Shown in pieces: positions 1 to 64,000 of a DNA stretch of 64,000 nucleotides. Both the position numbers and the translations under genes were made by a program. The DNA is from Demequina iriomotensis. GTDB taxonomy: Bacteria > Actinomycetota > Actinomycetes > Actinomycetales > Demequinaceae. Location: contig NZ_BBME01000015.1 of NCBI RefSeq assembly GCF_000971395.1, positions 62,001-126,000 on the forward strand. The letters are read 5' to 3'. Every line of letters starts with the position of its first letter. Position 1 is the stretch's first letter. The notes under the pieces were generated by a model. The model saw nothing but the letters and a program-made list of their open reading frames with translations. It ran no database searches and was not told where the DNA came from.

Positions 1-419
1 GCGACGGGCGAGATGTACATCGGCAGGTGGTAGGCGCCACCCTCGCCGTCGCAGCGCTCGACCGCGGTGGCGTACTCGGACTCGTCGAGCAGGCCGTCGG
101 AGCCGGCGAACGGCACGGCGCCGGCGAGGAACTGCTCGATGCCGCCGCCCGAGCCGACCGGGTCGTAGCCCACGGTCACGTCGGCGTTCGCGGACTGGAA
201 GCCGGCGCGCCACGCGTCCATCGCGGACTCCTGCGACGAGGCACCGGCACCCTGGAGGTTGCCGGACAGCTCGGCCATGGCCTCGGTGGTCTCCGTGGCG
301 GACTCCGAGCCGGTGCTCGAGCCGGCCGGCGGCTCCTCGTTGGAGGCCGAGCAGGCGGCGAGCGAGAGCGACAGCGCGGCAGCGGTGAACACCGCGCCGG
401 TACGAATGGCAAGCTTCAC
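1..419 (-). CDS. pstS: Phosphate ABC transporter substrate-binding lipoprotein PstS (3' part off the window)
   Basis: High-affinity phosphate-binding lipoprotein that delivers phosphate to the PstCAB permease at the outer face of the membrane. The GTG start at 419 follows an AGGA-type ribosome site about 8 nt upstream. The N-terminus is a lipoprotein signal ending in the lipobox LAAC, followed by a Ser/Glu/Thr-rich linker. The visible mature part carries GAGASSQ, GSGGGIEQF and PFAGSD, the phosphate-contacting segments of the PstS family. About 139 residues are visible and the reading frame is open at the left edge, so the C-terminal two thirds is missing. A PHO box about 90 bp upstream and the neighbouring regX3-senX3 and phoU support the call. 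Confidence 0.93.
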   Translation of the reverse strand, partial: MKLAIRTGAVFTAAALSLSLAACSASNEEPPAGSSTGSESATETTEAMAELSGNLQGAGASSQESAMDAWRAGFQSANADVTVGYDPVGSGGGIEQFLAGAVPFAGSDGLLDESEYATAVERCDGEGGAYHLPMYISPV

Positions 420-505
420 GTTCGATTTCCTCACGTCTTCTTGTGATCCCGGCTCATTGCCGGATGACCCTCACGTTAGGGACGCCAGGTAACGGGCCAC
501 GGGGC

Positions 506-538
506 GCTTTCTGAACTCAGGGTGAACATCCGATGAAC
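506..538 (-). promoter_or_regulatory. PHO box upstream of pstS
   Basis: Read on the minus strand, this is three consecutive 11-nt units, GTTCATCGGAT, GTTCACCCTGA and GTTCAGAAAGC. Each begins GTTCA with exact 11-nt phasing. This is the direct-repeat architecture of actinobacterial PhoP/RegX3 sites. A possible -10 (TAACGT) lies at 473-478. Activation of pstS by the adjacent RegX3 at low phosphate is inferred. Confidence 0.88.
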
Positions 539-659
539 TGCCCGGCGCCGTGATCGAAACGTGACGATGATGGGCGCGCCCGCGTCCGCATCGTCCGGTT
601 TCGCGCCGCCCGGGCGCGTTGGCGCCGGGCACGATGGCGCCGGGCGCCGCCCCCCGGGG

Positions 660-1355
660 TCACCCCTCGAAGCTGTAGCCCACCCCGCGGACGGTCTGGA
701 TGAGCGTCGGCTCGGCCGGGTCCGCCTCGACGCGGCTGCGGATGCGCTTGATGTGGACGTCGAGCGTCTTGGTGTCGCCGAAGTAGTCCGAGCCCCACAC
801 GCGGTCGATGATGACCTGGCGCGGCAGCACGCGGCCCGCGTTCTGCGCGAGCAGGTGCAGGAGCGCGAACTCCTTGGGGGGCAGCGACTGGGTCTGCCCG
901 TCGCGCGTGAGCTGGAGGCGCTCGGGATCGAGCGTGATGCCGCCGACGGTGAGCCGCTCGGGCTCGTCGGCGATGTCGCGAGCGCCGCTCGCGTAACGGC
1001 GCAGCACTGCCCGCATGCGCGCGACGAGCTCGCGGCCGGAGTACGGCTTGGTGACGTAGTCGTCCGCGCCGAGCTCGAGGCCGATGATCTTGTCCACCTG
1101 ATCGTCCTTGGCCGTCACCATGACGACCGGCACGTCCGAGCGCTCGCGCACGGCCTTGAACACCTCGGGCCCGGACATGCCGGGCAGCATGAGGTCGAGC
1201 AGGATGAGGTCCGCGCCGTCGCGCACGAACGCCTCCAGGCCTGCGGTCCCGGTGGCCGCGAGCGCGACGGAGAAGCCCTCGCGCTCGAGCAGCACCTGCA
1301 GCGAGTCGCGGTACGACTCCTCGTCCTCGACGACGAGGATCCGTGCCTCGGTCAT
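660..1355 (-). CDS. regX3: OmpR-family response regulator RegX3 (PhoP-type)
   Basis: Phosphate-responsive DNA-binding response regulator, 231 aa. The receiver domain (residues 1-120) has the acidic cluster VVEDEE, the phospho-acceptor Asp in LILLDLMLPG and the conserved Lys in YVTKPYSG. The C-terminal winged helix (about 130-230) has PPKEFALLHLLAQNAG and ends in the OmpR-type VRGVGYSFEG. The ATG at 1355 overlaps the senX3 TGA as ATGA and is preceded by GGGAGGG, so translation is coupled to the kinase. Its likely targets in the window are the PHO boxes at 506-538 and 2492-2533. Confidence 0.93.
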   Translation of the reverse strand: MTEARILVVEDEESYRDSLQVLLEREGFSVALAATGTAGLEAFVRDGADLILLDLMLPGMSGPEVFKAVRERSDVPVVMVTAKDDQVDKIIGLELGADDYVTKPYSGRELVARMRAVLRRYASGARDIADEPERLTVGGITLDPERLQLTRDGQTQSLPPKEFALLHLLAQNAGRVLPRQVIIDRVWGSDYFGDTKTLDVHIKRIRSRVEADPAEPTLIQTVRGVGYSFEG

Positions 1356-2464
1356 GTTCCCTCCCGGTGTACGGCGAGCTTGAAGGTGAAGGTGGAGCCC
1401 ACGCCCGGCTCGGACCACAGTGCCACCGATCCGGAGTGCTGAAGCGCGATGTGCTTGACGATGCTGAGGCCCAGCCCGGTGCCGCCCGTCTCGCGCGAGC
1501 GCGCCGGGTCGGCGCGGTAGAAGCGCTCGAAGATGCGCTCCTGGTCCTTGGGGTCGACGCCGATGCCCTTGTCGATCACCGCGACCGAGGCGACGCCGTC
1601 GCGCGCGGTCATGGAGACCACCACCTCGGTGCCCTCGTCCGAGTAGGCGATCGCGTTGTCGATGAGGTTGCGCAGCGCCATGACGAGCAGGTCGCGATCG
1701 CCCATGACGATGGGCCGCTCCCGCACATCGGTGACCAGGCGCATCGCCTTGGTCTCGGCGCCCAGCCGCGAGCCCTCGATGGCCTCGTGCACCACGCCCT
1801 CGAGGTGGAGCTCCTCGTGCTCGAGCACGGAGCCGCCGCCCTGGAGCCGCGAGATCTCGATGATCTCCTGGATGAGCTTGGTGAGCCGGCGCGACTCCTT
1901 GCGCATCTTCTTCGAGAACCGGCGCACCAGCTCCGGGTCGTCGGCCCCGTCCTCGATGGTCTCCGCGAGCAGGCTCAGCGCGCCCACGGGCGTCTTGAGC
2001 TCGTGCGAGACGTTGACCGCGAACTCGCGCCGCGACTGCTCGGCGGCGCGCGACTCGGTGTTGTCGTTGACCACCGCGAGGCACAGCTCGTCGTCGAGCG
2101 GAGTCACGCGCACGTGGACGAAGCGCGGGGTGGTGAGGACGCCGCGGTGCACCGCGATCTCGTCCTCGAGCGCCATGTCGCGCCGCCACGCCTCCTCCGC
2201 CAGGTCCGCGAGGTCGGTGTTGAGCGCGCCGTCGGGGCGCGCGACGCCGAGCGCAGCCGCCGCGCTGTTGCTGTAGGCGCTCCGCCTGTCGCGACGGACG
2301 ACCACGGTGCCGGACTGCAGCGCGCTCATGAGCTGCCTGGTCCGATGCGGGACGAGGGTCGACGCGATGGTCGCGTTGCGCTCGCGCACGAGCAGCACCA
2401 GCCACACGACGAGGGCGCCGATGGCGGCGCCGACGATCGCGGCGATCCACACCTCCGGGCTCAT
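1352..2464 (-). CDS. senX3: Sensor histidine kinase SenX3 (PhoR-type)
   Basis: Membrane-bound histidine kinase partner of RegX3, 370 aa. One N-terminal membrane segment (about residues 5-25) is followed by a PAS-like region. The H-box FAVNVSHELKTP carries the phospho-accepting His. ATPase boxes follow: LRNLIDNAIAYSD (N), DKGIGVDPKDQERIFERFY (G1/F) and GGTGLGLSIVKHI (G2). The ATG at 2464 was chosen. A GTG at 2497 is also in frame, but it would put the coding start inside the PHO box. Like other SenX3 proteins, it lacks a large extracellular sensor loop. Confidence 0.92.
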   Translation of the reverse strand: MSPEVWIAAIVGAAIGALVVWLVLLVRERNATIASTLVPHRTRQLMSALQSGTVVVRRDRRSAYSNSAAAALGVARPDGALNTDLADLAEEAWRRDMALEDEIAVHRGVLTTPRFVHVRVTPLDDELCLAVVNDNTESRAAEQSRREFAVNVSHELKTPVGALSLLAETIEDGADDPELVRRFSKKMRKESRRLTKLIQEIIEISRLQGGGSVLEHEELHLEGVVHEAIEGSRLGAETKAMRLVTDVRERPIVMGDRDLLVMALRNLIDNAIAYSDEGTEVVVSMTARDGVASVAVIDKGIGVDPKDQERIFERFYRADPARSRETGGTGLGLSIVKHIALQHSGSVALWSEPGVGSTFTFKLAVHREGT

Positions 2465-2491
2465 GGCGACACAGTAACCACGCCCCCGGAC

Positions 2492-2533
2492 GTTCACCCA
2501 ATGTTCACGCGAGGCACCGATTGTTCACCGAGG
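2492..2533. promoter_or_regulatory. PHO box between divergent senX3 and phoU
   Basis: Two in-phase 11-nt units, GTTCACCCAAT (2492-2502) and GTTCACGCGAG (2503-2513), are followed by a third GTTCACCGAGG at 2523-2533 that is 2 nt short of phase. The site lies between the start of senX3 (2464) and phoU (2604). It could serve either or both promoters, which implies autoregulation of the two-component system. Confidence 0.8.
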
Positions 2534-2603
2534 TCCCCGGGCGGATTGACCAAGGCCCCTGGCAGTGATGCCAGACTGGGACTGCACAGCCAGAAGGAGA
2601 GCC

Positions 2604-3263
2604 ATGCGCACCCTGTTCAATGCCGAGATGTCGGAGCTCGCGGACGACCTGATCGCGATGGCGCGTCACGTCGAGACCGCGATCACGGACGCGTCCGACG
2701 CCATCCTCAAGTCCGACGTCGAGCTCGCCCAGAGCGTGATCGCCAAGGACGCGAAGCTCGACGAGCTCGAGCAGCTGGTCGACGAGCGCTGCGTCCTGCT
2801 CATCGCGCAGCAGCAGCCGGTGGGGCTCGACCTCCGCACCATCATCTCGTCGCTGCGGATCTCCGCGTCGCTCGAGCGCATGGGCGATCTCGCGCAGCAC
2901 ATCGCGGAGGCCGCGCGCCGCGCCTACCCCGGATCGGCGATCCCCGACTCGCACCGCGAGATCATCGAGGGCATGGCCGCCGCGTCCAAGGAGGCCGCGT
3001 CCGAGACGGTCCGCCTGCTGGAGACGCGCGACCTCAACGTCGCCGCGGCGATCGTGTCGGACGACGACAACCTCGACGCCCTCCACTCGCGCGCCTACAA
3101 GGCCATCGTGGACGGGGAGTACCAGGGCTCGCCCCAGGAGACCCTCGACCTCGCGCTGCTCGCCCGCTACTACGAGCGCTTCGGCGACCACGCCGTGGGT
3201 GTGTCCCGTCGCATCGTCTACCTGGTCACGGGCGACGTCTCCGACTCGAGCGCCAAGATCTGA
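2604..3263 (+). CDS. phoU: Phosphate signalling regulator PhoU
   Basis: PhoU links the Pst transporter to the phosphate sensor kinase and represses the Pho response when phosphate is plentiful. The 219-aa all-helical protein has the two-repeat PhoU layout, with the acidic metal-binding signatures SLRISASLERMGDLAQH in repeat 1 and ALLARYYERFGDHAVG in repeat 2. The ATG at 2604 is preceded by AGAAGGAG. Upstream in-frame codons would be read through the ribosome site and are rejected. It is divergent from senX3 across a PHO box. Confidence 0.93.
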   Translation: MRTLFNAEMSELADDLIAMARHVETAITDASDAILKSDVELAQSVIAKDAKLDELEQLVDERCVLLIAQQQPVGLDLRTIISSLRISASLERMGDLAQHIAEAARRAYPGSAIPDSHREIIEGMAAASKEAASETVRLLETRDLNVAAAIVSDDDNLDALHSRAYKAIVDGEYQGSPQETLDLALLARYYERFGDHAVGVSRRIVYLVTGDVSDSSAKI

Positions 3264-3300
3264 CGCGCGGTGCGCGCGGGAAGCGCGCGCCGGACGGCAC

Positions 3301-3330
3301 GGAGGCCCCGACCGCATGGTCGGGGCCTCC
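3301..3330 (+). terminator. Hairpin terminator after phoU
   Basis: Perfect 13-bp GC-rich stem (GGAGGCCCCGACC and its complement) with a 4-nt loop, 37 bp after the phoU stop. The following bases are only moderately T-rich, as is common in high-GC actinobacteria. A copy of GGACGATGCG lies 11 bp beyond. Confidence 0.75.
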
Positions 3331-3354
3331 GTCGTTCCTGGGACGATGCGCGGG

Positions 3355-3837
3355 TCACCCGACCAGCGGGGACTCGCCGGGCGGCGACCACAGCGGCGTC
3401 CGCCGCCGCCAGGTGAGGACCCCCAGCACCGTGAACAGCGCCCCGAAGGCGGCGAAGCCGACCGTGCTCAGCACGTTCGATCCGAGCGCGACGTCGCGCA
3501 CGTAGTACTCCGGGTCGTCGAGCGAGTAGCGGATGTCCAGCGACGAGCCGACCTCGGGCTCGCCAGCCACGTCCGTCGTCGTCGTCACAATGGTGCGCCC
3601 CTCGCACGTGAGGTAGGCGAGCTCGACCTCGACGTGGTCCTCGCCGACGTGGACCTCCCGCACCCACGCCGTCGCGGTGTGCGCGCCCGCCCCGAGGTGA
3701 GCGTCGAAGTCGGCGAACCCGTATGCGAAGAACGCGCACACCGCCGCGAGGGCGAGCAGGAGCGCGCCGCCGGTCCTCCGCGATCGCAGGACTGCAGCGG
3801 CACGCTTGCTCCATCGCGGCCCCTCAGCACGCTCCAT
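3355..3837 (-). CDS. DUF3592-like two-helix membrane protein
   Basis: 160-aa protein. A basic N-terminus precedes membrane segment 1 (about residues 23-42). An extracytoplasmic domain of about 80 residues rich in beta-strand-like sequence follows (ATAWVREVHVGEDHVEVEL, YSLDDPEYYVRD). Membrane segment 2 (about 123-143) is followed by a short cytoplasmic tail with WRRR. This layout, and the central V...Y....P..Y pattern, resemble DUF3592 proteins, whose function is unknown. The gene is alone, convergent to phoU and separated from gpmA by a strong terminator, so no pathway can be assigned. Confidence 0.75.
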   Translation of the reverse strand: MERAEGPRWSKRAAAVLRSRRTGGALLLALAAVCAFFAYGFADFDAHLGAGAHTATAWVREVHVGEDHVEVELAYLTCEGRTIVTTTTDVAGEPEVGSSLDIRYSLDDPEYYVRDVALGSNVLSTVGFAAFGALFTVLGVLTWRRRTPLWSPPGESPLVG

Positions 3838-3878
3838 ATGCGGAGATTAGCGGGTATGACGGGTGCTGGCGAGAGCAC

Positions 3879-3910
3879 GAGGGCCCCCGACCTGACGGTC
3901 GGGGGCCCTC
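3879..3910 (-). terminator. Terminator of gpmA
   Basis: Perfect 14-bp stem GAGGGCCCCCGACC with its complement and a TGAC loop, 22 bp downstream of the gpmA stop. It lies between gpmA and the next minus-strand gene. Confidence 0.8.
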
Positions 3911-3931
3911 CGGATCGCGCGGGTCGCGCTG

Positions 3932-4675
3932 CTACTTCTTGCCCTGGTTCGCGACGGCCTGGATGGCGGCCGCTGCGGCCTCCGCGTCCAGGTAGGTGCC
4001 GCGCGGGTTGGTGGGCTTCAGGGTCTCCTCGTCGAGGTGGTAGACCAGCGGGATGCCCGTGGGGATGTTGACGCCCACGATCTCGTCGTCCGCGATGTCG
4101 TCGAGGTGCTTGACGATCGCACGCAGCGAGTTGCCGTGCGCCGCGACCATGACGGTCTTGCCGGCCTTGAGGTCCGGGACCACCTCAGACTCCCAGTAGG
4201 GCAGCGCGCGCTCAAGGACGTCCTTGAGGCACTCCGTCTTGGGGGTCGGCTCGCCCGCGTAGCGCGGGTCGCCCTCCTGCGTGTACGTGTTGTCGGCGGA
4301 GATCTCCGGCGGCGGCACGTCGTAGGAGCGGCGCCAGATCATGAACTTCTCCTCGCCGAACTGCTCGAGGGTCTCGGCCTTGTTCTTGCCCTGGAGGTCG
4401 CCGTAGTGGCGCTCGTTGAGGCGCCAATTCCGCTTCACCGGGATCCAGTGGCGGTCCGCGGCGTCGAGTGCGAGGTTCGCGGTCATGATCGCGCGACGCA
4501 GCAGCGAGGTGTGCACCACGTCGGGGAGGATGCCCTCCTCCTTGAGGAGCTCGCCGCCGCGCTTGGCCTCGCCCCAGCCCTTGTCGTTGAGCGGGACGTC
4601 GACCCAGCCCGTGAACAGGTTCTTCTCGTTCCACTCGCTCTCGCCGTGGCGGAGCAGGATCAGTGTGTAGGTCAT
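3932..4675 (-). CDS. gpmA: 2,3-bisphosphoglycerate-dependent phosphoglycerate mutase
   Basis: Interconverts 3- and 2-phosphoglycerate in glycolysis and gluconeogenesis in the cytoplasm. The 247-aa length is typical of the family. [10 protein letters not shown] carries the phosphorylated His near the N-terminus. [13 protein letters not shown] is the substrate loop, and [15 protein letters not shown] holds the second active-site His. Proximity to the senX3-regX3-phoU group matches the conserved actinobacterial neighbourhood. The ATG at 4675 starts [12 protein letters not shown], as expected for the family. Confidence 0.96.
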
Positions 4676-4739
4676 GCGGTCAGCCTAGTAGGGCCGGGCG
4701 CGACCGCGCTGGCCCAAGGTCCCGCCGCCCCTCCCCCTG

Positions 4740-4834
4740 GACACTGGCAACGGATCTCGCCGGGACGATGCGGCGTGTCGCCCGATCTGGGCGCGACACG
4801 CCGGGGAACCGGGACCAACTCCGTTCGAAGTGTC
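4740..4834. repeat. 95-bp inverted-repeat element, family A copy 1
   Basis: The outer arms are GACACTGGCAACGGA (4740-4754) and TCCGTTCGAAGTGTC (4820-4834). A perfect inner stem CGGCGTGTCGC / GCGACACGCCG forms a second hairpin. It contains one GGACGATGCG at 4763-4772. The element lies just beyond the stop of the minus-strand lactonase gene. Three other family A copies start at 13777, 14357 and 28421. Confidence 0.85.
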
Positions 4835-4890
4835 CGGGCGGGCCGGGCAGTGTCCGGGCGGGCCGGGCAGTGTCCGGGCGGGCCGGGCAG
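4831..4890. repeat. Three perfect 20-bp tandem repeats
   Basis: The unit TGTCCGGGCGGGCCGGGCAG is repeated exactly at 4831-4850, 4851-4870 and 4871-4890. The first unit begins with the last bases of the family A element, so the array looks like slippage at the element edge. It ends 6 bp before the lactonase stop codon. Confidence 0.95.
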
Positions 4891-4896
4891 CGCGGG

Positions 4897-5964
4897 TCAG
4901 ACCTCGATCACGCAGGCCGGGCTGGTGACCTCGCCCACGGCGTGCGGCAGCTCCACCACCTCGCCGATGCCCAGCTCGGGCGGCATCGTCACCACGTCGG
5001 CCAGCGCGTACGAGCGCACGGCGTGACCGCGCTCCTCCCCCACCACGAGCCGATCGCCGAGCGCCGCGAAGTAGCGGGGCCACCGGCCTGCGTCGAACGC
5101 GCCCCGATAGGCGAGCTCGCCCTCCGGCGCGACGTCGAAGATCGAGATGACGTCCGCGCCGCGAACCGACACGAGCAGCACATCGCCCGTGTGCCCACGC
5201 ACGATCGCGACATGCGCGTCCTGCAGCTCCGCGCTGCGCGGCGCGACCAGGGTCGAGGGCCGCTCGGCGATGATGTCCGCGGTGGACGATGCGTCGTCCC
5301 ACCGCAGCGTCCGCAGCTGGTGATCGAGCTCGCACGTGACGTAGAGAAGGTGTCCGCGCGTCGCCACGTGCCGCGGCCCCGCGCCGGGAGGCAGGGTCGC
5401 CGCGATGCCGTCGGGCTCGAGCAGGCCGCCCTCGACGATGCGGTAGCGGCGCAGCTCGTCGGTGCCGAGGTCCGCGACCAGCACGTGGCGCCCCCCGGGC
5501 GCGATCAGTGCCGAGTGCGCGTGCGGGCCCTCCTGACGGGCGGTGTTCGGGCCCGTTCCGGCGTGCCCGAGCAGCTGCGCCGGCGCATCGTCGGTCGGGA
5601 GCCCGTCCTCGCCCAGCGTCAGGACCGCGAGGTCGCCGCTCGAGTAGTGGCTCACGTACAGCGTGCGCGCGTCGGGCGCGAGCAGCAGGTGGCACGCGTC
5701 GGCGCCGCCGGTGGCGACGCGATGCACGATGCGCGGCGCGGCCGGGCGCGAGACGTCGAGCACAGCCAGCTCGCTCGCGGGCAGCTCGCACGCGACGTAC
5801 ACGAGCGGCTCGCGCGGGTGCGCGACCAGGAACGAGGGCGCGGGAAGCTCGAGGACCTGCTCGGACGCGACCGAGTCAGGGGTGGCCGAGCGCCAGATGC
5901 CCTCACCCGCTCCGGCCGGGGTGCCGAGACCCGCGGCCGGATAGGTGCCCCACAGGAGCGTCAC
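4897..5964 (-). CDS. Lactonase-family seven-bladed beta-propeller protein
   Basis: 355-aa protein with recurring blade motifs such as LVYVACELPASELAVLDV, TLYVSHYSSGDLAVLTL, HVLVADLGTDELRRY and DVLLVSVRGADVISIFDV. Conserved HAH and GAGPRHVA segments are typical of the YbhE/6-phosphogluconolactonase propeller family. Activity on 6-phosphogluconolactone is possible, but the family is functionally mixed. The GTG at 5964 overlaps the lsr2 TGA as GTGA, so expression is probably coupled to lsr2. Upstream in-frame codons run antisense to nothing useful and overlap lsr2, so the short start is preferred. Confidence 0.8.
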   Translation of the reverse strand: MTLLWGTYPAAGLGTPAGAGEGIWRSATPDSVASEQVLELPAPSFLVAHPREPLVYVACELPASELAVLDVSRPAAPRIVHRVATGGADACHLLLAPDARTLYVSHYSSGDLAVLTLGEDGLPTDDAPAQLLGHAGTGPNTARQEGPHAHSALIAPGGRHVLVADLGTDELRRYRIVEGGLLEPDGIAATLPPGAGPRHVATRGHLLYVTCELDHQLRTLRWDDASSTADIIAERPSTLVAPRSAELQDAHVAIVRGHTGDVLLVSVRGADVISIFDVAPEGELAYRGAFDAGRWPRYFAALGDRLVVGEERGHAVRSYALADVVTMPPELGIGEVVELPHAVGEVTSPACVIEV

Positions 5965-6284
5965 TGTGCGGCGTCGTACGCCTCGCGCACCTTCGCGGGG
6001 ATGCGGCCACGCTCGGGCACCTCGACGTCGTTGTCCTTCGCCCACGCACGGATCGCGGCGGCCGAGGGACCGGTGCCCGTACGGCGGGCGCGGCCCGCAG
6101 GCTTGCGCGAGACGGTGCGGCGACCTGCGGCGACCCACGGCGCGAGCGCGTCGCGGAGCTTCTGGGCGTTCGCCTCGTTGAGGTCGACCTCGTACGAGGC
6201 GCCGTCGAGGCTGAACGAGACCGTCTCCGACGCCGCGGAGCCGTCGATGTCGTCGACCAGCACAACCTGAACCTTCTGCGCCAC
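5961..6284 (-). CDS. lsr2: Nucleoid-associated protein Lsr2
   Basis: Actinobacterial H-NS analogue that binds and bridges AT-rich DNA and silences acquired genes. The 107-aa length is typical. The N-terminal dimerisation strand is QVVLVDDIDG. The C-terminal DNA-binding domain has AAAIRAWAKDNDVEV followed by the hook-like RGRIPAKV. The start is the GTG at 6284, preceded by GGAAGG. Its neighbour lysS is a frequent genomic partner. It may silence lower-GC genes in the window, such as the sulfotransferase at the right end, but that is inference. Confidence 0.95.
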   Translation of the reverse strand: MAQKVQVVLVDDIDGSAASETVSFSLDGASYEVDLNEANAQKLRDALAPWVAAGRRTVSRKPAGRARRTGTGPSAAAIRAWAKDNDVEVPERGRIPAKVREAYDAAQ

Positions 6285-6560
6285 GGCAGCTTCCTTCCTC
6301 AGCAGGTGCCCCGATATTCGCATTGTGGACGCATGCGCGTCAATTCGATTCACACCGTTTATGGAAAACGCATTCCTCGGAAAGTCGAGGAAAATCGGCC
6401 GACCGCCCCGGGCGGCGCCGATAATCGCCTCGCGAAAAGCCCCACGACACGCCGGACCCGCGCCGCACCAGCGGGTTCGCGGCGGCCATTGCCCTGGCAC
6501 GCTCGCGCGGGTAGCGTGCGTTCTCACACCATAGGAGAGAACCTGCGAACGGGAGCCGGC

Positions 6561-6749
6561 ATGAGGACGGAGCAGCGCAGCTCACGCGCACTGGGGCTGA
6601 TCGCCGCCGTCGCCGTCATCCTTGCGATGCTGCCTCCGCTCGCCGGGGTCGCGACCGCGCTCGGCCTGCTCGCCCTCGCGTGCGTCGCGGGCGCGGGCGT
6701 GCTCGCGTTCATGGCCGAGGATCAGGCCCCCCGACACGCCGCGCGCTGA
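6561..6749 (+). CDS. Small two-helix membrane protein
   Basis: 62 aa beginning MRTEQRSS, with two hydrophobic segments (about residues 12-29 and 33-50) and a charged tail. The start is preceded by GGGAG at 6551. It lies divergent to lsr2 across a 276-bp gap that is visibly more AT-rich (6305-6375) than the surroundings and presumably holds both promoters. No family is recognised. It could be a spurious frame, but the start signal and membrane pattern make it credible. Confidence 0.5.
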   Translation: MRTEQRSSRALGLIAAVAVILAMLPPLAGVATALGLLALACVAGAGVLAFMAEDQAPRHAAR

Positions 6750-6762
6750 GGGCGCGGCGCGG

Positions 6763-6978
6763 TCAGGACCCGGCCGAGGCCTGGGGCGCCCGACCCGTCC
6801 CCGCCGCCGCATCGTCCGACGGTGAGGCCGCCGCCGCATCGGCCGCAGCGTCGGCTTCGGCGAGGGCGGCGCGCTCGTTGCGGTCGGCGCGGATCACGCC
6901 GCGCATGACGTACCAGAAGATCGCGCCGACGCCGATGGACGGGATGATGCCCACGAGGACCTGCTGCCACACCGGCAT
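6763..6978 (-). CDS. Small single-helix membrane protein next to lysS
   Basis: 71 aa. MPVWQQVLVGIIPSIGVGAI forms a membrane helix, followed by a basic patch (MRGVIRADRNER) and an Ala/Asp-rich tail. The ATG at 6978 lies 1 bp after the lysS stop, so it is the last gene of the lysS transcript. Short proteins of this design beside lysS occur in other actinobacteria. Function unknown. The tail contains one GGACGATGCG copy (6808-6817, reverse). Confidence 0.7.
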   Translation of the reverse strand: MPVWQQVLVGIIPSIGVGAIFWYVMRGVIRADRNERAALAEADAAADAAAASPSDDAAAGTGRAPQASAGS

Positions 6979-6979
6979 G

Positions 6980-8497
6980 TCAGTCCTCCGTCGGCTTGAC
7001 CAGCGGGAACAGGATGGTCTCGCGGATGCCGAGGCCCGTGAGCGCCATGAGCAGGCGGTCGATGCCCATGCCCATGCCGCCGCTCGGGGGCATCGCGTAC
7101 TCCATCGCGGTGAGGAAGTCCTCGTCGAGGCGCATCGCCTCGTCGTCGCCCTGGGCCGCCATGCGGGCCTGCTGCTCGAAGCGCTCGCGCTGGATGACGG
7201 GGTCGACCAGCTCGGAGTACGCGGTCGCGAGCTCGAAGCCGCGGACGTAGAGGTCCCACTTCTCGACCACGCCGTCCTTGGTGCGGTGGTCTCGCGTGAG
7301 CGGGCTGGTCTCGACCGGGAAGTCACGGACGAAGGTCGGCTGGTGGAGCGTGTCGCCCAGGTGGTGCTCCCACAGCTCCTCGACCAGCTTGCCGTGGTTG
7401 ACGCGCTTGGGGTCGACGGAGACCTCGAAGCGGTCGCACAGCGCCTCGAGCTGAGCGACCGAGGTGGCGGGGGTGATCTCCTCGCCGAGCGCCTCCGAGA
7501 GCGAGTCGTACATGGAGATGGTGCGCCACTCGCCGGAGAGGTCGTACTCCGAGCCGTCGGCGAGGGTCACCACCTGCGTCCCGAAGATGTCGTCGGCGGC
7601 GCCCTGGACCAGGCTCTGGGTGAGCTCGGCCATGGTGTCGTAGCTGCCGTAGGCCTCGTACGCCTCGAGCATCGAGAACTCGGGGCTGTGCGAGCTGTCG
7701 GCGCCCTCGTTGCGGAAGTTGCGGTTGATCTCGAAGACCTTCTCGATGCCGCCGACGGCCGCGCGCTTGAGGAAGAGCTCGGGCGCGATGCGCATGTAGA
7801 GGTCGATGTCGTACGCGTTCATGTGCGTGACGAACGGGCGCGCCGCCGCGCCGCCGGGCTGCGTCTGCAGCATCGGGGTCTCGACCTCGATGTAGCCGCG
7901 CGAGTGCAGGCTCTCGCGAAGGCTGCGGTTGAGCTTGGCGCGGTTGCGGACGGTGTCGCGCGCCACGGGGCGGGCGATGAGGTCGACGTAGCGCTGGCGC
8001 ACGCGGGTGTCCTCGGCGAGGTCCTTGTGCAGCGTGGGCAGCGGGCGCAGCGACTTCGCGGCGATCGCCCACTCGGAGGCGAACACCGACACCTCGCCGC
8101 GGCGGGACTTGATCGCGCGCCCGCGGGCGAAGAGGTGGTCGCCCAGGTCGACGGTGCTCTTGAAGGCGGCCAGCGACTCCTCGCCCACCTCCGCGAGGCT
8201 CAGCATGATCTGCAGGCGCTCGCCCTCGCCGTCCTGGATGGACGCGAAGCACAGCTTGCCGGTGTTGCGGATGAAGACCACGCGGCCCGCGACGCCGACG
8301 ACGTCCTGGGTCTCCTCGCCGTCCTCGAGGCCGGCGTACTGCGCCTTTACCTCAGCGATCTCGTGCGTGCGGGGCACGGTGACCGGGTACGCCTCGCCGC
8401 CCTCGGCGATCAGTCGGTCGCGCTTCTCGCGACGCACGCGCATCTGCTCGGGGACGTCGTCGATGGTCTCGGGGGCGGGCGCGGTCTGTTCGGTCAC
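6980..8497 (-). CDS. lysS: Lysyl-tRNA synthetase, class II
   Basis: Charges tRNA-Lys in the cytoplasm. 505 aa, the usual length for bacterial LysS. An N-terminal OB-fold anticodon-binding domain (about 65-160) is followed by the class II catalytic core. Motif 2 is [20 protein letters not shown]. Motif 3 is [15 protein letters not shown] near the C-terminus. VETPMLQ and GGAAARPF are also family landmarks. The ATG at 8497 starts with an acidic/Ala-rich stretch before the OB-fold. Confidence 0.96.
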
Positions 8498-8578
8498 GCG
8501 GGCAATTCTACGTGGCGCCTGCTACCGCGGCGCTCCGCGCAGGCATGCCGTCCGGGCACAGCGCAGGACGTCATGCAT

Positions 8579-9972
<1,394 letters not shown>

Positions 9973-10019
9973 CGCCGCGCATCGTCCCTGGTCGGGAGCA
10001 CCGGGACCTAGGTCGGAAT

Positions 10020-10035
10020 ATACCCCCAGGGGTAT
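10020..10035 (+). promoter_or_regulatory. CsoR/CstR-type operator 2
   Basis: ATACCCCCAGGGGTAT is a near-perfect copy of operator 1. It lies 41 bp upstream of the CoA-disulfide reductase ATG and beside a possible -10 (TAGCCT). A separate operator implies that this gene has its own regulated promoter rather than only read-through from the repressor gene. Confidence 0.88.
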
Positions 10036-10076
10036 CTGTTAGCCTGGTCCACGAACCCTCGACGGAAGGACCACTC

Positions 10077-11759
10077 ATGCGCATCCTGGTGATCGGCGGA
10101 GTCGCGGGCGGCATGAGCGCCGCCGCGCGGGCGCGCCGCCTCGACGAGCAGGCCGAGATCATCGTGTTCGAGAAGGGCCGCTACGTCTCCTTCGCGAACT
10201 GCGGGTTGCCCTACCACGTGGGAGGCGAGATCGAGCAGGACTCGTACCTGCTGCTCCACTCCCCCGAGTCGCTGCGCGCCGAGCTCGACCTCGACGTCCG
10301 CATCGAGCACGAGGTCATCGGCATCGACCGCTCCGCGCAGACCGTGCTGGTCGCGACGCCGGGCGGCACCGAGACCTTCGCATACGACGCCCTGGTGCTC
10401 TCGCCCGGCGCGGACGCGATCCTCCCCCCGATCCCCGGCATGGACCTGCCCCAGGTCACCCACCTGCGCACCGTCGACGAGGCGCGATCCCTGGCCGCGC
10501 GCGCCGCCTCCGCGAGGCGCGCGGTCGTCATGGGCGCGGGATTCATCGGGCTCGAGACGGCCGAGGCCTTCCGCCACCGCGGTCTCGAGGTCACCCTGGT
10601 CGAGCTCGCGCCGCAGGTGCTCCCGCCGCTCGCTCCCGAGATGAGCGCGCTCGTCGAGAAGGAGCTGCGCGCGCACGGCGTCGACGTGCGCACCGGGGTC
10701 GCGGCCACCGGCGTGCGCGCCGGCGGGGACGATGCGGCGGTCACCGTCGCGCTCGGCGACGGCACCGAGGTGCCCGCCGACATCGTCGTGGTGTCGGTGG
10801 GCGTCACGCCCAGCTCCGCGCTGGCCGCGGAGGCGGGCCTCGAGGTGACGGACCGCGGCGCGATCGTGGTCGACGAGCTCCAGCGCACCTCCGATCCTCA
10901 CATCTGGGCCGCGGGCGACGCGACCGCCGTGCGCCACGGCGTCACCGGCCAGGTGGGCCCTGTGCCGCTCGCCGGCCCCGCGAACCGCCAGGGCCGCCGC
11001 GCCGCGGACTCCATCATGGGACGCTCCGACGCGGCTCAGCCGGTGCTCGGCACGGCCATTGTTCGCGCGTTCGGTCTTACCGCCGCCACCACGGGCGCCT
11101 CGCCGCGGATGCTCGACGCCGCCGGCATCGACCACGTCGTGGTCCACACCCACCCGGGCAATCACGCGGGCTACTTCCCCGGCTCGCAGATCCTGCACCT
11201 CATGGGGGTCTTCTCGCTCGACGGCAGGCTGCTGGGCGCGCAGGCGGTGGGCCCCGACGGCGCGGACAAGCGCATCGACGTGCTCGCGACGGCGCTGCGC
11301 GCGGGCTTCTCCGCCGCCGACATCGCGGAGCTCGAGCTCGCGTACGCGCCGCCGTTCGGCTCGGCCAAGGACCCGGTCAACATGCTGGGCTTCCTCGCGC
11401 AGAACGTCCTCGACGGCACCACCCGGGTGTGGCGCTTCCAGGACCTCGAGCAGGTCCGTGCCGAGGCGCTGATCCTCGACGTGCGCTCCGAGCGCGAGTA
11501 CGCGATGGGCCACCTGCCCGAGGCGGTCAACCTCCCGCACACCCACCTCCGGGAGCATCTCGACGGCGTGCGTCAGCTGGCCGGCGACCGGCCGGTGCGC
11601 GTCCTGTGCGCGTCGGGCGTGCGCTCGTACTACGCGCACCGCGTGCTCGCGCAGCACGGCTTCGACTCAGCGACGCTCGACGGCGGCATGTTCACGCTGG
11701 TCGAGGCGGTCCCAGGCCTCGAGCTCGCGACCGGCGCGTTCCAGCCCGCGAACGCGTAG
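10077..11759 (+). CDS. CoA-disulfide reductase with C-terminal rhodanese domain
   Basis: FAD/NADH-dependent reductase that acts on CoA persulfides and disulfides, fused to a sulfurtransferase; 560 aa. ILVIGGVAGGMSAAARARR is the FAD-binding fold, and SFANCGLPYHVGG carries the single redox Cys of the family. GAGFIGLETAEAF is the NAD site, and IWAAGDATAV the second FAD contact. The C-terminal 100 residues form a rhodanese domain with active-site loop LCASGVRSYY. GGAAGGA precedes the ATG. With the adjacent CstR-like regulator it forms a reactive-sulfur detoxification unit. Confidence 0.93.
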   Translation: MRILVIGGVAGGMSAAARARRLDEQAEIIVFEKGRYVSFANCGLPYHVGGEIEQDSYLLLHSPESLRAELDLDVRIEHEVIGIDRSAQTVLVATPGGTETFAYDALVLSPGADAILPPIPGMDLPQVTHLRTVDEARSLAARAASARRAVVMGAGFIGLETAEAFRHRGLEVTLVELAPQVLPPLAPEMSALVEKELRAHGVDVRTGVAATGVRAGGDDAAVTVALGDGTEVPADIVVVSVGVTPSSALAAEAGLEVTDRGAIVVDELQRTSDPHIWAAGDATAVRHGVTGQVGPVPLAGPANRQGRRAADSIMGRSDAAQPVLGTAIVRAFGLTAATTGASPRMLDAAGIDHVVVHTHPGNHAGYFPGSQILHLMGVFSLDGRLLGAQAVGPDGADKRIDVLATALRAGFSAADIAELELAYAPPFGSAKDPVNMLGFLAQNVLDGTTRVWRFQDLEQVRAEALILDVRSEREYAMGHLPEAVNLPHTHLREHLDGVRQLAGDRPVRVLCASGVRSYYAHRVLAQHGFDSATLDGGMFTLVEAVPGLELATGAFQPANA

Positions 11760-11770
11760 CGGTCGCTCGG

Positions 11771-11806
11771 CCGTGGTGGCCCGCCTGCGGAATGGGGCCA
11801 CCACGG
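11771..11806 (+). terminator. Terminator after the CoA-disulfide reductase gene
   Basis: Perfect 12-bp stem CCGTGGTGGCCC / GGGCCACCACGG with a 12-nt loop, 11 bp after the stop codon. Its right arm is shared with the larger inverted repeat 11791-11934. Confidence 0.7.
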
Positions 11807-11934
11807 TCGCTCTCCGTCTCACCATGAGCCCCATGGGGCGCTGAGCGTCGCGCGTCGCGGCCACGCGTCGCGAGCGACCGCCGTTGCCCCATGCGAGGCA
11901 TCCGCGCGTCCGAAGCGACCGTGAACGCCCCATT
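11791..11934. repeat. Compound inverted repeat in the convergent gap (family C)
   Basis: The arm AATGGGGC..CACGGTCGCT (11791-11811) recurs inverted at 11914-11934 with 18 of 21 positions matching. A third partial copy, AGCGACCGCCGTTGCCCCAT, is at 11873-11892. Between them is the perfect palindrome GCCCCATGGGGC (11828-11839). The region from here to 12029 also holds GTGGGG-type direct repeats. It separates two convergent genes; function unknown. Confidence 0.7.
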
Positions 11935-12029
11935 CCCGCGGGGTCGGCCTGTGGGGGGCGGCCTGTGGGGTCTGCCAGTGGGGGCGGCGCGTGGGGTCGG
12001 AGCAGGGTTGGCCCGCGCGACGCGCGGCC

Positions 12030-13724
12030 CTACTCCCCCAGCTCGAGCGGCGCCTTCATGAACTCGAGGTCGCCGTCGGGCGACAGCCGCGCCGCGAGCC
12101 TCACGGCCCACGCGGGATCGGTGTCGGGGAAGTCCGCGCGCTGGTGCCCGCCGCGCGACTCCTCGCGCAGCAGCGCGGCCTGGCACAGCACCGAGGCGGC
12201 GGCGACGATGTTCGTGGTCTCCCACTCCGCCGTCTGCGGCGCCACACGCGCGACCGGGTCGGTGTGGAAGCGCGCGCGGATGCGGTCGAGCCTCGCCACC
12301 GCGTCGTCGAGCCCGTCGCCGTCGCGGACCGGGCCCGCACCCTCGTGGGCGATGCCCTGCACCCGGGCGCGCATCGTCGCCGGGACCAGGGCCGACTCGC
12401 CCGCCCGCTCGACCGGATCGAGCTGGCTCACCAGCCCCTCCGCGACCGCGGCGGCGGCGTCCCGCGCGGCGCGGCGCGCGAACACCAGCCCCTCGAGCAG
12501 GGAGTTCGAGGCGAGGCGGTTGGCGCCGTGCACGCCCGTGCAGGCCGCCTCGCCGATCGCGTAGAGGCCCTTCTGTGTCGAGCGCCCGTGCAGGTCGGTG
12601 AGGATCCCGCCGGAGTGGAAGTGCTGCGCCGGCGCGACCGGGATGAGGTCTTGCGCCATGTTGAGGCCGTGGTCCTTGAGCGAGGCCCAGATCGACGGGA
12701 ACCGCTGCTCGAGGAAGGACCGGTCGAGGTGGCGGCAGTCGAGGAAGACGGAGTCGGCGTCCTCATCGCGCATCTCCTCGACGATGGTGCGGCTCACCAC
12801 GTCGCGGGGCGCGAGCTCGGCCATGGGGTGGGTGCCGACCATGAAGCGCTCGCCCGCGCCGTTGAGGAGGTACGCGCCCTCGCCGCGGACGGCCTCCGAG
12901 ATGAGCGGCAGCTGGCCGCGCGCATTCGCTCCCTGCCACAGCACGGTCGGGTGGAACTGCACGTACTCGACGTCCGCCACCGCGGCGCCCGCGCGCAGGC
13001 CCACCGCGAGGCCGTCGCCCGTGGACGAGGCGGGGTTGGTCGACGAGCGGAACACCTGGCCGATGCCGCCCGTCGCGATGAAGACGGCCTTCGCGAGCGC
13101 CGCGCCCACGCCGTCGCGCTGGCCCTCGCCGATGATGTGGATGGTCGCGCCGCACACGGGACCGGGGCGACCGTCCGCGTCGGGCGCGGCCGTGAGGAGG
13201 TCGACCACCATGGCGTGCTCGATCACCTCGATGCCCGGGTCGTTGCGCACCGCCTCGAGCTGCTCGACCAGCGCGCGCGAGACCTCGGCACCCGTCGCGT
13301 CGCCTCCCGCGTGCACGATGCGGTCGCGGTGGTGGCCGCCCTCGCGGGTGAGCGTGAGGTCGCCGTCGGGCCCGGTATCGAACTGCGCGCCGCGGCGCAG
13401 CAGCTTGCGGACGCTGTGGGGGCCCTCGGTCACCAGGACGCGGACGGCCTCCTCGGAGCACAGCCCGACGCCCGCGACGAGGGTGTCCTCGAGGTGCTCC
13501 TCGGGGGTGTCCTCGGGGTCGAGCGCCGCCGCGATGCCGCCCTGGGCCCACACCGTGCTCCCCGATGAGAGCACGCCCTTGGTCACCACGAGCACGCGGT
13601 CGACCCGCTCCCGGAGGTCCAGCGCGGTGGTGAGGCCGGCGATCCCGGAGCCCACGACGATGACGTCGGTCTCGATGGTCCAGCCGGGCTGAGGCGCGGC
13701 GAGGCTGCGCACGAAGGCGGTCAT
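12030..13724 (-). CDS. nadB: L-aspartate oxidase
   Basis: FAD enzyme that oxidises L-aspartate to iminoaspartate, the first step of de novo NAD synthesis. 564 aa. The N-terminal dinucleotide fold is DVIVVGSGIAGLTTALDL, followed by STVWAQGGIAAAL and the active-site stretch EGGHHRDRIVHAGGDATG. YVQFHPTV and LYAIGEAACTGVHGANRLAS are succinate-dehydrogenase-family landmarks. The C-terminal helical domain is present. NadA is not in the window, and nadC is separated by the sulfur module. Confidence 0.95.
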   Translation of the reverse strand: MTAFVRSLAAPQPGWTIETDVIVVGSGIAGLTTALDLRERVDRVLVVTKGVLSSGSTVWAQGGIAAALDPEDTPEEHLEDTLVAGVGLCSEEAVRVLVTEGPHSVRKLLRRGAQFDTGPDGDLTLTREGGHHRDRIVHAGGDATGAEVSRALVEQLEAVRNDPGIEVIEHAMVVDLLTAAPDADGRPGPVCGATIHIIGEGQRDGVGAALAKAVFIATGGIGQVFRSSTNPASSTGDGLAVGLRAGAAVADVEYVQFHPTVLWQGANARGQLPLISEAVRGEGAYLLNGAGERFMVGTHPMAELAPRDVVSRTIVEEMRDEDADSVFLDCRHLDRSFLEQRFPSIWASLKDHGLNMAQDLIPVAPAQHFHSGGILTDLHGRSTQKGLYAIGEAACTGVHGANRLASNSLLEGLVFARRAARDAAAAVAEGLVSQLDPVERAGESALVPATMRARVQGIAHEGAGPVRDGDGLDDAVARLDRIRARFHTDPVARVAPQTAEWETTNIVAAASVLCQAALLREESRGGHQRADFPDTDPAWAVRLAARLSPDGDLEFMKAPLELGE

Positions 13725-13776
13725 CAGGCCAGGTTAGCGGTGCGGATGCGGGACCTCGGCCCCGCCCCTCGCCTCT

Positions 13777-13871
13777 GACACCAGCAACGGATCTCGCGAC
13801 GCGGCGCCGCCCCCGATCCGCGCATCGTCCATCCTCACCGGCGTGTCGGGATCGACTCCATTGCCAGTGTC
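13777..13871. repeat. 95-bp inverted-repeat element, family A copy 2
   Basis: Arms GACACCAGCAACGGA (13777-13791) and TCCATTGCCAGTGTC (13857-13871) are inverted with few mismatches. The interior keeps only one half of the inner stem (CGGCGTGTCGGG) and carries a reverse GGACGATGCG at 13821-13830. The right arm overlaps the panD stop codon by 2 bases. Confidence 0.82.
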
Positions 13872-14337
13872 AAGAGGTCGGGTAGGCGTCCCAGCCCTGC
13901 GAGTGGAACTCGTGGACGGGGAGCCCGGAGGGTTCGAGGCCCGCGGCGTCGTCGGGCACCAGGCCCGGCTCGTCGGAGAGCTCGACGATGCGGTTGTCGC
14001 CGTCGACGAAGACCACGTGCGGTTCGAAGGTCCGCGCCTCGGCGTCGGCGAGCATGCCGTAGCCGATGATGATCACCAGATCGCCGGCGTGCACCAGGTG
14101 GGCGGCCGCCCCGTTGATGCACAGCACGCCCGAGCCGCGCGCTCCGGGGATCGCGTAGGTGGTGAGCCGCGCGCCGTTGGTGACGTCGACGATGTCGACC
14201 TGCTGGCCGGGCAGCAGATCCGCCGCCTCCATGAGGTCGACGTCGATGGTGACGGAGCCGACGTAGTGCAGGTCCGCCTGGGTCACGGTGGCCCGATGGA
14301 TCTTGGAGATCATCATGGGGCGCTGGAGCGAGGTCAT
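13870..14337 (-). CDS. panD: Aspartate 1-decarboxylase proenzyme
   Basis: Makes beta-alanine for pantothenate. The proenzyme self-cleaves between Gly and Ser to form the pyruvoyl cofactor; the site is visible as [26 protein letters not shown] precedes it and holds the conserved Lys. Later [25 protein letters not shown] and VIIIGYG are family segments. The ATG at 14337 was chosen over two ATGs at 14316/14313 because AGAAGG lies 6-11 nt upstream of it. 155 aa, with a C-terminus slightly longer than usual. Adjacent to panC. Confidence 0.95.
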
Positions 14338-14356
14338 GGGAAGCCTTCTGAATCTG

Positions 14357-14452
14357 GACAGTGCCAACGGAGTTCGCCGCGACACGCCGGAGATCGGGTC
14401 ACGATGCACGGGTTGGCCCCCGCGTGTCGGGACCAGCTCCGTTGGAAGTGTC
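14357..14452. repeat. 96-bp inverted-repeat element, family A copy 3
   Basis: Arms GACAGTGCCAACGGA (14357-14371) and TCCGTTGGAAGTGTC (14438-14452) match at 13 of 15 positions. The inner stem is CGACACGC / GCGTGTCG. It ends 12 bp beyond the panC stop (minus strand) and starts 19 bp upstream of the panD ATG, so it splits panC from panD. Confidence 0.85.
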
Positions 14453-14464
14453 GGACGGGGCGGA

Positions 14465-15325
14465 TCAGCGGAAGCGCGTCACCACGTTGTCGATGAGCCG
14501 GGTCTCGCCCACGCGGGCCGCCACGGCGAGCACCGCCTCTCCACGGTAACCCTCGGGCACCACGTCAGCGGTCACGGGGTCCTGGAACTCGAGGTAGTCG
14601 ACCTCGACCCCGGGCTGCGCGGCGAGCACCGCGCGACCCACCGCGAGCGCGCCCGCGACGCCCGCGCCGGAGCGCACCGCCGCCTCGGCCTCGCGCAGGG
14701 ACGCCGACAGCACCAGCGCGCGCTCGCGCTCCGCGGCAGAGAGGAAGACGTTGCGCGAGGACAGCGCGAGCCCGTCGGCGTCGCGCACGGTGGGCACCGC
14801 GACCACGCGGACGGGGAAGTTGAGGTCGCGCACCATGGTGCGCACCGCGATGACCTGCTGCGCGTCCTTCTGACCGAAGTACGCGAGGTCGGGCTGCGTG
14901 AGGTTGAGCAGCTTCGCGACCACGGTGAGCACGCCGTCGAAGTGGCCGGGACGATGCGCGCCCTCGAACACCTCGCCGATCGCCCCCGCGGACACCGTCA
15001 CCACGGGCTCGCCGCCCGCGTACACCTCCTCGACGGAGGGGGCGAAGACCACGTCGACGCCGAGCGGCTCGAGCAGCGCGCAGTCGGCCTCGAGGGTGCG
15101 CGGGTAGCGGTCGAGGTCCTCCGCGTCGTCGAACTGGAGGGGGTTGACGAAGACGGTGACCACCACCTCGTCGGCGGCCTCGCGCGCCTCGCGCACGAGC
15201 GCCAGGTGACCCTCGTGGAGCGCACCCATGGTCATGACGACCGCCCGCGAGGCGCGGTCGCCCGCGCGCCTGGCCGGCCGCGATGCCGGTCCCCGCAGCT
15301 CGCTCGCCGTGTGGACGATGCGCAT
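14465..15325 (-). CDS. panC: Pantothenate synthetase
   Basis: ATP-dependent condensation of pantoate and beta-alanine, 286 aa. [15 protein letters not shown] contains the HIGH-like nucleotide-binding motif. [27 protein letters not shown] and LSSRNVFLS are the remaining active-site signatures. The ATG at 15325 overlaps the stop of the upstream Rossmann gene by one base (TGATG), so the two are coupled. A copy of GGACGATGCG spans the start region and encodes part of MRIVHTAS. Confidence 0.95.
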
Positions 15326-16254
15326 CAATCTCCCATCCCGTCGGTGCCGAGCGTCGCGATGAGGTCGGCGTACTGCGCCGGACCGATGCGGCCCCCGCTC
15401 AGCGCGAGGTCCGCCGTCGCGCGCGCCATGGCACGATACGCGAAGAGCGCCTCCGGCTGCCCGTCGAGCGCACGCAGGTGCGCCGCGACCGTGCCGGCGT
15501 CGCCGCGGACCACCGGTCCCGTGAGGGTCGCCACCGCGCCTGGCGCGTCCCGCAACGCGCCGTCGACCGAGGCGTGGATGAGCGGCCCGAGCACGCGCGC
15601 GGGCTCCTCGATGCCGATGCGCGCGAGCACCCCGCTCGCCTGCGCGACGGCGGTGACCACGTGGTTCGCGCCGTGCACCAGGGCCGCGTGATACAGCGGG
15701 CGGTCCCACTCCTCGACCACCACGGGCTCGCCGCCCATCTCGACCACGAGCGCCTGCGCGATGGGCAGCATCCCGGGCGGCGCGGTCACGGCGAACACCG
15801 CGTCGATGAGGCGCGAGCGGTCCATGGACGTGCCCGTGAAGGTCATCGCGGGATGGATCGCGAGCGGCACGATGCCGGGCGTCGCGGACTGCGCGAGCAC
15901 CTCGATGCCGTGGCGACCCGACGTGTGCACGACGAGCTGCCCGGGCCGCCACGCCTCGACCTTGGCGAGGCCGGTCGCGACCGGGCCGATCGCATCGTCC
16001 GGCACGGTGAGGAGCACCAGCTCGGCGGCCCGCACCACCTCGTCCGGGTCCGCCACGGGGACCCCCGGCAGCAGCGCGTCGATGCGCGACAGGGTCGCGT
16101 CGGAGACGCCGGACGCCGCAACGATCTCGTGGCCCGCCTCGCGCAGCGCGGCGGCGAGCACGGCCCCCACCCGGCCCGCGCCCACGAGGCCGATGCGCAG
16201 GCGACCCGGGCGTCGCGTGTTCCCGTTGATCGCGTGTCCGCGGACGTCATCCAT
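15325..16254 (-). CDS. Rossmann-fold protein with DUF2520 C-terminal domain
   Basis: 309 aa. The N-terminus has a dinucleotide-binding motif, RIGLVGAGRVGAVLAAAL. It is followed by LVLLTVPDDAIGPVA and a helical C-terminal half (LYHAALVHGANHVVTAVAQA), the layout of NADP-linked 2-hydroxyacid/imine-type dehydrogenases. Position directly before panC is conserved in actinobacteria and suggests a role in pantothenate synthesis, but the reaction is unproven. GGGAGGAG precedes the ATG at 16254, which is preferred to the GTG-like extension to 16284. Overlaps the upstream gene by 8 bp. Confidence 0.85.
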   Translation of the reverse strand: MDDVRGHAINGNTRRPGRLRIGLVGAGRVGAVLAAALREAGHEIVAASGVSDATLSRIDALLPGVPVADPDEVVRAAELVLLTVPDDAIGPVATGLAKVEAWRPGQLVVHTSGRHGIEVLAQSATPGIVPLAIHPAMTFTGTSMDRSRLIDAVFAVTAPPGMLPIAQALVVEMGGEPVVVEEWDRPLYHAALVHGANHVVTAVAQASGVLARIGIEEPARVLGPLIHASVDGALRDAPGAVATLTGPVVRGDAGTVAAHLRALDGQPEALFAYRAMARATADLALSGGRIGPAQYADLIATLGTDGMGD

Positions 16255-17875
16255 CGCGGTCTCCTCCCTGCGTCGCGGGGACATCCGTGTCGAGCCCGAC
16301 GGCGGTCATCCACTGCTCGGGCGTCTGGCGCCGCCTGCCGTCGCGGGCCCGCCGTGCCTGCGCGTCGAGCAACGCGATCGCGTCGTCCACGTCGAGGTGC
16401 GCGGCGACGGGCCGCACGGGGCCCTGGGTCGAGTGGACCTCGACGTTCGCGAGGCGCAGCGCGCGCCGCAGCGGGCCCTGCGTCAGCCCGAGCGACTGCG
16501 TGCGCTCGTGCGGCACCACCGTGAGCTCGCGCTCCCACCGCCCGCGCCGGATCAGCAGCGCGCGGTCGGTGGCGCGCACGCCGCGGAAGCGCCACTGGAG
16601 CGGGTCGAGGCGCCGCGCCCGCGCCGGGCTCGCGAGGAAGCCGCCCTGCTCGCCCGCGCCGCTGAGCGCATGCCCGAGCGTGCCGTGCGGGTCGGGGTCG
16701 CCCAGGTCGGGCAGCACCAGCCACACCGCGAGAATCGCCTCCTCGCGCGTCGCGACGGGGTGGAGCACGGAGACCGACTCGTCGTTCTCGCCGTAGCCCG
16801 CGACGTTGAGGGTGATGCGCCACCAGTCCTTGCCGCGCCACAGCAGCGGCTGGTGGAGGCGGATCGCCTGGACGCGGCCCGGCGGCACGGTCTGGCGACG
16901 AGTCTCCGTGAGACCGTGCCGGAGCCGCAGCCCGTCGGCCGAGACGGCGGCCGCGAAGCCGAAACCGCCGTTGATGCGGGTCCAGAAGAACCCCAGCAGG
17001 GCGCCGAGCGCACCGATGATGGCGAACAGGCTGGTCCCGATCGCGGCGAGCACCACGCCCAGCAGGTCGTAGTGGAAGCCGAAAGCCGCGACGAGCGCGG
17101 TCACCGGCATGAGCGCCAGAAAGATCGCGGGTCCGGAGAAGACAGTCGACAGCAGCAGGCGCCCGAACGGGACCCTGTAGACCTCGCGCTCCTCGGCCGC
17201 CGCGACCGAGGTGCGGACGCTCTCGCGTCCCGCGAGCACCGCGCCGGGGTCCTGGAGCGCCTGGGCGCGCTCCGTCAGGTGGTCGAGCAGGGACGATGCG
17301 GCGCGCGCGGGGTCGCCGGGCGCTGGGTCCCCGGGCGCGGCCTCCCCCTCCCGCGCATCGTCCGCGGCGCGAAGGCCGGCGGCGAGGAGCAGGATCTCGT
17401 TGCGCAGCGCCTCGGCGTCGCCGAGGCGGAGGAACTTGAGCTCGACCCCCGCGCGGTCGCCGCCGGCGACCTGCACGGACAACGCCGCGAAGCCGAAGAC
17501 GCGCGCGAGGAAGGGCTGCACCACGTCGACGGCCTGGAGCCGGTCGAGCCGCGCCTGACGCTGCTGCTGGGTGACGATGCCCTGGCGGAGGTAGACCGCA
17601 TCGTCGCCGATGCGGTACATCGTGCGGCTCCACCGCCACACGGACAGCGCGAGGGTGATCGCAAGCCCCAGGATCGCGGCGACCGCGAGCCCGATGAGCG
17701 GGAAGCGGTCGAAGAACTCCCAGTCCTCGTCGTCGCCCGCGACCCAGTCGGGAAGGCGCTGGTGGATGACGTAGGCGAACAGAAGGCCCAGCACCGCCCA
17801 GCCGCCCAGGAAGGGCGACACGGGGTGGAGGCGCGTCCACTCGCGCGGCGCGGTGAAGACGGACGGCGTGCTCAC
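16247..17875 (-). CDS. PH-domain membrane protein (YdbT-like)
   Basis: 542 aa. Two N-terminal membrane helices (about 22-38 and 50-72), then a bacterial PH domain beginning YRIGDDAVYLRQGI. A second pair of helices lies near the middle (FLALMPVTALVAAFGF and GVVLAAIGTSLFAIIGA), followed by two further PH-like segments (LRLRHGLTETRRQTVPPGRV, ALLIRRGRWERELTVVPH). This is the DUF304/bPH_2 triple-repeat arrangement of YdbT. Function is poorly known. The GTG start overlaps the TGA of the smaller PH-domain gene, so the pair is a unit. Confidence 0.85.
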   Translation of the reverse strand: MSTPSVFTAPREWTRLHPVSPFLGGWAVLGLLFAYVIHQRLPDWVAGDDEDWEFFDRFPLIGLAVAAILGLAITLALSVWRWSRTMYRIGDDAVYLRQGIVTQQQRQARLDRLQAVDVVQPFLARVFGFAALSVQVAGGDRAGVELKFLRLGDAEALRNEILLLAAGLRAADDAREGEAAPGDPAPGDPARAASSLLDHLTERAQALQDPGAVLAGRESVRTSVAAAEEREVYRVPFGRLLLSTVFSGPAIFLALMPVTALVAAFGFHYDLLGVVLAAIGTSLFAIIGALGALLGFFWTRINGGFGFAAAVSADGLRLRHGLTETRRQTVPPGRVQAIRLHQPLLWRGKDWWRITLNVAGYGENDESVSVLHPVATREEAILAVWLVLPDLGDPDPHGTLGHALSGAGEQGGFLASPARARRLDPLQWRFRGVRATDRALLIRRGRWERELTVVPHERTQSLGLTQGPLRRALRLANVEVHSTQGPVRPVAAHLDVDDAIALLDAQARRARDGRRRQTPEQWMTAVGLDTDVPATQGGDRDG

Positions 17876-18354
17876 AGCCCGGCGAGCCTCGCCTCGCCGC
17901 GCGTGGTGAGGCGGTCGCGCAGGCGCGCGGCCTCGTCGGTGGGCACGCCCGCGATCGACGCGTCCGTGCCGGGCGACGCGGTGTGCAGCTGCACGGTCGC
18001 GATGCCGAGCTTGCGCTCGAGCGGCCCCGCCTTGACGTCGACGAACTGCATGCGGCCGTACGGCACCACCGTGACGGAGCGGAACATGCGGCCCTTGCGG
18101 ACCAGCAGGTCGTCGTCACCCTCGGCCCACGCGTGGGCCGTGACCTGGCGGATCACCACCCACGTGCTCCAGGCGCCCAGCGCGAGCAGGGTGAGCGGGA
18201 AGGCCAGCACCCACGCCTGAGCCACCGCGAGCGCCACGACCACGCCGCCCAGCGCCAGCAGGCCGACCGCGATCCACAGCGGCACCAGCCGCGCGGTGAT
18301 GAGCGTGCGCGACACGGGCACCCAGGGAGCGGCGGAGTTCTCGTACCAGCTCAT
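17872..18354 (-). CDS. Small PH-domain membrane protein (YdbS-like)
   Basis: 160 aa. Two membrane helices (about 25-42 and 45-62) are followed by one bacterial PH domain (DDDLLVRKGRMFRSVTVVPY, RMQFVDVKAGPLERKLGIAT, LHTASPG). This is the usual partner of the larger YdbT-like protein downstream, with GTGA overlap. The pair is thought to act at the membrane in envelope stress or peptide resistance in Bacillus; here that is only analogy. Confidence 0.86.
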   Translation of the reverse strand: MSWYENSAAPWVPVSRTLITARLVPLWIAVGLLALGGVVVALAVAQAWVLAFPLTLLALGAWSTWVVIRQVTAHAWAEGDDDLLVRKGRMFRSVTVVPYGRMQFVDVKAGPLERKLGIATVQLHTASPGTDASIAGVPTDEAARLRDRLTTRGEARLAGL

Positions 18355-18389
18355 GGGTTCAGTGTGCCAGGGGTGGGCGATCCGGCCGG

Positions 18390-18857
18390 TCACGCCGGCT
18401 GGGAGCCGCGCTTGTCGTCGCCGTCGCCGCCGTCCTTGCACCAGTGCTCGGCGATGAGGCCCGCGGTCACGAGCACCAGGCCGCCGAGCGCCGCGACGAA
18501 CGCGGAGATTGCGACCTCGCGCCGCGGCGCGTGCGACCACTCGATCGCGATGGCGAGCCCGTAGCCGCTGAACGCGCCCGCGATGATCGTGCCCGTGTAC
18601 GAGCACGCCTGCGCGAACACCGCGGTGCGGGCCGCGCGCAGCCCGCTGAGGCCCGGGTTCTTCCCGCGCCGGTACTGACGCACGGTCCACGCGAGCCACA
18701 GCGCCGCGATCGCGACGAGCGCGGCGACCAGCACCACGGTCCACGGCACGGCCAGAGGAGTACGCCCCGACGTGACCGCCATGCGCGCGATCGCCCACGC
18801 GATCACGCCCATCGCGATCGCGAGGATCACCAGGCGCACACGGCTGAGAGGCGTCAC
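18390..18857 (-). CDS. DUF3180-family membrane protein
   Basis: 155 aa with four membrane helices (starting near residues 8, 32, 75 and 108) and a charged C-terminal tail. The position immediately after folK is the conserved one for DUF3180 in actinobacteria, and this is the main reason for the call. The GTG at 18857 is used, with GGGGCG upstream. The gene begins just after a small tandem repeat (18865-18891). No function is known. Confidence 0.8.
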   Translation of the reverse strand: MTPLSRVRLVILAIAMGVIAWAIARMAVTSGRTPLAVPWTVVLVAALVAIAALWLAWTVRQYRRGKNPGLSGLRAARTAVFAQACSYTGTIIAGAFSGYGLAIAIEWSHAPRREVAISAFVAALGGLVLVTAGLIAEHWCKDGGDGDDKRGSQPA

Positions 18858-18864
18858 GATGCGC

Positions 18865-18891
18865 CCCGTGCGGCCCGTGCGGCCCGTGCGG
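18865..18891. repeat. Three 9-bp tandem repeats between folBK and the DUF3180 gene
   Basis: CCCGTGCGG repeated three times without mismatch and followed by CCCGG. It lies in the leader of the DUF3180 gene and contributes to the GGGGCG-like ribosome site. Length variation here could tune its translation. Confidence 0.9.
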
Positions 18892-18909
18892 CCCGGCTCC
18901 CGCGCATCG

Positions 18910-19959
18910 TCACCCCTGCGGCGCCGCGGGCTCCGGCGATGCGGGCTCCGGCGATGCGGGCCAGCGCGCGGCCACGAGCTCGACGCCGTCCGTGCCCACC
19001 TCGGCCGCGAGGTCGCCGATGCGCTCGCCGCCGGGCAGCACGTGGTCGGGGGCGAGCGTCGCCCAGGGCTGCAGCACGAACGCGCGCTCGGCGGCGCGCG
19101 GGTGCGGGACCACCAGGTCGGGCTCGTCGAGCGAGACGTCGCCGTAGGCGAGCAGGTCGAGGTCGAGGGTGCGCGGCCCGTTGGGCTCGTGCCGCTCGCG
19201 ACCGTGCACCACCTCGATGCCCTGGCACGCGGCCAGCAGCGCACGCGGCGCGAGCGAGGTCTGCACCTCGATGACGGCGTTGAGGAAGTCCGGCTGCTCG
19301 GGGCCGCCGATGGGCCGCGTGCGGAACAGCGAGGAGACGCGCCGCACCTCGATGCCCGGGATGCGGTGGAGCTCCCACAGCGCCTCGCGGAACGTCGCGT
19401 CGACGTCGCCGATGTTGCCGCCGAGACCCAGGTAGCCGGTCACGGGCTGGATCGGCTCGGCGTCGGCGGGCTCGGCCTCGCGCGGCCCGGAGCTGTACGG
19501 GTCCCCGGCGCCGCCCGCGGACGAGCCGATGCGCTTGCCCGCCCACAGCGTGCCCGAGCGCAGGTCGCGGCGGATCTTCACCATGACGTCGCGGAACTCG
19601 ACGTGCAGCGGCGCCTGAGGCTTGTGGACCACCACGTCGACGGCCTGGACGCCCTCCATCTCGAGGATCGCGCGGGCGATGTGCTCGGCGACGGTCTCGA
19701 GGAGGTCGGACGGGTCGCCGCCCAGCACCTCGGCGGTGCGATCGGCGATGTCGGAGTAGTTGACCGTCCGCGCGAGCTCGTCCTTGTCGGCGGCCGTGCG
19801 CGTCGACACGTGGGCGACCACGTCCGCGAGGAACAGCTGCCCCGACTCCTTCTCCGGGGCGTACACCCCGTGGAAGCCGGTGACACGAATGCCCTGGACG
19901 ATGATCTGATCGAGCTCGATCCCGTCCTTGACGTAGGGGGTGATGGCAGGCGTCGTCAT
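18910..19959 (-). CDS. folBK: Bifunctional dihydroneopterin aldolase / HPPK (FolB-FolK fusion)
   Basis: Two consecutive steps of folate synthesis in one 349-aa protein. Residues 1-120 are FolB: VQGIRVTGFHGVYAPEKESGQ, TVNYSDIADRTAEV and an invariant Lys in VVVHKPQAPL. A Ser/Gly/Pro linker leads to FolK (about 160-345): YLGLGGNIGDVDATFREAL, SSLFRTRPIGGPEQPDFLNA and LDLDLLAYGDVSLDEPDLVVPHPR. The C-terminus ends in a short Pro/Glu/Ala repeat (ASPEPASPEPAAP). The ATG at 19959 overlaps the folP TGA as ATGA; GGAAGG is 9 nt upstream. Confidence 0.94.
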   Translation of the reverse strand: MTTPAITPYVKDGIELDQIIVQGIRVTGFHGVYAPEKESGQLFLADVVAHVSTRTAADKDELARTVNYSDIADRTAEVLGGDPSDLLETVAEHIARAILEMEGVQAVDVVVHKPQAPLHVEFRDVMVKIRRDLRSGTLWAGKRIGSSAGGAGDPYSSGPREAEPADAEPIQPVTGYLGLGGNIGDVDATFREALWELHRIPGIEVRRVSSLFRTRPIGGPEQPDFLNAVIEVQTSLAPRALLAACQGIEVVHGRERHEPNGPRTLDLDLLAYGDVSLDEPDLVVPHPRAAERAFVLQPWATLAPDHVLPGGERIGDLAAEVGTDGVELVAARWPASPEPASPEPAAPQG

Positions 19960-20807
19960 GGGGCCCATCCTTCCGGTCGTCGCGCGTTCTCCCAAGCCGA
20001 CACGACGTGCAGCGCGTCGACCGCGGCCCGCGCATCGTGCACCCTGACCCCCCACGCGCCTGCGGCCGCTGCCAGGGCGGTCACCGCGGTGGTGGCGTGC
20101 TCGCGGGCCGTCGGGTCGGCGGCGTCGACGCCGTCGCGCGCGATCGCGGCGCCCAGGAAGCGCTTGCGGCTCGCGCCGACCAGCACGCGGCGCCCGCGCG
20201 CCCACGCGTCGAGGTTCGCGAGCAGGGGCCAGTTCGAGTCGGTCACCTTCGCGAAGCCCAAGCCGGGATCGAGGACGATGCGCTGCTCGGCGACGCCGGC
20301 CGCGACCAGGGCGTCGACGCGCGCGTCGAGCTCGGCGCCGACCTCGGCGACCACGTCCTCGTACGCGTCGAGCGCGTCCATCGCGGGCGAGTGCGCGCGC
20401 CAGTGCATCGCGACGAAGTCGACGGCAAGGTCGGCGACCGTGGCCGCCATCGCATCGTCCGTGAGTCCGCCCGAGACGTCGTTGACCACGCTCGCGCCGG
20501 CCTCGACCGCGGCGCGGGCCGTCGACGCGTTCATCGTGTCGATGCTGGTGGCGACCCCGGCAGCGGTGAGCGCGCGGATGACGGGCACCACGCGGTCGCG
20601 CTCCACGTCGGGGGTGACGCGCGCGGCGCCGGGACGCGTGGACTCGCCGCCCACGTCGACCAGGTCGGCGCCGTCGTGGGCGAGCTGGAGACCGCGTGCG
20701 ATGGCCGCGTCGACCTCGGCGTAGAGGCCCCCGTCGGAGAAGGAGTCGGGCGTGACGTTGAGGATGCCCATGACGAGCGTCCGTGCACCCCGCTCCGCCG
20801 GCTGCAT
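19956..20807 (-). CDS. folP: Dihydropteroate synthase
   Basis: Joins p-aminobenzoate to the pterin pyrophosphate; target of sulfonamides. 283 aa. VMGILNVTPDSFSDGG and DLVDVGGESTRPGA are the two family signatures. VVNDVSGGLTDD, FVAMHWRAHSP, VLDPGLGFAK and VLVGASRKRFLG follow in order. The ATG at 20807 is 1 bp after the folE stop, and its own stop overlaps folBK, so the fol genes form a tight operon behind ftsH. Confidence 0.96.
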   Translation of the reverse strand: MQPAERGARTLVMGILNVTPDSFSDGGLYAEVDAAIARGLQLAHDGADLVDVGGESTRPGAARVTPDVERDRVVPVIRALTAAGVATSIDTMNASTARAAVEAGASVVNDVSGGLTDDAMAATVADLAVDFVAMHWRAHSPAMDALDAYEDVVAEVGAELDARVDALVAAGVAEQRIVLDPGLGFAKVTDSNWPLLANLDAWARGRRVLVGASRKRFLGAAIARDGVDAADPTAREHATTAVTALAAAAGAWGVRVHDARAAVDALHVVSAWENARRPEGWAP

Positions 20808-20808
20808 C

Positions 20809-21377
20809 TCAGCGTCCGAGTATCAGGCTCATGGCCTCCGCACGGGTGGCGGCGTCGCGCATGATGCCGCGCACCGCGCTCGTCACCGTGCGGGAGCCGG
20901 GCTTGCGGACGCCGCGCATCGACATGCACAGGTGCTCGGCCTCGACCACGACGATGACGCCGCGCGCGCCGAGCTCGTCCACCAGCGCGTCGGCCACCTG
21001 CGTGGTGAGGCGCTCCTGGACCTGCGGGCGCTTGGCGAAGACGTCGACCAGGCGGGCGAGCTTGGACAGGCCGGTGATGCGGCCGTCCGTGCCGGGGATG
21101 TACGCGACGTGCGCGACGCCGTGGAACGGCACCAGGTGGTGCTCGCACATCGAGTACAGCTCGATGTCCTTGACCAGGATCATCTCCTCGTGGCCGAGCT
21201 CGAAGACCGCGCTGAGCACGTCCGCGGGGTCCTCGTGCAGGCCCTTGAAGAACTCCTCGTAGGCGCGCGCGACGCGGCTGGGGGTGTCGCGGAGCCCGTC
21301 GCGGTCGGGATCCTCGCCGACGGCGGCCAGGATCTCCCGGACCGCCGCCTCGATGCGGGGCTTGTCGACCGACACCG

Positions 21378-21381
<4 letters not shown>
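20809..21381 (-). CDS. folE: GTP cyclohydrolase I
   Basis: First committed step of folate synthesis (GTP to dihydroneopterin triphosphate). 190 aa. [20 protein letters not shown] holds the zinc ligands and catalytic His. [20 protein letters not shown] and [17 protein letters not shown] complete the site. The GTG at 21381 overlaps the ftsH TGA as GTGA. All catalytic residues I can recognise are present. Confidence 0.96.
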
Positions 21382-23435
<2,054 letters not shown>

Positions 23436-23503
23436 CGTGCCCCCGACTCTACGCGGTGCTTCCGACACGACGGAAAGGTTTCGCTCAGGGCTTGCCCACC
23501 CAG

Positions 23504-23598
23504 TTCGCTCCGCACGGTCGAAGCCGCGACACGCCGTGCGGAAGCCTCGCACTACGCCTGACTCCCGGCGCGGCGGAACCGCGACCGTGCGGAGCGAA
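23504..23598. repeat. 95-bp inverted-repeat element, family B copy 1
   Basis: Outer arms TTCGCTCCGCACGGTCG (23504-23520) and its exact 17-bp complement (23582-23598). The interior contains GCCGCGACACGCCG, the same core as family A. It lies 14 bp beyond the stop of the minus-strand AbiEi/DUF559 gene and 69 bp upstream of the ftsH start. Confidence 0.9.
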
Positions 23599-23612
23599 TA
23601 TCGCCGGCGGCA

Positions 23613-24452
23613 TCAGGCGCATCCGAGCCGCCACAGCACCGCCCGCACGTCGGCGATGATCTCGTCCGAGGACTTCCATACGTCGTCCCACACATAGCGC
23701 AGGTGGGGGATCGACTGGGTGGTGAGCGCGCGTCCTCGTCGTAGGTCCTCGGCATGGCTCTCCTTGTCCGAGTGAAAGGCGAACCCATCGCACTCGATCA
23801 CGAGCCGTCTCTCGACGACGAAGTCGACACGTCCCACCCCGAGAATCTGCACCTGAAGGTCGAAGTTGAAGCCGCCCTCGATCAGCGCTGCGCGGGTGAC
23901 GGACTCCAGCGGCGACTCGCTGCGTGCATCAGCGTGCTTCGCGAGCCACGCGCGGGTCGCCACCGGCGCCGTTCGGAACGCTCGGATCTGTGCCCGCGAC
24001 ATCTTGCCTGCCCGAAGCGCGGCATCGGCTGCCGCCAGCAACCCGGGCAGCTCGAGGCACCTGCTCGCCACGTCGATCGCCACGGGGACGCGACGCATCG
24101 CCTCACGTGTGTAGCGGTCGCACCAGTGGAAGACCGCAGCGTCGAGATCCCGCAGGCCGGGACGGCCGAGGCTGCGATCATCGGGGAGAGCGAGGTGCGG
24201 CTTCGCTGCGCGGGGGACGACCGGGATACCCGCTCGCGCGAGCACCGAGATGCAGCACGGCTCGGCGCGAAACAGGGCGGCAGCGACGTCGATCGGGTCG
24301 GCAGTGGGAAGAGCGTAGACCCCGCGGTGAGGCCGCAGGATCCGTCCCGCGGCCACCTGGTCCCTGATCCTGTTGAGCGGAACGCCTGCAGTGACGAGGT
24401 CCTTGTAGCGAGCGACCCCGTTCGCCAAGAGCAGCGCGCGCATCGGATCCAT
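23613..24452 (-). CDS. AbiEi-type antitoxin N-domain fused to a DUF559 (PD-(D/E)xK-like) domain
   Basis: 279 aa. Residues 1-50 resemble the AbiEi_4 winged-helix domain of type IV toxin-antitoxin antitoxins (LLLANGVARYKDLVTAGVPL, RPHRGVYALP). The C-terminal 100 residues match DUF559, a small nuclease-like fold: ESPLESVTRAALIEGGF, GRVDFVVERRLVIECDG, EDLRRGRALTTQSI. The acidic residues and ECDG are consistent with a PD-(D/E)xK core. No AbiEii toxin is adjacent. It sits between hpt and ftsH, which are usually neighbours, has lower GC than them and is bracketed by two family B elements, suggesting later acquisition. Confidence 0.78.
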   Translation of the reverse strand: MDPMRALLLANGVARYKDLVTAGVPLNRIRDQVAAGRILRPHRGVYALPTADPIDVAAALFRAEPCCISVLARAGIPVVPRAAKPHLALPDDRSLGRPGLRDLDAAVFHWCDRYTREAMRRVPVAIDVASRCLELPGLLAAADAALRAGKMSRAQIRAFRTAPVATRAWLAKHADARSESPLESVTRAALIEGGFNFDLQVQILGVGRVDFVVERRLVIECDGFAFHSDKESHAEDLRRGRALTTQSIPHLRYVWDDVWKSSDEIIADVRAVLWRLGCA

Positions 24453-24585
24453 GCACCGACACTCCAGGCACCGGCGTTGTCGCGTGGTCGCGTCGCGCGG
24501 GCCTGGGGAACCGCGGGGCGGTCCTGTGGGCCGTGGAAACCGCCCCACGCGCGAGACGTGTGGCCCTATGTACACACGCGCGGAA

Positions 24586-24680
24586 TTCGCTGCGCACGGT
24601 TTGGCCCGCGACACGCCGGGCGCGATGGGCGATCCGCCCCGCATCACCGGCGTGGCGGACCTCAGACCGTGCGGAGCGTA
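24586..24680. repeat. 95-bp inverted-repeat element, family B copy 2
   Basis: Outer arms TTCGCTGCGCACGGT (24586-24600) and ACCGTGCGGAGCGTA (24666-24680), 13 of 15 matching. The inner stem is CACGCCGG / CCGGCGTG, within the shared core GCGACACGCCGG. It ends 19 bp beyond the hpt stop and lies upstream of the AbiEi/DUF559 gene. A separate small hairpin (GGGGCGGT / ACCGCCCC, 24515-24546) sits between the two. Confidence 0.85.
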
Positions 24681-24699
24681 GAGGCGGGAGGGGAAGGGG

Positions 24700-25253
<554 letters not shown>

Positions 25254-25257
<4 letters not shown>

Positions 25258-26282
25258 GCTGGCCTCTCCTTATGTCCCGGGTGGCTGATGACCAGCCTGC
25301 CATATTCGCGCCGCGCCTCGTAGCCGCCCGGGAGCGAGATCGCGCCCTGGCCCTTCCACTGCATCACCAGCGAGTCGAGCGCCGCCACGTGGGTCGCGGT
25401 CATGGGTCCCGCGCCCCTGTTCTCGGCGAGCATCTTGAGCATGCGCGTGCGGATCGCGTCGGGCAGCGCGGCGAGCATGTCGCAGCGCCACTCCTCGGCG
25501 TCGCCCGTGGCGGCGGTCCCCACGGGGGACGATGCGACGGGCACCGCCATCGCGGAGCGCGCCTGCCGGTCGAGCTCGTCCGCGTCGGCCTGCAGCAGCG
25601 CCGCGGAGCGCGCGAGGCCGGACACGACGCCCGGGCCCAGCACCTCCACGAGCGACGGCATGACGCGCGTGCGCAGCGCCGAGCGGCGCGGGCCGTCGTC
25701 GACCGCGTTCGACGGGTCGTGCCACGGGTCGAGGTCGAGCGCCTGGCACGCCGCGAGGGTGTCCTTGCGGCGGATGGTGAGGAACGGGCGGACGATGCGC
25801 CCGCGCCGGGCCGGGATGCCCGCCAGGGCGCGCGCGCCGGAGCCGCGCGCGAGCGCGAGCAGGACCGTCTCGGCCTGGTCGTCCATGGTGTGGCCCGTGA
25901 GCAGGAGCGGGTCGAGCCCGCCCTCCGCGACCACGCGTGCCTCGAGCGCGGCGTACCGGGCCTCGCGAGCGGCGGCCTCCATGCCGCCCGCGCGGCCGAC
26001 CGTCACGCGCTCGATGCGCACGGTGTCGATCCCGGCCCGCCTCACCTCGCGTGCCGCACGCTCCGCGACCACGGCCGAGTCGGGCTGGAGCCCGTGGTCG
26101 ACGATGATCGCGCCGGCGAACAGCCCCTGCTTGCGGGCCGCGAACGCGACGGCGGCGGCGAGCGCGAGCGAGTCGGGACCGCCCGAGCAGGCGACCCACA
26201 CGCGCGTCCCGAGCTCGAGGTCGCCGAGCGCGTCGCGCACGGCCACGCGGCACGCGGCCACCGCGGGATGGGGTCCCGTCAC
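25254..26282 (-). CDS. tilS: tRNA(Ile)-lysidine synthase
   Basis: Modifies C34 of the AUA-reading tRNA-Ile to lysidine using ATP and lysine. 342 aa. The N-type PP-loop is WVACSGGPDSLALA. Further family features are IIVDHGLQPDS, LTGHTMDDQAETVLLALARGS and IVRPFLTIRRKDT with DPSN following. The GTG at 26282 has GAGGG upstream and was preferred to a GTG at 26303, which has none. The dacB stop is 10 bp upstream, so all three genes dacB-tilS-hpt are probably one transcript. Confidence 0.93.
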
Positions 26283-26292
26283 CCTGTCGCCC

Positions 26293-27771
26293 TCATCCTG
26301 CACAGCCGCATTCTGCCAGCGCGCCCAGCAGGTCGTCGAACGCCCCCATCGGCCGCTCCTGCCCGTAGGGCATGCCGTCCGCGAGGATCGCGACCGCGAG
26401 GGGACGGCCGTCCGCGGTGACCAGCACGCCGGCGATCGCGGTGACCCCGGTGAGCGAGCCGGTCTTCGCACGCCAGTAGCCCGCGGGCGGCAGCCCCTCG
26501 TAGCGCGTCGAGACGGTCCCCTCGAGCCCCGCGAGCGGCAGCCAGTCGAGCAGCGCCGCGAGCTCCGGCTCGTCCCGGGCCGCGAGCAGCGCGCTCGTCA
26601 TGGTCGCGGGCGAGATCTGGTTCCGGTCGGAGAAGCCCGCGCCGTCGTACAGCTCCATCCCCGCGACGTCGACGCCGATCGCCTTGAGCGACGCAACGAT
26701 CGCCTTCGCCTCGCCGCCGGGGGTCGCGCGCCGTCCCGTCTCGAGCGCGAGCACGCGCGCGACCTGCTCCGCCACGGTGTTGTCGGACACGGAGAGAAGG
26801 TGCCGCGCGACCTCGGACAGCGGAGCGGACTCGACCGCCGCGACCTCCCGGGCGCGCGCATCGTCCGCCACGGGGGACGATGCGCGGGTCACGTCTCCCG
26901 TGACGGTCAGCCCGCGCGCCTCGAGGGCCTCGGCGAAGACGCCGCCCGCGTGCAGGGACGGGTCGGCGGCGCGCTTCGCGTAGTTGTCGTCGGTGAGGCG
27001 CGCGGCGTCGACCGCGAGGCCCGAGACCGGCGCGGCGTAGCCCATGTCGAAGGCGTACTGGGGCCATTCCTTGGGCCACGCAGGGCCCGGGAAGTCCGAG
27101 TCGTCGATCCGGACGCGGACGGCGCCCGTCGCATCGTCCCCGAGCGCCTCGAGCACCGCATCGGCCAGATCTCCGAGCCCGGCCCACCCGTCGGCGGCGT
27201 CCTCCGCATCGTCCACGTCGCCGTGGTGGCCCTGGTCGGCGGCGAGCATGACGTCGCCCCCGGCCACGAGCGTGAGCGTGCGGGTCGCGGGCACCCACGC
27301 GACCGTCGTCGTGGTGGTGAAGTCGGCTCCGAGCTCGGCGACGGCGGCGATCGCGGTGAGGAGCTTGGTGGTCGAGGCGGGCACCTGCGGGTCCGCGGCG
27401 TCGAGGTCGGCGTAGACCGTGCCGTCGAGGTAGTCGACCACGGACACGTTCGTCGACTCGCCCGTGCGGTCGTCGGCGCGGACCTGGTCGACCAGGGCCT
27501 GGACCGCGGCGGCGGACGGACGGGGCGCATCGGGGTCGAGGCCCGCGACCGCCTCGACGGGCGCGGGGCTCGCAACCGTGACGGGCTGCTGCGTGACGAA
27601 CGGCGCCTGCGGCTCCGCGGGCGGCGCGGCGGTGATCCAGCCGGGGACCACGTCCTGCGCGTCGAGGTAGAGGTAGCCGCCGGCGAGCACGAGCAGGCCC
27701 AGCGTCACCGCTGCGATGATTCTGCGCACCCACGACCTCCGAACTTGCGCCACACTAGTACCGTTCCTCAC
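26293..27771 (-). CDS. dacB: D-alanyl-D-alanine carboxypeptidase/endopeptidase (PBP4, DacB family)
   Basis: Extracytoplasmic penicillin-binding protein that trims peptidoglycan cross-links. 492 aa. One N-terminal membrane anchor (about 18-36) is followed by a Pro/Ala linker. The active-site triad of motifs is visible: SxxK in ASTTKLLTA, SxN in LLSVSDNTVAEQ and KTG in WRAKTGSLTGV. The long insert between the first two motifs is the PBP4 hallmark. The start is the GTG at 27771 (AGAGG 5 nt upstream); a GTG at 27753 is possible. Two GGACGATGCG copies in opposite orientation lie only 8 bp apart at 26857-26884. Confidence 0.93.
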   Translation of the reverse strand: MRNGTSVAQVRRSWVRRIIAAVTLGLLVLAGGYLYLDAQDVVPGWITAAPPAEPQAPFVTQQPVTVASPAPVEAVAGLDPDAPRPSAAAVQALVDQVRADDRTGESTNVSVVDYLDGTVYADLDAADPQVPASTTKLLTAIAAVAELGADFTTTTTVAWVPATRTLTLVAGGDVMLAADQGHHGDVDDAEDAADGWAGLGDLADAVLEALGDDATGAVRVRIDDSDFPGPAWPKEWPQYAFDMGYAAPVSGLAVDAARLTDDNYAKRAADPSLHAGGVFAEALEARGLTVTGDVTRASSPVADDARAREVAAVESAPLSEVARHLLSVSDNTVAEQVARVLALETGRRATPGGEAKAIVASLKAIGVDVAGMELYDGAGFSDRNQISPATMTSALLAARDEPELAALLDWLPLAGLEGTVSTRYEGLPPAGYWRAKTGSLTGVTAIAGVLVTADGRPLAVAILADGMPYGQERPMGAFDDLLGALAECGCAG

Positions 27772-27806
27772 CAGGACCTCTGACCTAACCCGTAAGGACG
27801 CCAGGC

Positions 27807-28331
27807 ATGGAATTCGACGTCACCATCGAGATCCCGAAGGGCTCGCGCAACAAGTACGAGGTGGACCACCACACCGGTCGCATCGTTCTCGACCGCATGC
27901 TGTTCACCTCCACGCGCTACCCCGATGATTATGGCTTCATCGACGGCACGCTCGGCGAGGATGGGGACCCGCTGGACGCGCTGGTGCTGCTCGAGGAGCC
28001 CACGTTCCCCGGCTGCCAGATCCGCTGCCGCGCGCTCGGCATGTTCCGCATGCGCGATGAGGCCGGCGGCGACGACAAGGTGCTGTGCGTGCCCGTCGGC
28101 GACCAGCGTCAGACGTGGCGCCAGGAGCTCACCGACGTCTCGGACTTCCACCGTCTCGAGGTGCAGCACTTCTTCGAGGTCTACAAGGACCTCGAGCCCG
28201 GCAAGTCCGTCGAGGGCGCCCACTGGGTGTCGCGCGAGGAGGCGGAGGACGAGATCCGCTCGTCGTTCGAGCGCGCCAAGGGCACGCCCTTCGCGACCCT
28301 CAACCCCCTGCACCCGCCGCAGGACCACTGA
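27807..28331 (+). CDS. ppa: Inorganic pyrophosphatase
   Basis: Family I soluble pyrophosphatase, 174 aa, hydrolyses pyrophosphate released by biosynthesis. [20 protein letters not shown] and the metal-binding [14 protein letters not shown] are diagnostic, with [11 protein letters not shown] and [13 protein letters not shown] following. AAGGACG precedes the ATG. Divergent from dacB with a 35-bp gap, so the promoters must overlap. Confidence 0.97.
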
Positions 28332-28344
28332 GTCTGTGACGCGG

Positions 28345-28373
28345 AAGGCCCCTCGGATCGCCGGGGGGCCTTT
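28345..28373 (+). terminator. Intrinsic terminator after ppa
   Basis: Stem AAGGCCCC / GGGGCCTT with a 12-nt loop followed by TTTC, 13 bp after the stop. A C-rich stretch (28380-28415) of CCCGCC repeats follows. Confidence 0.8.
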
Positions 28374-28420
28374 CGCATGCCCCGCCCCGCCCCGCCCTGG
28401 CCCGCCCCGCCCGGCTCGCT

Positions 28421-28516
28421 GACACTGGCAACGGAATTCGCCGCGACACGCCGGGCACGACCGGGTTTCGCGCACCGACACGCCGACAACCCGGGACCAA
28501 CTCCGTTGGAAGTGTC
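28421..28516. repeat. 96-bp inverted-repeat element, family A copy 4
   Basis: Arms GACACTGGCAACGGA (28421-28435) and TCCGTTGGAAGTGTC (28502-28516), 13 of 15 matching. The interior has GCCGCGACACGCCGG on the left, but a direct rather than inverted second GACACGCCG. It lies 15 bp beyond the stop of the minus-strand NlpC/P60 gene, in a convergent gap with ppa. Confidence 0.87.
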
Positions 28517-28531
28517 CCGCCGGGGGTGGGG

Positions 28532-29941
28532 TTACGGGCGGCCGATGTACGGCATCAGGTTCGCGCTGCCCCACGCGTAGAGCCCGCGCGTGCCCGACAG
28601 GCGCGACGGGTTCGACGCCTCCATCACCATGCCGCCGCCCACGTACATGGCCACGTGGTAGATGGTCGACGGGTCGGACGTGTTGGTCGCCCAGAAGACC
28701 AGATCGCCCGGGCGCAGCTGCGAGTACGCGAGGTGCGACGTCGCGGCGTACTGCGAGCGCGACGTGCGCGTGATGTAGATGCCGGCGGAGCTCCACGCGG
28801 TCGAGGTGAGCCCCGAGCAGTCGTAGTACGTGGGGCCGGCGCCGCCCAGCAGGTAGGGCTTGCCCGACAGCGCGATCGCCGCGTTCGCCGCCGCCACGCC
28901 CTGGGCCGCGGTCGAGCGCCACGTGGTCGCGGGCTTCTCCGGCTCGGGCGTGCTGGTCGGCTTGGGGGTCGAGGTCTTGGTCGGCTCGGGCTCGGAGGTC
29001 TTCGTCTCCTCCGGCTCCGACGTCTTAGTGGAGTCAGGCTCGGACGTCTTGGTCGGCTTGGGGGTCGACGTCTTGGTGGAGTCAGGCTCGGGCTCGGAGG
29101 TCCTCGTCGCCGTGGGGCGCGGGCGGGACTGCTCCTGCTCCTCCTGCTCGGCGGCCTCGAGCCGTTCCTGCGCCTCGGCCTGGGCCTGGGCCGCACGCGC
29201 GGCCTCGAGCCCGGCCTGGCGCTCCTCCTCGAGCTGGACCGTGACGCCGCGCAGCTCCGCGAGGCGCACCACCGCATCGGCGCGCGTGGCATTGGCCTGC
29301 TCGACGGCGCGCTCGGCGTAGGCCTGGGCGTCCTGCGCCTCCGCGTACGCGGACTTGGCCTCCGTGGCGGCGGCCTGCGCCTCCGTGGCAGCCTCGTCGG
29401 CGTACTCGTGCATGGTCGAGGCGACCAGCTCGGCCGCCTTGACGCGCTGGACCCACATGTCCGCCTCGTCGGAGCCGCGCGTGAAAGCCTCCGAGCGCGC
29501 GATGACGTCGTCGACGGTCTCGGCCCCCACGACGGCGCCGATCTGGCTCATCGAGCCGGCGTCGCGGTAGGCGGCCTGCGCGACCGAGGCGAGGTTGGCA
29601 CGGGCCTCCGCGAGGTCCTTCTCGGCCTGCTCGGCACGGGCCTCCGCGGCGACCAGCGTGTCGTCGGCCGCGTCCGAGGCCTCCTGCGCATCCATGTAGT
29701 CGGCGCCGGCGACCAGGGCGTTCGTCTCCGCCTCGTCGCGCGCGGCCGCGAGCTGCGCGATCGCGCCATCGAGCTCGTCGATGCCGGACGCGACGTCGTT
29801 CGCCGCGGCGCGCGCAGCGTCGATCTCGGCCTGGCCCGGGTACTCGTCGGCGCGGGCACGATGCGGCGCCGCCACCACCACGGCGCTGGCGATCGCGAAC
29901 ATCGCCGCGAGCGCGAGCACCCGCTTCAGCCCAGCCGTCAC
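28532..29941 (-). CDS. Secreted NlpC/P60 peptidoglycan endopeptidase (RipA-like)
   Basis: 469-aa cell-wall hydrolase. A signal peptide (RVLALAAMFAIASAVVVAA, cleavage near RARA-DEYP) leads to a 230-residue Ala/Glu-rich coiled coil. A low-complexity linker of TKTSEPE-like repeats follows, then a C-terminal NlpC/P60 domain with the catalytic Cys in YYDCSGLTSTAW and His in IYHVAMYVGGG. This is the RipA layout: an autoinhibitory coiled coil plus a D,L-endopeptidase needed for cell separation. The GTG at 29941 was chosen because AAGGG lies 8 nt upstream; in-frame GTGs to 29986 lie inside a GTCAC repeat array. Confidence 0.9.
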   Translation of the reverse strand: MTAGLKRVLALAAMFAIASAVVVAAPHRARADEYPGQAEIDAARAAANDVASGIDELDGAIAQLAAARDEAETNALVAGADYMDAQEASDAADDTLVAAEARAEQAEKDLAEARANLASVAQAAYRDAGSMSQIGAVVGAETVDDVIARSEAFTRGSDEADMWVQRVKAAELVASTMHEYADEAATEAQAAATEAKSAYAEAQDAQAYAERAVEQANATRADAVVRLAELRGVTVQLEEERQAGLEAARAAQAQAEAQERLEAAEQEEQEQSRPRPTATRTSEPEPDSTKTSTPKPTKTSEPDSTKTSEPEETKTSEPEPTKTSTPKPTSTPEPEKPATTWRSTAAQGVAAANAAIALSGKPYLLGGAGPTYYDCSGLTSTAWSSAGIYITRTSRSQYAATSHLAYSQLRPGDLVFWATNTSDPSTIYHVAMYVGGGMVMEASNPSRLSGTRGLYAWGSANLMPYIGRP

Positions 29942-29990
29942 ATCCACCGCCCTTGTCACATCCGTCACACGAGTCACGTCCGCCACCGAT
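29937..29990 (-). promoter_or_regulatory. GTCAC direct-repeat array, MtrA-box-like
   Basis: On the plus strand GTCAC recurs at 29937, 29955, 29964 and 29973, always in a 9-nt register (GTCACATCC, GTCACATCC, GTCACACGA, GTCACGTCC). Paired GTCACA-type direct repeats are the described form of mycobacterial MtrA sites, and MtrA controls RipA-type hydrolases there. A possible -10 (TAGTAT, minus strand) overlaps the array. The repeats could also be coding (VTRVTDVTR) if translation starts further upstream. Confidence 0.55.
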
Positions 29991-30124
29991 ACTAGGCGCG
30001 GAGGGCCGTCGGGGGAAGACCCGGGCGGCACCTCGAGCCGACCTCCGGCCGCCGCATCCGCCCGAAATGCTCGCGACGCATGAAATACCTGGACTGTCCG
30101 CTATCGCCGTGACAAGGTGTGCGC

Positions 30125-31351
30125 ATGGCCGCCGCCCCGGGCACCGCCAGCGGACGCATCGAGTACCTCGATGGGCTCCGTGCCGCGCTCATGCTCCTGG
30201 GCATCCCGTTCCACACGGCGCAGGCCTTCAGCGGGATCCCCTGGTTCATCCAGAGCCCCACGGAGTCGCCGTCGCTGGACGCGTTCGCCGAGTTCCTCCA
30301 CATCTGGCGCATGCCCGCATTCTTCGTGGTCGCAGGCATCTTCAGCACCATGATCCTGGGACGCCGCGCTCCGGGCGCCTGGCTGCGCGGGCGGGCGGTC
30401 CGGCTCGGCTTCCCGCTGCTGTTCGGGATGCTGCTGCTCAACCCGATCCAGTGGGCGCTGATCGGTTGGGCGCGCACGGGCGACCTCGCCGGTGCGCTCG
30501 CGGCGGTCGAGACCACCGCGGCCGCCCCGTCGAGCAGGTGGCTGATGCACCTGTGGTTCCTGCTCAACCTGCTGCTGTACTCGGCGGCGCTGGCGCTGAT
30601 CGCCGCGACGCCCGTCCGTCGGGGCGCCCTGCGACTCGCCACGCGCGTCTCGCAGGCCTTCACGGCCCGTCCGCACTCGGTCGCGCTCGCGCTCGCCGCG
30701 GCGGCGGGCGTCGCCGTGATCCTCGGCCTCGCCGCGTGGCAGGCGAGCAACGCCGAGGCGCTGACGCACTCGCTGCTCACGCGCAACCTCATCATGTTCG
30801 CGCCCGCCTTCGTGCTGGGCGGGCTCCTCGGCATGTCCCCCACCACCCTCGCGGCCGCGCTGTCGCTCTCGACCCGATGGGTCGCGGCGGTCGCGGCGCT
30901 CACCGTCGGCGCGGTGCTATGGATCGAGCTCGTGGATCAGCGGGAGTCGGCCGCGGTGAACGCCGTCCACGCGGCCTCGTGGACCGTCGGCGGCCTCGCG
31001 ATGACGGTCCTCGCCCTCAAGGTCGCGGCCGCCCGGCTCGACCGCCCCAGCAGGACCATCACGTGGCTGGTCGACAGCTCGCTCGTGGTGTACCTGGTGC
31101 ATCAGCCGCTCATCATCCTCGTCGGAGCGGCGCTCATGAGCGTCGGGATCGTCGGCTGGCTCGGCTGGGCCGTCACGGTGGCGGCGGTCCTCGTCGGCTC
31201 CCTCGCGCTGTACGAGGCGGTCAACGCGCTCGCACCCGTGAGGTTCGCGGCGACCGGCAGCCGCCGGCGCGGCCTGAGCTACCGCACCGTCGCGGGCGTC
31301 CACGGACCGCGCCTCCGCGCCCGGGTCGCGGCGACGCTCCGACGCCGCTAG
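30125..31351 (+). CDS. Acyltransferase-3 membrane protein, OpgC/MdoC-like
   Basis: 408 aa, about ten membrane helices. The N-terminal IEYLDGLRAALMLLGIPFHT has the Arg and active-site His of the acyltransferase-3 family. AFSGIPWFIQSP and WRMPAFFVVAGIF are typical of the branch that includes the glucan succinyltransferase OpgC. It probably O-acylates an envelope glycan across the membrane; the acceptor is unknown. AAGG lies 7 nt upstream of the ATG. Genes on either side are unrelated, so no operon is evident. Confidence 0.82.
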   Translation: MAAAPGTASGRIEYLDGLRAALMLLGIPFHTAQAFSGIPWFIQSPTESPSLDAFAEFLHIWRMPAFFVVAGIFSTMILGRRAPGAWLRGRAVRLGFPLLFGMLLLNPIQWALIGWARTGDLAGALAAVETTAAAPSSRWLMHLWFLLNLLLYSAALALIAATPVRRGALRLATRVSQAFTARPHSVALALAAAAGVAVILGLAAWQASNAEALTHSLLTRNLIMFAPAFVLGGLLGMSPTTLAAALSLSTRWVAAVAALTVGAVLWIELVDQRESAAVNAVHAASWTVGGLAMTVLALKVAAARLDRPSRTITWLVDSSLVVYLVHQPLIILVGAALMSVGIVGWLGWAVTVAAVLVGSLALYEAVNALAPVRFAATGSRRRGLSYRTVAGVHGPRLRARVAATLRRR

Positions 31352-31417
31352 GGCCCGGGACGATGCGTGGGCACGGGAGGCGCCGCGCGCCCGCCTGCGC
31401 CCTCTAGGCTGAACGCC

Positions 31418-32614
31418 ATGGACGACGACGGCATCGAGACCGACGCGAAGGCCGCCGACGAGGGGCCCGGCGCGGGCGCACCCATCCCCGCGAGCGCGGC
31501 ATGGCGCGAGGGCGACCACCCGGGGCGCCGGCTGTTCCTCAGCCTGGGCGACCTCGCCCTCGAGGCCGACCCCCTGGGCACGCTGCCCGACGTCACCCTC
31601 GCCTACGAGACCTGGGGCACGCTCAACGCGGCCAAGGACAACGCCGTGTACGTCGCGCACGCGCTCACGGGCGACAGCCACGTGTTCGGCCCCGCCGAGC
31701 CGGGCCACCACACGGGCGGCTGGTGGAACGCCATGGTGGGCCCGGGCAAGCCCATCGACCCGGCCCGCCACTTCATCGTGTGCGCGAACGTCATCGGCGG
31801 CTGTCAGGGCTCGACCGGCCCGTCCAGCGCGCACCCGGAGGACGGGCGGCCGTGGGGCTCCCGCTTCCCGTACGTGACGATGCGCGACATGGCCCGCGCG
31901 GAGATCGCTCTCATGGACCACCTCGAGATCGACCGGTGGAGGCTCATGACGGGTCCGAGCATGGGCGGCATGCGCGCGCTCGAGTGGACCGTGATGGCAC
32001 CGGGCCGCGTCGGCGCGATCGCGCCGGTGGGCTCGACGGGCGCGACCACCGCGGACCAGATCGCGTGGTCGACGGCCCAGCTGGCCGCCATCCAGGCGGA
32101 CCCGAAGTTCCGCGGCGGCGACTACTACGACGCCGCCGACGGCGACGGCCCCCACGTGGGGATGGGCATCGCGCGCATGATCGCGCACACCACGTACCGC
32201 AGCGCCGGCGAGCTCAACGACCGCTTCGACCGCAGCTACCAGGGCGAGGGCGACCCGCTGGGCAGGGGCGGGCTGTTCTCCGTCCAGAGCTACCTGCAGC
32301 ACCACGCGCGCAAGCTCGCGCGACGCTTCGACGCCAACACCTACGTGCGGCTCGCGCAGGCGATCCAGTCGCATGACGTGGGCCGCGGCCGCGGCGGCGT
32401 CGAGACCGCCCTCGCGCGCTACACCGATCCCGCGCTGGTCATCGCGATCGACTCGGACCGCCTGTACCCCATGGCGAACTCGCAGCGGCTCGACGCGGCG
32501 CTGTCGGGATCGAACGGGATCAAGGTGGTGCACTCCCCCGTGGGCCACGACGGCTTCCTGGTCGAGGCGGCGCAGATGATCGCCTTCATGGACGAGTTCG
32601 AGCGAGGGCTCTGA
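31418..32614 (+). CDS. metX: Homoserine O-acetyltransferase (MetX-type alpha/beta hydrolase), paralogue 1
   Basis: 398 aa. Activates homoserine for methionine synthesis. VTLAYETWGTLNAAKDN, GDSHV, GGWWNAMVGPGKPID and VIGGCQGSTGPSS are family signatures. The nucleophile is Ser in TGPSMGGMRALEW, the Asp is in IAIDSDRLYP and the His in VGHDGFLVE. A -10 (TAGGCT, 31405-31410) ends exactly 7 nt before the ATG, so the mRNA is probably leaderless. A second metX lies 4 kb downstream beside metY. The acyl donor and true substrate of this copy cannot be told from sequence. Confidence 0.88.
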   Translation: MDDDGIETDAKAADEGPGAGAPIPASAAWREGDHPGRRLFLSLGDLALEADPLGTLPDVTLAYETWGTLNAAKDNAVYVAHALTGDSHVFGPAEPGHHTGGWWNAMVGPGKPIDPARHFIVCANVIGGCQGSTGPSSAHPEDGRPWGSRFPYVTMRDMARAEIALMDHLEIDRWRLMTGPSMGGMRALEWTVMAPGRVGAIAPVGSTGATTADQIAWSTAQLAAIQADPKFRGGDYYDAADGDGPHVGMGIARMIAHTTYRSAGELNDRFDRSYQGEGDPLGRGGLFSVQSYLQHHARKLARRFDANTYVRLAQAIQSHDVGRGRGGVETALARYTDPALVIAIDSDRLYPMANSQRLDAALSGSNGIKVVHSPVGHDGFLVEAAQMIAFMDEFERGL

Positions 32615-32621
32615 GTTCGGC

Positions 32622-33824
32622 TCACTGCTCGCCGGACGCGACCGCAGGTGCTTCCTCACGGCGCGCGTCCCGGCGCGACCCCTTGGGCGTGACCAGCTGC
32701 CGCACGCGGTCGGTGTGCCGCTCGAACAGCTGGTAGAAGCCGAGCGCGACGGCCACCGGCACCAGGGTGATGCCCAGCAGACCCAGGTAGGTCACCGGGG
32801 TGAGCGCCCACCGATCGCTCGCGAGCGGCACGATGAGCGCGGCGAGCAGCGCCACGACCGGCATGTGGGTGGCGTACAGCGAGTACGACCACTCGGCCCA
32901 CGTCGCGACCGGGGCGACGATGCGCCGCGCGCGCGGCGAGCGGATGTCCGTGATGAACGAGGCCACCATGGCGGCGGTCGCCAGGGCGAGGGCGAGGGTT
33001 GTGGCGCGGGTGCCGCGCGTGGTGTCCACGGCGGCGCACGCGAGCACCGTGACCACCAGGATCGCCCGCACCGAGGCGAGCACGGGACCGCCGATCCTGT
33101 CGAGCACCTCCGCGATGGCGTCGCGGCGCCACGCGACCGCGGCGCCGAGCAGCCACGCCGGGAACAGCGCCAGCACGCCCGGGGCACGGGGCTCGGTCGG
33201 GAACGAGACCACGGCGATGCCCGCCGCGAGGGTGAGCACCGCGGCGACGCGCACGCGCCATGAGGCGCCGCGCTTGAGCACCAGCAACGCTGCGGGGAAC
33301 AGCAGGTAGTACCAGAACTCCGCCATGAGCGACCACAGCGGCGAGTTGGTGCCGAGCGCCGGCACGTAGAGCCGCTGCAGGAACACGGCGTTGCCCAGCG
33401 CGTCGACCGCGTCGAGGCTCGGAAGCGGCCCACCTACCGGGACGACCGTGTGGTAGGCGGATGACCCCTGGTAGACGTCGCTGTCCGGGCGGATCGCGGC
33501 TCCGACGCGATCGAGCAGCTCGGTGAGGGCGATCGCCGGGACGAGCACCAGCCACAAGCGCGTGAGGCGGGCGCGTGCATAGTGCCCGAGCGACGGCGGG
33601 TCGCGCCGCACGGCACGCATCGCCGCACCTCCGACCCAGTACCCGCTCAGTGCGAAGAAGACGATCACCGCCTGGTGGCCGAGCGACGTGGAGGCGTACA
33701 GCGTCTGCGCCACCAGGCCCTGATCCGCGGCGTCGACGAAGTCGACGAAGAACATCGCGCGGACGTGGCTCACCACCACGAGGATCGCCGCGAGGATGCG
33801 GAGGGCGTTCATCGAGACGTTCAT
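32622..33824 (-). CDS. Acyltransferase-3 (OafA-like) membrane protein
   Basis: 400 aa with about ten membrane helices. MNALRILAAILVVVSHV has the conserved Arg and His, and FFALSGYWVGG and SLMAEFWYYLLFP are the further family segments. There is no C-terminal SGNH domain, unlike the protein at 55497. Likely O-acetylates a surface glycan. The stop lies 7 bp from that of metX (convergent). The charged tail (GSRRDARREEAPAVASGEQ) is cytoplasmic. Confidence 0.85.
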   Translation of the reverse strand: MNVSMNALRILAAILVVVSHVRAMFFVDFVDAADQGLVAQTLYASTSLGHQAVIVFFALSGYWVGGAAMRAVRRDPPSLGHYARARLTRLWLVLVPAIALTELLDRVGAAIRPDSDVYQGSSAYHTVVPVGGPLPSLDAVDALGNAVFLQRLYVPALGTNSPLWSLMAEFWYYLLFPAALLVLKRGASWRVRVAAVLTLAAGIAVVSFPTEPRAPGVLALFPAWLLGAAVAWRRDAIAEVLDRIGGPVLASVRAILVVTVLACAAVDTTRGTRATTLALALATAAMVASFITDIRSPRARRIVAPVATWAEWSYSLYATHMPVVALLAALIVPLASDRWALTPVTYLGLLGITLVPVAVALGFYQLFERHTDRVRQLVTPKGSRRDARREEAPAVASGEQ

Positions 33825-33986
33825 GGCCCGCACCGCCGCCCCGCGCGACCCGGCGCGGGCACGGACGCCTCAGCAGGCTTGGCCACGATTCCCCCCTCGT
33901 GGAAGCGGCGCCTGGGTGTGCCGCATCACTCCACATTGGGTCATATCGCCCGGCCCGTGTCAATGGCGAGCGCTGCTCGCGCCCGC

Positions 33987-34805
33987 TCAGGCCGCGGCGT
34001 CCGCCGTCCCCGCCGCCCCGAGACGCGCCCGCGCCACGCGGTCGTAGAGCTCGAGGTCGAGCGCGCACCGCTCGCGCAGCTGCGCCCGCTGCTCGGCGGA
34101 CACCTCGGGCGGCGCCTGGAACATCCGGGCCGCGAGGTCGAGCCGACCGCTACCGAGGTACCGCGCCGCGCTCTTCGCGCGCGAGGGAAGGCTGGCACGA
34201 TGCGGGTTCGAGCTCACGGCCGACGGCTCCCAGCCGAGCGTCGCGCAGATGTCCTCGACCCAGCCCGGAGCCTCGAGCACGCCGACCGCGTCGACATGCG
34301 CGAGCCGAGCCTCGGCGGCGTCGAGTTGGTCCTCGCGGGGGGCGTCCTCCCACCAGCGCCGGCCGAGCAGCATCTTGGTGTAGTAGTCCGTCGACGTGTG
34401 CAGCGCGATGTGGTCGTCGACGAAGGACAGGACGTCGGTGTGCTCGGTGTAGCCCTTCGCGCGGTCGTAGCGGAAGTTCGAGACGAGCCTCGCGACCGGC
34501 TCGCGGATCACGGTCACCACCTGGACGTCGGGCCGGCCGCGGAGGACCTCGAGGGTGGGCACCGCCCACTCCGTCGCGAGGAAGGTGACGCCCTCGTCCA
34601 GCAGCGTGTCGACGTACGCGTCGAGACCCCTGTCGGACAGGTCCCACGGCCGGTGGATCTTCCCGTGCGCGTCGAGCGGGTTCCCGTTGACATGAGGGGA
34701 GTGGAAGCGTTCGCCGTTGCGCCGCGCGAGCTCGACGACGCTGGAGCCTCCCGCCTTGTGAAAGTGCAGGAAGACGGCAAGGCGACGGTTCGACGATCCG
34801 GTCAT
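33987..34805 (-). CDS. Sulfotransferase-fold protein
   Basis: 272 aa. The N-terminal VFLHFHKAGGSSVVELARR matches the 5'-phosphosulfate loop of PAPS-dependent sulfotransferases. VVTVIREPVARLVSNFRYD matches the 3'-phosphate site with its Arg and Ser. The middle region (STDYYTKMLLG) is like carbohydrate sulfotransferases. Start ATG 34805, with a possible -10 (TATACC) about 40 nt upstream. It stands apart from the polysaccharide locus but may serve it. Donor and acceptor are unproven. Confidence 0.82.
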   Translation of the reverse strand: MTGSSNRRLAVFLHFHKAGGSSVVELARRNGERFHSPHVNGNPLDAHGKIHRPWDLSDRGLDAYVDTLLDEGVTFLATEWAVPTLEVLRGRPDVQVVTVIREPVARLVSNFRYDRAKGYTEHTDVLSFVDDHIALHTSTDYYTKMLLGRRWWEDAPREDQLDAAEARLAHVDAVGVLEAPGWVEDICATLGWEPSAVSSNPHRASLPSRAKSAARYLGSGRLDLAARMFQAPPEVSAEQRAQLRERCALDLELYDRVARARLGAAGTADAAA

Positions 34806-34960
34806 CGGCTGCTCCACGCTCCGGGGATGGCGATTGGTGCTTGACCCAGGTATAGGCGCCACCCAGGCCGGACGCAAGGGGCACTTCGGCAGCAACCGGG
34901 CGCGAACCCGGGATGACGCGCCCTTGCGGATCCCGGCGCCGACCCCCTACAGTCGCACCC

Positions 34961-34984
34961 ATGCTCCGTCGAATGTGCCGCTGA
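34961..34984 (+). CDS. Leaderless seven-codon uORF (MLRRMCR) upstream of metY
   Basis: ATG-CTC-CGT-CGA-ATG-TGC-CGC-TGA. A promoter TTGCGG (34924-34929), 18-bp spacer and TACAGT (34948-34953) places the transcript start at the ATG, 7 nt after the -10. The peptide has a Cys codon near its end, next to Met and Arg codons. Cys-containing leaderless uORFs upstream of sulfur genes are known from mycobacteria and act by attenuation. A hairpin begins 3 nt after the stop. The short length makes a chance frame possible, but promoter spacing and position argue for a leader peptide. Confidence 0.55.
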   Translation: MLRRMCR

Positions 34985-35226
34985 CCCGCGCACGTTAGGC
35001 GTGCGCCCGTGAGGGCGCCGGCCGCGAACCCCACCGCCGAGGCGGAGGGGTGACCGTAGGCCCTACCCCCTGATCACGGGCCCGCTCGCACGTGTCGCAC
35101 CGCGCCCTCCGGGGTCGCGGACGGTCGGCGCGCTTGCACGCCCGGCGGTCGGTGACACCTGGCCCGGAGGCGCGGCCCCGCCCCGCCAAAAACCAGCAGG
35201 ACACGCGACCACACACAGGAGCCACC
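34985..35226 (+). promoter_or_regulatory. Foldable metY 5' leader, possible attenuator
   Basis: Three pairings are visible: hairpin GCGCACG / CGTGCGC (34988-35006), long-range helix GCCCGTGA (35005-35012) / TCACGGGC (35074-35081), and inside it ACCCC-A-CCGC / GCGG-A-GGGGT (35028-35051) with a CGAG loop. The first two share two bases and cannot both form fully, as in an attenuation switch. The rest, to the AGGAG ribosome site before the metY ATG, is GC-rich without a clear T-tract terminator. It does not match the SAM riboswitch cores I know. The upstream part 34806-34960 holds the divergent sulfotransferase promoter. Confidence 0.5.
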
Positions 35227-36585
35227 ATGACCACCACGCACGACTGGGCCTTCGAGACCCTCCAGATCCACGCCGGCCAGACCCCCGACGCCGCGACGGG
35301 CGCCCGCGCCCTCCCGATCTACCAGACCACGTCCTTCGTCTTCGAGGACACCCACCAGGCGGCGGCGCGCTTCGCGCTCGGCGAGCTGGGACCCATCTAC
35401 ACGCGCATCGGCAACCCCACGCAGCAGGCCGTCGAGGACCGCATCGCGGCGCTCGAGGGCGGCGTGGGCGCACTGCTGGTCGCCAGTGGCAGCGCAGCGA
35501 ACACCCTCGCGATCCAGAACCTCGCGGAGGCGGGCGACCACATCGTCGCCTCGCCGTCGCTGTACGGCGGCACGTACAACCTCTTCGCGTACACGCTGCC
35601 CAGGCTCGGCATCGAGGTGACGTTCGTCGACGAGCCGGACAGCCCGGAGGCGTGGCGCCGCGCCACCCGCGGGAACACCAAGGCGTTCTTCGGGGAGTCG
35701 ATCTCCAACCCCAAGCAGGACGTGCTCGACATCGAGGCGGTGGCCGCGGTGGCGCACGAGGCCGGCGTCCCGCTCATCGTCGACAACACCGTCGCCAGCC
35801 CCTACCTGGTGAACCCGCTGCGGTGGGGCGCGGACATCGTCACCCACTCCGCCACCAAGTACCTGGGCGGGCACGGCACCGCGATCGGCGGCGTCATCGT
35901 CGACGGCGGCACGTTCGACTTCGCGCGGCAGCCCGACCGGTTCCCGCAGTACAACTCCCCCGACCCGAGCTACCACGGCCTGGTCTACGCGCGCGATCTC
36001 GGGGTCGGCAGCCCGCTGGGCGCGAACCTCGCCTTCATCCTCAAGGCCCGCGTCCAGCTGCTGCGCGACACCGGCGCGGCGATCTCTCCGTTCAACGCGT
36101 TCCTCATCGCGCAGGGCATCGAGACGCTCAGCCTGCGCCTCGAGCGTCACGTGAGCAACGCGGTCCAGGTGGCCGACTTCCTCGAGGGCCACCCCCAGGT
36201 CCTGTCCGTCGCGTACAGCGGCCTCAGCTCGAGCCCGTGGCACCACCTCCAGCGCAAGTACGCACCCAAGGGCGGCGGCGCGGTGCTCGCCTTCGAGATC
36301 GCCGGCGGCAAGGAGGCCGGCCAGGCCTTCGTCGACGCCCTCGAGCTGCACTCGCTGGTCGCCAACATCGGCGACGTGCGCTCGCTCGCGATCCACCCCG
36401 CCACCACCACACACTCGCAGCTCACCGAGGACCAGCAGCGCAGCACCGGCGTCACGCCGGGCCTGGTGCGCCTCGCGGTGGGCATCGAGCACATCGACGA
36501 CATCCTCGGGGACCTCTTCCTGGGCTTCGAGGCCGCGGCGGCCGTCGGCGCACGGCGGGACGATGCGCGGGCGGCCCTCGCATGA
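35227..36585 (+). CDS. metY: O-acetylhomoserine sulfhydrylase
   Basis: PLP enzyme forming homocysteine from O-acetylhomoserine and sulfide; 452 aa. FETLQIHAGQTPDAATGARA opens the family. YTRIGNPTQQAVEDRIAALE, ALLVASGSAANTLAI and the PLP-lysine segment THSATKYLGGHG follow, and NAFLIAQGIETLSLRLERH and the late VANIGDVRSLAIHPATTTH are typical of the OAH branch. AGGAG precedes the ATG. Its stop overlaps the metX paralogue as ATGA. Likely controlled by the leader and uORF upstream. Confidence 0.96.
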   Translation: MTTTHDWAFETLQIHAGQTPDAATGARALPIYQTTSFVFEDTHQAAARFALGELGPIYTRIGNPTQQAVEDRIAALEGGVGALLVASGSAANTLAIQNLAEAGDHIVASPSLYGGTYNLFAYTLPRLGIEVTFVDEPDSPEAWRRATRGNTKAFFGESISNPKQDVLDIEAVAAVAHEAGVPLIVDNTVASPYLVNPLRWGADIVTHSATKYLGGHGTAIGGVIVDGGTFDFARQPDRFPQYNSPDPSYHGLVYARDLGVGSPLGANLAFILKARVQLLRDTGAAISPFNAFLIAQGIETLSLRLERHVSNAVQVADFLEGHPQVLSVAYSGLSSSPWHHLQRKYAPKGGGAVLAFEIAGGKEAGQAFVDALELHSLVANIGDVRSLAIHPATTTHSQLTEDQQRSTGVTPGLVRLAVGIEHIDDILGDLFLGFEAAAAVGARRDDARAALA

Positions 36586-37826
36586 GCGGCGACCATGTCG
36601 AGACGGCGTGGTCGCCGGGCTCCACCCCGTCGCGCGCGGAGGCGACGGCCGCGCTGGGCCCGATCCCCGCATCGTCCGCCTGGCGGCCCGGCGACCACCC
36701 GGGGAGCCGCAGGTTCGTCGACCTCGGGTGGCTGCCGCTCGAGGCCGATCCGCGCGGCGGGATCGACGTCACGCTCGCCTACGAGACCTGGGGTGCGCTC
36801 AACGCGGCCAAGGACAACGCGATCTACGTCGCGCATGCGTTCACCGGCGACAGCCACGTCGCCGGGGACGCGGGCGACGGCCACCTCACGGGCGGCTGGT
36901 GGAACGGGCTGGTCGGGCCCGGGCGGCCGATCGACACCGACCGGTACTTCGTGGTGAGCGCCAACGTGCTGGGCGGCTGCCAGGGCACCACCGGGCCGGC
37001 CCACCCCCACCCGAGCGACGGGCATCCGTGGGGATCGGAGTTCCCGTACGTCACGCTGCACGACATGGTGGTGGCGGAGGCGCGGCTCGCGGACCACCTG
37101 GGCATCGACGCGTGGGCCCTGGTGATCGGGCCGTCGATGGGAGGCATGCGCGCGGTCGAGTGGGCGGCGACCTTCCCCGATCGCGTGCGCGCCATCGGGG
37201 CGATCGGCGCGACGGCGGCGACCACCGCGGACCAGATCGCGTGGCACGCGACCCAGGGCGCGGCCATCCGCCTCGACCCGCACTTCCGCGGCGGCGACTA
37301 CTACGACGCCGCCCCGGGCGACGGCCCGCACACGGGGCTCGGGATCGCGCGCGCGATCGCGCACACCACGTACCGCTCGGGGCCGGAGCTCAACGGGCGC
37401 TTCGGGCGCGACGCGCAGGAGGGCGACGTGCTGCGCCCGGGCGGCGTGTTCGCGGTCGAGTCCTACCTCGACCACCACGCGGACAAGCTCGCACGCCGCT
37501 TCGACGCCAACACGTACCTGCGGATGCTGCACGCGATCAACACCCACGACGTGGGGCGCGGCCGCGGCGGCGTCGAGGCCGCTCTCGCCGACTTCGACGG
37601 CGAGGCGCTGGTGGTCGCGATCGACTCGGACCGCCTCTACCCGCTGAGCGACTCCGAGCGGCTCGCCGCGGCGCTCCCGCGATGCGAGGGCGTCACGCTG
37701 CTGCACTCGAACGTGGGGCACGACGGCTTTCTGGTCGAGGGCTCGGACCTGGACGATGCGGTGCGCGGGGTGCTCGCGCGCGTCGAGGCGCGCGCCGAGG
37801 CGAGGGGAGGTCGCGCGGCGGCCTGA
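36582..37826 (+). CDS. metX: Homoserine O-acetyltransferase (MetX-type), paralogue 2
   Basis: 414 aa, translationally coupled to metY by ATGA overlap, so this copy is the likely housekeeping homoserine acyltransferase. VTLAYETWGALNAAKDN, GGWWNGLVGPGRPIDTD and VLGGCQGTTGP parallel the copy at 31418. The triad is Ser in IGPSMGGMRAVEW, Asp in VAIDSDRLYPLSD and His in VGHDGFLVE. The C-terminal Ala/Arg-rich tail is extra. Two GGACGATGCG copies lie in it. Confidence 0.92.
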   Translation: MSGDHVETAWSPGSTPSRAEATAALGPIPASSAWRPGDHPGSRRFVDLGWLPLEADPRGGIDVTLAYETWGALNAAKDNAIYVAHAFTGDSHVAGDAGDGHLTGGWWNGLVGPGRPIDTDRYFVVSANVLGGCQGTTGPAHPHPSDGHPWGSEFPYVTLHDMVVAEARLADHLGIDAWALVIGPSMGGMRAVEWAATFPDRVRAIGAIGATAATTADQIAWHATQGAAIRLDPHFRGGDYYDAAPGDGPHTGLGIARAIAHTTYRSGPELNGRFGRDAQEGDVLRPGGVFAVESYLDHHADKLARRFDANTYLRMLHAINTHDVGRGRGGVEAALADFDGEALVVAIDSDRLYPLSDSERLAAALPRCEGVTLLHSNVGHDGFLVEGSDLDDAVRGVLARVEARAEARGGRAAA

Positions 37827-37830
37827 GCGC

Positions 37831-38394
37831 TCAGGCGGGACCGTAGAACGCCGTGAGCGTCCTGCCGTTCGCGTCGGTCGCAGACAGCGACGCGGCGATC
37901 TCGGCCTTCGCGTTGTTCACCTCGAACCAGAAGTTGTCGAGGTTGATCCCCTCGTAGGCCTGCGACGGGAGCGCGCCCGCGTAGGTCAGCACCAGCGTCG
38001 CGGTGTGCCCGGACACGGTGGGCGAGCCGACCGCGCGCCACGTGCTCGTGCCGCCGAGCGCGTTCCCGATCCCCCACCGCAACGCCGAGTCCGCCTTGGT
38101 CACCACGACGGTGAGCGTGAGCGAGCTGATCGCCACCGCCGTGGTCTGGCCCGCGTCGGGCCGGAGCTGGGCGTAGAACCCGAGCACCTTGGCCTTGACG
38201 TTGGCGCCGAGGTCCGCGACCCAGTAGTGATCCTGGTAGTGCGACTGCGCGCCGAGCGACACGACGCCCGCGGGAGCGCCTGAAGGCCCGCCGCCGCCGG
38301 ACGCCGCGAGGGCGGGCGTGGAGGCGGCGACAAGAATCGCCGGGGTGGCCCAGGCCGCCCCGGCGACCACACGCCTGCGCGAGATCTCCGTCAC
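37831..38394 (-). CDS. Tat-exported small protein, paralogue 5 of 5
   Basis: 187 aa. The N-terminal signal ISRRRVVAGAAW.TPAIL ends in ALAA, a twin-arginine-type export signal. The Gly/Ser/Pro-rich start of the mature part is followed by alternating hydrophobic strands (TAVAISSLTLTVVVTKAD, HTATLVLTYAGALP), which suggests a beta-sandwich. GTG start at 38394 with CATACT 7 nt upstream, possibly leaderless. It is last in a tandem array whose members share the signal sequence but little of the mature part. No known family recognised. Confidence 0.75.
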   Translation of the reverse strand: MTEISRRRVVAGAAWATPAILVAASTPALAASGGGGPSGAPAGVVSLGAQSHYQDHYWVADLGANVKAKVLGFYAQLRPDAGQTTAVAISSLTLTVVVTKADSALRWGIGNALGGTSTWRAVGSPTVSGHTATLVLTYAGALPSQAYEGINLDNFWFEVNNAKAEIAASLSATDANGRTLTAFYGPA

Positions 38395-38457
38395 GCGCTC
38401 AAGTATGAGGCATCACGGCGTCATCTCCGCGCAGCGAAGGTCCTGGAAGAACGCGCC

Positions 38458-38919
38458 CTACGGAAGCGTCACGCTCGACGTGCTGAGGGTGCCGCCGTTC
38501 GCCGTCCCATATGCGGTGAGTGTGAGGGTGTCGCCGTCGACAAACGGCTCGATGTAGAAGAGCGCGAACGCGGTGTCCCCGTTGGAGGGAAGGTCTCCGT
38601 CGGAGAAGATCCACGGGCTGCCGTCGCCCGTGACCTCCCACGGGTCGCCCGGCCCCTCGAGCGTGCCCGAGCCGCTGTACGTCACCTCGACATAGATATC
38701 GGTGATGGGCGTGTCCGGGGTGGTGAAGTTCTGCAGGAGGAACTGGATCTGGGCACGGTTGCCGGTGTTGTCGTTGACCTGGACGTTGGTGAACTCGAGG
38801 ACGAACGAGCTCGACGCGACGGACGGGGTGGCGGTCGCCACCAGCACCGCGGGCGCCGTCCACGCCGCGCCCTGCAGGATCCTCCGTCGGTTGATGCCGT
38901 CGCCGGACGCCTCGGCCAT
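38458..38919 (-). CDS. Tat-exported small protein, paralogue 4 of 5
   Basis: 153 aa. Signal INRRRILQGAAW.APAVLVA ending SVAS. The mature part has conserved Asn/Thr-rich strands (FVLEFTNVQVNDNTGNRAQ) and ends SSVTLP. GAGGAGG lies 6 nt upstream of the ATG at 38919, and a -10 (TAGCCT) is visible near 38960, so it has its own promoter. An in-frame GTG-like extension to 39000 is rejected. Function unknown. Confidence 0.75.
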   Translation of the reverse strand: MAEASGDGINRRRILQGAAWTAPAVLVATATPSVASSSFVLEFTNVQVNDNTGNRAQIQFLLQNFTTPDTPITDIYVEVTYSGSGTLEGPGDPWEVTGDGSPWIFSDGDLPSNGDTAFALFYIEPFVDGDTLTLTAYGTANGGTLSTSSVTLP

Positions 38920-39012
38920 GGTGCCTCCTCGGTGGGGTGGGGAGCGATCACGTAGGGCCAGGCTAAGCGCATATTGTCGGATATGCACCGATTCGCGCAC
39001 GGATGTTGCGCG

Positions 39013-39501
39013 TCAGAGCTGTCCCACGTACGTGGCGGACGCGTCCTGGCCATCCACCGTCCCCGACAGCGTCGCGGTCCAGGTGCTGCCGTTCTGCCCC
39101 TTGTCGAAGGTCACCAGGAACTGGTCGTCCGACGTGATCGGCCCCGGGGCGATGAACACCACGTCGGGGTCGTCCGTCGCGCCGGGCTGCCACGAGGTTC
39201 CTCCCGCGGAGCCGCCCGAGGTGACCTCGACGGTCGCGCCGTTCCCGTTGGTCGGCTCCCAGTGCACGGTGAGCGTCGCGCCCTCGAGCACCACGCCCTC
39301 GGGGAGATGGATGGTGACCAGGTAGAGGTCGTCGTTACCGGACTCGGAGCCCACCACATAAGAGCCGTCGAGCGGGTTCTCCGGCGACACCGTGGCCGAC
39401 GCCGGCGCCGTCGCGACCAGGACCACGGGAACCGCCCAGGCCCCGCCGATGATCACCCCGCGGCGGGAGATCCCGCCGCCGTCGCGCTCGCGCTCGTCCA
39501 T
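39013..39501 (-). CDS. Tat-exported small protein, paralogue 3 of 5
   Basis: 162 aa. Signal ISRRGVIIGGAW.VPVVLVA ending ASAT. The mature part has repeated short strands (YLVTIHLPEGVVLEGATLTV, DQFLVTFDKGQ) and ends GQL. The upstream sequence 39526-39555 (TATCCT -10 plus a GGACGATGCG copy) is nearly identical to the one before paralogue 2. No enzyme motif is seen. Likely an extracellular structural or binding protein. Confidence 0.75.
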   Translation of the reverse strand: MDERERDGGGISRRGVIIGGAWAVPVVLVATAPASATVSPENPLDGSYVVGSESGNDDLYLVTIHLPEGVVLEGATLTVHWEPTNGNGATVEVTSGGSAGGTSWQPGATDDPDVVFIAPGPITSDDQFLVTFDKGQNGSTWTATLSGTVDGQDASATYVGQL

Positions 39502-39555
39502 CCCGCACCCCCGGCTCCGCCACCAGGATAAAAGGGACGATGCGGGCGCGCCAGG

Positions 39556-40011
39556 TCAGGCCGCGGCGGCGGTGCCGATCAGCGTGCCCGCGGCGTCGTA
39601 GAGGCTCAGCGCCGCCGTCACCTCGGCGATGTGGTCGTTGCGGCCCCAGGTCGCGGTGAAGGTCACCGAGACGGCGCCGCTCGCGGCGACCGACGCGGCG
39701 TGCGTGAGCACCATGCCGCTCACACCCCAGGCCGAGCCCGCGGGCACGCTCAGCGTGGCGCCGGGCTTCGAGAGCGACACCGCGACGTAGAAGCCGCCGG
39801 CGAGCGGCTTGGACGCACGCCCCGTCAGCGTGAAGGTCTTCGACTTGTGCGCGACCGACGATCCGCTCGGGCTCAGCGCGAGCGTCGGCTCCGGCGACGT
39901 CGCCGCCGCGGGCGCCGCGGCGGCCACCAGCACGACGGGCGCGGCCCACGCCGCCCCCGCGATCACCCTGCGGCGCGACAGCGCGCCGCGCCCCTCGACG
40001 CGTGACTCCAT
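39556..40011 (-). CDS. Tat-exported small protein, paralogue 2 of 5
   Basis: 151 aa. Signal LSRRRVIAGAAW.APVVLVA ending AAAT. The mature part is Ala/Ser/Gly-rich with a beta pattern (GGFYVAVSLSKPGATLSV, AVSVTFTATWGRND) and ends in GTAAAA. GAGGAG lies 5 nt before the ATG at 40011. Its promoter region 40049-40078 is a 26-of-30 match to that of paralogue 3, so the duplication unit included the promoter. Confidence 0.75.
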   Translation of the reverse strand: MESRVEGRGALSRRRVIAGAAWAAPVVLVAAAAPAAATSPEPTLALSPSGSSVAHKSKTFTLTGRASKPLAGGFYVAVSLSKPGATLSVPAGSAWGVSGMVLTHAASVAASGAVSVTFTATWGRNDHIAEVTAALSLYDAAGTLIGTAAAA

Positions 40012-40089
40012 GATGCTCCTCAGCATGCGGGCTCACCCCGCGCGCTCAGGATAGAGGGCACGATGCGGCCGCGCCAGGGGTGGCGCGCC

Positions 40090-40575
40090 TCACCGGGTCA
40101 GCGTGAGGACCGTGGTGCCGCTCGAGACGCCGGCGTAGGTGATGGTGACCGTGAGCACCGAGGGCGCGCGGGAGACGCCGGTGAGCGCGTAGTCGAAGGT
40201 GCCGAAGAACCCGCTGGTGCGGGTCAGGGTGACCGAGGCTGTCGCCCCGGTGAAGCCGCCGTTGGCGACGCTGACGTTCCAGCCCGATGCCGACGCCGAC
40301 GCCGGGAAGTACAGGCCGGGGATGAAGAACGGCCACTTGGCCACGCTGAACGTCACCATCACCGAGGTCACGGTGATGCCGGACAGCGCATCGGTCCGCG
40401 CGAGGGTGAACCGCCCGCCGTCACTCGTGCTCGACAGCCAGATCCCTGAGAACGCTGGCGACACCGTCGACGCGGCTGCCGGCGGCGACGCGGTCGCGAT
40501 CATCACCGCAGGCGTGAGCCACGCGGCGCCCTGGACCACCCGGCGACGCGAGATGCCGCCCTCAGCACTGCTCAC
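40090..40575 (-). CDS. Tat-exported small protein, paralogue 1 of 5
   Basis: 161 aa. Signal ISRRRVVQGAAW.TPAVMIA ending AAAS. The mature part starts VSPAFSGIWLSS and has Thr/Val-rich strands to the end (VLTVTITYAGVSSGTTVLTL). GTG start at 40575; a -10 (TAGGGT, minus strand) lies near 40625. It is the first of the array and lies 127 bp downstream of the PqqD/HPr-kinase cluster in the same direction. Confidence 0.75.
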   Translation of the reverse strand: MSSAEGGISRRRVVQGAAWLTPAVMIATASPPAAASTVSPAFSGIWLSSTSDGGRFTLARTDALSGITVTSVMVTFSVAKWPFFIPGLYFPASASASGWNVSVANGGFTGATASVTLTRTSGFFGTFDYALTGVSRAPSVLTVTITYAGVSSGTTVLTLTR

Positions 40576-40702
40576 GACGAACCCCTCAGCTCGTCCGCCG
40601 GACCCTCACCCGGCGGTCCTCCCACCCTAGGCGCGCACGCCGCCACGGGCAACGGAACGAAACGCCCGAAAGCCGGTCATACCAGGACGAACGATGCGCG
40701 GA

Positions 40703-40987
40703 TCAGCCCTCGATGACGATCACGCCGCGCTGCACCAGCGCCGTGACGAACTCGCGCAGCACCTCGCCCGGGTCGCGACCTTCGGGTGCGCCGAAGTCCT
40801 CGACCAGCCGCGCGCCGAGCGCGTCGAGCGTGATGCCGTCCCGGGCCGCGTGGACCAGCGCGGTGGCGACGGGCGAGAGCAGCGAGACCTCGTTGCCCGC
40901 GAGCACCAGCATCTGGCCGTCGCGCTCGATCGCGTCGTCCCACACGGAGCGCACGCGCGCGCCGCCGGGCAGCTCCGTCGCGGGCAT
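40703..40987 (-). CDS. PqqD-like peptide-binding protein 2
   Basis: 94 aa. LVLAGNEVSLLSPVATALVHAARDGITLDALGARLVEDF and the final LVQRGVIVI follow the PqqD/RRE pattern: strands, then a winged three-helix part. PqqD-type domains bind peptide leaders and present them to modifying enzymes. Its ATG overlaps the stop of the HPr-kinase-like gene by 1 bp (TGATG), so the two are made together. It is one of two PqqD-like proteins in this cluster. Confidence 0.78.
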   Translation of the reverse strand: MPATELPGGARVRSVWDDAIERDGQMLVLAGNEVSLLSPVATALVHAARDGITLDALGARLVEDFGAPEGRDPGEVLREFVTALVQRGVIVIEG

Positions 40988-42384
40988 CAGGCGGCCCGCC
41001 CGAACAGCTGCGGCATGAGCGGGATGACGTCGCGCGCCTCGCGGTAGCGCAGCCGCGCGAGGCCACCGACGCCCTCGACCATGTCAGCAAGCGTGTGGAG
41101 CCTGCGCGGCAGGCGCGCGAGGTAGCTGATCTGCTCGGACAGGTGCGCGAGCCCCTCGAGCAGGGGCAGCTCCTCGAGGACAGGCCGGTCCGCGTAGATG
41201 TCACGCTCGATCAGCAGCAAGCGGGTGAGGCGCAGGGGTGCGTCCGGCACGGGCACGAGGTCGAGCGACTCGGGCCCCCACTCCTCCTTGAGCCCGCCGA
41301 CGGTGCGGTCGAGGATCGACAGCGGCTTCGGGTAGGCGAGGACCCCGAGCCCCGAGTCGACCGCCAGGGTCTCGTCGGTGACGTAGCCGTAGTGCGCGCC
41401 GAGCGTGCGCGCGAGCGTGGTCTTGCCCGTCCCCGACGGCGCGATGAAGCCCACCACCTCGCCCGTCGGCGACGCGATCCCCGCGGCATGCATGAGCACC
41501 GGCCCGCCGACGCGGCGCTCGATCGCGCGCACGGTGATGGAGCTGGTGAGGAAGTGGATCGCGTGGGAGGGGTCGTCGTACGCGAGGCCGCCGCGTGCGC
41601 GCGCCTCGGCCAGTACCGCGGGATCGCGGTCGACGGTGACCTCGAGCGCGGCCTCGACCGGCGCATCGTCCTCCCCGGCCACCAGGCAGCGGCTCCACAT
41701 CCGCCGCGCGGCGGCGACCACGGGCGCGACGTCGGCGCCGGCGAAGTCGACCGCGACGCGGACGCCGAAGGCGTCGAGCCGCATCGCGTCGGCGCTCGGC
41801 TCGGCCACGGTGGGCGCGGGCAGCAGCGCGGCCCAGATCGAAGAGACCCACGCGGCCGCCTGGTCGATGCGGTCGCCCAGCTGGGAGACGTGCTCCACGT
41901 AGTGCTCGATGGGCGGGAGCTCGAAGTCGAGCGGGATAGAGCGAGCGGCGTCGCGGCGGCGGGCGAGCATCGCGGCATGCTCGGCGAGGGGGGCGGCGCG
42001 CACAGCGCCGTCGTAGAGGAAGGCGAGCTCGGACAGGGAGAACGCGCGGCGCGACACGTGCGGATGGCGAGAGGCCAGCACGTCCCACTCGTCCTTGGTG
42101 CCCGTGATGATGAGGTCGGCGGCGTCGACGATGGCGGAGCTGAGCGAACGCGTACGGAAGCCCGCGGCGTTCGCGCCGTGGCGCTCGATCTCGATGCGGG
42201 CCGCCTCGAGCATCGGCTCGCCGTCGACGGCGTCGAGGCCCGCGCTGGTGACGCGGATGCTGTCCGCGCTCACGCCGTGGCCCTGCAGGTGGCGGCGCAG
42301 CATCCTCTCCCCCGCCGCGGAGCGGCCGGAGTTGCGGGTGTCGACGATTAGCACCCGGAGTCGGGCGGGCCCCTCAGCCGCCAT
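40987..42384 (-). CDS. Pseudo-LMW-tyrosine-phosphatase / HPr-kinase-like fusion
   Basis: 465 aa in two parts. Residues 1-210 align with low-molecular-weight tyrosine phosphatases (TSAGLDAVDGEPM, GFRTRSLSSAIVDAADLII), but the P-loop reads VDTRNSGRS. The catalytic Cys of CxxxxxR is Asp15, while Arg21 remains. The late Asp-Pro acid is also absent (FELPPIEHY). Residues 215-465 are an HPr-kinase-like ATPase with Walker A FIAPSGTGKTTLA near residue 315. The phosphatase half is thus probably a dead binding module. Flanked by a Wzz/tyrosine kinase, PqqD-like proteins and a nucleotidyltransferase, the same components as HPr-rel-type systems. Confidence 0.82.
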   Translation of the reverse strand: MAAEGPARLRVLIVDTRNSGRSAAGERMLRRHLQGHGVSADSIRVTSAGLDAVDGEPMLEAARIEIERHGANAAGFRTRSLSSAIVDAADLIITGTKDEWDVLASRHPHVSRRAFSLSELAFLYDGAVRAAPLAEHAAMLARRRDAARSIPLDFELPPIEHYVEHVSQLGDRIDQAAAWVSSIWAALLPAPTVAEPSADAMRLDAFGVRVAVDFAGADVAPVVAAARRMWSRCLVAGEDDAPVEAALEVTVDRDPAVLAEARARGGLAYDDPSHAIHFLTSSITVRAIERRVGGPVLMHAAGIASPTGEVVGFIAPSGTGKTTLARTLGAHYGYVTDETLAVDSGLGVLAYPKPLSILDRTVGGLKEEWGPESLDLVPVPDAPLRLTRLLLIERDIYADRPVLEELPLLEGLAHLSEQISYLARLPRRLHTLADMVEGVGGLARLRYREARDVIPLMPQLFGRAA

Positions 42385-42388
42385 CCGG

Positions 42389-43957
42389 TCAGGCCTCGCC
42401 GGCCGCCGGCGTCGCGTTGCCTCGCGCGACCACGTGGTCCCAGTCGAGGAGACCCTCGGGCCGCGTGTCCGCCGGACGGCGGGACGATGCGTGGTGCGGC
42501 GGGCTCTTGGGCCCCCGGGGCGCGCGGGGCGCCTCGGGCGCGGGAGCGACGTGCACATCGTCCTCCGGGGCGGGCGCGGGCGCCTGCTCCGCCACGGGAG
42601 CCTGCTTGTACTCGTAGGAGTACGCGTACTGGTCCTTGTGGGCGCCCTTGCGCGGCACCGAGTTGAGGATGACGCCGAGCGCGCGGCCCTTGACCTTGTC
42701 GAGGTTCTGCAGCGCGCGGTCGAGCACGTCGATGGTGGTCCTGCCCGAGCGGGCGACCACCAGCGCGCCGTCGGTGCGCGCCGTCAGCACCGCCGCATCG
42801 GTCACGGGGATGAGCGGCGGGGTGTCGATGATGATGGTGGCGTGCTCGGGGAAGCCGTAGAGCAGGGACTTCATCGCGTCGGAGGCGAGCAGCTCGGAGG
42901 GGTTGGGCGGGATCGCGCCGGAGGCGAGCACGAAGAAGTGGCGCGTGTCGCCGTAGGCCTGCAGCACCTCCTTGGTGGTGGCGCGGCCCACGAGGACGTC
43001 GGTGAGGCCGCCGCCCTCGACCAGGCGCAGCTTCTTGGCGATGACGGGGCGGCGCAGGTCCGCGTCGACCAGGACCACGTCCTGGCCGGAGTCCGCGATG
43101 GCCTCGGCGAGCATGATCGCGACGGTCGACTTGCCGTCGCCGGGCAGCGCTGAGGTGATCACCAGGACGCGCGGCGGGTTGTCGACGTCCATGAACTGGA
43201 GGTTGGTGCGCAGCTGGCGGACCGCCTCCTTCATCGCGAAGTCCTTGCTCGCGCTGTACGCGGGATCGCGCGGGAGACCCGCGTCGAAGGGCAGCGCGCC
43301 CACCACGGGGACGTCGAACTCGCGCTCGATGTCCTCGCTCTTGCGCAGGCGGCGGTCGAGCGCGGCGCGCACCAGCGCGTAGCCGATGCCGAGCGCGAGG
43401 CCCACCAGCAGGCCGAGCGCGACCGCGAGGCGGACGTTGGGCGAGGTGGGCGCGGACGGCAGGACCGCGCTGTCGAGGGTCTGGAGGGCGACCACCGAGG
43501 TGACGTCGTCGGTCGCGCCCTCGTTCTCGAGGTCGGCGACCACGGCGGTCATGCCGGCGATCCACGCCTCGGCCAGGTCGCGCGCCTGCTCGGGCGAGGA
43601 GCCCTTCGCCGCGACGCGTAGCACCGCGGTGTCGAGCGGGTTGGTGACCGTGACGCGCGCGATGAGGGCGTCGGGGCTCGCGTCGAGGCCCAGCTCTCCC
43701 GCGGCGAACTCCGCGACCTTCCGGGACTTCGCGATGTCGAGGTAGCTCTTCACGCGGGACTTGGCGTAGTTGTCGCCCACGAGCGCGCTGCCGAGGTCCT
43801 GGCTCGCGCCGGTGGTGATGATCGCGGAGCCGGTCGCGGTGTAGACCTTCGATTGCGTGAGGGTCCAGCCGAACGCGAGCAGGCCGCCCAGCACGGTCAC
43901 CGCGACGATGACGAGCCAATGCGCGCGGAAGACCCGCAGGTAGTCCTGGAGCTCCAT
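42389..43957 (-). CDS. Polysaccharide co-polymerase / BY-kinase fusion (Wzz-Wzc type) 1
   Basis: 522 aa. Membrane helix 1 (about 15-35), an extracytoplasmic coiled region, helix 2 (about 175-197), then a cytoplasmic tyrosine kinase. Walker A is LPGDGKSTVA, Walker A' VVLVDADLRRP and Walker B TIIIDTPPLIPV, all canonical. A short Tyr cluster (YAYSYEY) is followed by a Pro/Ala-rich tail. Such proteins set polysaccharide chain length and autophosphorylate on C-terminal Tyr. It lies between the two halves of the PqqD/HPr-kinase cluster, 4 bp before the pseudo-phosphatase fusion, which suggests a regulatory link. Confidence 0.9.
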   Translation of the reverse strand: MELQDYLRVFRAHWLVIVAVTVLGGLLAFGWTLTQSKVYTATGSAIITTGASQDLGSALVGDNYAKSRVKSYLDIAKSRKVAEFAAGELGLDASPDALIARVTVTNPLDTAVLRVAAKGSSPEQARDLAEAWIAGMTAVVADLENEGATDDVTSVVALQTLDSAVLPSAPTSPNVRLAVALGLLVGLALGIGYALVRAALDRRLRKSEDIEREFDVPVVGALPFDAGLPRDPAYSASKDFAMKEAVRQLRTNLQFMDVDNPPRVLVITSALPGDGKSTVAIMLAEAIADSGQDVVLVDADLRRPVIAKKLRLVEGGGLTDVLVGRATTKEVLQAYGDTRHFFVLASGAIPPNPSELLASDAMKSLLYGFPEHATIIIDTPPLIPVTDAAVLTARTDGALVVARSGRTTIDVLDRALQNLDKVKGRALGVILNSVPRKGAHKDQYAYSYEYKQAPVAEQAPAPAPEDDVHVAPAPEAPRAPRGPKSPPHHASSRRPADTRPEGLLDWDHVVARGNATPAAGEA

Positions 43958-43987
43958 GGATCCCTCTTCCTCACGTCCCCCGTGCGG

Positions 43988-44308
43988 TCAGTCTAGGGGC
44001 GCACCCTCGACGGACCCGGGGACGCTCGCCGCCTCGACCAGTCCCAGCTCGCGCAGCTGCGCGACGAACCCCTCGACGGCCGCGGCCACCGTCGCCCGGT
44101 CCTGGCCGTGCGCCGCGGCCAGCTCCGCCGCGATCTGGGCCTCGGTGAGCGTGCCGTCGATGCGCGACCAGATCTCGTAGGCGACGGCCTCGAACAGGTA
44201 GGGCGACTGCTGCTCCTCGAGGCGCGGCAGGTTGAGGACCACCGCACGGTCGGGGTGGACCACCTCCGCGAGGCCCGGCGTGCGCCGGAGGGACGAAGCG
44301 TGGGTCAT
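43988..44308 (-). CDS. PqqD-like peptide-binding protein 1
   Basis: 106 aa. VVLNLPRLEEQQSPYLFEA, VAYEIWSRIDGTLTEAQIA and VAQLRELGLVE follow the PqqD fold pattern of strands then helices. The ATG at 44308 overlaps the nucleotidyltransferase TGA as ATGA. PqqD-like proteins usually bind a precursor peptide leader. No obvious ribosomal-peptide precursor or radical-SAM enzyme is near, so the partner is open; the Tat-signal proteins downstream are one candidate set. Confidence 0.75.
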   Translation of the reverse strand: MTHASSLRRTPGLAEVVHPDRAVVLNLPRLEEQQSPYLFEAVAYEIWSRIDGTLTEAQIAAELAAAHGQDRATVAAAVEGFVAQLRELGLVEAASVPGSVEGAPLD

Positions 44309-45276
44309 GGCCGCGCCTCCGCGTCGGGGTTGCCGGGCCGGGTGAGCGACCGGTCGGTGCGCCCCAGCCGTGACCCGAGCACGCCGGCGACGATGCGCGG
44401 CGCGCCGCGCAGCCCGCGCCCGAGGCGGGCGAGCCTGCCGCGCGCGAGGGCGAGGCGGCCGGGCCCGATCTCGGGGTGATCGCGGCGCAGGTCCTTCTCG
44501 GGCCGCCACAGCGCCACCCAGAGCATGCGCGGGCGCTCGCGCCAGGGCGCCGCGGTGATGATCTGCCAATGCAGGGCGGCGGGGACGCCGCCCGCGCCGG
44601 TGCGCAGGCGCCACAAGTCGAGCGCGGGGTCGACGCGCGCGGGCGTGGACGGCGGCAGCGGCACGAACCCTTCGAGGAACGGGCGGCCCGTGTCCTGGCA
44701 GCCCGTCGCGGCGGCGAGGGTGGCGAGGTCCGAGAGCGCCGCATCGTCCAGCGTGGGGAGCACGCGCGCCAGTAGCAGCCGCACCTCCGCGCCGTGGCGG
44801 GTGGTCTGGGCGGGGGTGCGCAGCGCGTGGAGGCCCGCGATGAGGATCGCGCTCGCGCGGTCGGGAATGCTCACCTGGGCGCCGCCGAGCGTGAGAGGCT
44901 CCCGGCGCTCCCACAGCGCCTCGAACACCTCGGCGGGGTCGCGCAGGAAGCCGGGGAAGCGGGTGTGCAGGTCGATGTCGCACGGCCAGCCGGGGTGGAT
45001 GAGCGTCACCGAGTGGGTCGCGAAGAGGTGCGAGAGCTCGGAGCCCTCGCGCTCGTGCCAGCCGGCGGCCTCGAGCGCCGCGCGCATCGTCCCCAGGTCC
45101 GCGGGCGAGACCAGCGCGTCCGCGTCGGCGCTGGTGCGCACGGGCCGCAGGCCGTGGTGGGCCGCGCCGGGGCCCTTGATGAGGAGCACGCGCACCCCGT
45201 GGGCCTCCCCCACGGCCGTCACGAGCGCATGGGCGAGGTCGACCGCATCGGCGGCGCTCAGGACGCTCGGCTCCAC
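44305..45276 (-). CDS. Uncharacterised nucleotidyltransferase (NTP_transf_5-like)
   Basis: 323 aa. VRVLLIKGPGAAHHGLRP then VRTSADADALVSP is the nucleotidyltransferase core, with the D-x-D metal site. DIDLHTRFPGF follows the second conserved region. A -10 TAGTGT (45284-45289) ends 7 nt before the GTG at 45276, so a leaderless start was chosen. Proteins of this type accompany PqqD and HPr-kinase-like genes in lasso-peptide phosphorylation and HPr-rel clusters. Here it heads that set of genes. Confidence 0.75.
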   Translation of the reverse strand: MEPSVLSAADAVDLAHALVTAVGEAHGVRVLLIKGPGAAHHGLRPVRTSADADALVSPADLGTMRAALEAAGWHEREGSELSHLFATHSVTLIHPGWPCDIDLHTRFPGFLRDPAEVFEALWERREPLTLGGAQVSIPDRASAILIAGLHALRTPAQTTRHGAEVRLLLARVLPTLDDAALSDLATLAAATGCQDTGRPFLEGFVPLPPSTPARVDPALDLWRLRTGAGGVPAALHWQIITAAPWRERPRMLWVALWRPEKDLRRDHPEIGPGRLALARGRLARLGRGLRGAPRIVAGVLGSRLGRTDRSLTRPGNPDAEARP

Positions 45277-45449
45277 GCGCGCCACACTATCGGGCGGTGT
45301 CGATGGCGGCACGATCCGGCCGCTGCAACCTGGCTTGCCAGGCGATTCGCGTCCCACTATGCACTTTTTGCGATGATTCATGGCACCCTGAGAGCGCACT
45401 GGAGCGCGGCGGCACCCGGCGCGCGCGAGCTGCGAGGAGGGCGCGACGC

Positions 45450-46568
45450 ATGGACCACGGGCTGATCGTGCACGAATGGATCGCACCGCGCGGAGGATCC
45501 GAGAACGTGGTCGACCGCCTCATGCAGGCCTTCCCCGATGCCGAGCTGCTGTGCCTCTGGGACGAGACGCGCGGAGCGAGGTACGCCGGCCGCACGGTGC
45601 ACGAGACCTGGCTGGCGCGTAGTCCGCTGTGGCACAGCAAGGCCGTCGCGCTGCCCTTCATGCCGTCGACATGGCGCGACCGCCACGACGGCGACTTCGA
45701 CTGGATCCTCGCGAGCAGCCACCTGTTCGCGCATCACGTCACGGAGCACGACCGACGCGTGCCGAAGATCGCCTACGTCCACACACCGGCCCGCTATGTC
45801 TGGGCGCCTCAGTACGACGCGCGCGGACGCACGCCTCAGGCGCGTGCGGCAGCACCCATGCTCAAACGGCTCGACCGTCGACGTGCAAGAGAGCTCGACG
45901 GCGTGATCGCCAACAGCGCCTTCGTGCGCGACCGCATCGAGGAGGCGTGGCAGCGCGACGCGGACGTCGTTCATCCGCCTGTCGAGGTGGCGCGGATCCA
46001 GCAGGCCACCTGGCGGGGTCAGCTCACCGAGGATGAGCTTCTGGCGCTCGATGCCCTCCCGGACTGCTTCGTCCTCGGCGCGTCGAGGTTCGTCGAGTAC
46101 AAGCGTCTCGACGCGGTGATCGAAGCGGCCGCGCTTGCAGGGCTGCCCGCCGTGATCGCCGGAGCTGGGCCGCTTGAGGCCTCCCTGCGGCAGTTCGCGA
46201 CGGAGGTCGGCGTTCCCGTCACCTTCGTGGTGGCTCCCTCCACACCTCTCCTTTACGCGCTCTACGAGGCCGCGGCGGTGTTCGTGTTCCCCGCCGTCGA
46301 GGACTTCGGGATCATGCCGGTCGAGGCGATCGCCTCGGGCACGGCGGTGGTCGCCAACCCCGATGGCGGGACCCACGAGTCTGTCGAGCTGACCGGCGGC
46401 GGGACGCTCTCGGAGGACGACTCGCCACGCGGCTTCGCCGCCGCGATCCTCTCCGCCGTCGACCTCGACATGGCCAGACCAAGGGAGCGCGCCCGCCACT
46501 TCGACGCCGCGGCCTTCGACGCGAGGATCACCGCGGCCGTCGACGGCGCGGTGAAGCACGCAGCATGA
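45450..46568 (+). CDS. Glycosyltransferase family 4
   Basis: 372 aa, GT-B fold. The N-terminal half has IVHEWIAPRGGSENV and KIAYVHTPARYVWAP. The C-terminal donor half has VLGASRFVEYKRLD and FVFPAVEDFGIMPVEAIASG, where the E-x7-E motif contacts the nucleotide sugar. GAGGAGG precedes the ATG. First of a five-gene plus-strand operon whose junctions all overlap as ATGA. Donor sugar unknown. The gap 45286-45449 upstream holds a small hairpin (CCTGG / CCAGG) and AT-rich promoter sequence. Confidence 0.88.
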   Translation: MDHGLIVHEWIAPRGGSENVVDRLMQAFPDAELLCLWDETRGARYAGRTVHETWLARSPLWHSKAVALPFMPSTWRDRHDGDFDWILASSHLFAHHVTEHDRRVPKIAYVHTPARYVWAPQYDARGRTPQARAAAPMLKRLDRRRARELDGVIANSAFVRDRIEEAWQRDADVVHPPVEVARIQQATWRGQLTEDELLALDALPDCFVLGASRFVEYKRLDAVIEAAALAGLPAVIAGAGPLEASLRQFATEVGVPVTFVVAPSTPLLYALYEAAAVFVFPAVEDFGIMPVEAIASGTAVVANPDGGTHESVELTGGGTLSEDDSPRGFAAAILSAVDLDMARPRERARHFDAAAFDARITAAVDGAVKHAA

Positions 46569-47551
46569 CCCTCTACGTCGACACCCGCTACGCGGGCGCC
46601 CACGGCATCGGACGCTTCGCATCCGAGGTGCTGCCACGGCTCACGGCTGCCTGGACACCGGTGCCCCGGCTCCATGGGAACCCGACGACGACGCTGGATG
46701 CGCTCCGGCCAGCGCGGTGGCGCCTGCGCGAGGACGACCGCCTCTACTCCCCTGGGTACGCCGCGGGACCGACGCGCGCGACGCAGCTCCTCACCATCCA
46801 CGACCTCATCCATCTCGAAGATCCGGAACAGGCGACGCCCCTCAAGCGCGCCTATTACTCGCGGGTGGTACGCCCAGCCGTCCGGCGGACCCGGGTGGTC
46901 ATGACGGTCTCGGAGACCTCGCGCCGCGCGATCGAGTCATGGGTGGACGATGCGCACGTCGAGGTGGTCGACGTCGGCAACGGCTGCTCCCCCGCGTTCC
47001 GCCCCGACCCCGCTTCGACGCGCGACCCGGATACGTTCGTCTACGTGGGCAACACGAAGCCGCACAAGAACCTCATCACCGCGCTCGCCGCGCTCGCCGT
47101 CGATCGCGATGCGCGGCTCGTCGCGGTGACCCCCCACGCGACCGCGGTCCGTCAGCTCGCCGCCGGGCTCGGCGTCGAGCCACGAGTCGAGGTGGTCACC
47201 GGAGTCGACGACGAGACGCTTGCAGGGATCTACCGGGCGGCCGCGGCACTGGTGATGCCATCGACGCTAGAAGGCTTCGGCCTGCCCGCACTCGAGGCCG
47301 TCAGTTGCGGAACGCCCATCGCCTACTGGGCGGGGTGCCCGAGCATCGCGGAGATCGTCGGCGACGCCGGGGTGCCGGTCGGCTCCCCCACGGACCCCCA
47401 CGAGTGGGCCGCAGGCATGCGCGGTGCGGCCGAGCTCGGCACGGTGACCCCGGCTGCGTCGTGGCGGGAACGCTACGACTGGGACCACGTCGCGCGGCGC
47501 GTCGACACCGTGCTCGAGCGCTCCGCGCAGGCTTCGGCGGTGTCCCGATGA
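46565..47551 (+). CDS. Glycosyltransferase family 4
   Basis: 328 aa. DTRYAGAHGIGRFASEVLPRL is the glycine-rich N-terminal acceptor loop. TIHDLIHLEDPEQ is a common GT4 segment. The C-terminal TFVYVGNTKPHKNL and VMPSTLEGFGLPALEAVSCG form the donor site. Overlaps the preceding and following genes by 4 bp, so all are co-translated. Mannosyl- or similar transfer onto a lipid-linked oligosaccharide is inferred. Confidence 0.88.
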   Translation: MTLYVDTRYAGAHGIGRFASEVLPRLTAAWTPVPRLHGNPTTTLDALRPARWRLREDDRLYSPGYAAGPTRATQLLTIHDLIHLEDPEQATPLKRAYYSRVVRPAVRRTRVVMTVSETSRRAIESWVDDAHVEVVDVGNGCSPAFRPDPASTRDPDTFVYVGNTKPHKNLITALAALAVDRDARLVAVTPHATAVRQLAAGLGVEPRVEVVTGVDDETLAGIYRAAAALVMPSTLEGFGLPALEAVSCGTPIAYWAGCPSIAEIVGDAGVPVGSPTDPHEWAAGMRGAAELGTVTPAASWRERYDWDHVARRVDTVLERSAQASAVSR

Positions 47552-48468
47552 CCGCGATGCCGAACACCTTCATCGTCGGCGCACCCAAGTGCGGCACGAC
47601 GGCGCTCGCGCAGTACCTGAGCGAGCGGCCCGATGTGTTCTTCTCACAACCGAAGGAGCCGCACTTCTGGGCGACCGACATCCCCAAGGGCCGCCACGAG
47701 ATGGTGCCGGCGAACCTGGCCGAGTACCGGGCGCTGTTCGCCGCCGCGGATCCTGCGACCCACGCCGTGATCGGTGAGGGATCGACCAGCTACCTGCGTT
47801 CCTCGGCAGCGGTCCCCGCAGTCCTGGGCGAGGTTCCCGAGGCACGGTTCATCGCGATGCTGCGCGACCCGGTAGAGGTGGTGCAGGCCTTCCACGGGGA
47901 GCAGTACTACGTACGTTGCGAGGACCTGCAGGACTTCGAGGCGGCATGGAGGCTTCAGGACGCCCGCGAACAGGGGCACGGGCTCCCACCCGGCGCGGTT
48001 GGCGACCAGGTGCTCTATCGCAGGGTCGCGGCGTTCGCAGATCAGGTCGAGCGGTTCTTCGCGGCGGCGCCCGAGGACCAGCGCCTGGTGCTGCTTCTCG
48101 ACGACCTCCGCGCCGACCCTGCCGCGGCGTACGCGCGCGCGCTCGACTTTCTGGGCCTCCCACGGGACGGACGCACGGAGTTCGCGCCGGTGCACCAGGC
48201 GCATGCGCCACGCTTCCCCGCACTGTCGAAGGCGCTGCTGCACCCGCCGAAGGCGCTGGTGAAGCCCATGCATGCCGCACGCATGATGCTGCTCGAGCAC
48301 GACACCCCGGCGGTCCGCACGCTCAAGGGGAAGATGCGGGTCGAGAAGCCCCGCGAGGCGATCTCGCCCGCGCTCGAGGCGGAGATCCGGGCATGGTTCG
48401 CGCCCGACGTCGCACGCCTCGAGGACCTCTTGGGGCGTGACCTCTCCACCTGGAAGGCCACGCGATGA
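47548..48468 (+). CDS. PAPS-type sulfotransferase
   Basis: 306 aa. TFIVGAPKCGTTALAQYLSE is the 5'-phosphosulfate loop of the sulfotransferase fold. RFIAMLRDPVEVVQAFHGEQ is the 3'-phosphate region. A C-terminal EAEIRAWFAPDVARLEDLLG helix is common in the heparan-sulfotransferase-like group. It sits inside the GT4 operon with ATGA overlaps on both sides, so sulfation of the polysaccharide repeat is the likely role. No PAPS synthase is seen in the window. Confidence 0.88.
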   Translation: MTAMPNTFIVGAPKCGTTALAQYLSERPDVFFSQPKEPHFWATDIPKGRHEMVPANLAEYRALFAAADPATHAVIGEGSTSYLRSSAAVPAVLGEVPEARFIAMLRDPVEVVQAFHGEQYYVRCEDLQDFEAAWRLQDAREQGHGLPPGAVGDQVLYRRVAAFADQVERFFAAAPEDQRLVLLLDDLRADPAAAYARALDFLGLPRDGRTEFAPVHQAHAPRFPALSKALLHPPKALVKPMHAARMMLLEHDTPAVRTLKGKMRVEKPREAISPALEAEIRAWFAPDVARLEDLLGRDLSTWKATR

Positions 48469-49595
48469 AGGACGGGCTGAAGGTGACCTTCGTGGACCAC
48501 TCCGGAGCACTCGGCGGCGGTCAGCTGGCGCTCGCCCAGTACCTCGACCTCCCGAGCGACCTCGAACGAAGCGCCGTCATCCTGCAGGACGGACCGCTGA
48601 CTGCACGGCTCCGTGCCGCACACCACGACGTGGTGACGCTCGGTCCCGGAACCGGCCGAGCGTCAGCCATTCGCCGAGCTCGGGCGCTGCGCGACGCCCT
48701 CGACGCCCTCGCTCCCGACGTCGTGGTCGCGAACAGCCTTCGCGCCGCACTGGCCCTCCGGCTGTCGCGCAGCCGCGTCCGCCCACGGCTGTGCCTCCTG
48801 CGCATCGGCTTCACACGCGCCGCGATGCCTGGCTGGCGCAAAGCACTGTATACGCGCCTGGTGCTGCCCGGCTTCGACGCGGTTCTCGCCAACAGTGAAT
48901 GGAGTGCCTCGACCGTCCCGGCGTCGCTCGCACACGTGCCCCTGGAGGTCACGTACTCGGTCAGCGGATCTCGGCGAGTCGAGGGCAACGGAGCCTCGTC
49001 GCCATTCACCGGCGACCGCGAGCTGCGAGTCCTGTCGCTCAACCGCGTCGCGCCGTGGAAGGGGATCCATGTCGCGATCGAGGCGATCGCGCGGCTTCGC
49101 GCTCAGCACTCAGGGGTGCGCGTGTCTCTTCGTGTGGCGGGCGCCCCTCAGTTCGGCGAGGAGGACTACCTCCGCGATATCACGGCACGCGCTGCCGCCA
49201 GCGACGGCACCGTCGACCTGGTCGGCCACGTCGACGACATTGCGCCTGCGCTCGAGTGGGCCGATGTGGTGCTGAGCACATCGATCGATCCGGAGCCCTA
49301 CGGGCAGACTGTGGTGCAGGCTCTCTGCGCTGGACGGCCCGTCGTCGTGACCGATCAGGGCGGACCTGCGGAGATCGTCCGACGCGTCGGAGGCGGTCTC
49401 CTCGTGCCTGCGGGGGATGCGGATGCCCTCGCACAGGCCCTCGGGTCGCTTGTCCGAGATCCGGCACGGCTCGCGCAGCTGCGCGAGGAGACCGCACACG
49501 CGCCAGCGGTCTATGGCGACGACGCGGTGGTCTCACGCCTGGAGCGCGCGATCCGCGCGTCGCTGCAGCAAACCTTCGACGGGGCCGCGCGATGA
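48465..49595 (+). CDS. Glycosyltransferase family 4
   Basis: 376 aa. FVDHSGALGGGQLALAQYL is the N-terminal glycine-rich loop. LRVLSLNRVAPWKGIHVAIEA and STSIDPEPYGQTVVQALCAG are the donor site with its glutamine-for-glutamate variation at the first position of E-x7-E (YGQTVVQAL). Coupled to both neighbours by ATGA overlaps. GC is slightly lower than in the housekeeping region. Confidence 0.87.
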   Translation: MKDGLKVTFVDHSGALGGGQLALAQYLDLPSDLERSAVILQDGPLTARLRAAHHDVVTLGPGTGRASAIRRARALRDALDALAPDVVVANSLRAALALRLSRSRVRPRLCLLRIGFTRAAMPGWRKALYTRLVLPGFDAVLANSEWSASTVPASLAHVPLEVTYSVSGSRRVEGNGASSPFTGDRELRVLSLNRVAPWKGIHVAIEAIARLRAQHSGVRVSLRVAGAPQFGEEDYLRDITARAAASDGTVDLVGHVDDIAPALEWADVVLSTSIDPEPYGQTVVQALCAGRPVVVTDQGGPAEIVRRVGGGLLVPAGDADALAQALGSLVRDPARLAQLREETAHAPAVYGDDAVVSRLERAIRASLQQTFDGAAR

Positions 49596-50929
49596 GGCGA
49601 TTCATGCTCGCGTATGTCGCGGTGGTCGCCGCGGTCAACCTCGTCATCCCGAAGGCCGGGGTCAAGGTGGGCGACATTCCCGTCACGCTGGGGAACATCC
49701 TGTTCCTCGGGCTCCTGACGATCGGGGCGATCGCGGTCCTCGCGAGGAACCGCGTGCCGCATACCGGGCTCAACGGTCTCGTCGGCCTCCTGATCGCGTA
49801 CATGGCCGTCCGCACGATCGTGTCGGCGGTCCTGGGCACCTTCGACTTCGGCTTCGCCTTCTCCCTCGTCTTCGCGCCCCTCATGTTCTTCGCGGTGGTT
49901 GCGAGCGCCCGCCGCCCCGGCGAGATCGAGATGCTCGCACGGATCTACGTCATCGGCTTCGCGGCCCTAGCGACCTACGGGGTCGCGCAGTACGTCCTGG
50001 GCGTCAACGCCGTCGCCCTGCCTGGGATCACAGTCAACCTCACGGACTTCCAGTCGGGACCCGAGTGGTATCTGCGCAAGGACAACCGCGTCGAGGGCAG
50101 CTCGAAGCTGTTCGCGACCTATCAGAACGGCAACATCTTCGGGGTCAACCTCATCCTCATCTTCGGTGTCGCGCACGAGGCCATGAAGGGGCGGTGGCGG
50201 CTCGTCGGGTTCACGGCGTTCCTGGTGCTGGGGATGCTCACTCTCTCCCGCAGCGTCTGGCTGGGACTCGCGGCGTACATCCTCTTCAGGTTCGTGCTCA
50301 CCCGCGCGGCCTCGCCTGCCGGCGCCGCAGCGCGCGTGATGCTCGGCGCGGGGCTCCTCTTCGCAATTCCTGTGCTGTTCGGCTTCTTCCCGCAGCTGAC
50401 CACGCGGCTGTTCCAGACACCCGATGTGGACTCGCTCGTCAACGCAGCGGGCCGAACTCCGCGCCTGGTCGCGCTGATCGAATCGTCCGCCAGCAACCCG
50501 ATCGCGGTGCTGGTGGGACCGGACGGCGTGGCGGCCTACAGCGGCGGCGCATACGAGATCACGTACGGCGCGGTGTACATGGTGGGGGGCGTCATCGCGC
50601 TCGCCCTCTTCCTCGCGGTGGTCCTGAGGACGTGGCGCACCCTTCACAAGAGCCCCTCGGCCGTCGCGCGCGGCGCAGGCTATGGTGTCGCCGCATACGC
50701 GGTGGCGTCGACGGTCGAGGGTGCGTTCTGGCTGCCTCCCACGGCGCTCGTGTTCTGGATGACGATGGGAGTCGGCTACGCGGCTCACCGTGCAGCGGTC
50801 GGGACCATGGAGGAGGCGGACGAGCACGGTCTACGGCGCCGGAGCCCGCGGCTGAGCCGGAGCCGCCGTGTCCGTGCCCAGCGCGTCACTACCGTGCACC
50901 GGCGACCCGTCCGTGTCCGTCGCGCGTGA
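49592..50929 (+). CDS. O-antigen polymerase/ligase-like protein (Wzy)
   Basis: 445 aa with about eleven membrane helices and a large external loop (about 145-170: NLTDFQSGPEWYLRKDNRV). LTLSRSVWLGLAAYILFRF is the recurrent Wzy/WaaL-type segment. It would join repeat units outside the membrane. It ends with a very basic Arg-rich tail (RRRSPRLSRSRRVRAQ). Its last 41 bp overlap the 3' end of the convergent glycosyltransferase gene. Confidence 0.82.
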   Translation: MRRFMLAYVAVVAAVNLVIPKAGVKVGDIPVTLGNILFLGLLTIGAIAVLARNRVPHTGLNGLVGLLIAYMAVRTIVSAVLGTFDFGFAFSLVFAPLMFFAVVASARRPGEIEMLARIYVIGFAALATYGVAQYVLGVNAVALPGITVNLTDFQSGPEWYLRKDNRVEGSSKLFATYQNGNIFGVNLILIFGVAHEAMKGRWRLVGFTAFLVLGMLTLSRSVWLGLAAYILFRFVLTRAASPAGAAARVMLGAGLLFAIPVLFGFFPQLTTRLFQTPDVDSLVNAAGRTPRLVALIESSASNPIAVLVGPDGVAAYSGGAYEITYGAVYMVGGVIALALFLAVVLRTWRTLHKSPSAVARGAGYGVAAYAVASTVEGAFWLPPTALVFWMTMGVGYAAHRAAVGTMEEADEHGLRRRSPRLSRSRRVRAQRVTTVHRRPVRVRRA

Positions 50930-52025
50930 ACGACGCATAGAGCTCGGCTAGGGCTGCCGTGTTACGCATCAGATCGAACTCGGAGCGTGCGCGCATGCGG
51001 CCCGCCGCGCCCATGCGCGCGCACAGCTCGTCATCGTCGAGCAGGCGCGCGATACGTCCAGCCAATTGCTCGATGTCACCCTCGGGCGCGAGGAGGCCCG
51101 TCCGCTCATCAGCGACCGCCTCAACCACACCGCCGTGCCGATAGGCGATGACGGGAAGGCCCGCAGCGGCGGCCTCGATGAACACCATGCCGAACCCCTC
51201 TGCGTCCCCGTTCGGCGCCGTCTTCGACGGCCCCACGAACATGCGTGAGCGCGCCAACAGGTCGCGGACCTCGGCAGGGCGGCGCGACCCGACGAACTCG
51301 ACTCGAAGGCCCTGCTCGCGCACGCGCTTCTCCAGCGTTGCACGCATCGGCCCGTCGCCCACCACCGTCGCACTCACATCGATGCCGCGATCCGCAAGCA
51401 CCGCGAGCGCATCGATGAGATCGCCTACCCCCTTCTTCTCGACCAGGCGGCCCACGAAGATCACGTCGCGCTCCTCGTCGTCTCCCGCGAGAGGCACCTC
51501 GACGTCGGTGCCGATGTAGCGCACCGTGACACGCTCGGCGGGCGCGCCAGCCTCGATCGCGCGCGCGGCGATGAAGGAGGACACCGCGACCACCTGGTCG
51601 GCGCGACGGAGCACGGCGCGCACACGCCGCTTCCGGAGCCACCGCCCGAGGGCCGACCCCCCACTCAGGGCCGCCGTGACGTCGTGGCCGTGAACGGTCA
51701 CGATGAGCGGCACGCGCGCGCGCTCGACGGCACGCAGCAACGGGTACGCGGCTGACGCGAAATGCGCATGCACCACGTCGGGTCGCAGCTCTGCGAGCAG
51801 CCGGACGATGCGCCCGCTGCGCCCGGCACGTAGCGCCAGCGCCGCTCGGGCCGAGTCGAGCGGCCCGGTGCCGTAGAGCGCGAGGTCCTGAGCGCGACGC
51901 AACGGCGACTCGACAGCGGTGAGGCCCGCGCAGGAAACGTCCCAGCCACGCAGCGCATCGGACTGGGCACGGATGAAAGTCTCGGAGGCGGGCAGGAACG
52001 CACGCGTCCAGACGAGGACACGCAT
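50889..52025 (-). CDS. Glycosyltransferase family 4
   Basis: 378 aa. MRVLVWTRAFLPASETFIRAQ opens the enzyme. VVHAHFASAAYPLLR and IVTVHGHDVTAALSG are acceptor-side segments. VIFVGRLVEKKGVGDLIDAL and GDAEGFGMVFIEAAAAG form the donor site. The ATG at 52025 was chosen over upstream in-frame codons lacking a ribosome site. It is on the opposite strand to its neighbours, and its 3' end overlaps wzy by 41 bp, suggesting rearrangement in the locus. Confidence 0.89.
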   Translation of the reverse strand: MRVLVWTRAFLPASETFIRAQSDALRGWDVSCAGLTAVESPLRRAQDLALYGTGPLDSARAALALRAGRSGRIVRLLAELRPDVVHAHFASAAYPLLRAVERARVPLIVTVHGHDVTAALSGGSALGRWLRKRRVRAVLRRADQVVAVSSFIAARAIEAGAPAERVTVRYIGTDVEVPLAGDDEERDVIFVGRLVEKKGVGDLIDALAVLADRGIDVSATVVGDGPMRATLEKRVREQGLRVEFVGSRRPAEVRDLLARSRMFVGPSKTAPNGDAEGFGMVFIEAAAAGLPVIAYRHGGVVEAVADERTGLLAPEGDIEQLAGRIARLLDDDELCARMGAAGRMRARSEFDLMRNTAALAELYASFTRDGHGRVAGAR

Positions 52026-52275
52026 CAGCGGCACGCGGCTTCCGCGGGCGGGACGCGCGAGCCGGCCGCGCAACCGTCGTGAGCGAATCGCTCGACCCGC
52101 CTGACGTCCACTCAGCGCCCCTCCGTTCGATGAGTCTCATCGTAATCAGATCTCGATTCGGACGAACAGTATGAAAAGCCGTCAGCGCGCCGCCCTTGCG
52201 AGGCGAGCGGGAGTCCATGCACGATGAGGCGACGAGACCAGGGCCGAGGCTCCCAAACGTCGGAGGAAGACCACC

Positions 52276-52965
52276 ATGATCGTCTCCCACGAGCACCGTT
52301 ACATCTTCGTCCGCACCCGCAAGACCGCAGGCTCGAGCCTCGAGCTCGCGCTGAGCGCCACCTGCGGGCCCGACGACATCGTGACACCTCACCCTGGAGA
52401 CGAGAACGACGAGCTGCGCGAGGCTGTGGGAGGCAGCGGGGCACAGAACTACCTCATCCCCTACCACCGCTACACCACGCGCAACGTGGCGACGCTCGTG
52501 GTCAAACGGCGCAGGCCTGAGCTGTTCGACCACATGCCCGCGCGCAGGATCCGCAGCACGGTCGGCTCGGAGGTCTGGAACTCCTACTTCAAGTTCGCAT
52601 TCGTGCGCAATCCGTGGGATGCCGTCATCTCGATGTACTACTGGACCCACCAGGGCCCGGACCGTCCTCCGATGGACGCATTCCTCGCGTCCGAGGCGTG
52701 TACCCGGCTTCAACGCAACGTCGACATCTTCACCATCGACGGCGAGGTCGCTGTCGACAGGCTCTTCAGGTTCGAGGACCTGAGGGAAAGCGCTGCGGAG
52801 ATCGGTGCGCGCCTCGAGCTCGGCGAGCCGCTCGAGCTCCCGCGGGCGAAGTCCTCGCATCGGGCGGATCGGCGCGCCTACCGGGATGTGCTCACCGACA
52901 CGCAGATCGCACGGATCGGCGAGATGTTCGGCCGCGAGCTCGAGATCACCGGCTACGTGCCGTGA
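52276..52965 (+). CDS. Sulfotransferase family 2-type protein
   Basis: 229 aa. YIFVRTRKTAGSSLELAL is the 5'-phosphosulfate loop. KFAFVRNPWDAVISMYYW is the 3'-phosphate motif (R-N-P-W-D) seen in chondroitin/HNK-type sulfotransferases. Ends FGRELEITGYVP. GGAGGAAGACC precedes the ATG. Divergent from the GT4 gene upstream across a 250-bp gap with lower GC (52120-52200) that must hold both promoters. Confidence 0.88.
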   Translation: MIVSHEHRYIFVRTRKTAGSSLELALSATCGPDDIVTPHPGDENDELREAVGGSGAQNYLIPYHRYTTRNVATLVVKRRRPELFDHMPARRIRSTVGSEVWNSYFKFAFVRNPWDAVISMYYWTHQGPDRPPMDAFLASEACTRLQRNVDIFTIDGEVAVDRLFRFEDLRESAAEIGARLELGEPLELPRAKSSHRADRRAYRDVLTDTQIARIGEMFGRELEITGYVP

Positions 52966-53007
52966 TCCACGCGATCGGAACGGCTGCCGACGTGGCGCGG
53001 GCGCGGC

Positions 53008-54543
53008 ATGGCGCCGAATAGCCCTCAAGGCCTCGCGCGGCAAGGCGCGCGCGGCGCTCTGAGCGTCGTCATCTCGCAAGCCGGCATCTTCGCGGTGCGA
53101 ACGGTGAGCCTCATGGTCATGGCGAGGCTGGTGGTACCGGAAGTGTTCGGCACCGTCGCGATCGCCACCGCCATCGTTTCCTTCGCGACGATGATCGTGA
53201 TGTTCGGGTTGCCGATGGCGATCGCGCAGGCGCCACCGCTCTCCCAGCGGGCCCGGTCGTCGCTGTTCCTCGCGAACACGGCGATCGGAGCGGCATCCGG
53301 TGCCGCCGTGTTCGCCTGCTCGTACGCGCTCGGCCACCTCTACGAGGACCCCGTCCTCGGCGAGGTTCTGCGGTGGACGGCTCTCATCCCCGTGATGGTC
53401 GGCCTGCGGCAGCAGTCGAGCCTCAAGCTCGTGACCGAGCTTCGATTCGGCACGATCGCGACTGTCGAGTTCGGCGCCCAGGTCATCGCGGTCGGCACCG
53501 CGTTCGCTCTCGCCGCGGTCGGGTACCCCTATGCGGGAGTCGCCGCGCAGGCGATGGCCGAGCCCGCGCTGACAGGGGTCGCGCTCATCGCGGTCGCCCG
53601 CTGGATCCCGACGAGGCCGGGCGCGTGGCACGACGAGGTCCGCCCTATCGTCAAGGTCGCGGTGCACATCTTCTCCTATAACGTGCTGCGCAATGCTTCG
53701 CGCTCGGTGATCGTCCCCGTCATGGGTCTCACGGTGGCGCCTGCTGCGCTGGGCTCCTACGAACGCGCCACACGCGTGGCACAGCTCCCCGTCGGGATGG
53801 GCGTGCAGCAGCTTCAACGGGTCGCGGTGCCGGTGCTTTCGCGGGTGCGCGACACGCCCGACCTGATCGAGCGCTATGCACGACGGGCACAGCTACCGGT
53901 GGCGTACGGGTTGGCGACTGCCCTGGCCGTTGTCGCAGCGCTCGCACCCCAGGTCGCGCGGGTCGCACTCGGCGACGGCTGGTCGCTCGCGGGCGAGATC
54001 CTCCAGTTCGTCGCCATCGCCGCGATCTTCCAGGCCCTGGGCGAGTCGATGCAATGGCTGTTCTTGGGTTCCGGGAACGCGCGCGCCTCCTTGCGATTCG
54101 GCGCGTTCGCCATCCCGGCCGTCTCGGTAGCGACGCTCGCCGGACTCCCCTGGGGCGTCGAGGGGGTAGCCGTCGCCTCGGCGATCGCGTGGTGTGCCTA
54201 CTGGCCGTGCGCGGCGATCTACGCGGCTCGGGCCGCCGGATTCCACTCGCTCGCGCTGGTGCGGCCGCAGGCACGAGCGCTGCTCACGTTCGCACTCCCG
54301 ACCGCGCTGTGCGCAGCCGCCGCGCGCCCATTCGGGCTCGACGACCTCGCCACACTCAGCCTCGGATGCGCCCTCGCGTGCGCAGGCGCAGGCGCCTGCA
54401 TCGCCGCATCGCGCCGCACTCGCACGGACATCAGCTCCCTGGCGACCTACGCGCGCTCAGTGCGAGGTGGCAAGGCAGGCGACCCGCACGATGCATCCGA
54501 ACCGATGGCGCACGACGAACGCAGCCGAGGAGGGATCGCATGA
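53008..54543 (+). CDS. Polysaccharide flippase (Wzx/oligosaccharide exporter family)
   Basis: 511 aa with about twelve to fourteen membrane helices. VMARLVVPEVFGTVAIATAI is the start of the repeat family. Internal segments such as SYNVLRNASRSVIVPVMGL and LGSYERATRVAQLPVGMGVQ are typical of the polysaccharide-transport group of the MOP superfamily. It would flip the lipid-linked repeat unit. ATG at 53008 follows a weak site. Its stop overlaps the next sulfotransferase as ATGA. Confidence 0.85.
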   Translation: MAPNSPQGLARQGARGALSVVISQAGIFAVRTVSLMVMARLVVPEVFGTVAIATAIVSFATMIVMFGLPMAIAQAPPLSQRARSSLFLANTAIGAASGAAVFACSYALGHLYEDPVLGEVLRWTALIPVMVGLRQQSSLKLVTELRFGTIATVEFGAQVIAVGTAFALAAVGYPYAGVAAQAMAEPALTGVALIAVARWIPTRPGAWHDEVRPIVKVAVHIFSYNVLRNASRSVIVPVMGLTVAPAALGSYERATRVAQLPVGMGVQQLQRVAVPVLSRVRDTPDLIERYARRAQLPVAYGLATALAVVAALAPQVARVALGDGWSLAGEILQFVAIAAIFQALGESMQWLFLGSGNARASLRFGAFAIPAVSVATLAGLPWGVEGVAVASAIAWCAYWPCAAIYAARAAGFHSLALVRPQARALLTFALPTALCAAAARPFGLDDLATLSLGCALACAGAGACIAASRRTRTDISSLATYARSVRGGKAGDPHDASEPMAHDERSRGGIA

Positions 54544-55487
54544 GGCTGGTGGACTTCCTCTGCATCGGCGCTCAGAAGGCCGGAACCACGTCGCTCCATG
54601 ACTGGATGCTCGAGCAAGGCGACATCGCCTTGCCGACACCGAAGGAGACCTACTATTTCAGCAAGGAGAACGTCTTCGCCCGTGGTGAGGAATGGTATCT
54701 GGCTCGATTCGCCGAAGCCTCGGGCACCCTGCGGGGTGAGATCGACCCTGGTTGCCTGCCTTCGCTCTGGGCGCCGGGTCGCGTGCGCGAGACCGTCGGC
54801 GCGCTGCCCGTCGTCGCGATACTCCGCGAGCCCCTGGGCCGCGCCTACTCGCAGTTCTTGATGAATCAAGCGCGTGGTCGCGATCAGCCCGCGTCTTTCG
54901 CCGGCGCGCTCGCGCGCGAGGTCGATGCGGCTGCGGCCGCGGGCGGCTCGGATTTCGGCGACGCTCTCGAGCGGAGCATCCGCACAGCTGATCGCCGCTC
55001 GGACCCCTCGAACAAGCTTGCCTGGACCGGGCTCTATCACCGCCATCTGCAACGCTGGTCCGGCGAGGGCCACCACGTTCACACCTTCCTGTTCGAGGAC
55101 CTGGTGAACCCCGACGTGGGCGCTCGGATATTCGCACGAATCCTGGAGGCCGTCGGCCATGACGGAGACCCGACGGGGTGGACCGCCGCCCGTGCATCGA
55201 ACGTCGCCACCGTGCCCCGGAGCACACGCCTCTCCGCAATGACGTTCCGGCAGGGAGGACGAGCGAAGCGTCTAGTACACCGCGTGGTGCCGTCTCGCGC
55301 GGCACGCGCGCGCGTGCGCGATCTGCTCGGCAGGGCGAACGCGTCGGGACGCACACCGCCGCCGATGCCCGATGCCGCGACCTTGCCCGTCGAGATACGA
55401 CTTGCCTTCGCCCAGGAGACACAGGCGCTCAAGCATCTCACCGGACGCGACTTGTCCCGCTGGCTGGCTCGCCTCGCCGTCGACTGA
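54540..55487 (+). CDS. PAPS-type sulfotransferase
   Basis: 315 aa. DFLCIGAQKAGTTSLHDWML is the 5'-phosphosulfate loop, and VVAILREPLGRAYSQFLMN is the 3'-phosphate motif with Arg and Ser. TPKETYYFSKENVF and NKLAWTGLYHRHLQRW are segments of the heparan-sulfate N-deacetylase/sulfotransferase-like group. Coupled to the flippase by ATGA. GC is lower than average. Ends LTGRDLSRWLARL, a common family terminus. Confidence 0.9.
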   Translation: MRLVDFLCIGAQKAGTTSLHDWMLEQGDIALPTPKETYYFSKENVFARGEEWYLARFAEASGTLRGEIDPGCLPSLWAPGRVRETVGALPVVAILREPLGRAYSQFLMNQARGRDQPASFAGALAREVDAAAAAGGSDFGDALERSIRTADRRSDPSNKLAWTGLYHRHLQRWSGEGHHVHTFLFEDLVNPDVGARIFARILEAVGHDGDPTGWTAARASNVATVPRSTRLSAMTFRQGGRAKRLVHRVVPSRAARARVRDLLGRANASGRTPPPMPDAATLPVEIRLAFAQETQALKHLTGRDLSRWLARLAVD

Positions 55488-55496
55488 CGATGTGCT

Positions 55497-57626
55497 TCAG
55501 CCGGCTGCCGCGGTCACCAGCTGGCGATCGGCCCCCACCTCGAGCCCGGCAGCAAGGTAGGGCGCGAGGGAACGGGCGTAGCCCGTGGTGATGTGGTGCG
55601 CATCGCGATAGACCATCGCGTGGCCGATGACCGGGTCGCACATCCCTTCCTGGCAGAAGTACTCGGTCAGGTCGAGGAGCGTGGCCCTCCCCGGCGCCTC
55701 AACGACAGCCATGACGATCGGGTCCTCGAGCAGCGCGACGTCCTCGGGCAGCGAGCATGAGTTCGACTCGAGCATCGTCGCAACGTCGGGGAGTGCATCG
55801 ACGCAGTCCACGACGTCGTGCAACGGGCGTGGGACGTCGCGAAGGGCGACGACATGGACCGTCGACGGCAGGCCCGCCCACGCGTCGACGTAGCCATCGA
55901 CACCGGCCGTGTACGAGGCGGCGGCACCATCCGCCAGGTACTCCTGCTGCGAGAACCCGGCGGTGAACACCCGCGACAATCCCGGCTCGGCGCCGAGGAA
56001 CCTCGAGACCTCGCGGTTCCACGCGTCGCATGTCGCCGCAGCAATCCCGGGCCCCGACCTGCTCGCGAGGTTGAAAGGGCAGCTGGCGCGGGTGAGTTCG
56101 AGGATGCGCCACCCGCGCTGCTCCGCGACCGCGACGAGCGCGGGCCGCCAATGAGAAGCGTGAGAGTCGCCCACGAGCGCAACGGTCTCGGTCGCGTGCG
56201 CAGCGTCCGTTCCCCACTCACACGGCACCAGCCCGGACTCGTTCTCGCCCCAGCACACCTTCGCTGCCATATCGACTGCCGTGAGCGCAGAAGGCGCGAC
56301 CACTCCGTCGAGCACCGGGTCCGCACAGTCGGGCCCGTTCGCGATGGCGGCGGCGCCGTAGCAGCCGTGGGCGTCGCCCACCACGGTTGCGATGGAGGCT
56401 TCGACGGCACGGTCGCGCGCCTTGGTGTTCTCGACTCCCACGACGACGGCCCCGCCAGCCGCCACCACCACGGAGGACGATGCGAGCGCGACGACCAGCG
56501 AGACAGAGGAAGGACGTCGGATGAGGAACCCTTGGGTGCGAACCGGCTGTTCGACATACCGATAGCACGCCACAGCCACCATCACGGTGGCCATCACGAT
56601 GCCGACCCTGTCGAACCATTGAAGCTGGCGGTTCAGGACCCACGGCGCGACGACGATGAGCGGCCAGTGCCACAGGTAGATCGAGTATGAGATATCGCCC
56701 GCACCTTGCACGAGACGCGCGCGGCCGACGATCATCGGCGACCAGCCACCGTCTGCCCGGGCCGCGATCACCGCACCTGCGCCGAGCACCGGCAGCAGCG
56801 TGGCCCAACCGGGGAATACCGTGTCGCCGTCGAGCATGAAGGCGACCCCCACGATGCCGGCGACCGCCGCCCATGCGACCAACCCCCGAGTTCGCCGCCA
56901 GCCTTGCGACGCGGGGGCGAAGGCCAGCAGCGCACCTACTCCGAACTCCCATGCCCGGGTGGGAGTCACGAAGTAGAAGGCGGCGCTCGCACGGGCCGGG
57001 TAGAGCACCGTCAACGCGAAGGAGAGCGCGGTCACGACGATGATGAGCGCGCGAACGCCGCCGGACGGACGGCGCCGCATCACGGCGGCGATGATCACTA
57101 TGAGCACCGGCACCACGATGTAGAACTGCTCCTCGACAGAGAGCGACCAGTAGTGCTGCACCGGCGACGCCCCGCCCTCGGTCGCCCAGTAGTCGACTGC
57201 CTGCCGCGCAAGGAACCAGTTCTCGACGTACAGCGCCGACGCCATGACCTGCGGTGCGGTCACGGCCCATTGCGTCTGCGGCAGAAAGGTCACGGTGAGG
57301 AGAAGCGTGACGGCAAGGACCAGAAGGGAGGCGGGAAGGAGTCGCCGCGCACGCCGCGCCCAGAACCGCGCGAGCGAGATTCGGCCATCTCGTGAAAGCT
57401 CGCGCATCAGCACGCCGGTGATGAGGAAGCCAGACACCACGAAGAAGACGTCGACGCCTACGAACCCCCCGGGCACGCGGGTCGGCCACAGATGAAAGAG
57501 AAGCACCAGCGCGACGGCGAGCGCACGCAACGCCTGGATATCCGCACGCTTCCCGCCCGCATCGTCCCCGCGCGGCGACGATGCATCTGCAGCCTCGGGG
57601 ATAGACCCGACCTCCGCACCCGCCAT
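55497..57626 (-). CDS. OafA-type acyltransferase with SGNH domain
   Basis: 709 aa. N-terminal acyltransferase-3 with about ten membrane helices (IQALRALAVALVLLFHLWP, VDVFFVVSGFLITGVLMREL, SLSVEEQFYIVVPVL) and a C-terminal extracytoplasmic SGNH domain (about 450-709). TVALVGDSHASHWRPAL has the catalytic Ser, and YRDAHHITTGYA has the Asp-x-x-His. It O-acetylates surface polysaccharide. The ATG at 57626 is preferred to the GTG at 57632. Convergent with the sulfotransferase; 9 bp separate the stops. Confidence 0.92.
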   Translation of the reverse strand: MAGAEVGSIPEAADASSPRGDDAGGKRADIQALRALAVALVLLFHLWPTRVPGGFVGVDVFFVVSGFLITGVLMRELSRDGRISLARFWARRARRLLPASLLVLAVTLLLTVTFLPQTQWAVTAPQVMASALYVENWFLARQAVDYWATEGGASPVQHYWSLSVEEQFYIVVPVLIVIIAAVMRRRPSGGVRALIIVVTALSFALTVLYPARASAAFYFVTPTRAWEFGVGALLAFAPASQGWRRTRGLVAWAAVAGIVGVAFMLDGDTVFPGWATLLPVLGAGAVIAARADGGWSPMIVGRARLVQGAGDISYSIYLWHWPLIVVAPWVLNRQLQWFDRVGIVMATVMVAVACYRYVEQPVRTQGFLIRRPSSVSLVVALASSSVVVAAGGAVVVGVENTKARDRAVEASIATVVGDAHGCYGAAAIANGPDCADPVLDGVVAPSALTAVDMAAKVCWGENESGLVPCEWGTDAAHATETVALVGDSHASHWRPALVAVAEQRGWRILELTRASCPFNLASRSGPGIAAATCDAWNREVSRFLGAEPGLSRVFTAGFSQQEYLADGAAASYTAGVDGYVDAWAGLPSTVHVVALRDVPRPLHDVVDCVDALPDVATMLESNSCSLPEDVALLEDPIVMAVVEAPGRATLLDLTEYFCQEGMCDPVIGHAMVYRDAHHITTGYARSLAPYLAAGLEVGADRQLVTAAAG

Positions 57627-57657
57627 GGACACCCCCGCCGTGAGACTGCCTCGTCCG

Positions 57658-59121
57658 CTAATACGCCCCTGAGCTCCCCAGCACTGCTGCGATGGTCCGC
57701 ATGATGATGACCGCGTCGCCGCCGATGCTCCAGTTCTCGGCGTAGTACGCGTCGAGGCGGATGGACTCGGCGGGCGTCAGCGATGACCGCCCGGAGACCT
57801 GCCACAGGCCCGTCATCCCGGGCTTGACCAGCAGGCGCCGACGCGCAAGGTCGCCGTAGTGCGCCACCTCGGCGGCGACCTGCGGCCGAGGCCCCACCAT
57901 GGACATATCACCCTTGAGGACATTGATGAGCTGCGGGAGCTCGTCGATCGAGTAGCGGCGCATGAACCGTCCGAGCGGCGTGATGCGCGGGTCGTCCTCA
58001 TTCTTGTAGAAGGGCGTGAGCTCGCCGCCCATGACGTCGGCCGCCTGGCGCTCGGCGTCGGCAACCATCGAGCGGAACTTGTACATGCCGAAAGGGCTGC
58101 CGTCCTTGCCGATGCGCTGCTGGATGAAGAAGACGGGACCGGGGCTGGTGAGCTTGATCGCCGCGGCCACGGCGAGCATCGGCACCGCGATGAAGGCGAG
58201 CATCAACGCTGCGGAGACCCGGTCGTAGATCTCCTTGGCGATGTACTTCGCGCCGTGGAACTGGGCTGTATCCACGTGGAGGAGGGGAAGGCCCTCAACC
58301 GGGCTCATGAGCACCCGCGGCCCCGCCACGTCCACCATCGCCGGGGCGACGATCAGACCGATCCCCGTGTCCTCGAGCTGCCAGCCGATGCGGCGTGCAT
58401 CCCCCAGCGAGACCTCGTCAGTTCCCGACATGAGCACGAACTCCGCGTTCGCGCGCTTCGCGATCTCGACCGCCTCGGAGACCGCGCCGAGCACGGGGAC
58501 CCCTTCCAGGTCGCGGAGCGCCGGATCGGTGCCCTCGGGCACGCAGGCGCCGATCACGGCGTAGCCCGCGCGCGGCTTGTGCGTGAGGCGCGCGATCATC
58601 TGCTCGGACGTGCGCACAGGTCCGACCACCAGCACCTGCGCGCGCAGCCTGCCCATATCGCGCTGCGCGTGGATCCAGTTGCGCCAGGCGAGCCGGTAGA
58701 CCAGCAGGATGAGCGTGCCGAGCGGCAGCGCGAAGATGAGGTAGCCGCGGCTCAGGTCCCACTGCGTGAGGAAGCCGACGATGGCGACGACGGCGAAGGT
58801 CCACCACCCGGCGGCGACCACCCGCTGGAACTCCTGGGGCCCATGCCCCAGCACGCGCGGCTCGCGCGACTTGGTCGCGCCAAGCGCGATCACCCACATC
58901 GTTGCGATCACGGCGCTCACCACGCCGTACGCCGGGGCGGACGGGCCGGCGACCCGGTAGAGGGGATCCCAGCCGAAGCGCGCTGCATGGGCACCCACCA
59001 TGACGAGCGCCACCACGAAGACGTCGGAGACGAACAGCCGCCGCTGATACTTGCCCGCCCAGCCCTGACCGCCGTACATGCGTTCGGCGGCGGAGATCCG
59101 GTGCTGCGCTCCCGCGGTCAC
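57658..59121 (-). CDS. Polyprenyl-phosphate sugar-1-phosphate transferase (WbaP/WcaJ family)
   Basis: 487 aa. Initiates repeat-unit assembly by moving sugar-1-phosphate to undecaprenyl phosphate. Four N-terminal helices, a central CoA-binding-like domain (VLVVGPVRTSEQMIARL), a fifth helix and the catalytic domain with MYKFRSMVADAE, RYSIDELPQLINVLKGDMS, VGPRPQ and KPGMTGLWQVSGRS. A promoter TTGGCA-16 bp-TATGGT ends 7 nt before the GTG at 59121, so a leaderless start was chosen. An ATG at 59133 would lie inside the -10. Divergent from the second Wzz/kinase gene. Confidence 0.93.
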   Translation of the reverse strand: MTAGAQHRISAAERMYGGQGWAGKYQRRLFVSDVFVVALVMVGAHAARFGWDPLYRVAGPSAPAYGVVSAVIATMWVIALGATKSREPRVLGHGPQEFQRVVAAGWWTFAVVAIVGFLTQWDLSRGYLIFALPLGTLILLVYRLAWRNWIHAQRDMGRLRAQVLVVGPVRTSEQMIARLTHKPRAGYAVIGACVPEGTDPALRDLEGVPVLGAVSEAVEIAKRANAEFVLMSGTDEVSLGDARRIGWQLEDTGIGLIVAPAMVDVAGPRVLMSPVEGLPLLHVDTAQFHGAKYIAKEIYDRVSAALMLAFIAVPMLAVAAAIKLTSPGPVFFIQQRIGKDGSPFGMYKFRSMVADAERQAADVMGGELTPFYKNEDDPRITPLGRFMRRYSIDELPQLINVLKGDMSMVGPRPQVAAEVAHYGDLARRRLLVKPGMTGLWQVSGRSSLTPAESIRLDAYYAENWSIGGDAVIIMRTIAAVLGSSGAY

Positions 59122-59240
59122 GAAACCCACCATACCTGGACAAATCAATATGCCAACCAGTTCGGCGAGGCCCCTCCCGCATCGGCCGCGTCCGTGTGAC
59201 AATTGCGGCAAATGCCATCTTCGGCCCTCGGGAGGCACGA

Positions 59241-60626
59241 GTGGAGCTGGGCGACTACATCCGCATCTTGCGCAAGAACTGGGTGGTCATCGTCGCTCTG
59301 ACGGCGCTCGGCGGTCTGGTGGGCCTGAGCTACGGGATGCTTGCGACGCCCACGTACGGCGCCTCCGCGACGGTATTCGTCTCCACCGCGGACTCGGAGA
59401 GCGTAGGCGAACTTGCTCAGGGCAACTCCTTCACCCAACAGCGCGTGAAGACCTATGCAGACCTGGTGAAGACGTCGGCCGTGCTGCAGCCGGTGCTCTC
59501 GGAGCTCGCGCTCAGCTGGCCCGTCGCGCGTGCGCGTCTCCAGGTGAGCGCCACGGCACCGTTGGACACCACGGTCATCGACGTGACGGCGCACGATGCG
59601 GATCCGGTGTTCGCGGCCTCGCTCGCGACCGCGACGGCGAACCAGCTCATCGCGACGGTGCAGGAGATCGAGACCACGAACATCGAGGCCGGCTCGCCCG
59701 TGCGGCTCACCGTGGTGCAGGAGGCCGAGGTCCCGCAGCACCCCGAGAGCCCGAAGAAGTCGCTCAACGTCGCCCTAGGCCTCGTCGTGGGCGCCGCGCT
59801 CGGCGTGGGGATTGCGCTCATCCGCGCTGCGCTCGACACCCGCGTGCGCAATGAGCGCGACCTCGAGCGCATCACAGATGCGCCCGTGCTCGGAGGGATC
59901 GCCTACGACCCGCATGCACGCCAGCGCCCGCTCATCGTCCACGAGGACGCGCTCAGCATCCGCGCCGAGTCCTTCCGGACGCTGCGCACCAACCTCCAGT
60001 TCCTCGACGCCGACCGTCCCGAGAAGAGGTTCGTGCTCACCTCGTCGGTGCCCTCCGAGGGCAAGTCCACCACCGCCGCGAACCTCGCGATCACGCTCGC
60101 CGATGCGGGGGCGCGGGTGCTGCTGGTCGGCGCCGACCTGCGCCGCCCCAAGATCGCGAGCTACATGGGCATCGAGGACGCCGTCGGACTCACGGACGTG
60201 CTCATCGGCCGCGTCGATCTGACCTCGGCGGTACAGCGATGGGGCCACTCGGAGCTCTACCTGCTGCCCGCCGGATCCATCCCGCCCAACCCGTCGGAGC
60301 TGCTCGGCAGCTCGCTGATGGAGCGGCTGGTCGACCGCCTCGATGCGGATTACGACTACGTGCTCTACGACGCGCCACCGTTGCTGCCCGTCACAGACGC
60401 CGCGGTACTCGCTCGACTGGTCGGTTCGACCGTGCTCGTGGTCGCGTCGGGGAAGACGCACTCGCACCAGGTCGACAGTGCGATCGCGTCCCTCGAGACC
60501 GTGGGTGCGCCGCTGTCGGGGCTCGTCCTCACGATGCTCGCCACCAAAGGCCCGGATGCGTACGGCTACGGGCGCTACGGGTACCGCTACGACAGCAACG
60601 AGCGCAGCGAGCGGGCGCGGCGGTAG
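59241..60626 (+). CDS. Polysaccharide co-polymerase / BY-kinase fusion (Wzz-Wzc type) 2
   Basis: 461 aa. Helix 1 (about 15-35), external coiled part, helix 2 (about 174-194) and a cytoplasmic kinase. Walker A is VPSEGKSTTAANLA. Walker B is YVLYDAPPLLPV. The Walker A' segment reads VLLVGADLRRP: the first Asp of the usual D-x-D is Gly. The C-terminal Tyr cluster is YGYGRYGYRY. GTG at 59241 follows GGGAGG. It is paralogous to the protein at 42389, which keeps the Asp. It lies beside the initiating sugar transferase, so it is the locus-specific copy. Confidence 0.9.
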   Translation: MELGDYIRILRKNWVVIVALTALGGLVGLSYGMLATPTYGASATVFVSTADSESVGELAQGNSFTQQRVKTYADLVKTSAVLQPVLSELALSWPVARARLQVSATAPLDTTVIDVTAHDADPVFAASLATATANQLIATVQEIETTNIEAGSPVRLTVVQEAEVPQHPESPKKSLNVALGLVVGAALGVGIALIRAALDTRVRNERDLERITDAPVLGGIAYDPHARQRPLIVHEDALSIRAESFRTLRTNLQFLDADRPEKRFVLTSSVPSEGKSTTAANLAITLADAGARVLLVGADLRRPKIASYMGIEDAVGLTDVLIGRVDLTSAVQRWGHSELYLLPAGSIPPNPSELLGSSLMERLVDRLDADYDYVLYDAPPLLPVTDAAVLARLVGSTVLVVASGKTHSHQVDSAIASLETVGAPLSGLVLTMLATKGPDAYGYGRYGYRYDSNERSERARR

Positions 60627-60680
60627 CCCGGGAGGCGAGCTACGGTTCGCCGAACCGCACGCAACTCACCCCCTCACGCA

Positions 60681-60718
60681 CGTAGGGCCCCGCTCGCCTC
60701 AGCGAGCGGGGCCCTACG
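60681..60718. terminator. Bidirectional terminator between the Wzz/kinase and cell-wall protein genes
   Basis: Perfect 17-bp stem CGTAGGGCCCCGCTCGC with a 4-nt CTCA loop, placed between convergent stops at 60626 and 60728. This is the strongest hairpin in the window. Confidence 0.9.
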
Positions 60719-60727
60719 AACTGGAGA

Positions 60728-61252
60728 TCAGGAGTGGTTCGCCCGGCGGCGAGCCGCGATGTAGACCGTCGCGGCGCCGGCGACCAGCAGGACGCCCGCG
60801 CCGATCGCGAGGCCCTCGTTCTCGAAGCCGGTGCCGGAGAGTCCGCCACCGCCCGCGCCTGCGACGCCGGTGGTCGTGCCGCCCGTGTCTTCGGCGACCA
60901 CCTCGACGGACGCGGTGTCGATCGCCTCGCCGTCGACGATGCCCGTGATGCCGATGGTGCCGACGATGCTGGGGGCGGTGACAGTGAAGTCCGCGGTCCC
61001 GTCCAGCGCGACCTCTGCAGACGTCACGGTGCCGGCGATCGTCGCGTCGTCACCGGAGAAGACCGTCTGGAGCTGCGCGTAGTCACCGGTCGACGTGATG
61101 GTGCACGTGAAGGTCTGATCGACGGGGATCTGGGTGACGCTGCAGGTAAGGCTGCCTTCGGGAGCCGGATAGGTCTCAGCCGATGCGGCGACGGCCGGAG
61201 CCAGCGCGATCGCGGTGCCCAGTGCGGCTGTGGCGACAGTACGCACGATCAT
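60728..61252 (-). CDS. Secreted protein with LPxTG-like sorting signal
   Basis: 174 aa. Signal peptide MIVRTVATAALGTAIALAP with cleavage near AASA. A beta-rich extracellular part carries two Cys (SLTCSVTQIPVDQTFTCTI), plausibly a disulfide in an Ig-like fold. The C-terminus has a Gly-rich stretch, LSGTGF, a hydrophobic helix and RRR, a sorting-signal layout with a noncanonical L-x-x-T-G. TGGAGGT lies 6 nt before the ATG at 61252. No sortase is in the window. Function unknown. Confidence 0.72.
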   Translation of the reverse strand: MIVRTVATAALGTAIALAPAVAASAETYPAPEGSLTCSVTQIPVDQTFTCTITSTGDYAQLQTVFSGDDATIAGTVTSAEVALDGTADFTVTAPSIVGTIGITGIVDGEAIDTASVEVVAEDTGGTTTGVAGAGGGGLSGTGFENEGLAIGAGVLLVAGAATVYIAARRRANHS

Positions 61253-61305
61253 TGTTACCTCCAAGGTTGCGGCGCAAAACACACGCGTTGGCGGACGTGG
61301 CCACT

Positions 61306-63078
61306 TTAACATTTGTCCGAATTGCCGTCTTTGGCAGCCGTGTAAACATTGGGTTTCGGGCCGGGAGTCGCCTCGAACAATGGTCTTAGCAGGCCTGTCG
61401 CTGTGGTGTCAATGTCGAAATCGAGCGTGGTGGATTCCCCCGGGCCGATATTCAGCCACATTTCGACGACGCTTCGACCGTCGTGGACTTCGGGGTTCAT
61501 CGCTGCGGCCTCGCCGTCGTGGCGCACCGCCGCCACGAAAGTTCCCGCAGCCGGGTAGAGCAGCACGTTCGCGGCGAACCGGCCAGCGGGCACCGTGATC
61601 TCGGTGCCCTTGACCCAGGACGGCAGCGCGTCGACGTCGCCGTCGAAGGTGTGGGTGAAGGTGACCTCGACGGTCTGGCCCGCCAGGGAGCCGTCTGTGC
61701 ACAGGTGGTCGGTCACCGTGGTGTCGGTGTCGATGTACCACGCGATCTTTGCGCCGGAGCCGTCGTTGACGAAGAGGCCGAGCGCATCGTCCTGCTCGAG
61801 GAAGGCACCGGCGATGCCGGTGTCGGCGAGCTTCCGCTGCTCGTCCGCGTCGGCGGACCACACGAGCAGGCGCCCGGCCTCGATGGCGCGCTCGACCCCG
61901 CCGAGCGCCGTCGCCTTGCCGGACGCGACGGCGTCGAACAGCGCCGCGGACGCATCGGCGAAGAAGGCGTCCTGGTCCTTGGGGTCCGGGTACTTGAGGT
62001 ACGTCTCGTTGAGGAGCACGCGCGCGGCGTTGCCCGATCGCAGCGTGAAGTCGCCCACCTCGATGGGAGGGGCACCGTCGAGCATCCAGCCCAGCGCGAC
62101 CGGATCGACGGAGACGACGCCGTCGACGGGATCCCGACCGTCGGCCTGCCAGAAGCGCGTCAGCATCTGGGCCGCACGCGGGTACTCGGGCGTGAAGGTG
62201 ACGTCCTGGGGGTAGACCTGCATGCGGTCGGTGAAGATGCGCTGCTCGTCCGCGGTGAGGCCGCCGACGCCGTCGCGGTCGACCAGGTTCGAGGCGGCGA
62301 CGTACTCCCCCAGGTCCATGCGGCCTTCGTCGACCTTGAGCTCAAGGATCGCGCCGGGTATGCCGCCGATCGCGCGGGGCTCGGCGTTGTTCTGCACCAT
62401 GACTAGATAAGTGCGCGCGCCCTCGCCGCCGAGCATGGGTGGAAGGAGCTCGGCCGCGACGCGACCACCGTGCACTAGGTCGCCCACCTCGCGCAGCTGG
62501 TCGCGGAGGTCGATGATGCGCTCGGAGATGAGCTGGTCCGTGCGGGAGAGGTCGAGGGCGGCCAGCGCGTCTATCTGCGCCGCGAGAGCGTCGTCGGCCT
62601 GGGTCATTGGCGCCTGGGCTGCCGCGAAGATGTCCGGGTCGATGCGCCCGTTCTCGAAGCCGGGTACCTCGAGGGCGTCGATCACGGCCTGGTCGGAGAG
62701 CGGATCAAGGACATCGTCGGCGAGGACGGTCGCAGCCTCGCCCACGGCGACGACGGGGATCGCCTGGTTCTTGACCCAGGGCAGGTGCGTCGCGATCCAC
62801 CAGTGCGGGCCGTCCGTAGCCGCGGCCAGTGTGGCCGCGGACCGCTGCAGTGCCTCGACCTCGGCGCTGAGTGTGGCGGCGTCGCGTTCCTTGAGCGCTG
62901 CCTGGGCCGCCGATGCTTGCTGCTTGACGTCGCGCGCGGCGCCAGCGAGCTGGAGCGCGTCCCACGCGAGGGCACCAGCCCAGGCGATGATCGCGATAGC
63001 TAGTGCCGTGACTGCCCAGGGCCAGATGCGGCGGCGGTCGCGCGGCGCACCATCCTCATCGTCATCGGGGTCAGCCAC
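61306..63078 (-). CDS. DUF4012 membrane protein of polysaccharide loci
   Basis: 590 aa. An acidic/basic cytoplasmic N-terminus, one membrane helix (about 18-40), then a large extracytoplasmic region. VMVQNNAEPRAIGGIPGAIL, DVTFTPEYPRAAQMLTRFW and DGVVSVDPVALGWMLD are DUF4012 signatures. The family is common in actinobacterial and Gram-positive capsule clusters and is related in layout to LytR-type wall-attachment proteins, but its reaction is not established. GTG start at 63078. Confidence 0.88.
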   Translation of the reverse strand: MADPDDDEDGAPRDRRRIWPWAVTALAIAIIAWAGALAWDALQLAGAARDVKQQASAAQAALKERDAATLSAEVEALQRSAATLAAATDGPHWWIATHLPWVKNQAIPVVAVGEAATVLADDVLDPLSDQAVIDALEVPGFENGRIDPDIFAAAQAPMTQADDALAAQIDALAALDLSRTDQLISERIIDLRDQLREVGDLVHGGRVAAELLPPMLGGEGARTYLVMVQNNAEPRAIGGIPGAILELKVDEGRMDLGEYVAASNLVDRDGVGGLTADEQRIFTDRMQVYPQDVTFTPEYPRAAQMLTRFWQADGRDPVDGVVSVDPVALGWMLDGAPPIEVGDFTLRSGNAARVLLNETYLKYPDPKDQDAFFADASAALFDAVASGKATALGGVERAIEAGRLLVWSADADEQRKLADTGIAGAFLEQDDALGLFVNDGSGAKIAWYIDTDTTVTDHLCTDGSLAGQTVEVTFTHTFDGDVDALPSWVKGTEITVPAGRFAANVLLYPAAGTFVAAVRHDGEAAAMNPEVHDGRSVVEMWLNIGPGESTTLDFDIDTTATGLLRPLFEATPGPKPNVYTAAKDGNSDKC

Positions 63079-63180
63079 GCCCGACCGTGCTTCCGCGTGG
63101 ACATGGTGTAATCGCGATCATGGCGCTCACGCTAGCCTGCCGGCGTTGGGATCACACGGCCTATGCCGCAAGGGTGGTCT

Positions 63181-63220
63181 GCAGCGGCGCGATAGCGACG
63201 TGACACGTGTCAGCCGCTGC
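63181..63220. repeat. Nested palindrome in the gap before the DUF4012 gene
   Basis: The perfect palindrome TGACACGTGTCA (63201-63212) is enclosed by GCAGCGGC (63181-63188) and GCCGCTGC (63213-63220). It lies in the 249-bp gap between two minus-strand genes and could be a regulator site or the terminator of the sulfotransferase gene. Confidence 0.7.
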
Positions 63221-63327
63221 CGCGATCATCCCCCGCACCCGCGGCATCGACTTGCGAACTACCCTGTCTCCGCATGGCATCGTCCAAAAACGCGCTCCGC
63301 ACATCGGTATCCTCCGCGATCTACGGA

Positions 63328-64000
63328 TTACGGGTTGAGTTGAGCGATAGTCGGGAAGACGTTGTGATCGTCGATATCGTATCCGCGCGCTCGGATACCT
63401 GCTGCGAACTCTCGGGCGAGCACCCGATGATTGCGGGGGCCGAATACCGGAGCCACGAAGGTCTCGAGGAGCCGCGGAATGAAGCTGAGACGCCGTTGAA
63501 TGGGGTTCAGCGGCTCGAAGCGTCCCACAGCCCTTGGACCCTTCCCGATCGTATCCCAGTAGTCGAAATACTTTCGAGACTCGTCGCGCACCTCGATTTC
63601 GCTGTGAGTTCGGGGCGCGAGCCCACAGAAATCGTCCAACGACCTTATGACGCGCTCGGGTTCGGCAACAAGCTCCTCGTGGGAGACAACGAACACCTTG
63701 TGCAAGTAGGGACGATCGATCTCGAACGACTTGTGCACGCGGTCCCAGTGCGCAACTGCTCGGTGAAAGTTCAAGCCTATCTGCATCGCCCGCGGCGCCC
63801 ACTTTCGCACGGCCAAGCCCTGAGCGATCGGATTCCTCATAACTACAACGAAGCGCGCGTCGGGGAAGATCTCTTGAAGAAACCGAGTCTTCATGATGTT
63901 GCTGGGCGTCTTCTCGACGAGCACCGATGCACCAGACACCGACCAATAGGGCGCCCATGCGGCGGTGAGCCGCTCACGTCCATCCGGGATCCGTCGCGCG
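63328..64000 (-). CDS. Sulfotransferase-fold protein, 5' end beyond the window
   Basis: 224 visible residues; the frame is open through the right edge. AAWAPYWSVSGASVLVEKTP, FPDARFVVVMRNPIAQGLAV and a C-terminal ARGYDIDD match the 3'-phosphate half of sulfotransferases. The N-terminal PAPS loop lies outside. A GTG at 63939 could be mistaken for the start, but family-like residues continue upstream. Base composition is clearly lower in GC than in neighbours (about half AT around 63540-63600), which suggests recent acquisition. Confidence 0.85.
   Translation of the reverse strand, partial: ARRIPDGRERLTAAWAPYWSVSGASVLVEKTPSNIMKTRFLQEIFPDARFVVVMRNPIAQGLAVRKWAPRAMQIGLNFHRAVAHWDRVHKSFEIDRPYLHKVFVVSHEELVAEPERVIRSLDDFCGLAPRTHSEIEVRDESRKYFDYWDTIGKGPRAVGRFEPLNPIQRRLSFIPRLLETFVAPVFGPRNHRVLAREFAAGIRARGYDIDDHNVFPTIAQLNP

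Follow-up and report, generated by a model that had tools for sequence, protein, structure and literature searches.

Linear polyphosphorylated peptides (LPPs) have been described as restricted to Bacillota and the role of these Bacillota counterparts was left open (Popov et al. 2026, PMC13381572). The LPP consensus YxxPxVLxHQxIxFETxxS places the Ser phosphorylated by the HprK-like kinase at Y+18 and the cut at Y+15, while the published leader motif of the RiPP recognition element (RRE) is [Y/W]xxPx[LVIFA] (PMC13381572). In the lasso peptide pseudomycoidin, PsmK and PsmN are reported to place a phosphate and then NTase-dependent hexoses on Ser (reviewed in PMC9266682). Peptide natural products are the known targets of RRE-guided modification. 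Tagging of this kind is known from short peptides of Bacilli, not from whole exported proteins, and no Tat-linked RRE system was found in the literature searched.

A locus of Demequina iriomotensis, located in a 64,000-nt stretch of DNA analysed as a whole (the window), displays the same parts, which here appear aimed at exported proteins via their export signal. The cluster resembles machinery for reading a special export signal and, probably, for adding phosphate or a sugar to a fixed Ser behind it. The LPP-type features found comprise HprK-like kinase motifs, a discrete RRE and an NTP transferase (corresponding to LppK, LppB and LppN) in a capsule/EPS locus, together with a [Y/W]xxPx[V/I] leader, a Ser at +17/+18, a cut at +15 and a variable C-terminal part behind. 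The spacing is nearly the same, with Ser at W+17 and the predicted cut at W+15 here versus Y+18 and Y+15 in LPPs. In contrast, LPP precursors are 35-200 aa long whereas here a Tat-type signal peptide precedes proteins of about 150-500 aa, the client genes may be scattered and the host is an actinobacterium. LPP systems also use an MsbA-like pump and a dedicated SipW-like peptidase, neither of which lies nearby: an MsbA-like transporter is absent from the cluster, with ABC_membrane genes on other contigs only, and a SipW-like SpI peptidase is similarly absent, the single Peptidase_S26 of the genome residing on another contig. The lasso peptides paeninodin and pseudomycoidin (PadeK, PsmK/PsmN) resemble the locus through an HprK-like kinase acting on Ser, the hexoses added by PsmN and an RRE-bound WxxP leader. 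They differ in that the modified Ser of their short core peptides is C-terminal, and a lasso cyclase and B2 protease were not seen among the cluster genes or scanned neighbours.

Gene cluster and kinase domain

All five genes of the cluster (40703-45276) are present and co-oriented on the minus strand (Table 1). The start codon of PqqD-1 overlaps the NTP_transf_5 stop (ATGA). The BY-kinase, fusion and PqqD-2 genes are mutually adjacent in 20/20 Demequina relatives, where NTP_transf_5 and PqqD-1 lie close to this block. D. gelatinilytica NBRC 109390, a laboratory strain, is among the carriers of the cluster. Glycosyltransferases, the BY-kinase and the client genes share the same locus. The domain assignments of a sequence-only reading are borne out by profile matches for the named genes, weakly so for PqqD-2, and its proposals of kinship with the lasso-peptide kinase/NTase/PqqD trio and of a link to glycan synthesis are judged right.

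Table 1. Positions in the window of the cluster genes, their domains and the downstream client genes.
Feature	Position	Strand	Details
NTP_transf_5 nucleotidyltransferase-fold protein, candidate sugar/nucleotidyl transferase on phospho-Ser	44305..45276	-	PF14907 E=3e-12
PqqD-1, discrete RRE	43988..44308	-	PF05402 E=3e-12
Wzz / bacterial tyrosine kinase (BY-kinase)	42389..43957	-	TIGR01007, Wzz, GNVR; Tyr-rich tail YAYSYEY
Fusion of dead LMWPTP (Wzb-like) and HPrK/PEPCK-like kinase domain	40987..42384	-	20 full-length Demequina homologues; fold matches
Pseudo-phosphatase domain of fusion	41830..42384	-	VDTRNSGRS instead of VCxGNxCRS; acid Asp-Pro missing
HPrK/PEPCK-like kinase domain of fusion	40987..41787	-	LHAAG, APSGTGKTT P-loop, YVTDET, YPKPLS all conserved
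PqqD-2, divergent RRE-like	40703..40987	-	weak profile matches
Client 1	40090..40575	-	Tat-type signal SRRRVVQGAAWLTPAV...PPAAAS, variable mature part behind
Client 1 signal motif, twin Arg to Ser at W+17	40468..40548	-	W 40519-40521, Ser 40468-40470
Client 2	39556..40011	-	SRRRVIAGAAWAAPVV...PAAATS
Client 3	39013..39501	-	SRRGVIIGGAWAVPVV...ASATVS
Client 4	38458..38919	-	NRRRILQGAAWTAPAV...PSVASS; ORF and genome search match G000:C13:100806-100898
Client 5	37831..38394	-	SRRRVVAGAAWATPAI...PALAAS

The Wzz/BY-kinase matches TIGR01007 with 141.6 bits, above the cut-off, and the Tyr cluster of its tail is retained across homologues. In NTP_transf_5 the KG motif and the acidic triad D51/D53/D102 are invariant in 24/24 homologues. 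The family profile of PqqD-1 matches PqqD (3g2b), PbaB1 (9x90), TbiB1 (5v1u) and LppB (9x8z). PqqD-2 displays only weak matches, both to RRE structures and to profiles (PqqD E=0.09, below the Pfam cut-off; Lant_dehydr_N E=0.0026), and in other families its counterpart is joined to the C-terminus of the kinase.

No Pfam family is dedicated to the HPrK-like half of the fusion, and most of its Pfam/NCBIfam matches, which are generic P-loop hits (ABC, AAA), were set aside. The fold predicted for this half (mean pLDDT 95) matches PEPCK/HPrK structures, and across 32 aligned domains the core motifs show little or no variation, with P-loop and catalytic motifs intact. The pairing of an HPrK-like kinase with a PqqD-family partner recalls the HPr-rel-A system (TIGR04352 HprK_rel_A / TIGR04353 PqqD_rel_X), whose curated cut-offs lie above both window proteins: the fusion reaches 13.6 bits against 200 for HprK_rel_A and PqqD-1 26.3 bits against 35 for PqqD_rel_X. 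Matches to HprK_rel_A are weak but consistent among the kinase relatives (28/32), below the cut-off.

A common export signal and its association with the kinase

Directly downstream of the cluster, five secreted proteins (37831-40575) display one common signal, SRRRxxxGAAW-xx-P-x-[IV]...PAxA-x-S. Their genes, overlooked in the sequence-only reading, are likely to encode the substrates. The motif was analysed in 86 client signals, 46 from Demequina and 40 from other families. Trp at position 0 and Pro at +3 are present in 100% of these, Ile or Val at +5 is near-invariant and Pro+12 is found in 85/86. Conservation ends at the Ser at W+17, which is found in 78/86 clients. This Ser is present in 39/46 Demequina signals, seven lacking it, and in 39/40 signals of other families (the remaining one has Thr), the latter count being somewhat biased since the client profile contained the Ser column and the better matches were sampled. 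Rough control signals carry a Ser at the corresponding place in 6/51 cases. A twin Arg, which the search pattern itself included, occurs in 100% of the signals and is followed by a hydrophobic region and a near-invariant A-x-A. On the RR motif and the A-x-A site the clients are predicted Tat substrates, and the near-invariant Ser lies behind the predicted cleavage site, hence on the mature protein.

Several clients are Ig-like. They display no sorting tails (LPXTG) or transmembrane segments, a single internal LPxTG match lacking the hydrophobic tail. A choice-of-anchor G domain occurs in two clients, a likeness to exosortase/PEP-CTERM and sortase/LPXTG systems, where one machine also serves many clients through a common sorting signal and often lies beside an EPS locus. 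In contrast to those systems, the signal here is N-terminal, its recognition is likely to be cytoplasmic and by an RRE, and the chemistry is probably ATP-dependent on Ser, with no transpeptidase.

A collection scan with the fusion recovered three Demequina type strains only; it was too narrow and was replaced by whole-genome searches. Clients were found in 21/21 genomes with the fusion and in 2/23 others, one of these two carrying an unfused kinase. A co-occurrence survey of 396 genomes of the order revealed that the kinase tracks the WxxP...S signal, with the signal in 87 genomes, the kinase in 86 and both in 79, so the set occurs in about a fifth of those sampled. The association is significant within genera (p about 3e-17; 7e-11 with Demequina excluded) and is repeated in a family of another order (8/8). 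A genome usually has a single kinase and many clients, often unlinked. We rejected the possibility that Tat signals in general carry the motif, since it is missing from about 300 of the genomes sampled in the order, nearly all of them kinase-free. The exceptions, eight genomes with the motif only and seven with the kinase only, were re-tested and are not search artefacts.

The co-location of clients, BY-kinase and glycosyltransferases, and the Ig-like clients that suit a matrix role, would also fit a set that modifies an EPS-assembly component or an unseen small peptide, the WxxP...S proteins being matrix proteins that accompany the EPS locus and their motif a mere subtype of Tat signal. This explanation is unlikely. 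The clients of other families are scattered across the genome yet still follow the kinase, the motif is identical to the leader motif bound by RREs and closes with a fixed Ser, neither of which a plain Tat signal needs, and the window cluster showed no gene for a short precursor.

Proposed route of modification

The arrangement that we favour, and consider moderately probable, is an RRE-guided protein modification system acting on Tat-exported proteins. PqqD-1 and/or PqqD-2 would bind W-x-x-P-x-[IV] within the client signal peptide in the cytoplasm, and the RRE would hand the client to the HPrK/PEPCK-like kinase for phosphorylation of the Ser at W+17. NTP_transf_5 would then probably add a sugar or nucleotidyl group to the phospho-Ser via the neighbouring glycan pathway. 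Tat would export the client in its modified, folded form and signal peptidase I would cleave it after A-x-A, such that the mature protein begins with x-Ser(modified). The gene neighbourhood suggests that this Ser most likely ties the secreted protein to the exopolysaccharide from the same locus.

Known Tat proofreading chaperones act on the signal peptide and Tat export is post-translational. The position of the RRE motif inside the signal peptide could similarly suggest that PqqD is a TorD/DmsD-type chaperone and that phosphorylation is a transient export licence leaving no lasting tag. We regard this as quite improbable: the near-invariant Ser stays on the mature protein, NTP_transf_5 would have no task, and the clients show no cofactor domain calling for proofreading.

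With RRE-guided tagging of exported proteins, HPrK/PqqD/NTP_transf_5 sets in EPS loci gain a testable substrate, site and enzyme. If true, the route would be a new way of tying proteins to the polysaccharide matrix and a counterpart of exosortase and sortase that works in the cytoplasm and is driven by ATP. More tentatively, it may define a new class of surface-protein maturation and anchoring in Actinomycetota that relies on an N-terminal sorting signal, in which the Tat signal doubles as RRE leader, kinase and nucleotidyltransferase build a phospho-sugar on mature residue 2 and scattered secreted proteins become linked to exopolysaccharide.

The phosphatase-like domain of the Demequina fusion

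Residues 11-103 of the fusion match LMWPTP (PF01451, E=2.4e-8, above the cut-off). In the predicted model (mean pLDDT 89.5) this half adopts the Wzb fold, and its nearest solved relatives include Wzb and AmsI. As in Wzb/Wzc-type pairs of LMWPTP and BY-kinase, the domain adjoins a BY-kinase, which lies directly upstream of the fusion in 21/21 loci. In contrast to those pairs, the catalytic Cys is missing in 21/21 fusions (the window protein and 20 full-length Demequina homologues), its position being occupied by Asp in 18, Gly in two and Ser in one. An intact Cys among the homologues of these clusters, which the sequence-only reading had named as a refuting result, was thus found in 0 of 21. 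The canonical acid Asp-Pro is not seen in the fusion alignment either, and both losses, which the sequence-only reading had pointed out, are confirmed in the window protein. The P-loop Arg is kept in 18/21 fusions, always opposite Asp, and the three others lose both Cys and Arg. An Asp facing this Arg suggests that a salt bridge within the protein takes the place of phosphate.

That reading also had the pseudo-phosphatase read phosphotyrosine on the BY-kinase tail and gate a serine-kinase activity in glycan synthesis. The adjoining BY-kinase with its retained Tyr cluster, the kinship with Wzb and AmsI, and a domain that remains folded and conserved are all consistent with such a role, which is nevertheless very unlikely. 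It is unsupported because the loop for phosphate binding has not been preserved as such; moreover, divergence is faster in the phosphatase half than in the kinase half (e.g. 50 vs 64%, 30 vs 46%) and the co-occurrence with clients is left unexplained. Elsewhere in the order this kinase is found with no phosphatase domain attached, therefore the domain is a Demequina add-on rather than part of the core, and the core function cannot lie in reading phosphotyrosine. Thus, of the earlier interpretation, the domains, the dead phosphatase, the trio kinship and the glycan link stand while the phosphotyrosine reader is not supported. In the modification route proposed above, the kinase would have acquired the catalytically dead Wzb-like domain in Demequina only, where it most likely serves as a docking site or scaffold towards the adjacent BY-kinase/EPS machinery. 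Intact LMWPTPs are found elsewhere on the contig (L002 and L003).

Cluster genes and the pseudo-phosphatase–kinase fusion

The five-gene cluster described by the sequence-only reading is present in full and lies entirely on the minus strand. The fusion, a single gene joining an N-terminal Wzb-like LMWPTP domain to a C-terminal HPrK/PEPCK-like kinase domain, is 74–81% identical to named records of D. gelatinilytica, D. subtropica and D. mangrovi. It is found at full length in 20 further Demequina genomes (40–81% identity), in all of which the BY-kinase, the fusion and PqqD-2 are contiguous while NTP_transf_5 and PqqD-1 lie a few kilobases at most from the fusion. The acidic triad and KG of NTP_transf_5 are intact in 24/24.

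Features of the cluster and its surroundings (window positions)
Feature	Position	Strand	Remark
Five client proteins	37831-40575	-	immediately downstream of PqqD-2
PqqD-2	40703-40987	-	
Fusion	40987-42384	-	
Wzz/BY-kinase	42389-43957	-	
PqqD-1	43988-44308	-	
NTP_transf_5	44305-45276	-	
Glycosyltransferase	46565-47551		
Sulfotransferase	47551-48468		between the glycosyltransferases
Glycosyltransferase	48465-49595		
Second Wzz/BY-kinase	59196-60626	+	~39% identical to cluster Wzz/BY-kinase

In the fusion model (pLDDT 89.5) the N-terminal domain displays a Wzb fold (Foldseek against Wzb 2wmy, target-normalised TM 0.84). This domain had been called a dead phosphatase, and the alignment of 21 fusion proteins bears this out: the catalytic Cys is replaced in every one, by Asp (18), Gly (2) or Ser (1), the P-loop Arg is present in the 18 Asp proteins and absent in the other three, and no canonical acid Asp-Pro was seen. 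Together these changes point to a phosphate site that is permanently filled or abandoned, and we infer a docking role for the domain. Two intact LMWPTPs, ~15 and 21 kb past the window end on the same contig (L002, L003), carry VCTGNICRSP and VCSGNLCRSP, with DPY, and may be the active phosphatases that serve the BY-kinases.

The kinase domain modelled alone (pLDDT 95) matches PEPCK 1os1 (query-normalised TM 0.61) and HPr kinase/phosphatase 1knx, and its P-loop, LHAAG, TDET and YPKPLS motifs are near-invariant across families. It is related to HprK_rel_A, yet falls below the curated cut-off and so is no member. The phosphatase-domain fusion was found in Demequina only, the same kinase occurring without that domain in the rest of the order, where PqqD-2 is often joined to the kinase C-terminus. 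In loci L069, L072, L077, L078, L082 and L085, from other families, the RRE (RiPP recognition element, PqqD-like) and kinase are physically joined in this way.

Client proteins and co-occurrence of signal and kinase

Overlooked by the earlier reading, five small secreted proteins adjoin PqqD-2, with unrelated mature parts and nearly identical signals, (S/N)RR(R/G)xxxG(A/G)AWxxP(A/V)(I/V)...x-S. Almost every fusion locus of Demequina has such clients, candidate substrates, next to the cluster. The register is fixed in 86 clients, with RR at -9/-8, W at 0 and P at +3 in all; these residues belonged to the selection pattern and are equally invariant among profile matches. Further positions are I/V at +5, P at +12 (in 85), A at +13 and A at +15, and Ser at +17 in 78/86 (one Thr), after which conservation ends. 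As a rough control, 51 other N-termini resembling signals were compared, of which 6 have Ser at the equivalent place.

The signal profile matched 23 of 44 Demequina genomes, namely all 21 with the fusion, one with unfused kinase copies (G040) and one with a single signal copy (G017), and the Demequina copies lie mostly within ~10 kb of the fusion. Of 396 genomes in the order, 87 carry the signal and 86 a member of the kinase family: 79 contain both, 8 the signal alone and 7 the kinase alone (Fisher 6e-65). These exceptions stood when the genomes were re-searched and more candidates scored. Stratified by genus, the association persists (Cochran-Mantel-Haenszel p=3e-17, or 7e-11 with Demequina excluded). 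Outside the order, strong kinase matches in the class sample were confined to eight genomes of one family, and the signal is present in 8/8, in up to 14 dispersed copies; this family is an independent replicate of the association. Co-occurrence and dispersal thus indicate a single machine for many, often unlinked clients.

Genome G341 (loci L100, L104, L123) holds nine client signals but lacks the kinase; a possible remnant of one is the short kinase-like match at C11:668303, which contains two stops. At L143 (G022:C1:1716724-1719303) a second EPS-like locus houses three clients; it carries a separate Wzz gene and a fragmentary PqqD-1 match but has no kinase. Genomes G147 and G199 are without WxxP clients; there (L073, L076) the kinase is followed by a small PqqD-like gene and neighbours a long protein containing VGRRxLRYTAT..., an arrangement that may reflect a second role for the kinase. 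Remoter HPrK-like kinases (E 1e-11 to 1e-18) of class-sample families f27, f34, f38, f39, f47 and f49 occur without the Tat motif and would represent related systems with other clients.

Comparison with RRE systems and a proposed mechanism

PqqD-like RREs bind the leader element [Y/W]xxPx[L/V/I/F/A], as crystallography and mutagenesis have established for lasso leaders and those of LPP, the linear polyphosphorylated peptide system of Bacillota (PMC13381572). The client W-x-x-P-x-[IV] is this same element, and PqqD-1 groups by profile with lasso/LPP-type RREs. The LPP leader is cut 15 residues past Tyr, the distance that separates the client A-x-A site from Trp, and the HprK-like kinase LppK phosphorylates Ser at Tyr+18 (PMC13381572). 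For pseudomycoidin, the NTP-transferase PsmN is required for hexoses on phosphorylated Ser (PMC9266682). Motif, spacing, enzyme set and co-occurrence are independent lines that agree.

By homology, the RRE would bind the client Tat signal in the cytoplasm, the HPrK-like kinase would phosphorylate the fixed Ser and NTP_transf_5 would extend the phospho-Ser. Tat would then export the client, and signal peptidase would leave an x-Ser(modified) N-terminus. The cluster would work like an LPP system but lacks two of its defining parts, the SpI peptidase and the MsbA-like pump, and for this reason is not assigned to LPP. No dedicated peptidase or such pump was found near the cluster, which fits export by Tat and the single housekeeping Peptidase_S26 of the genome.

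Polysaccharide surroundings

The window lies within an EPS region: besides glycosyltransferases and a sulfotransferase, it encodes a flippase-like Polysacc_synt and another Wzz/BY-kinase. Most clients are without a Pfam family, a few display Ig-like domains and two a choice-of-anchor G domain, a name given to proteins seen with differing surface anchors (NCBIfam naming); no TM segments or sorting tails were found on clients. These domains, the missing tails and the EPS setting make client attachment to the polysaccharide plausible. The EPS superlocus thus holds two Wzz/BY-kinases, and its product is possibly sulfated.
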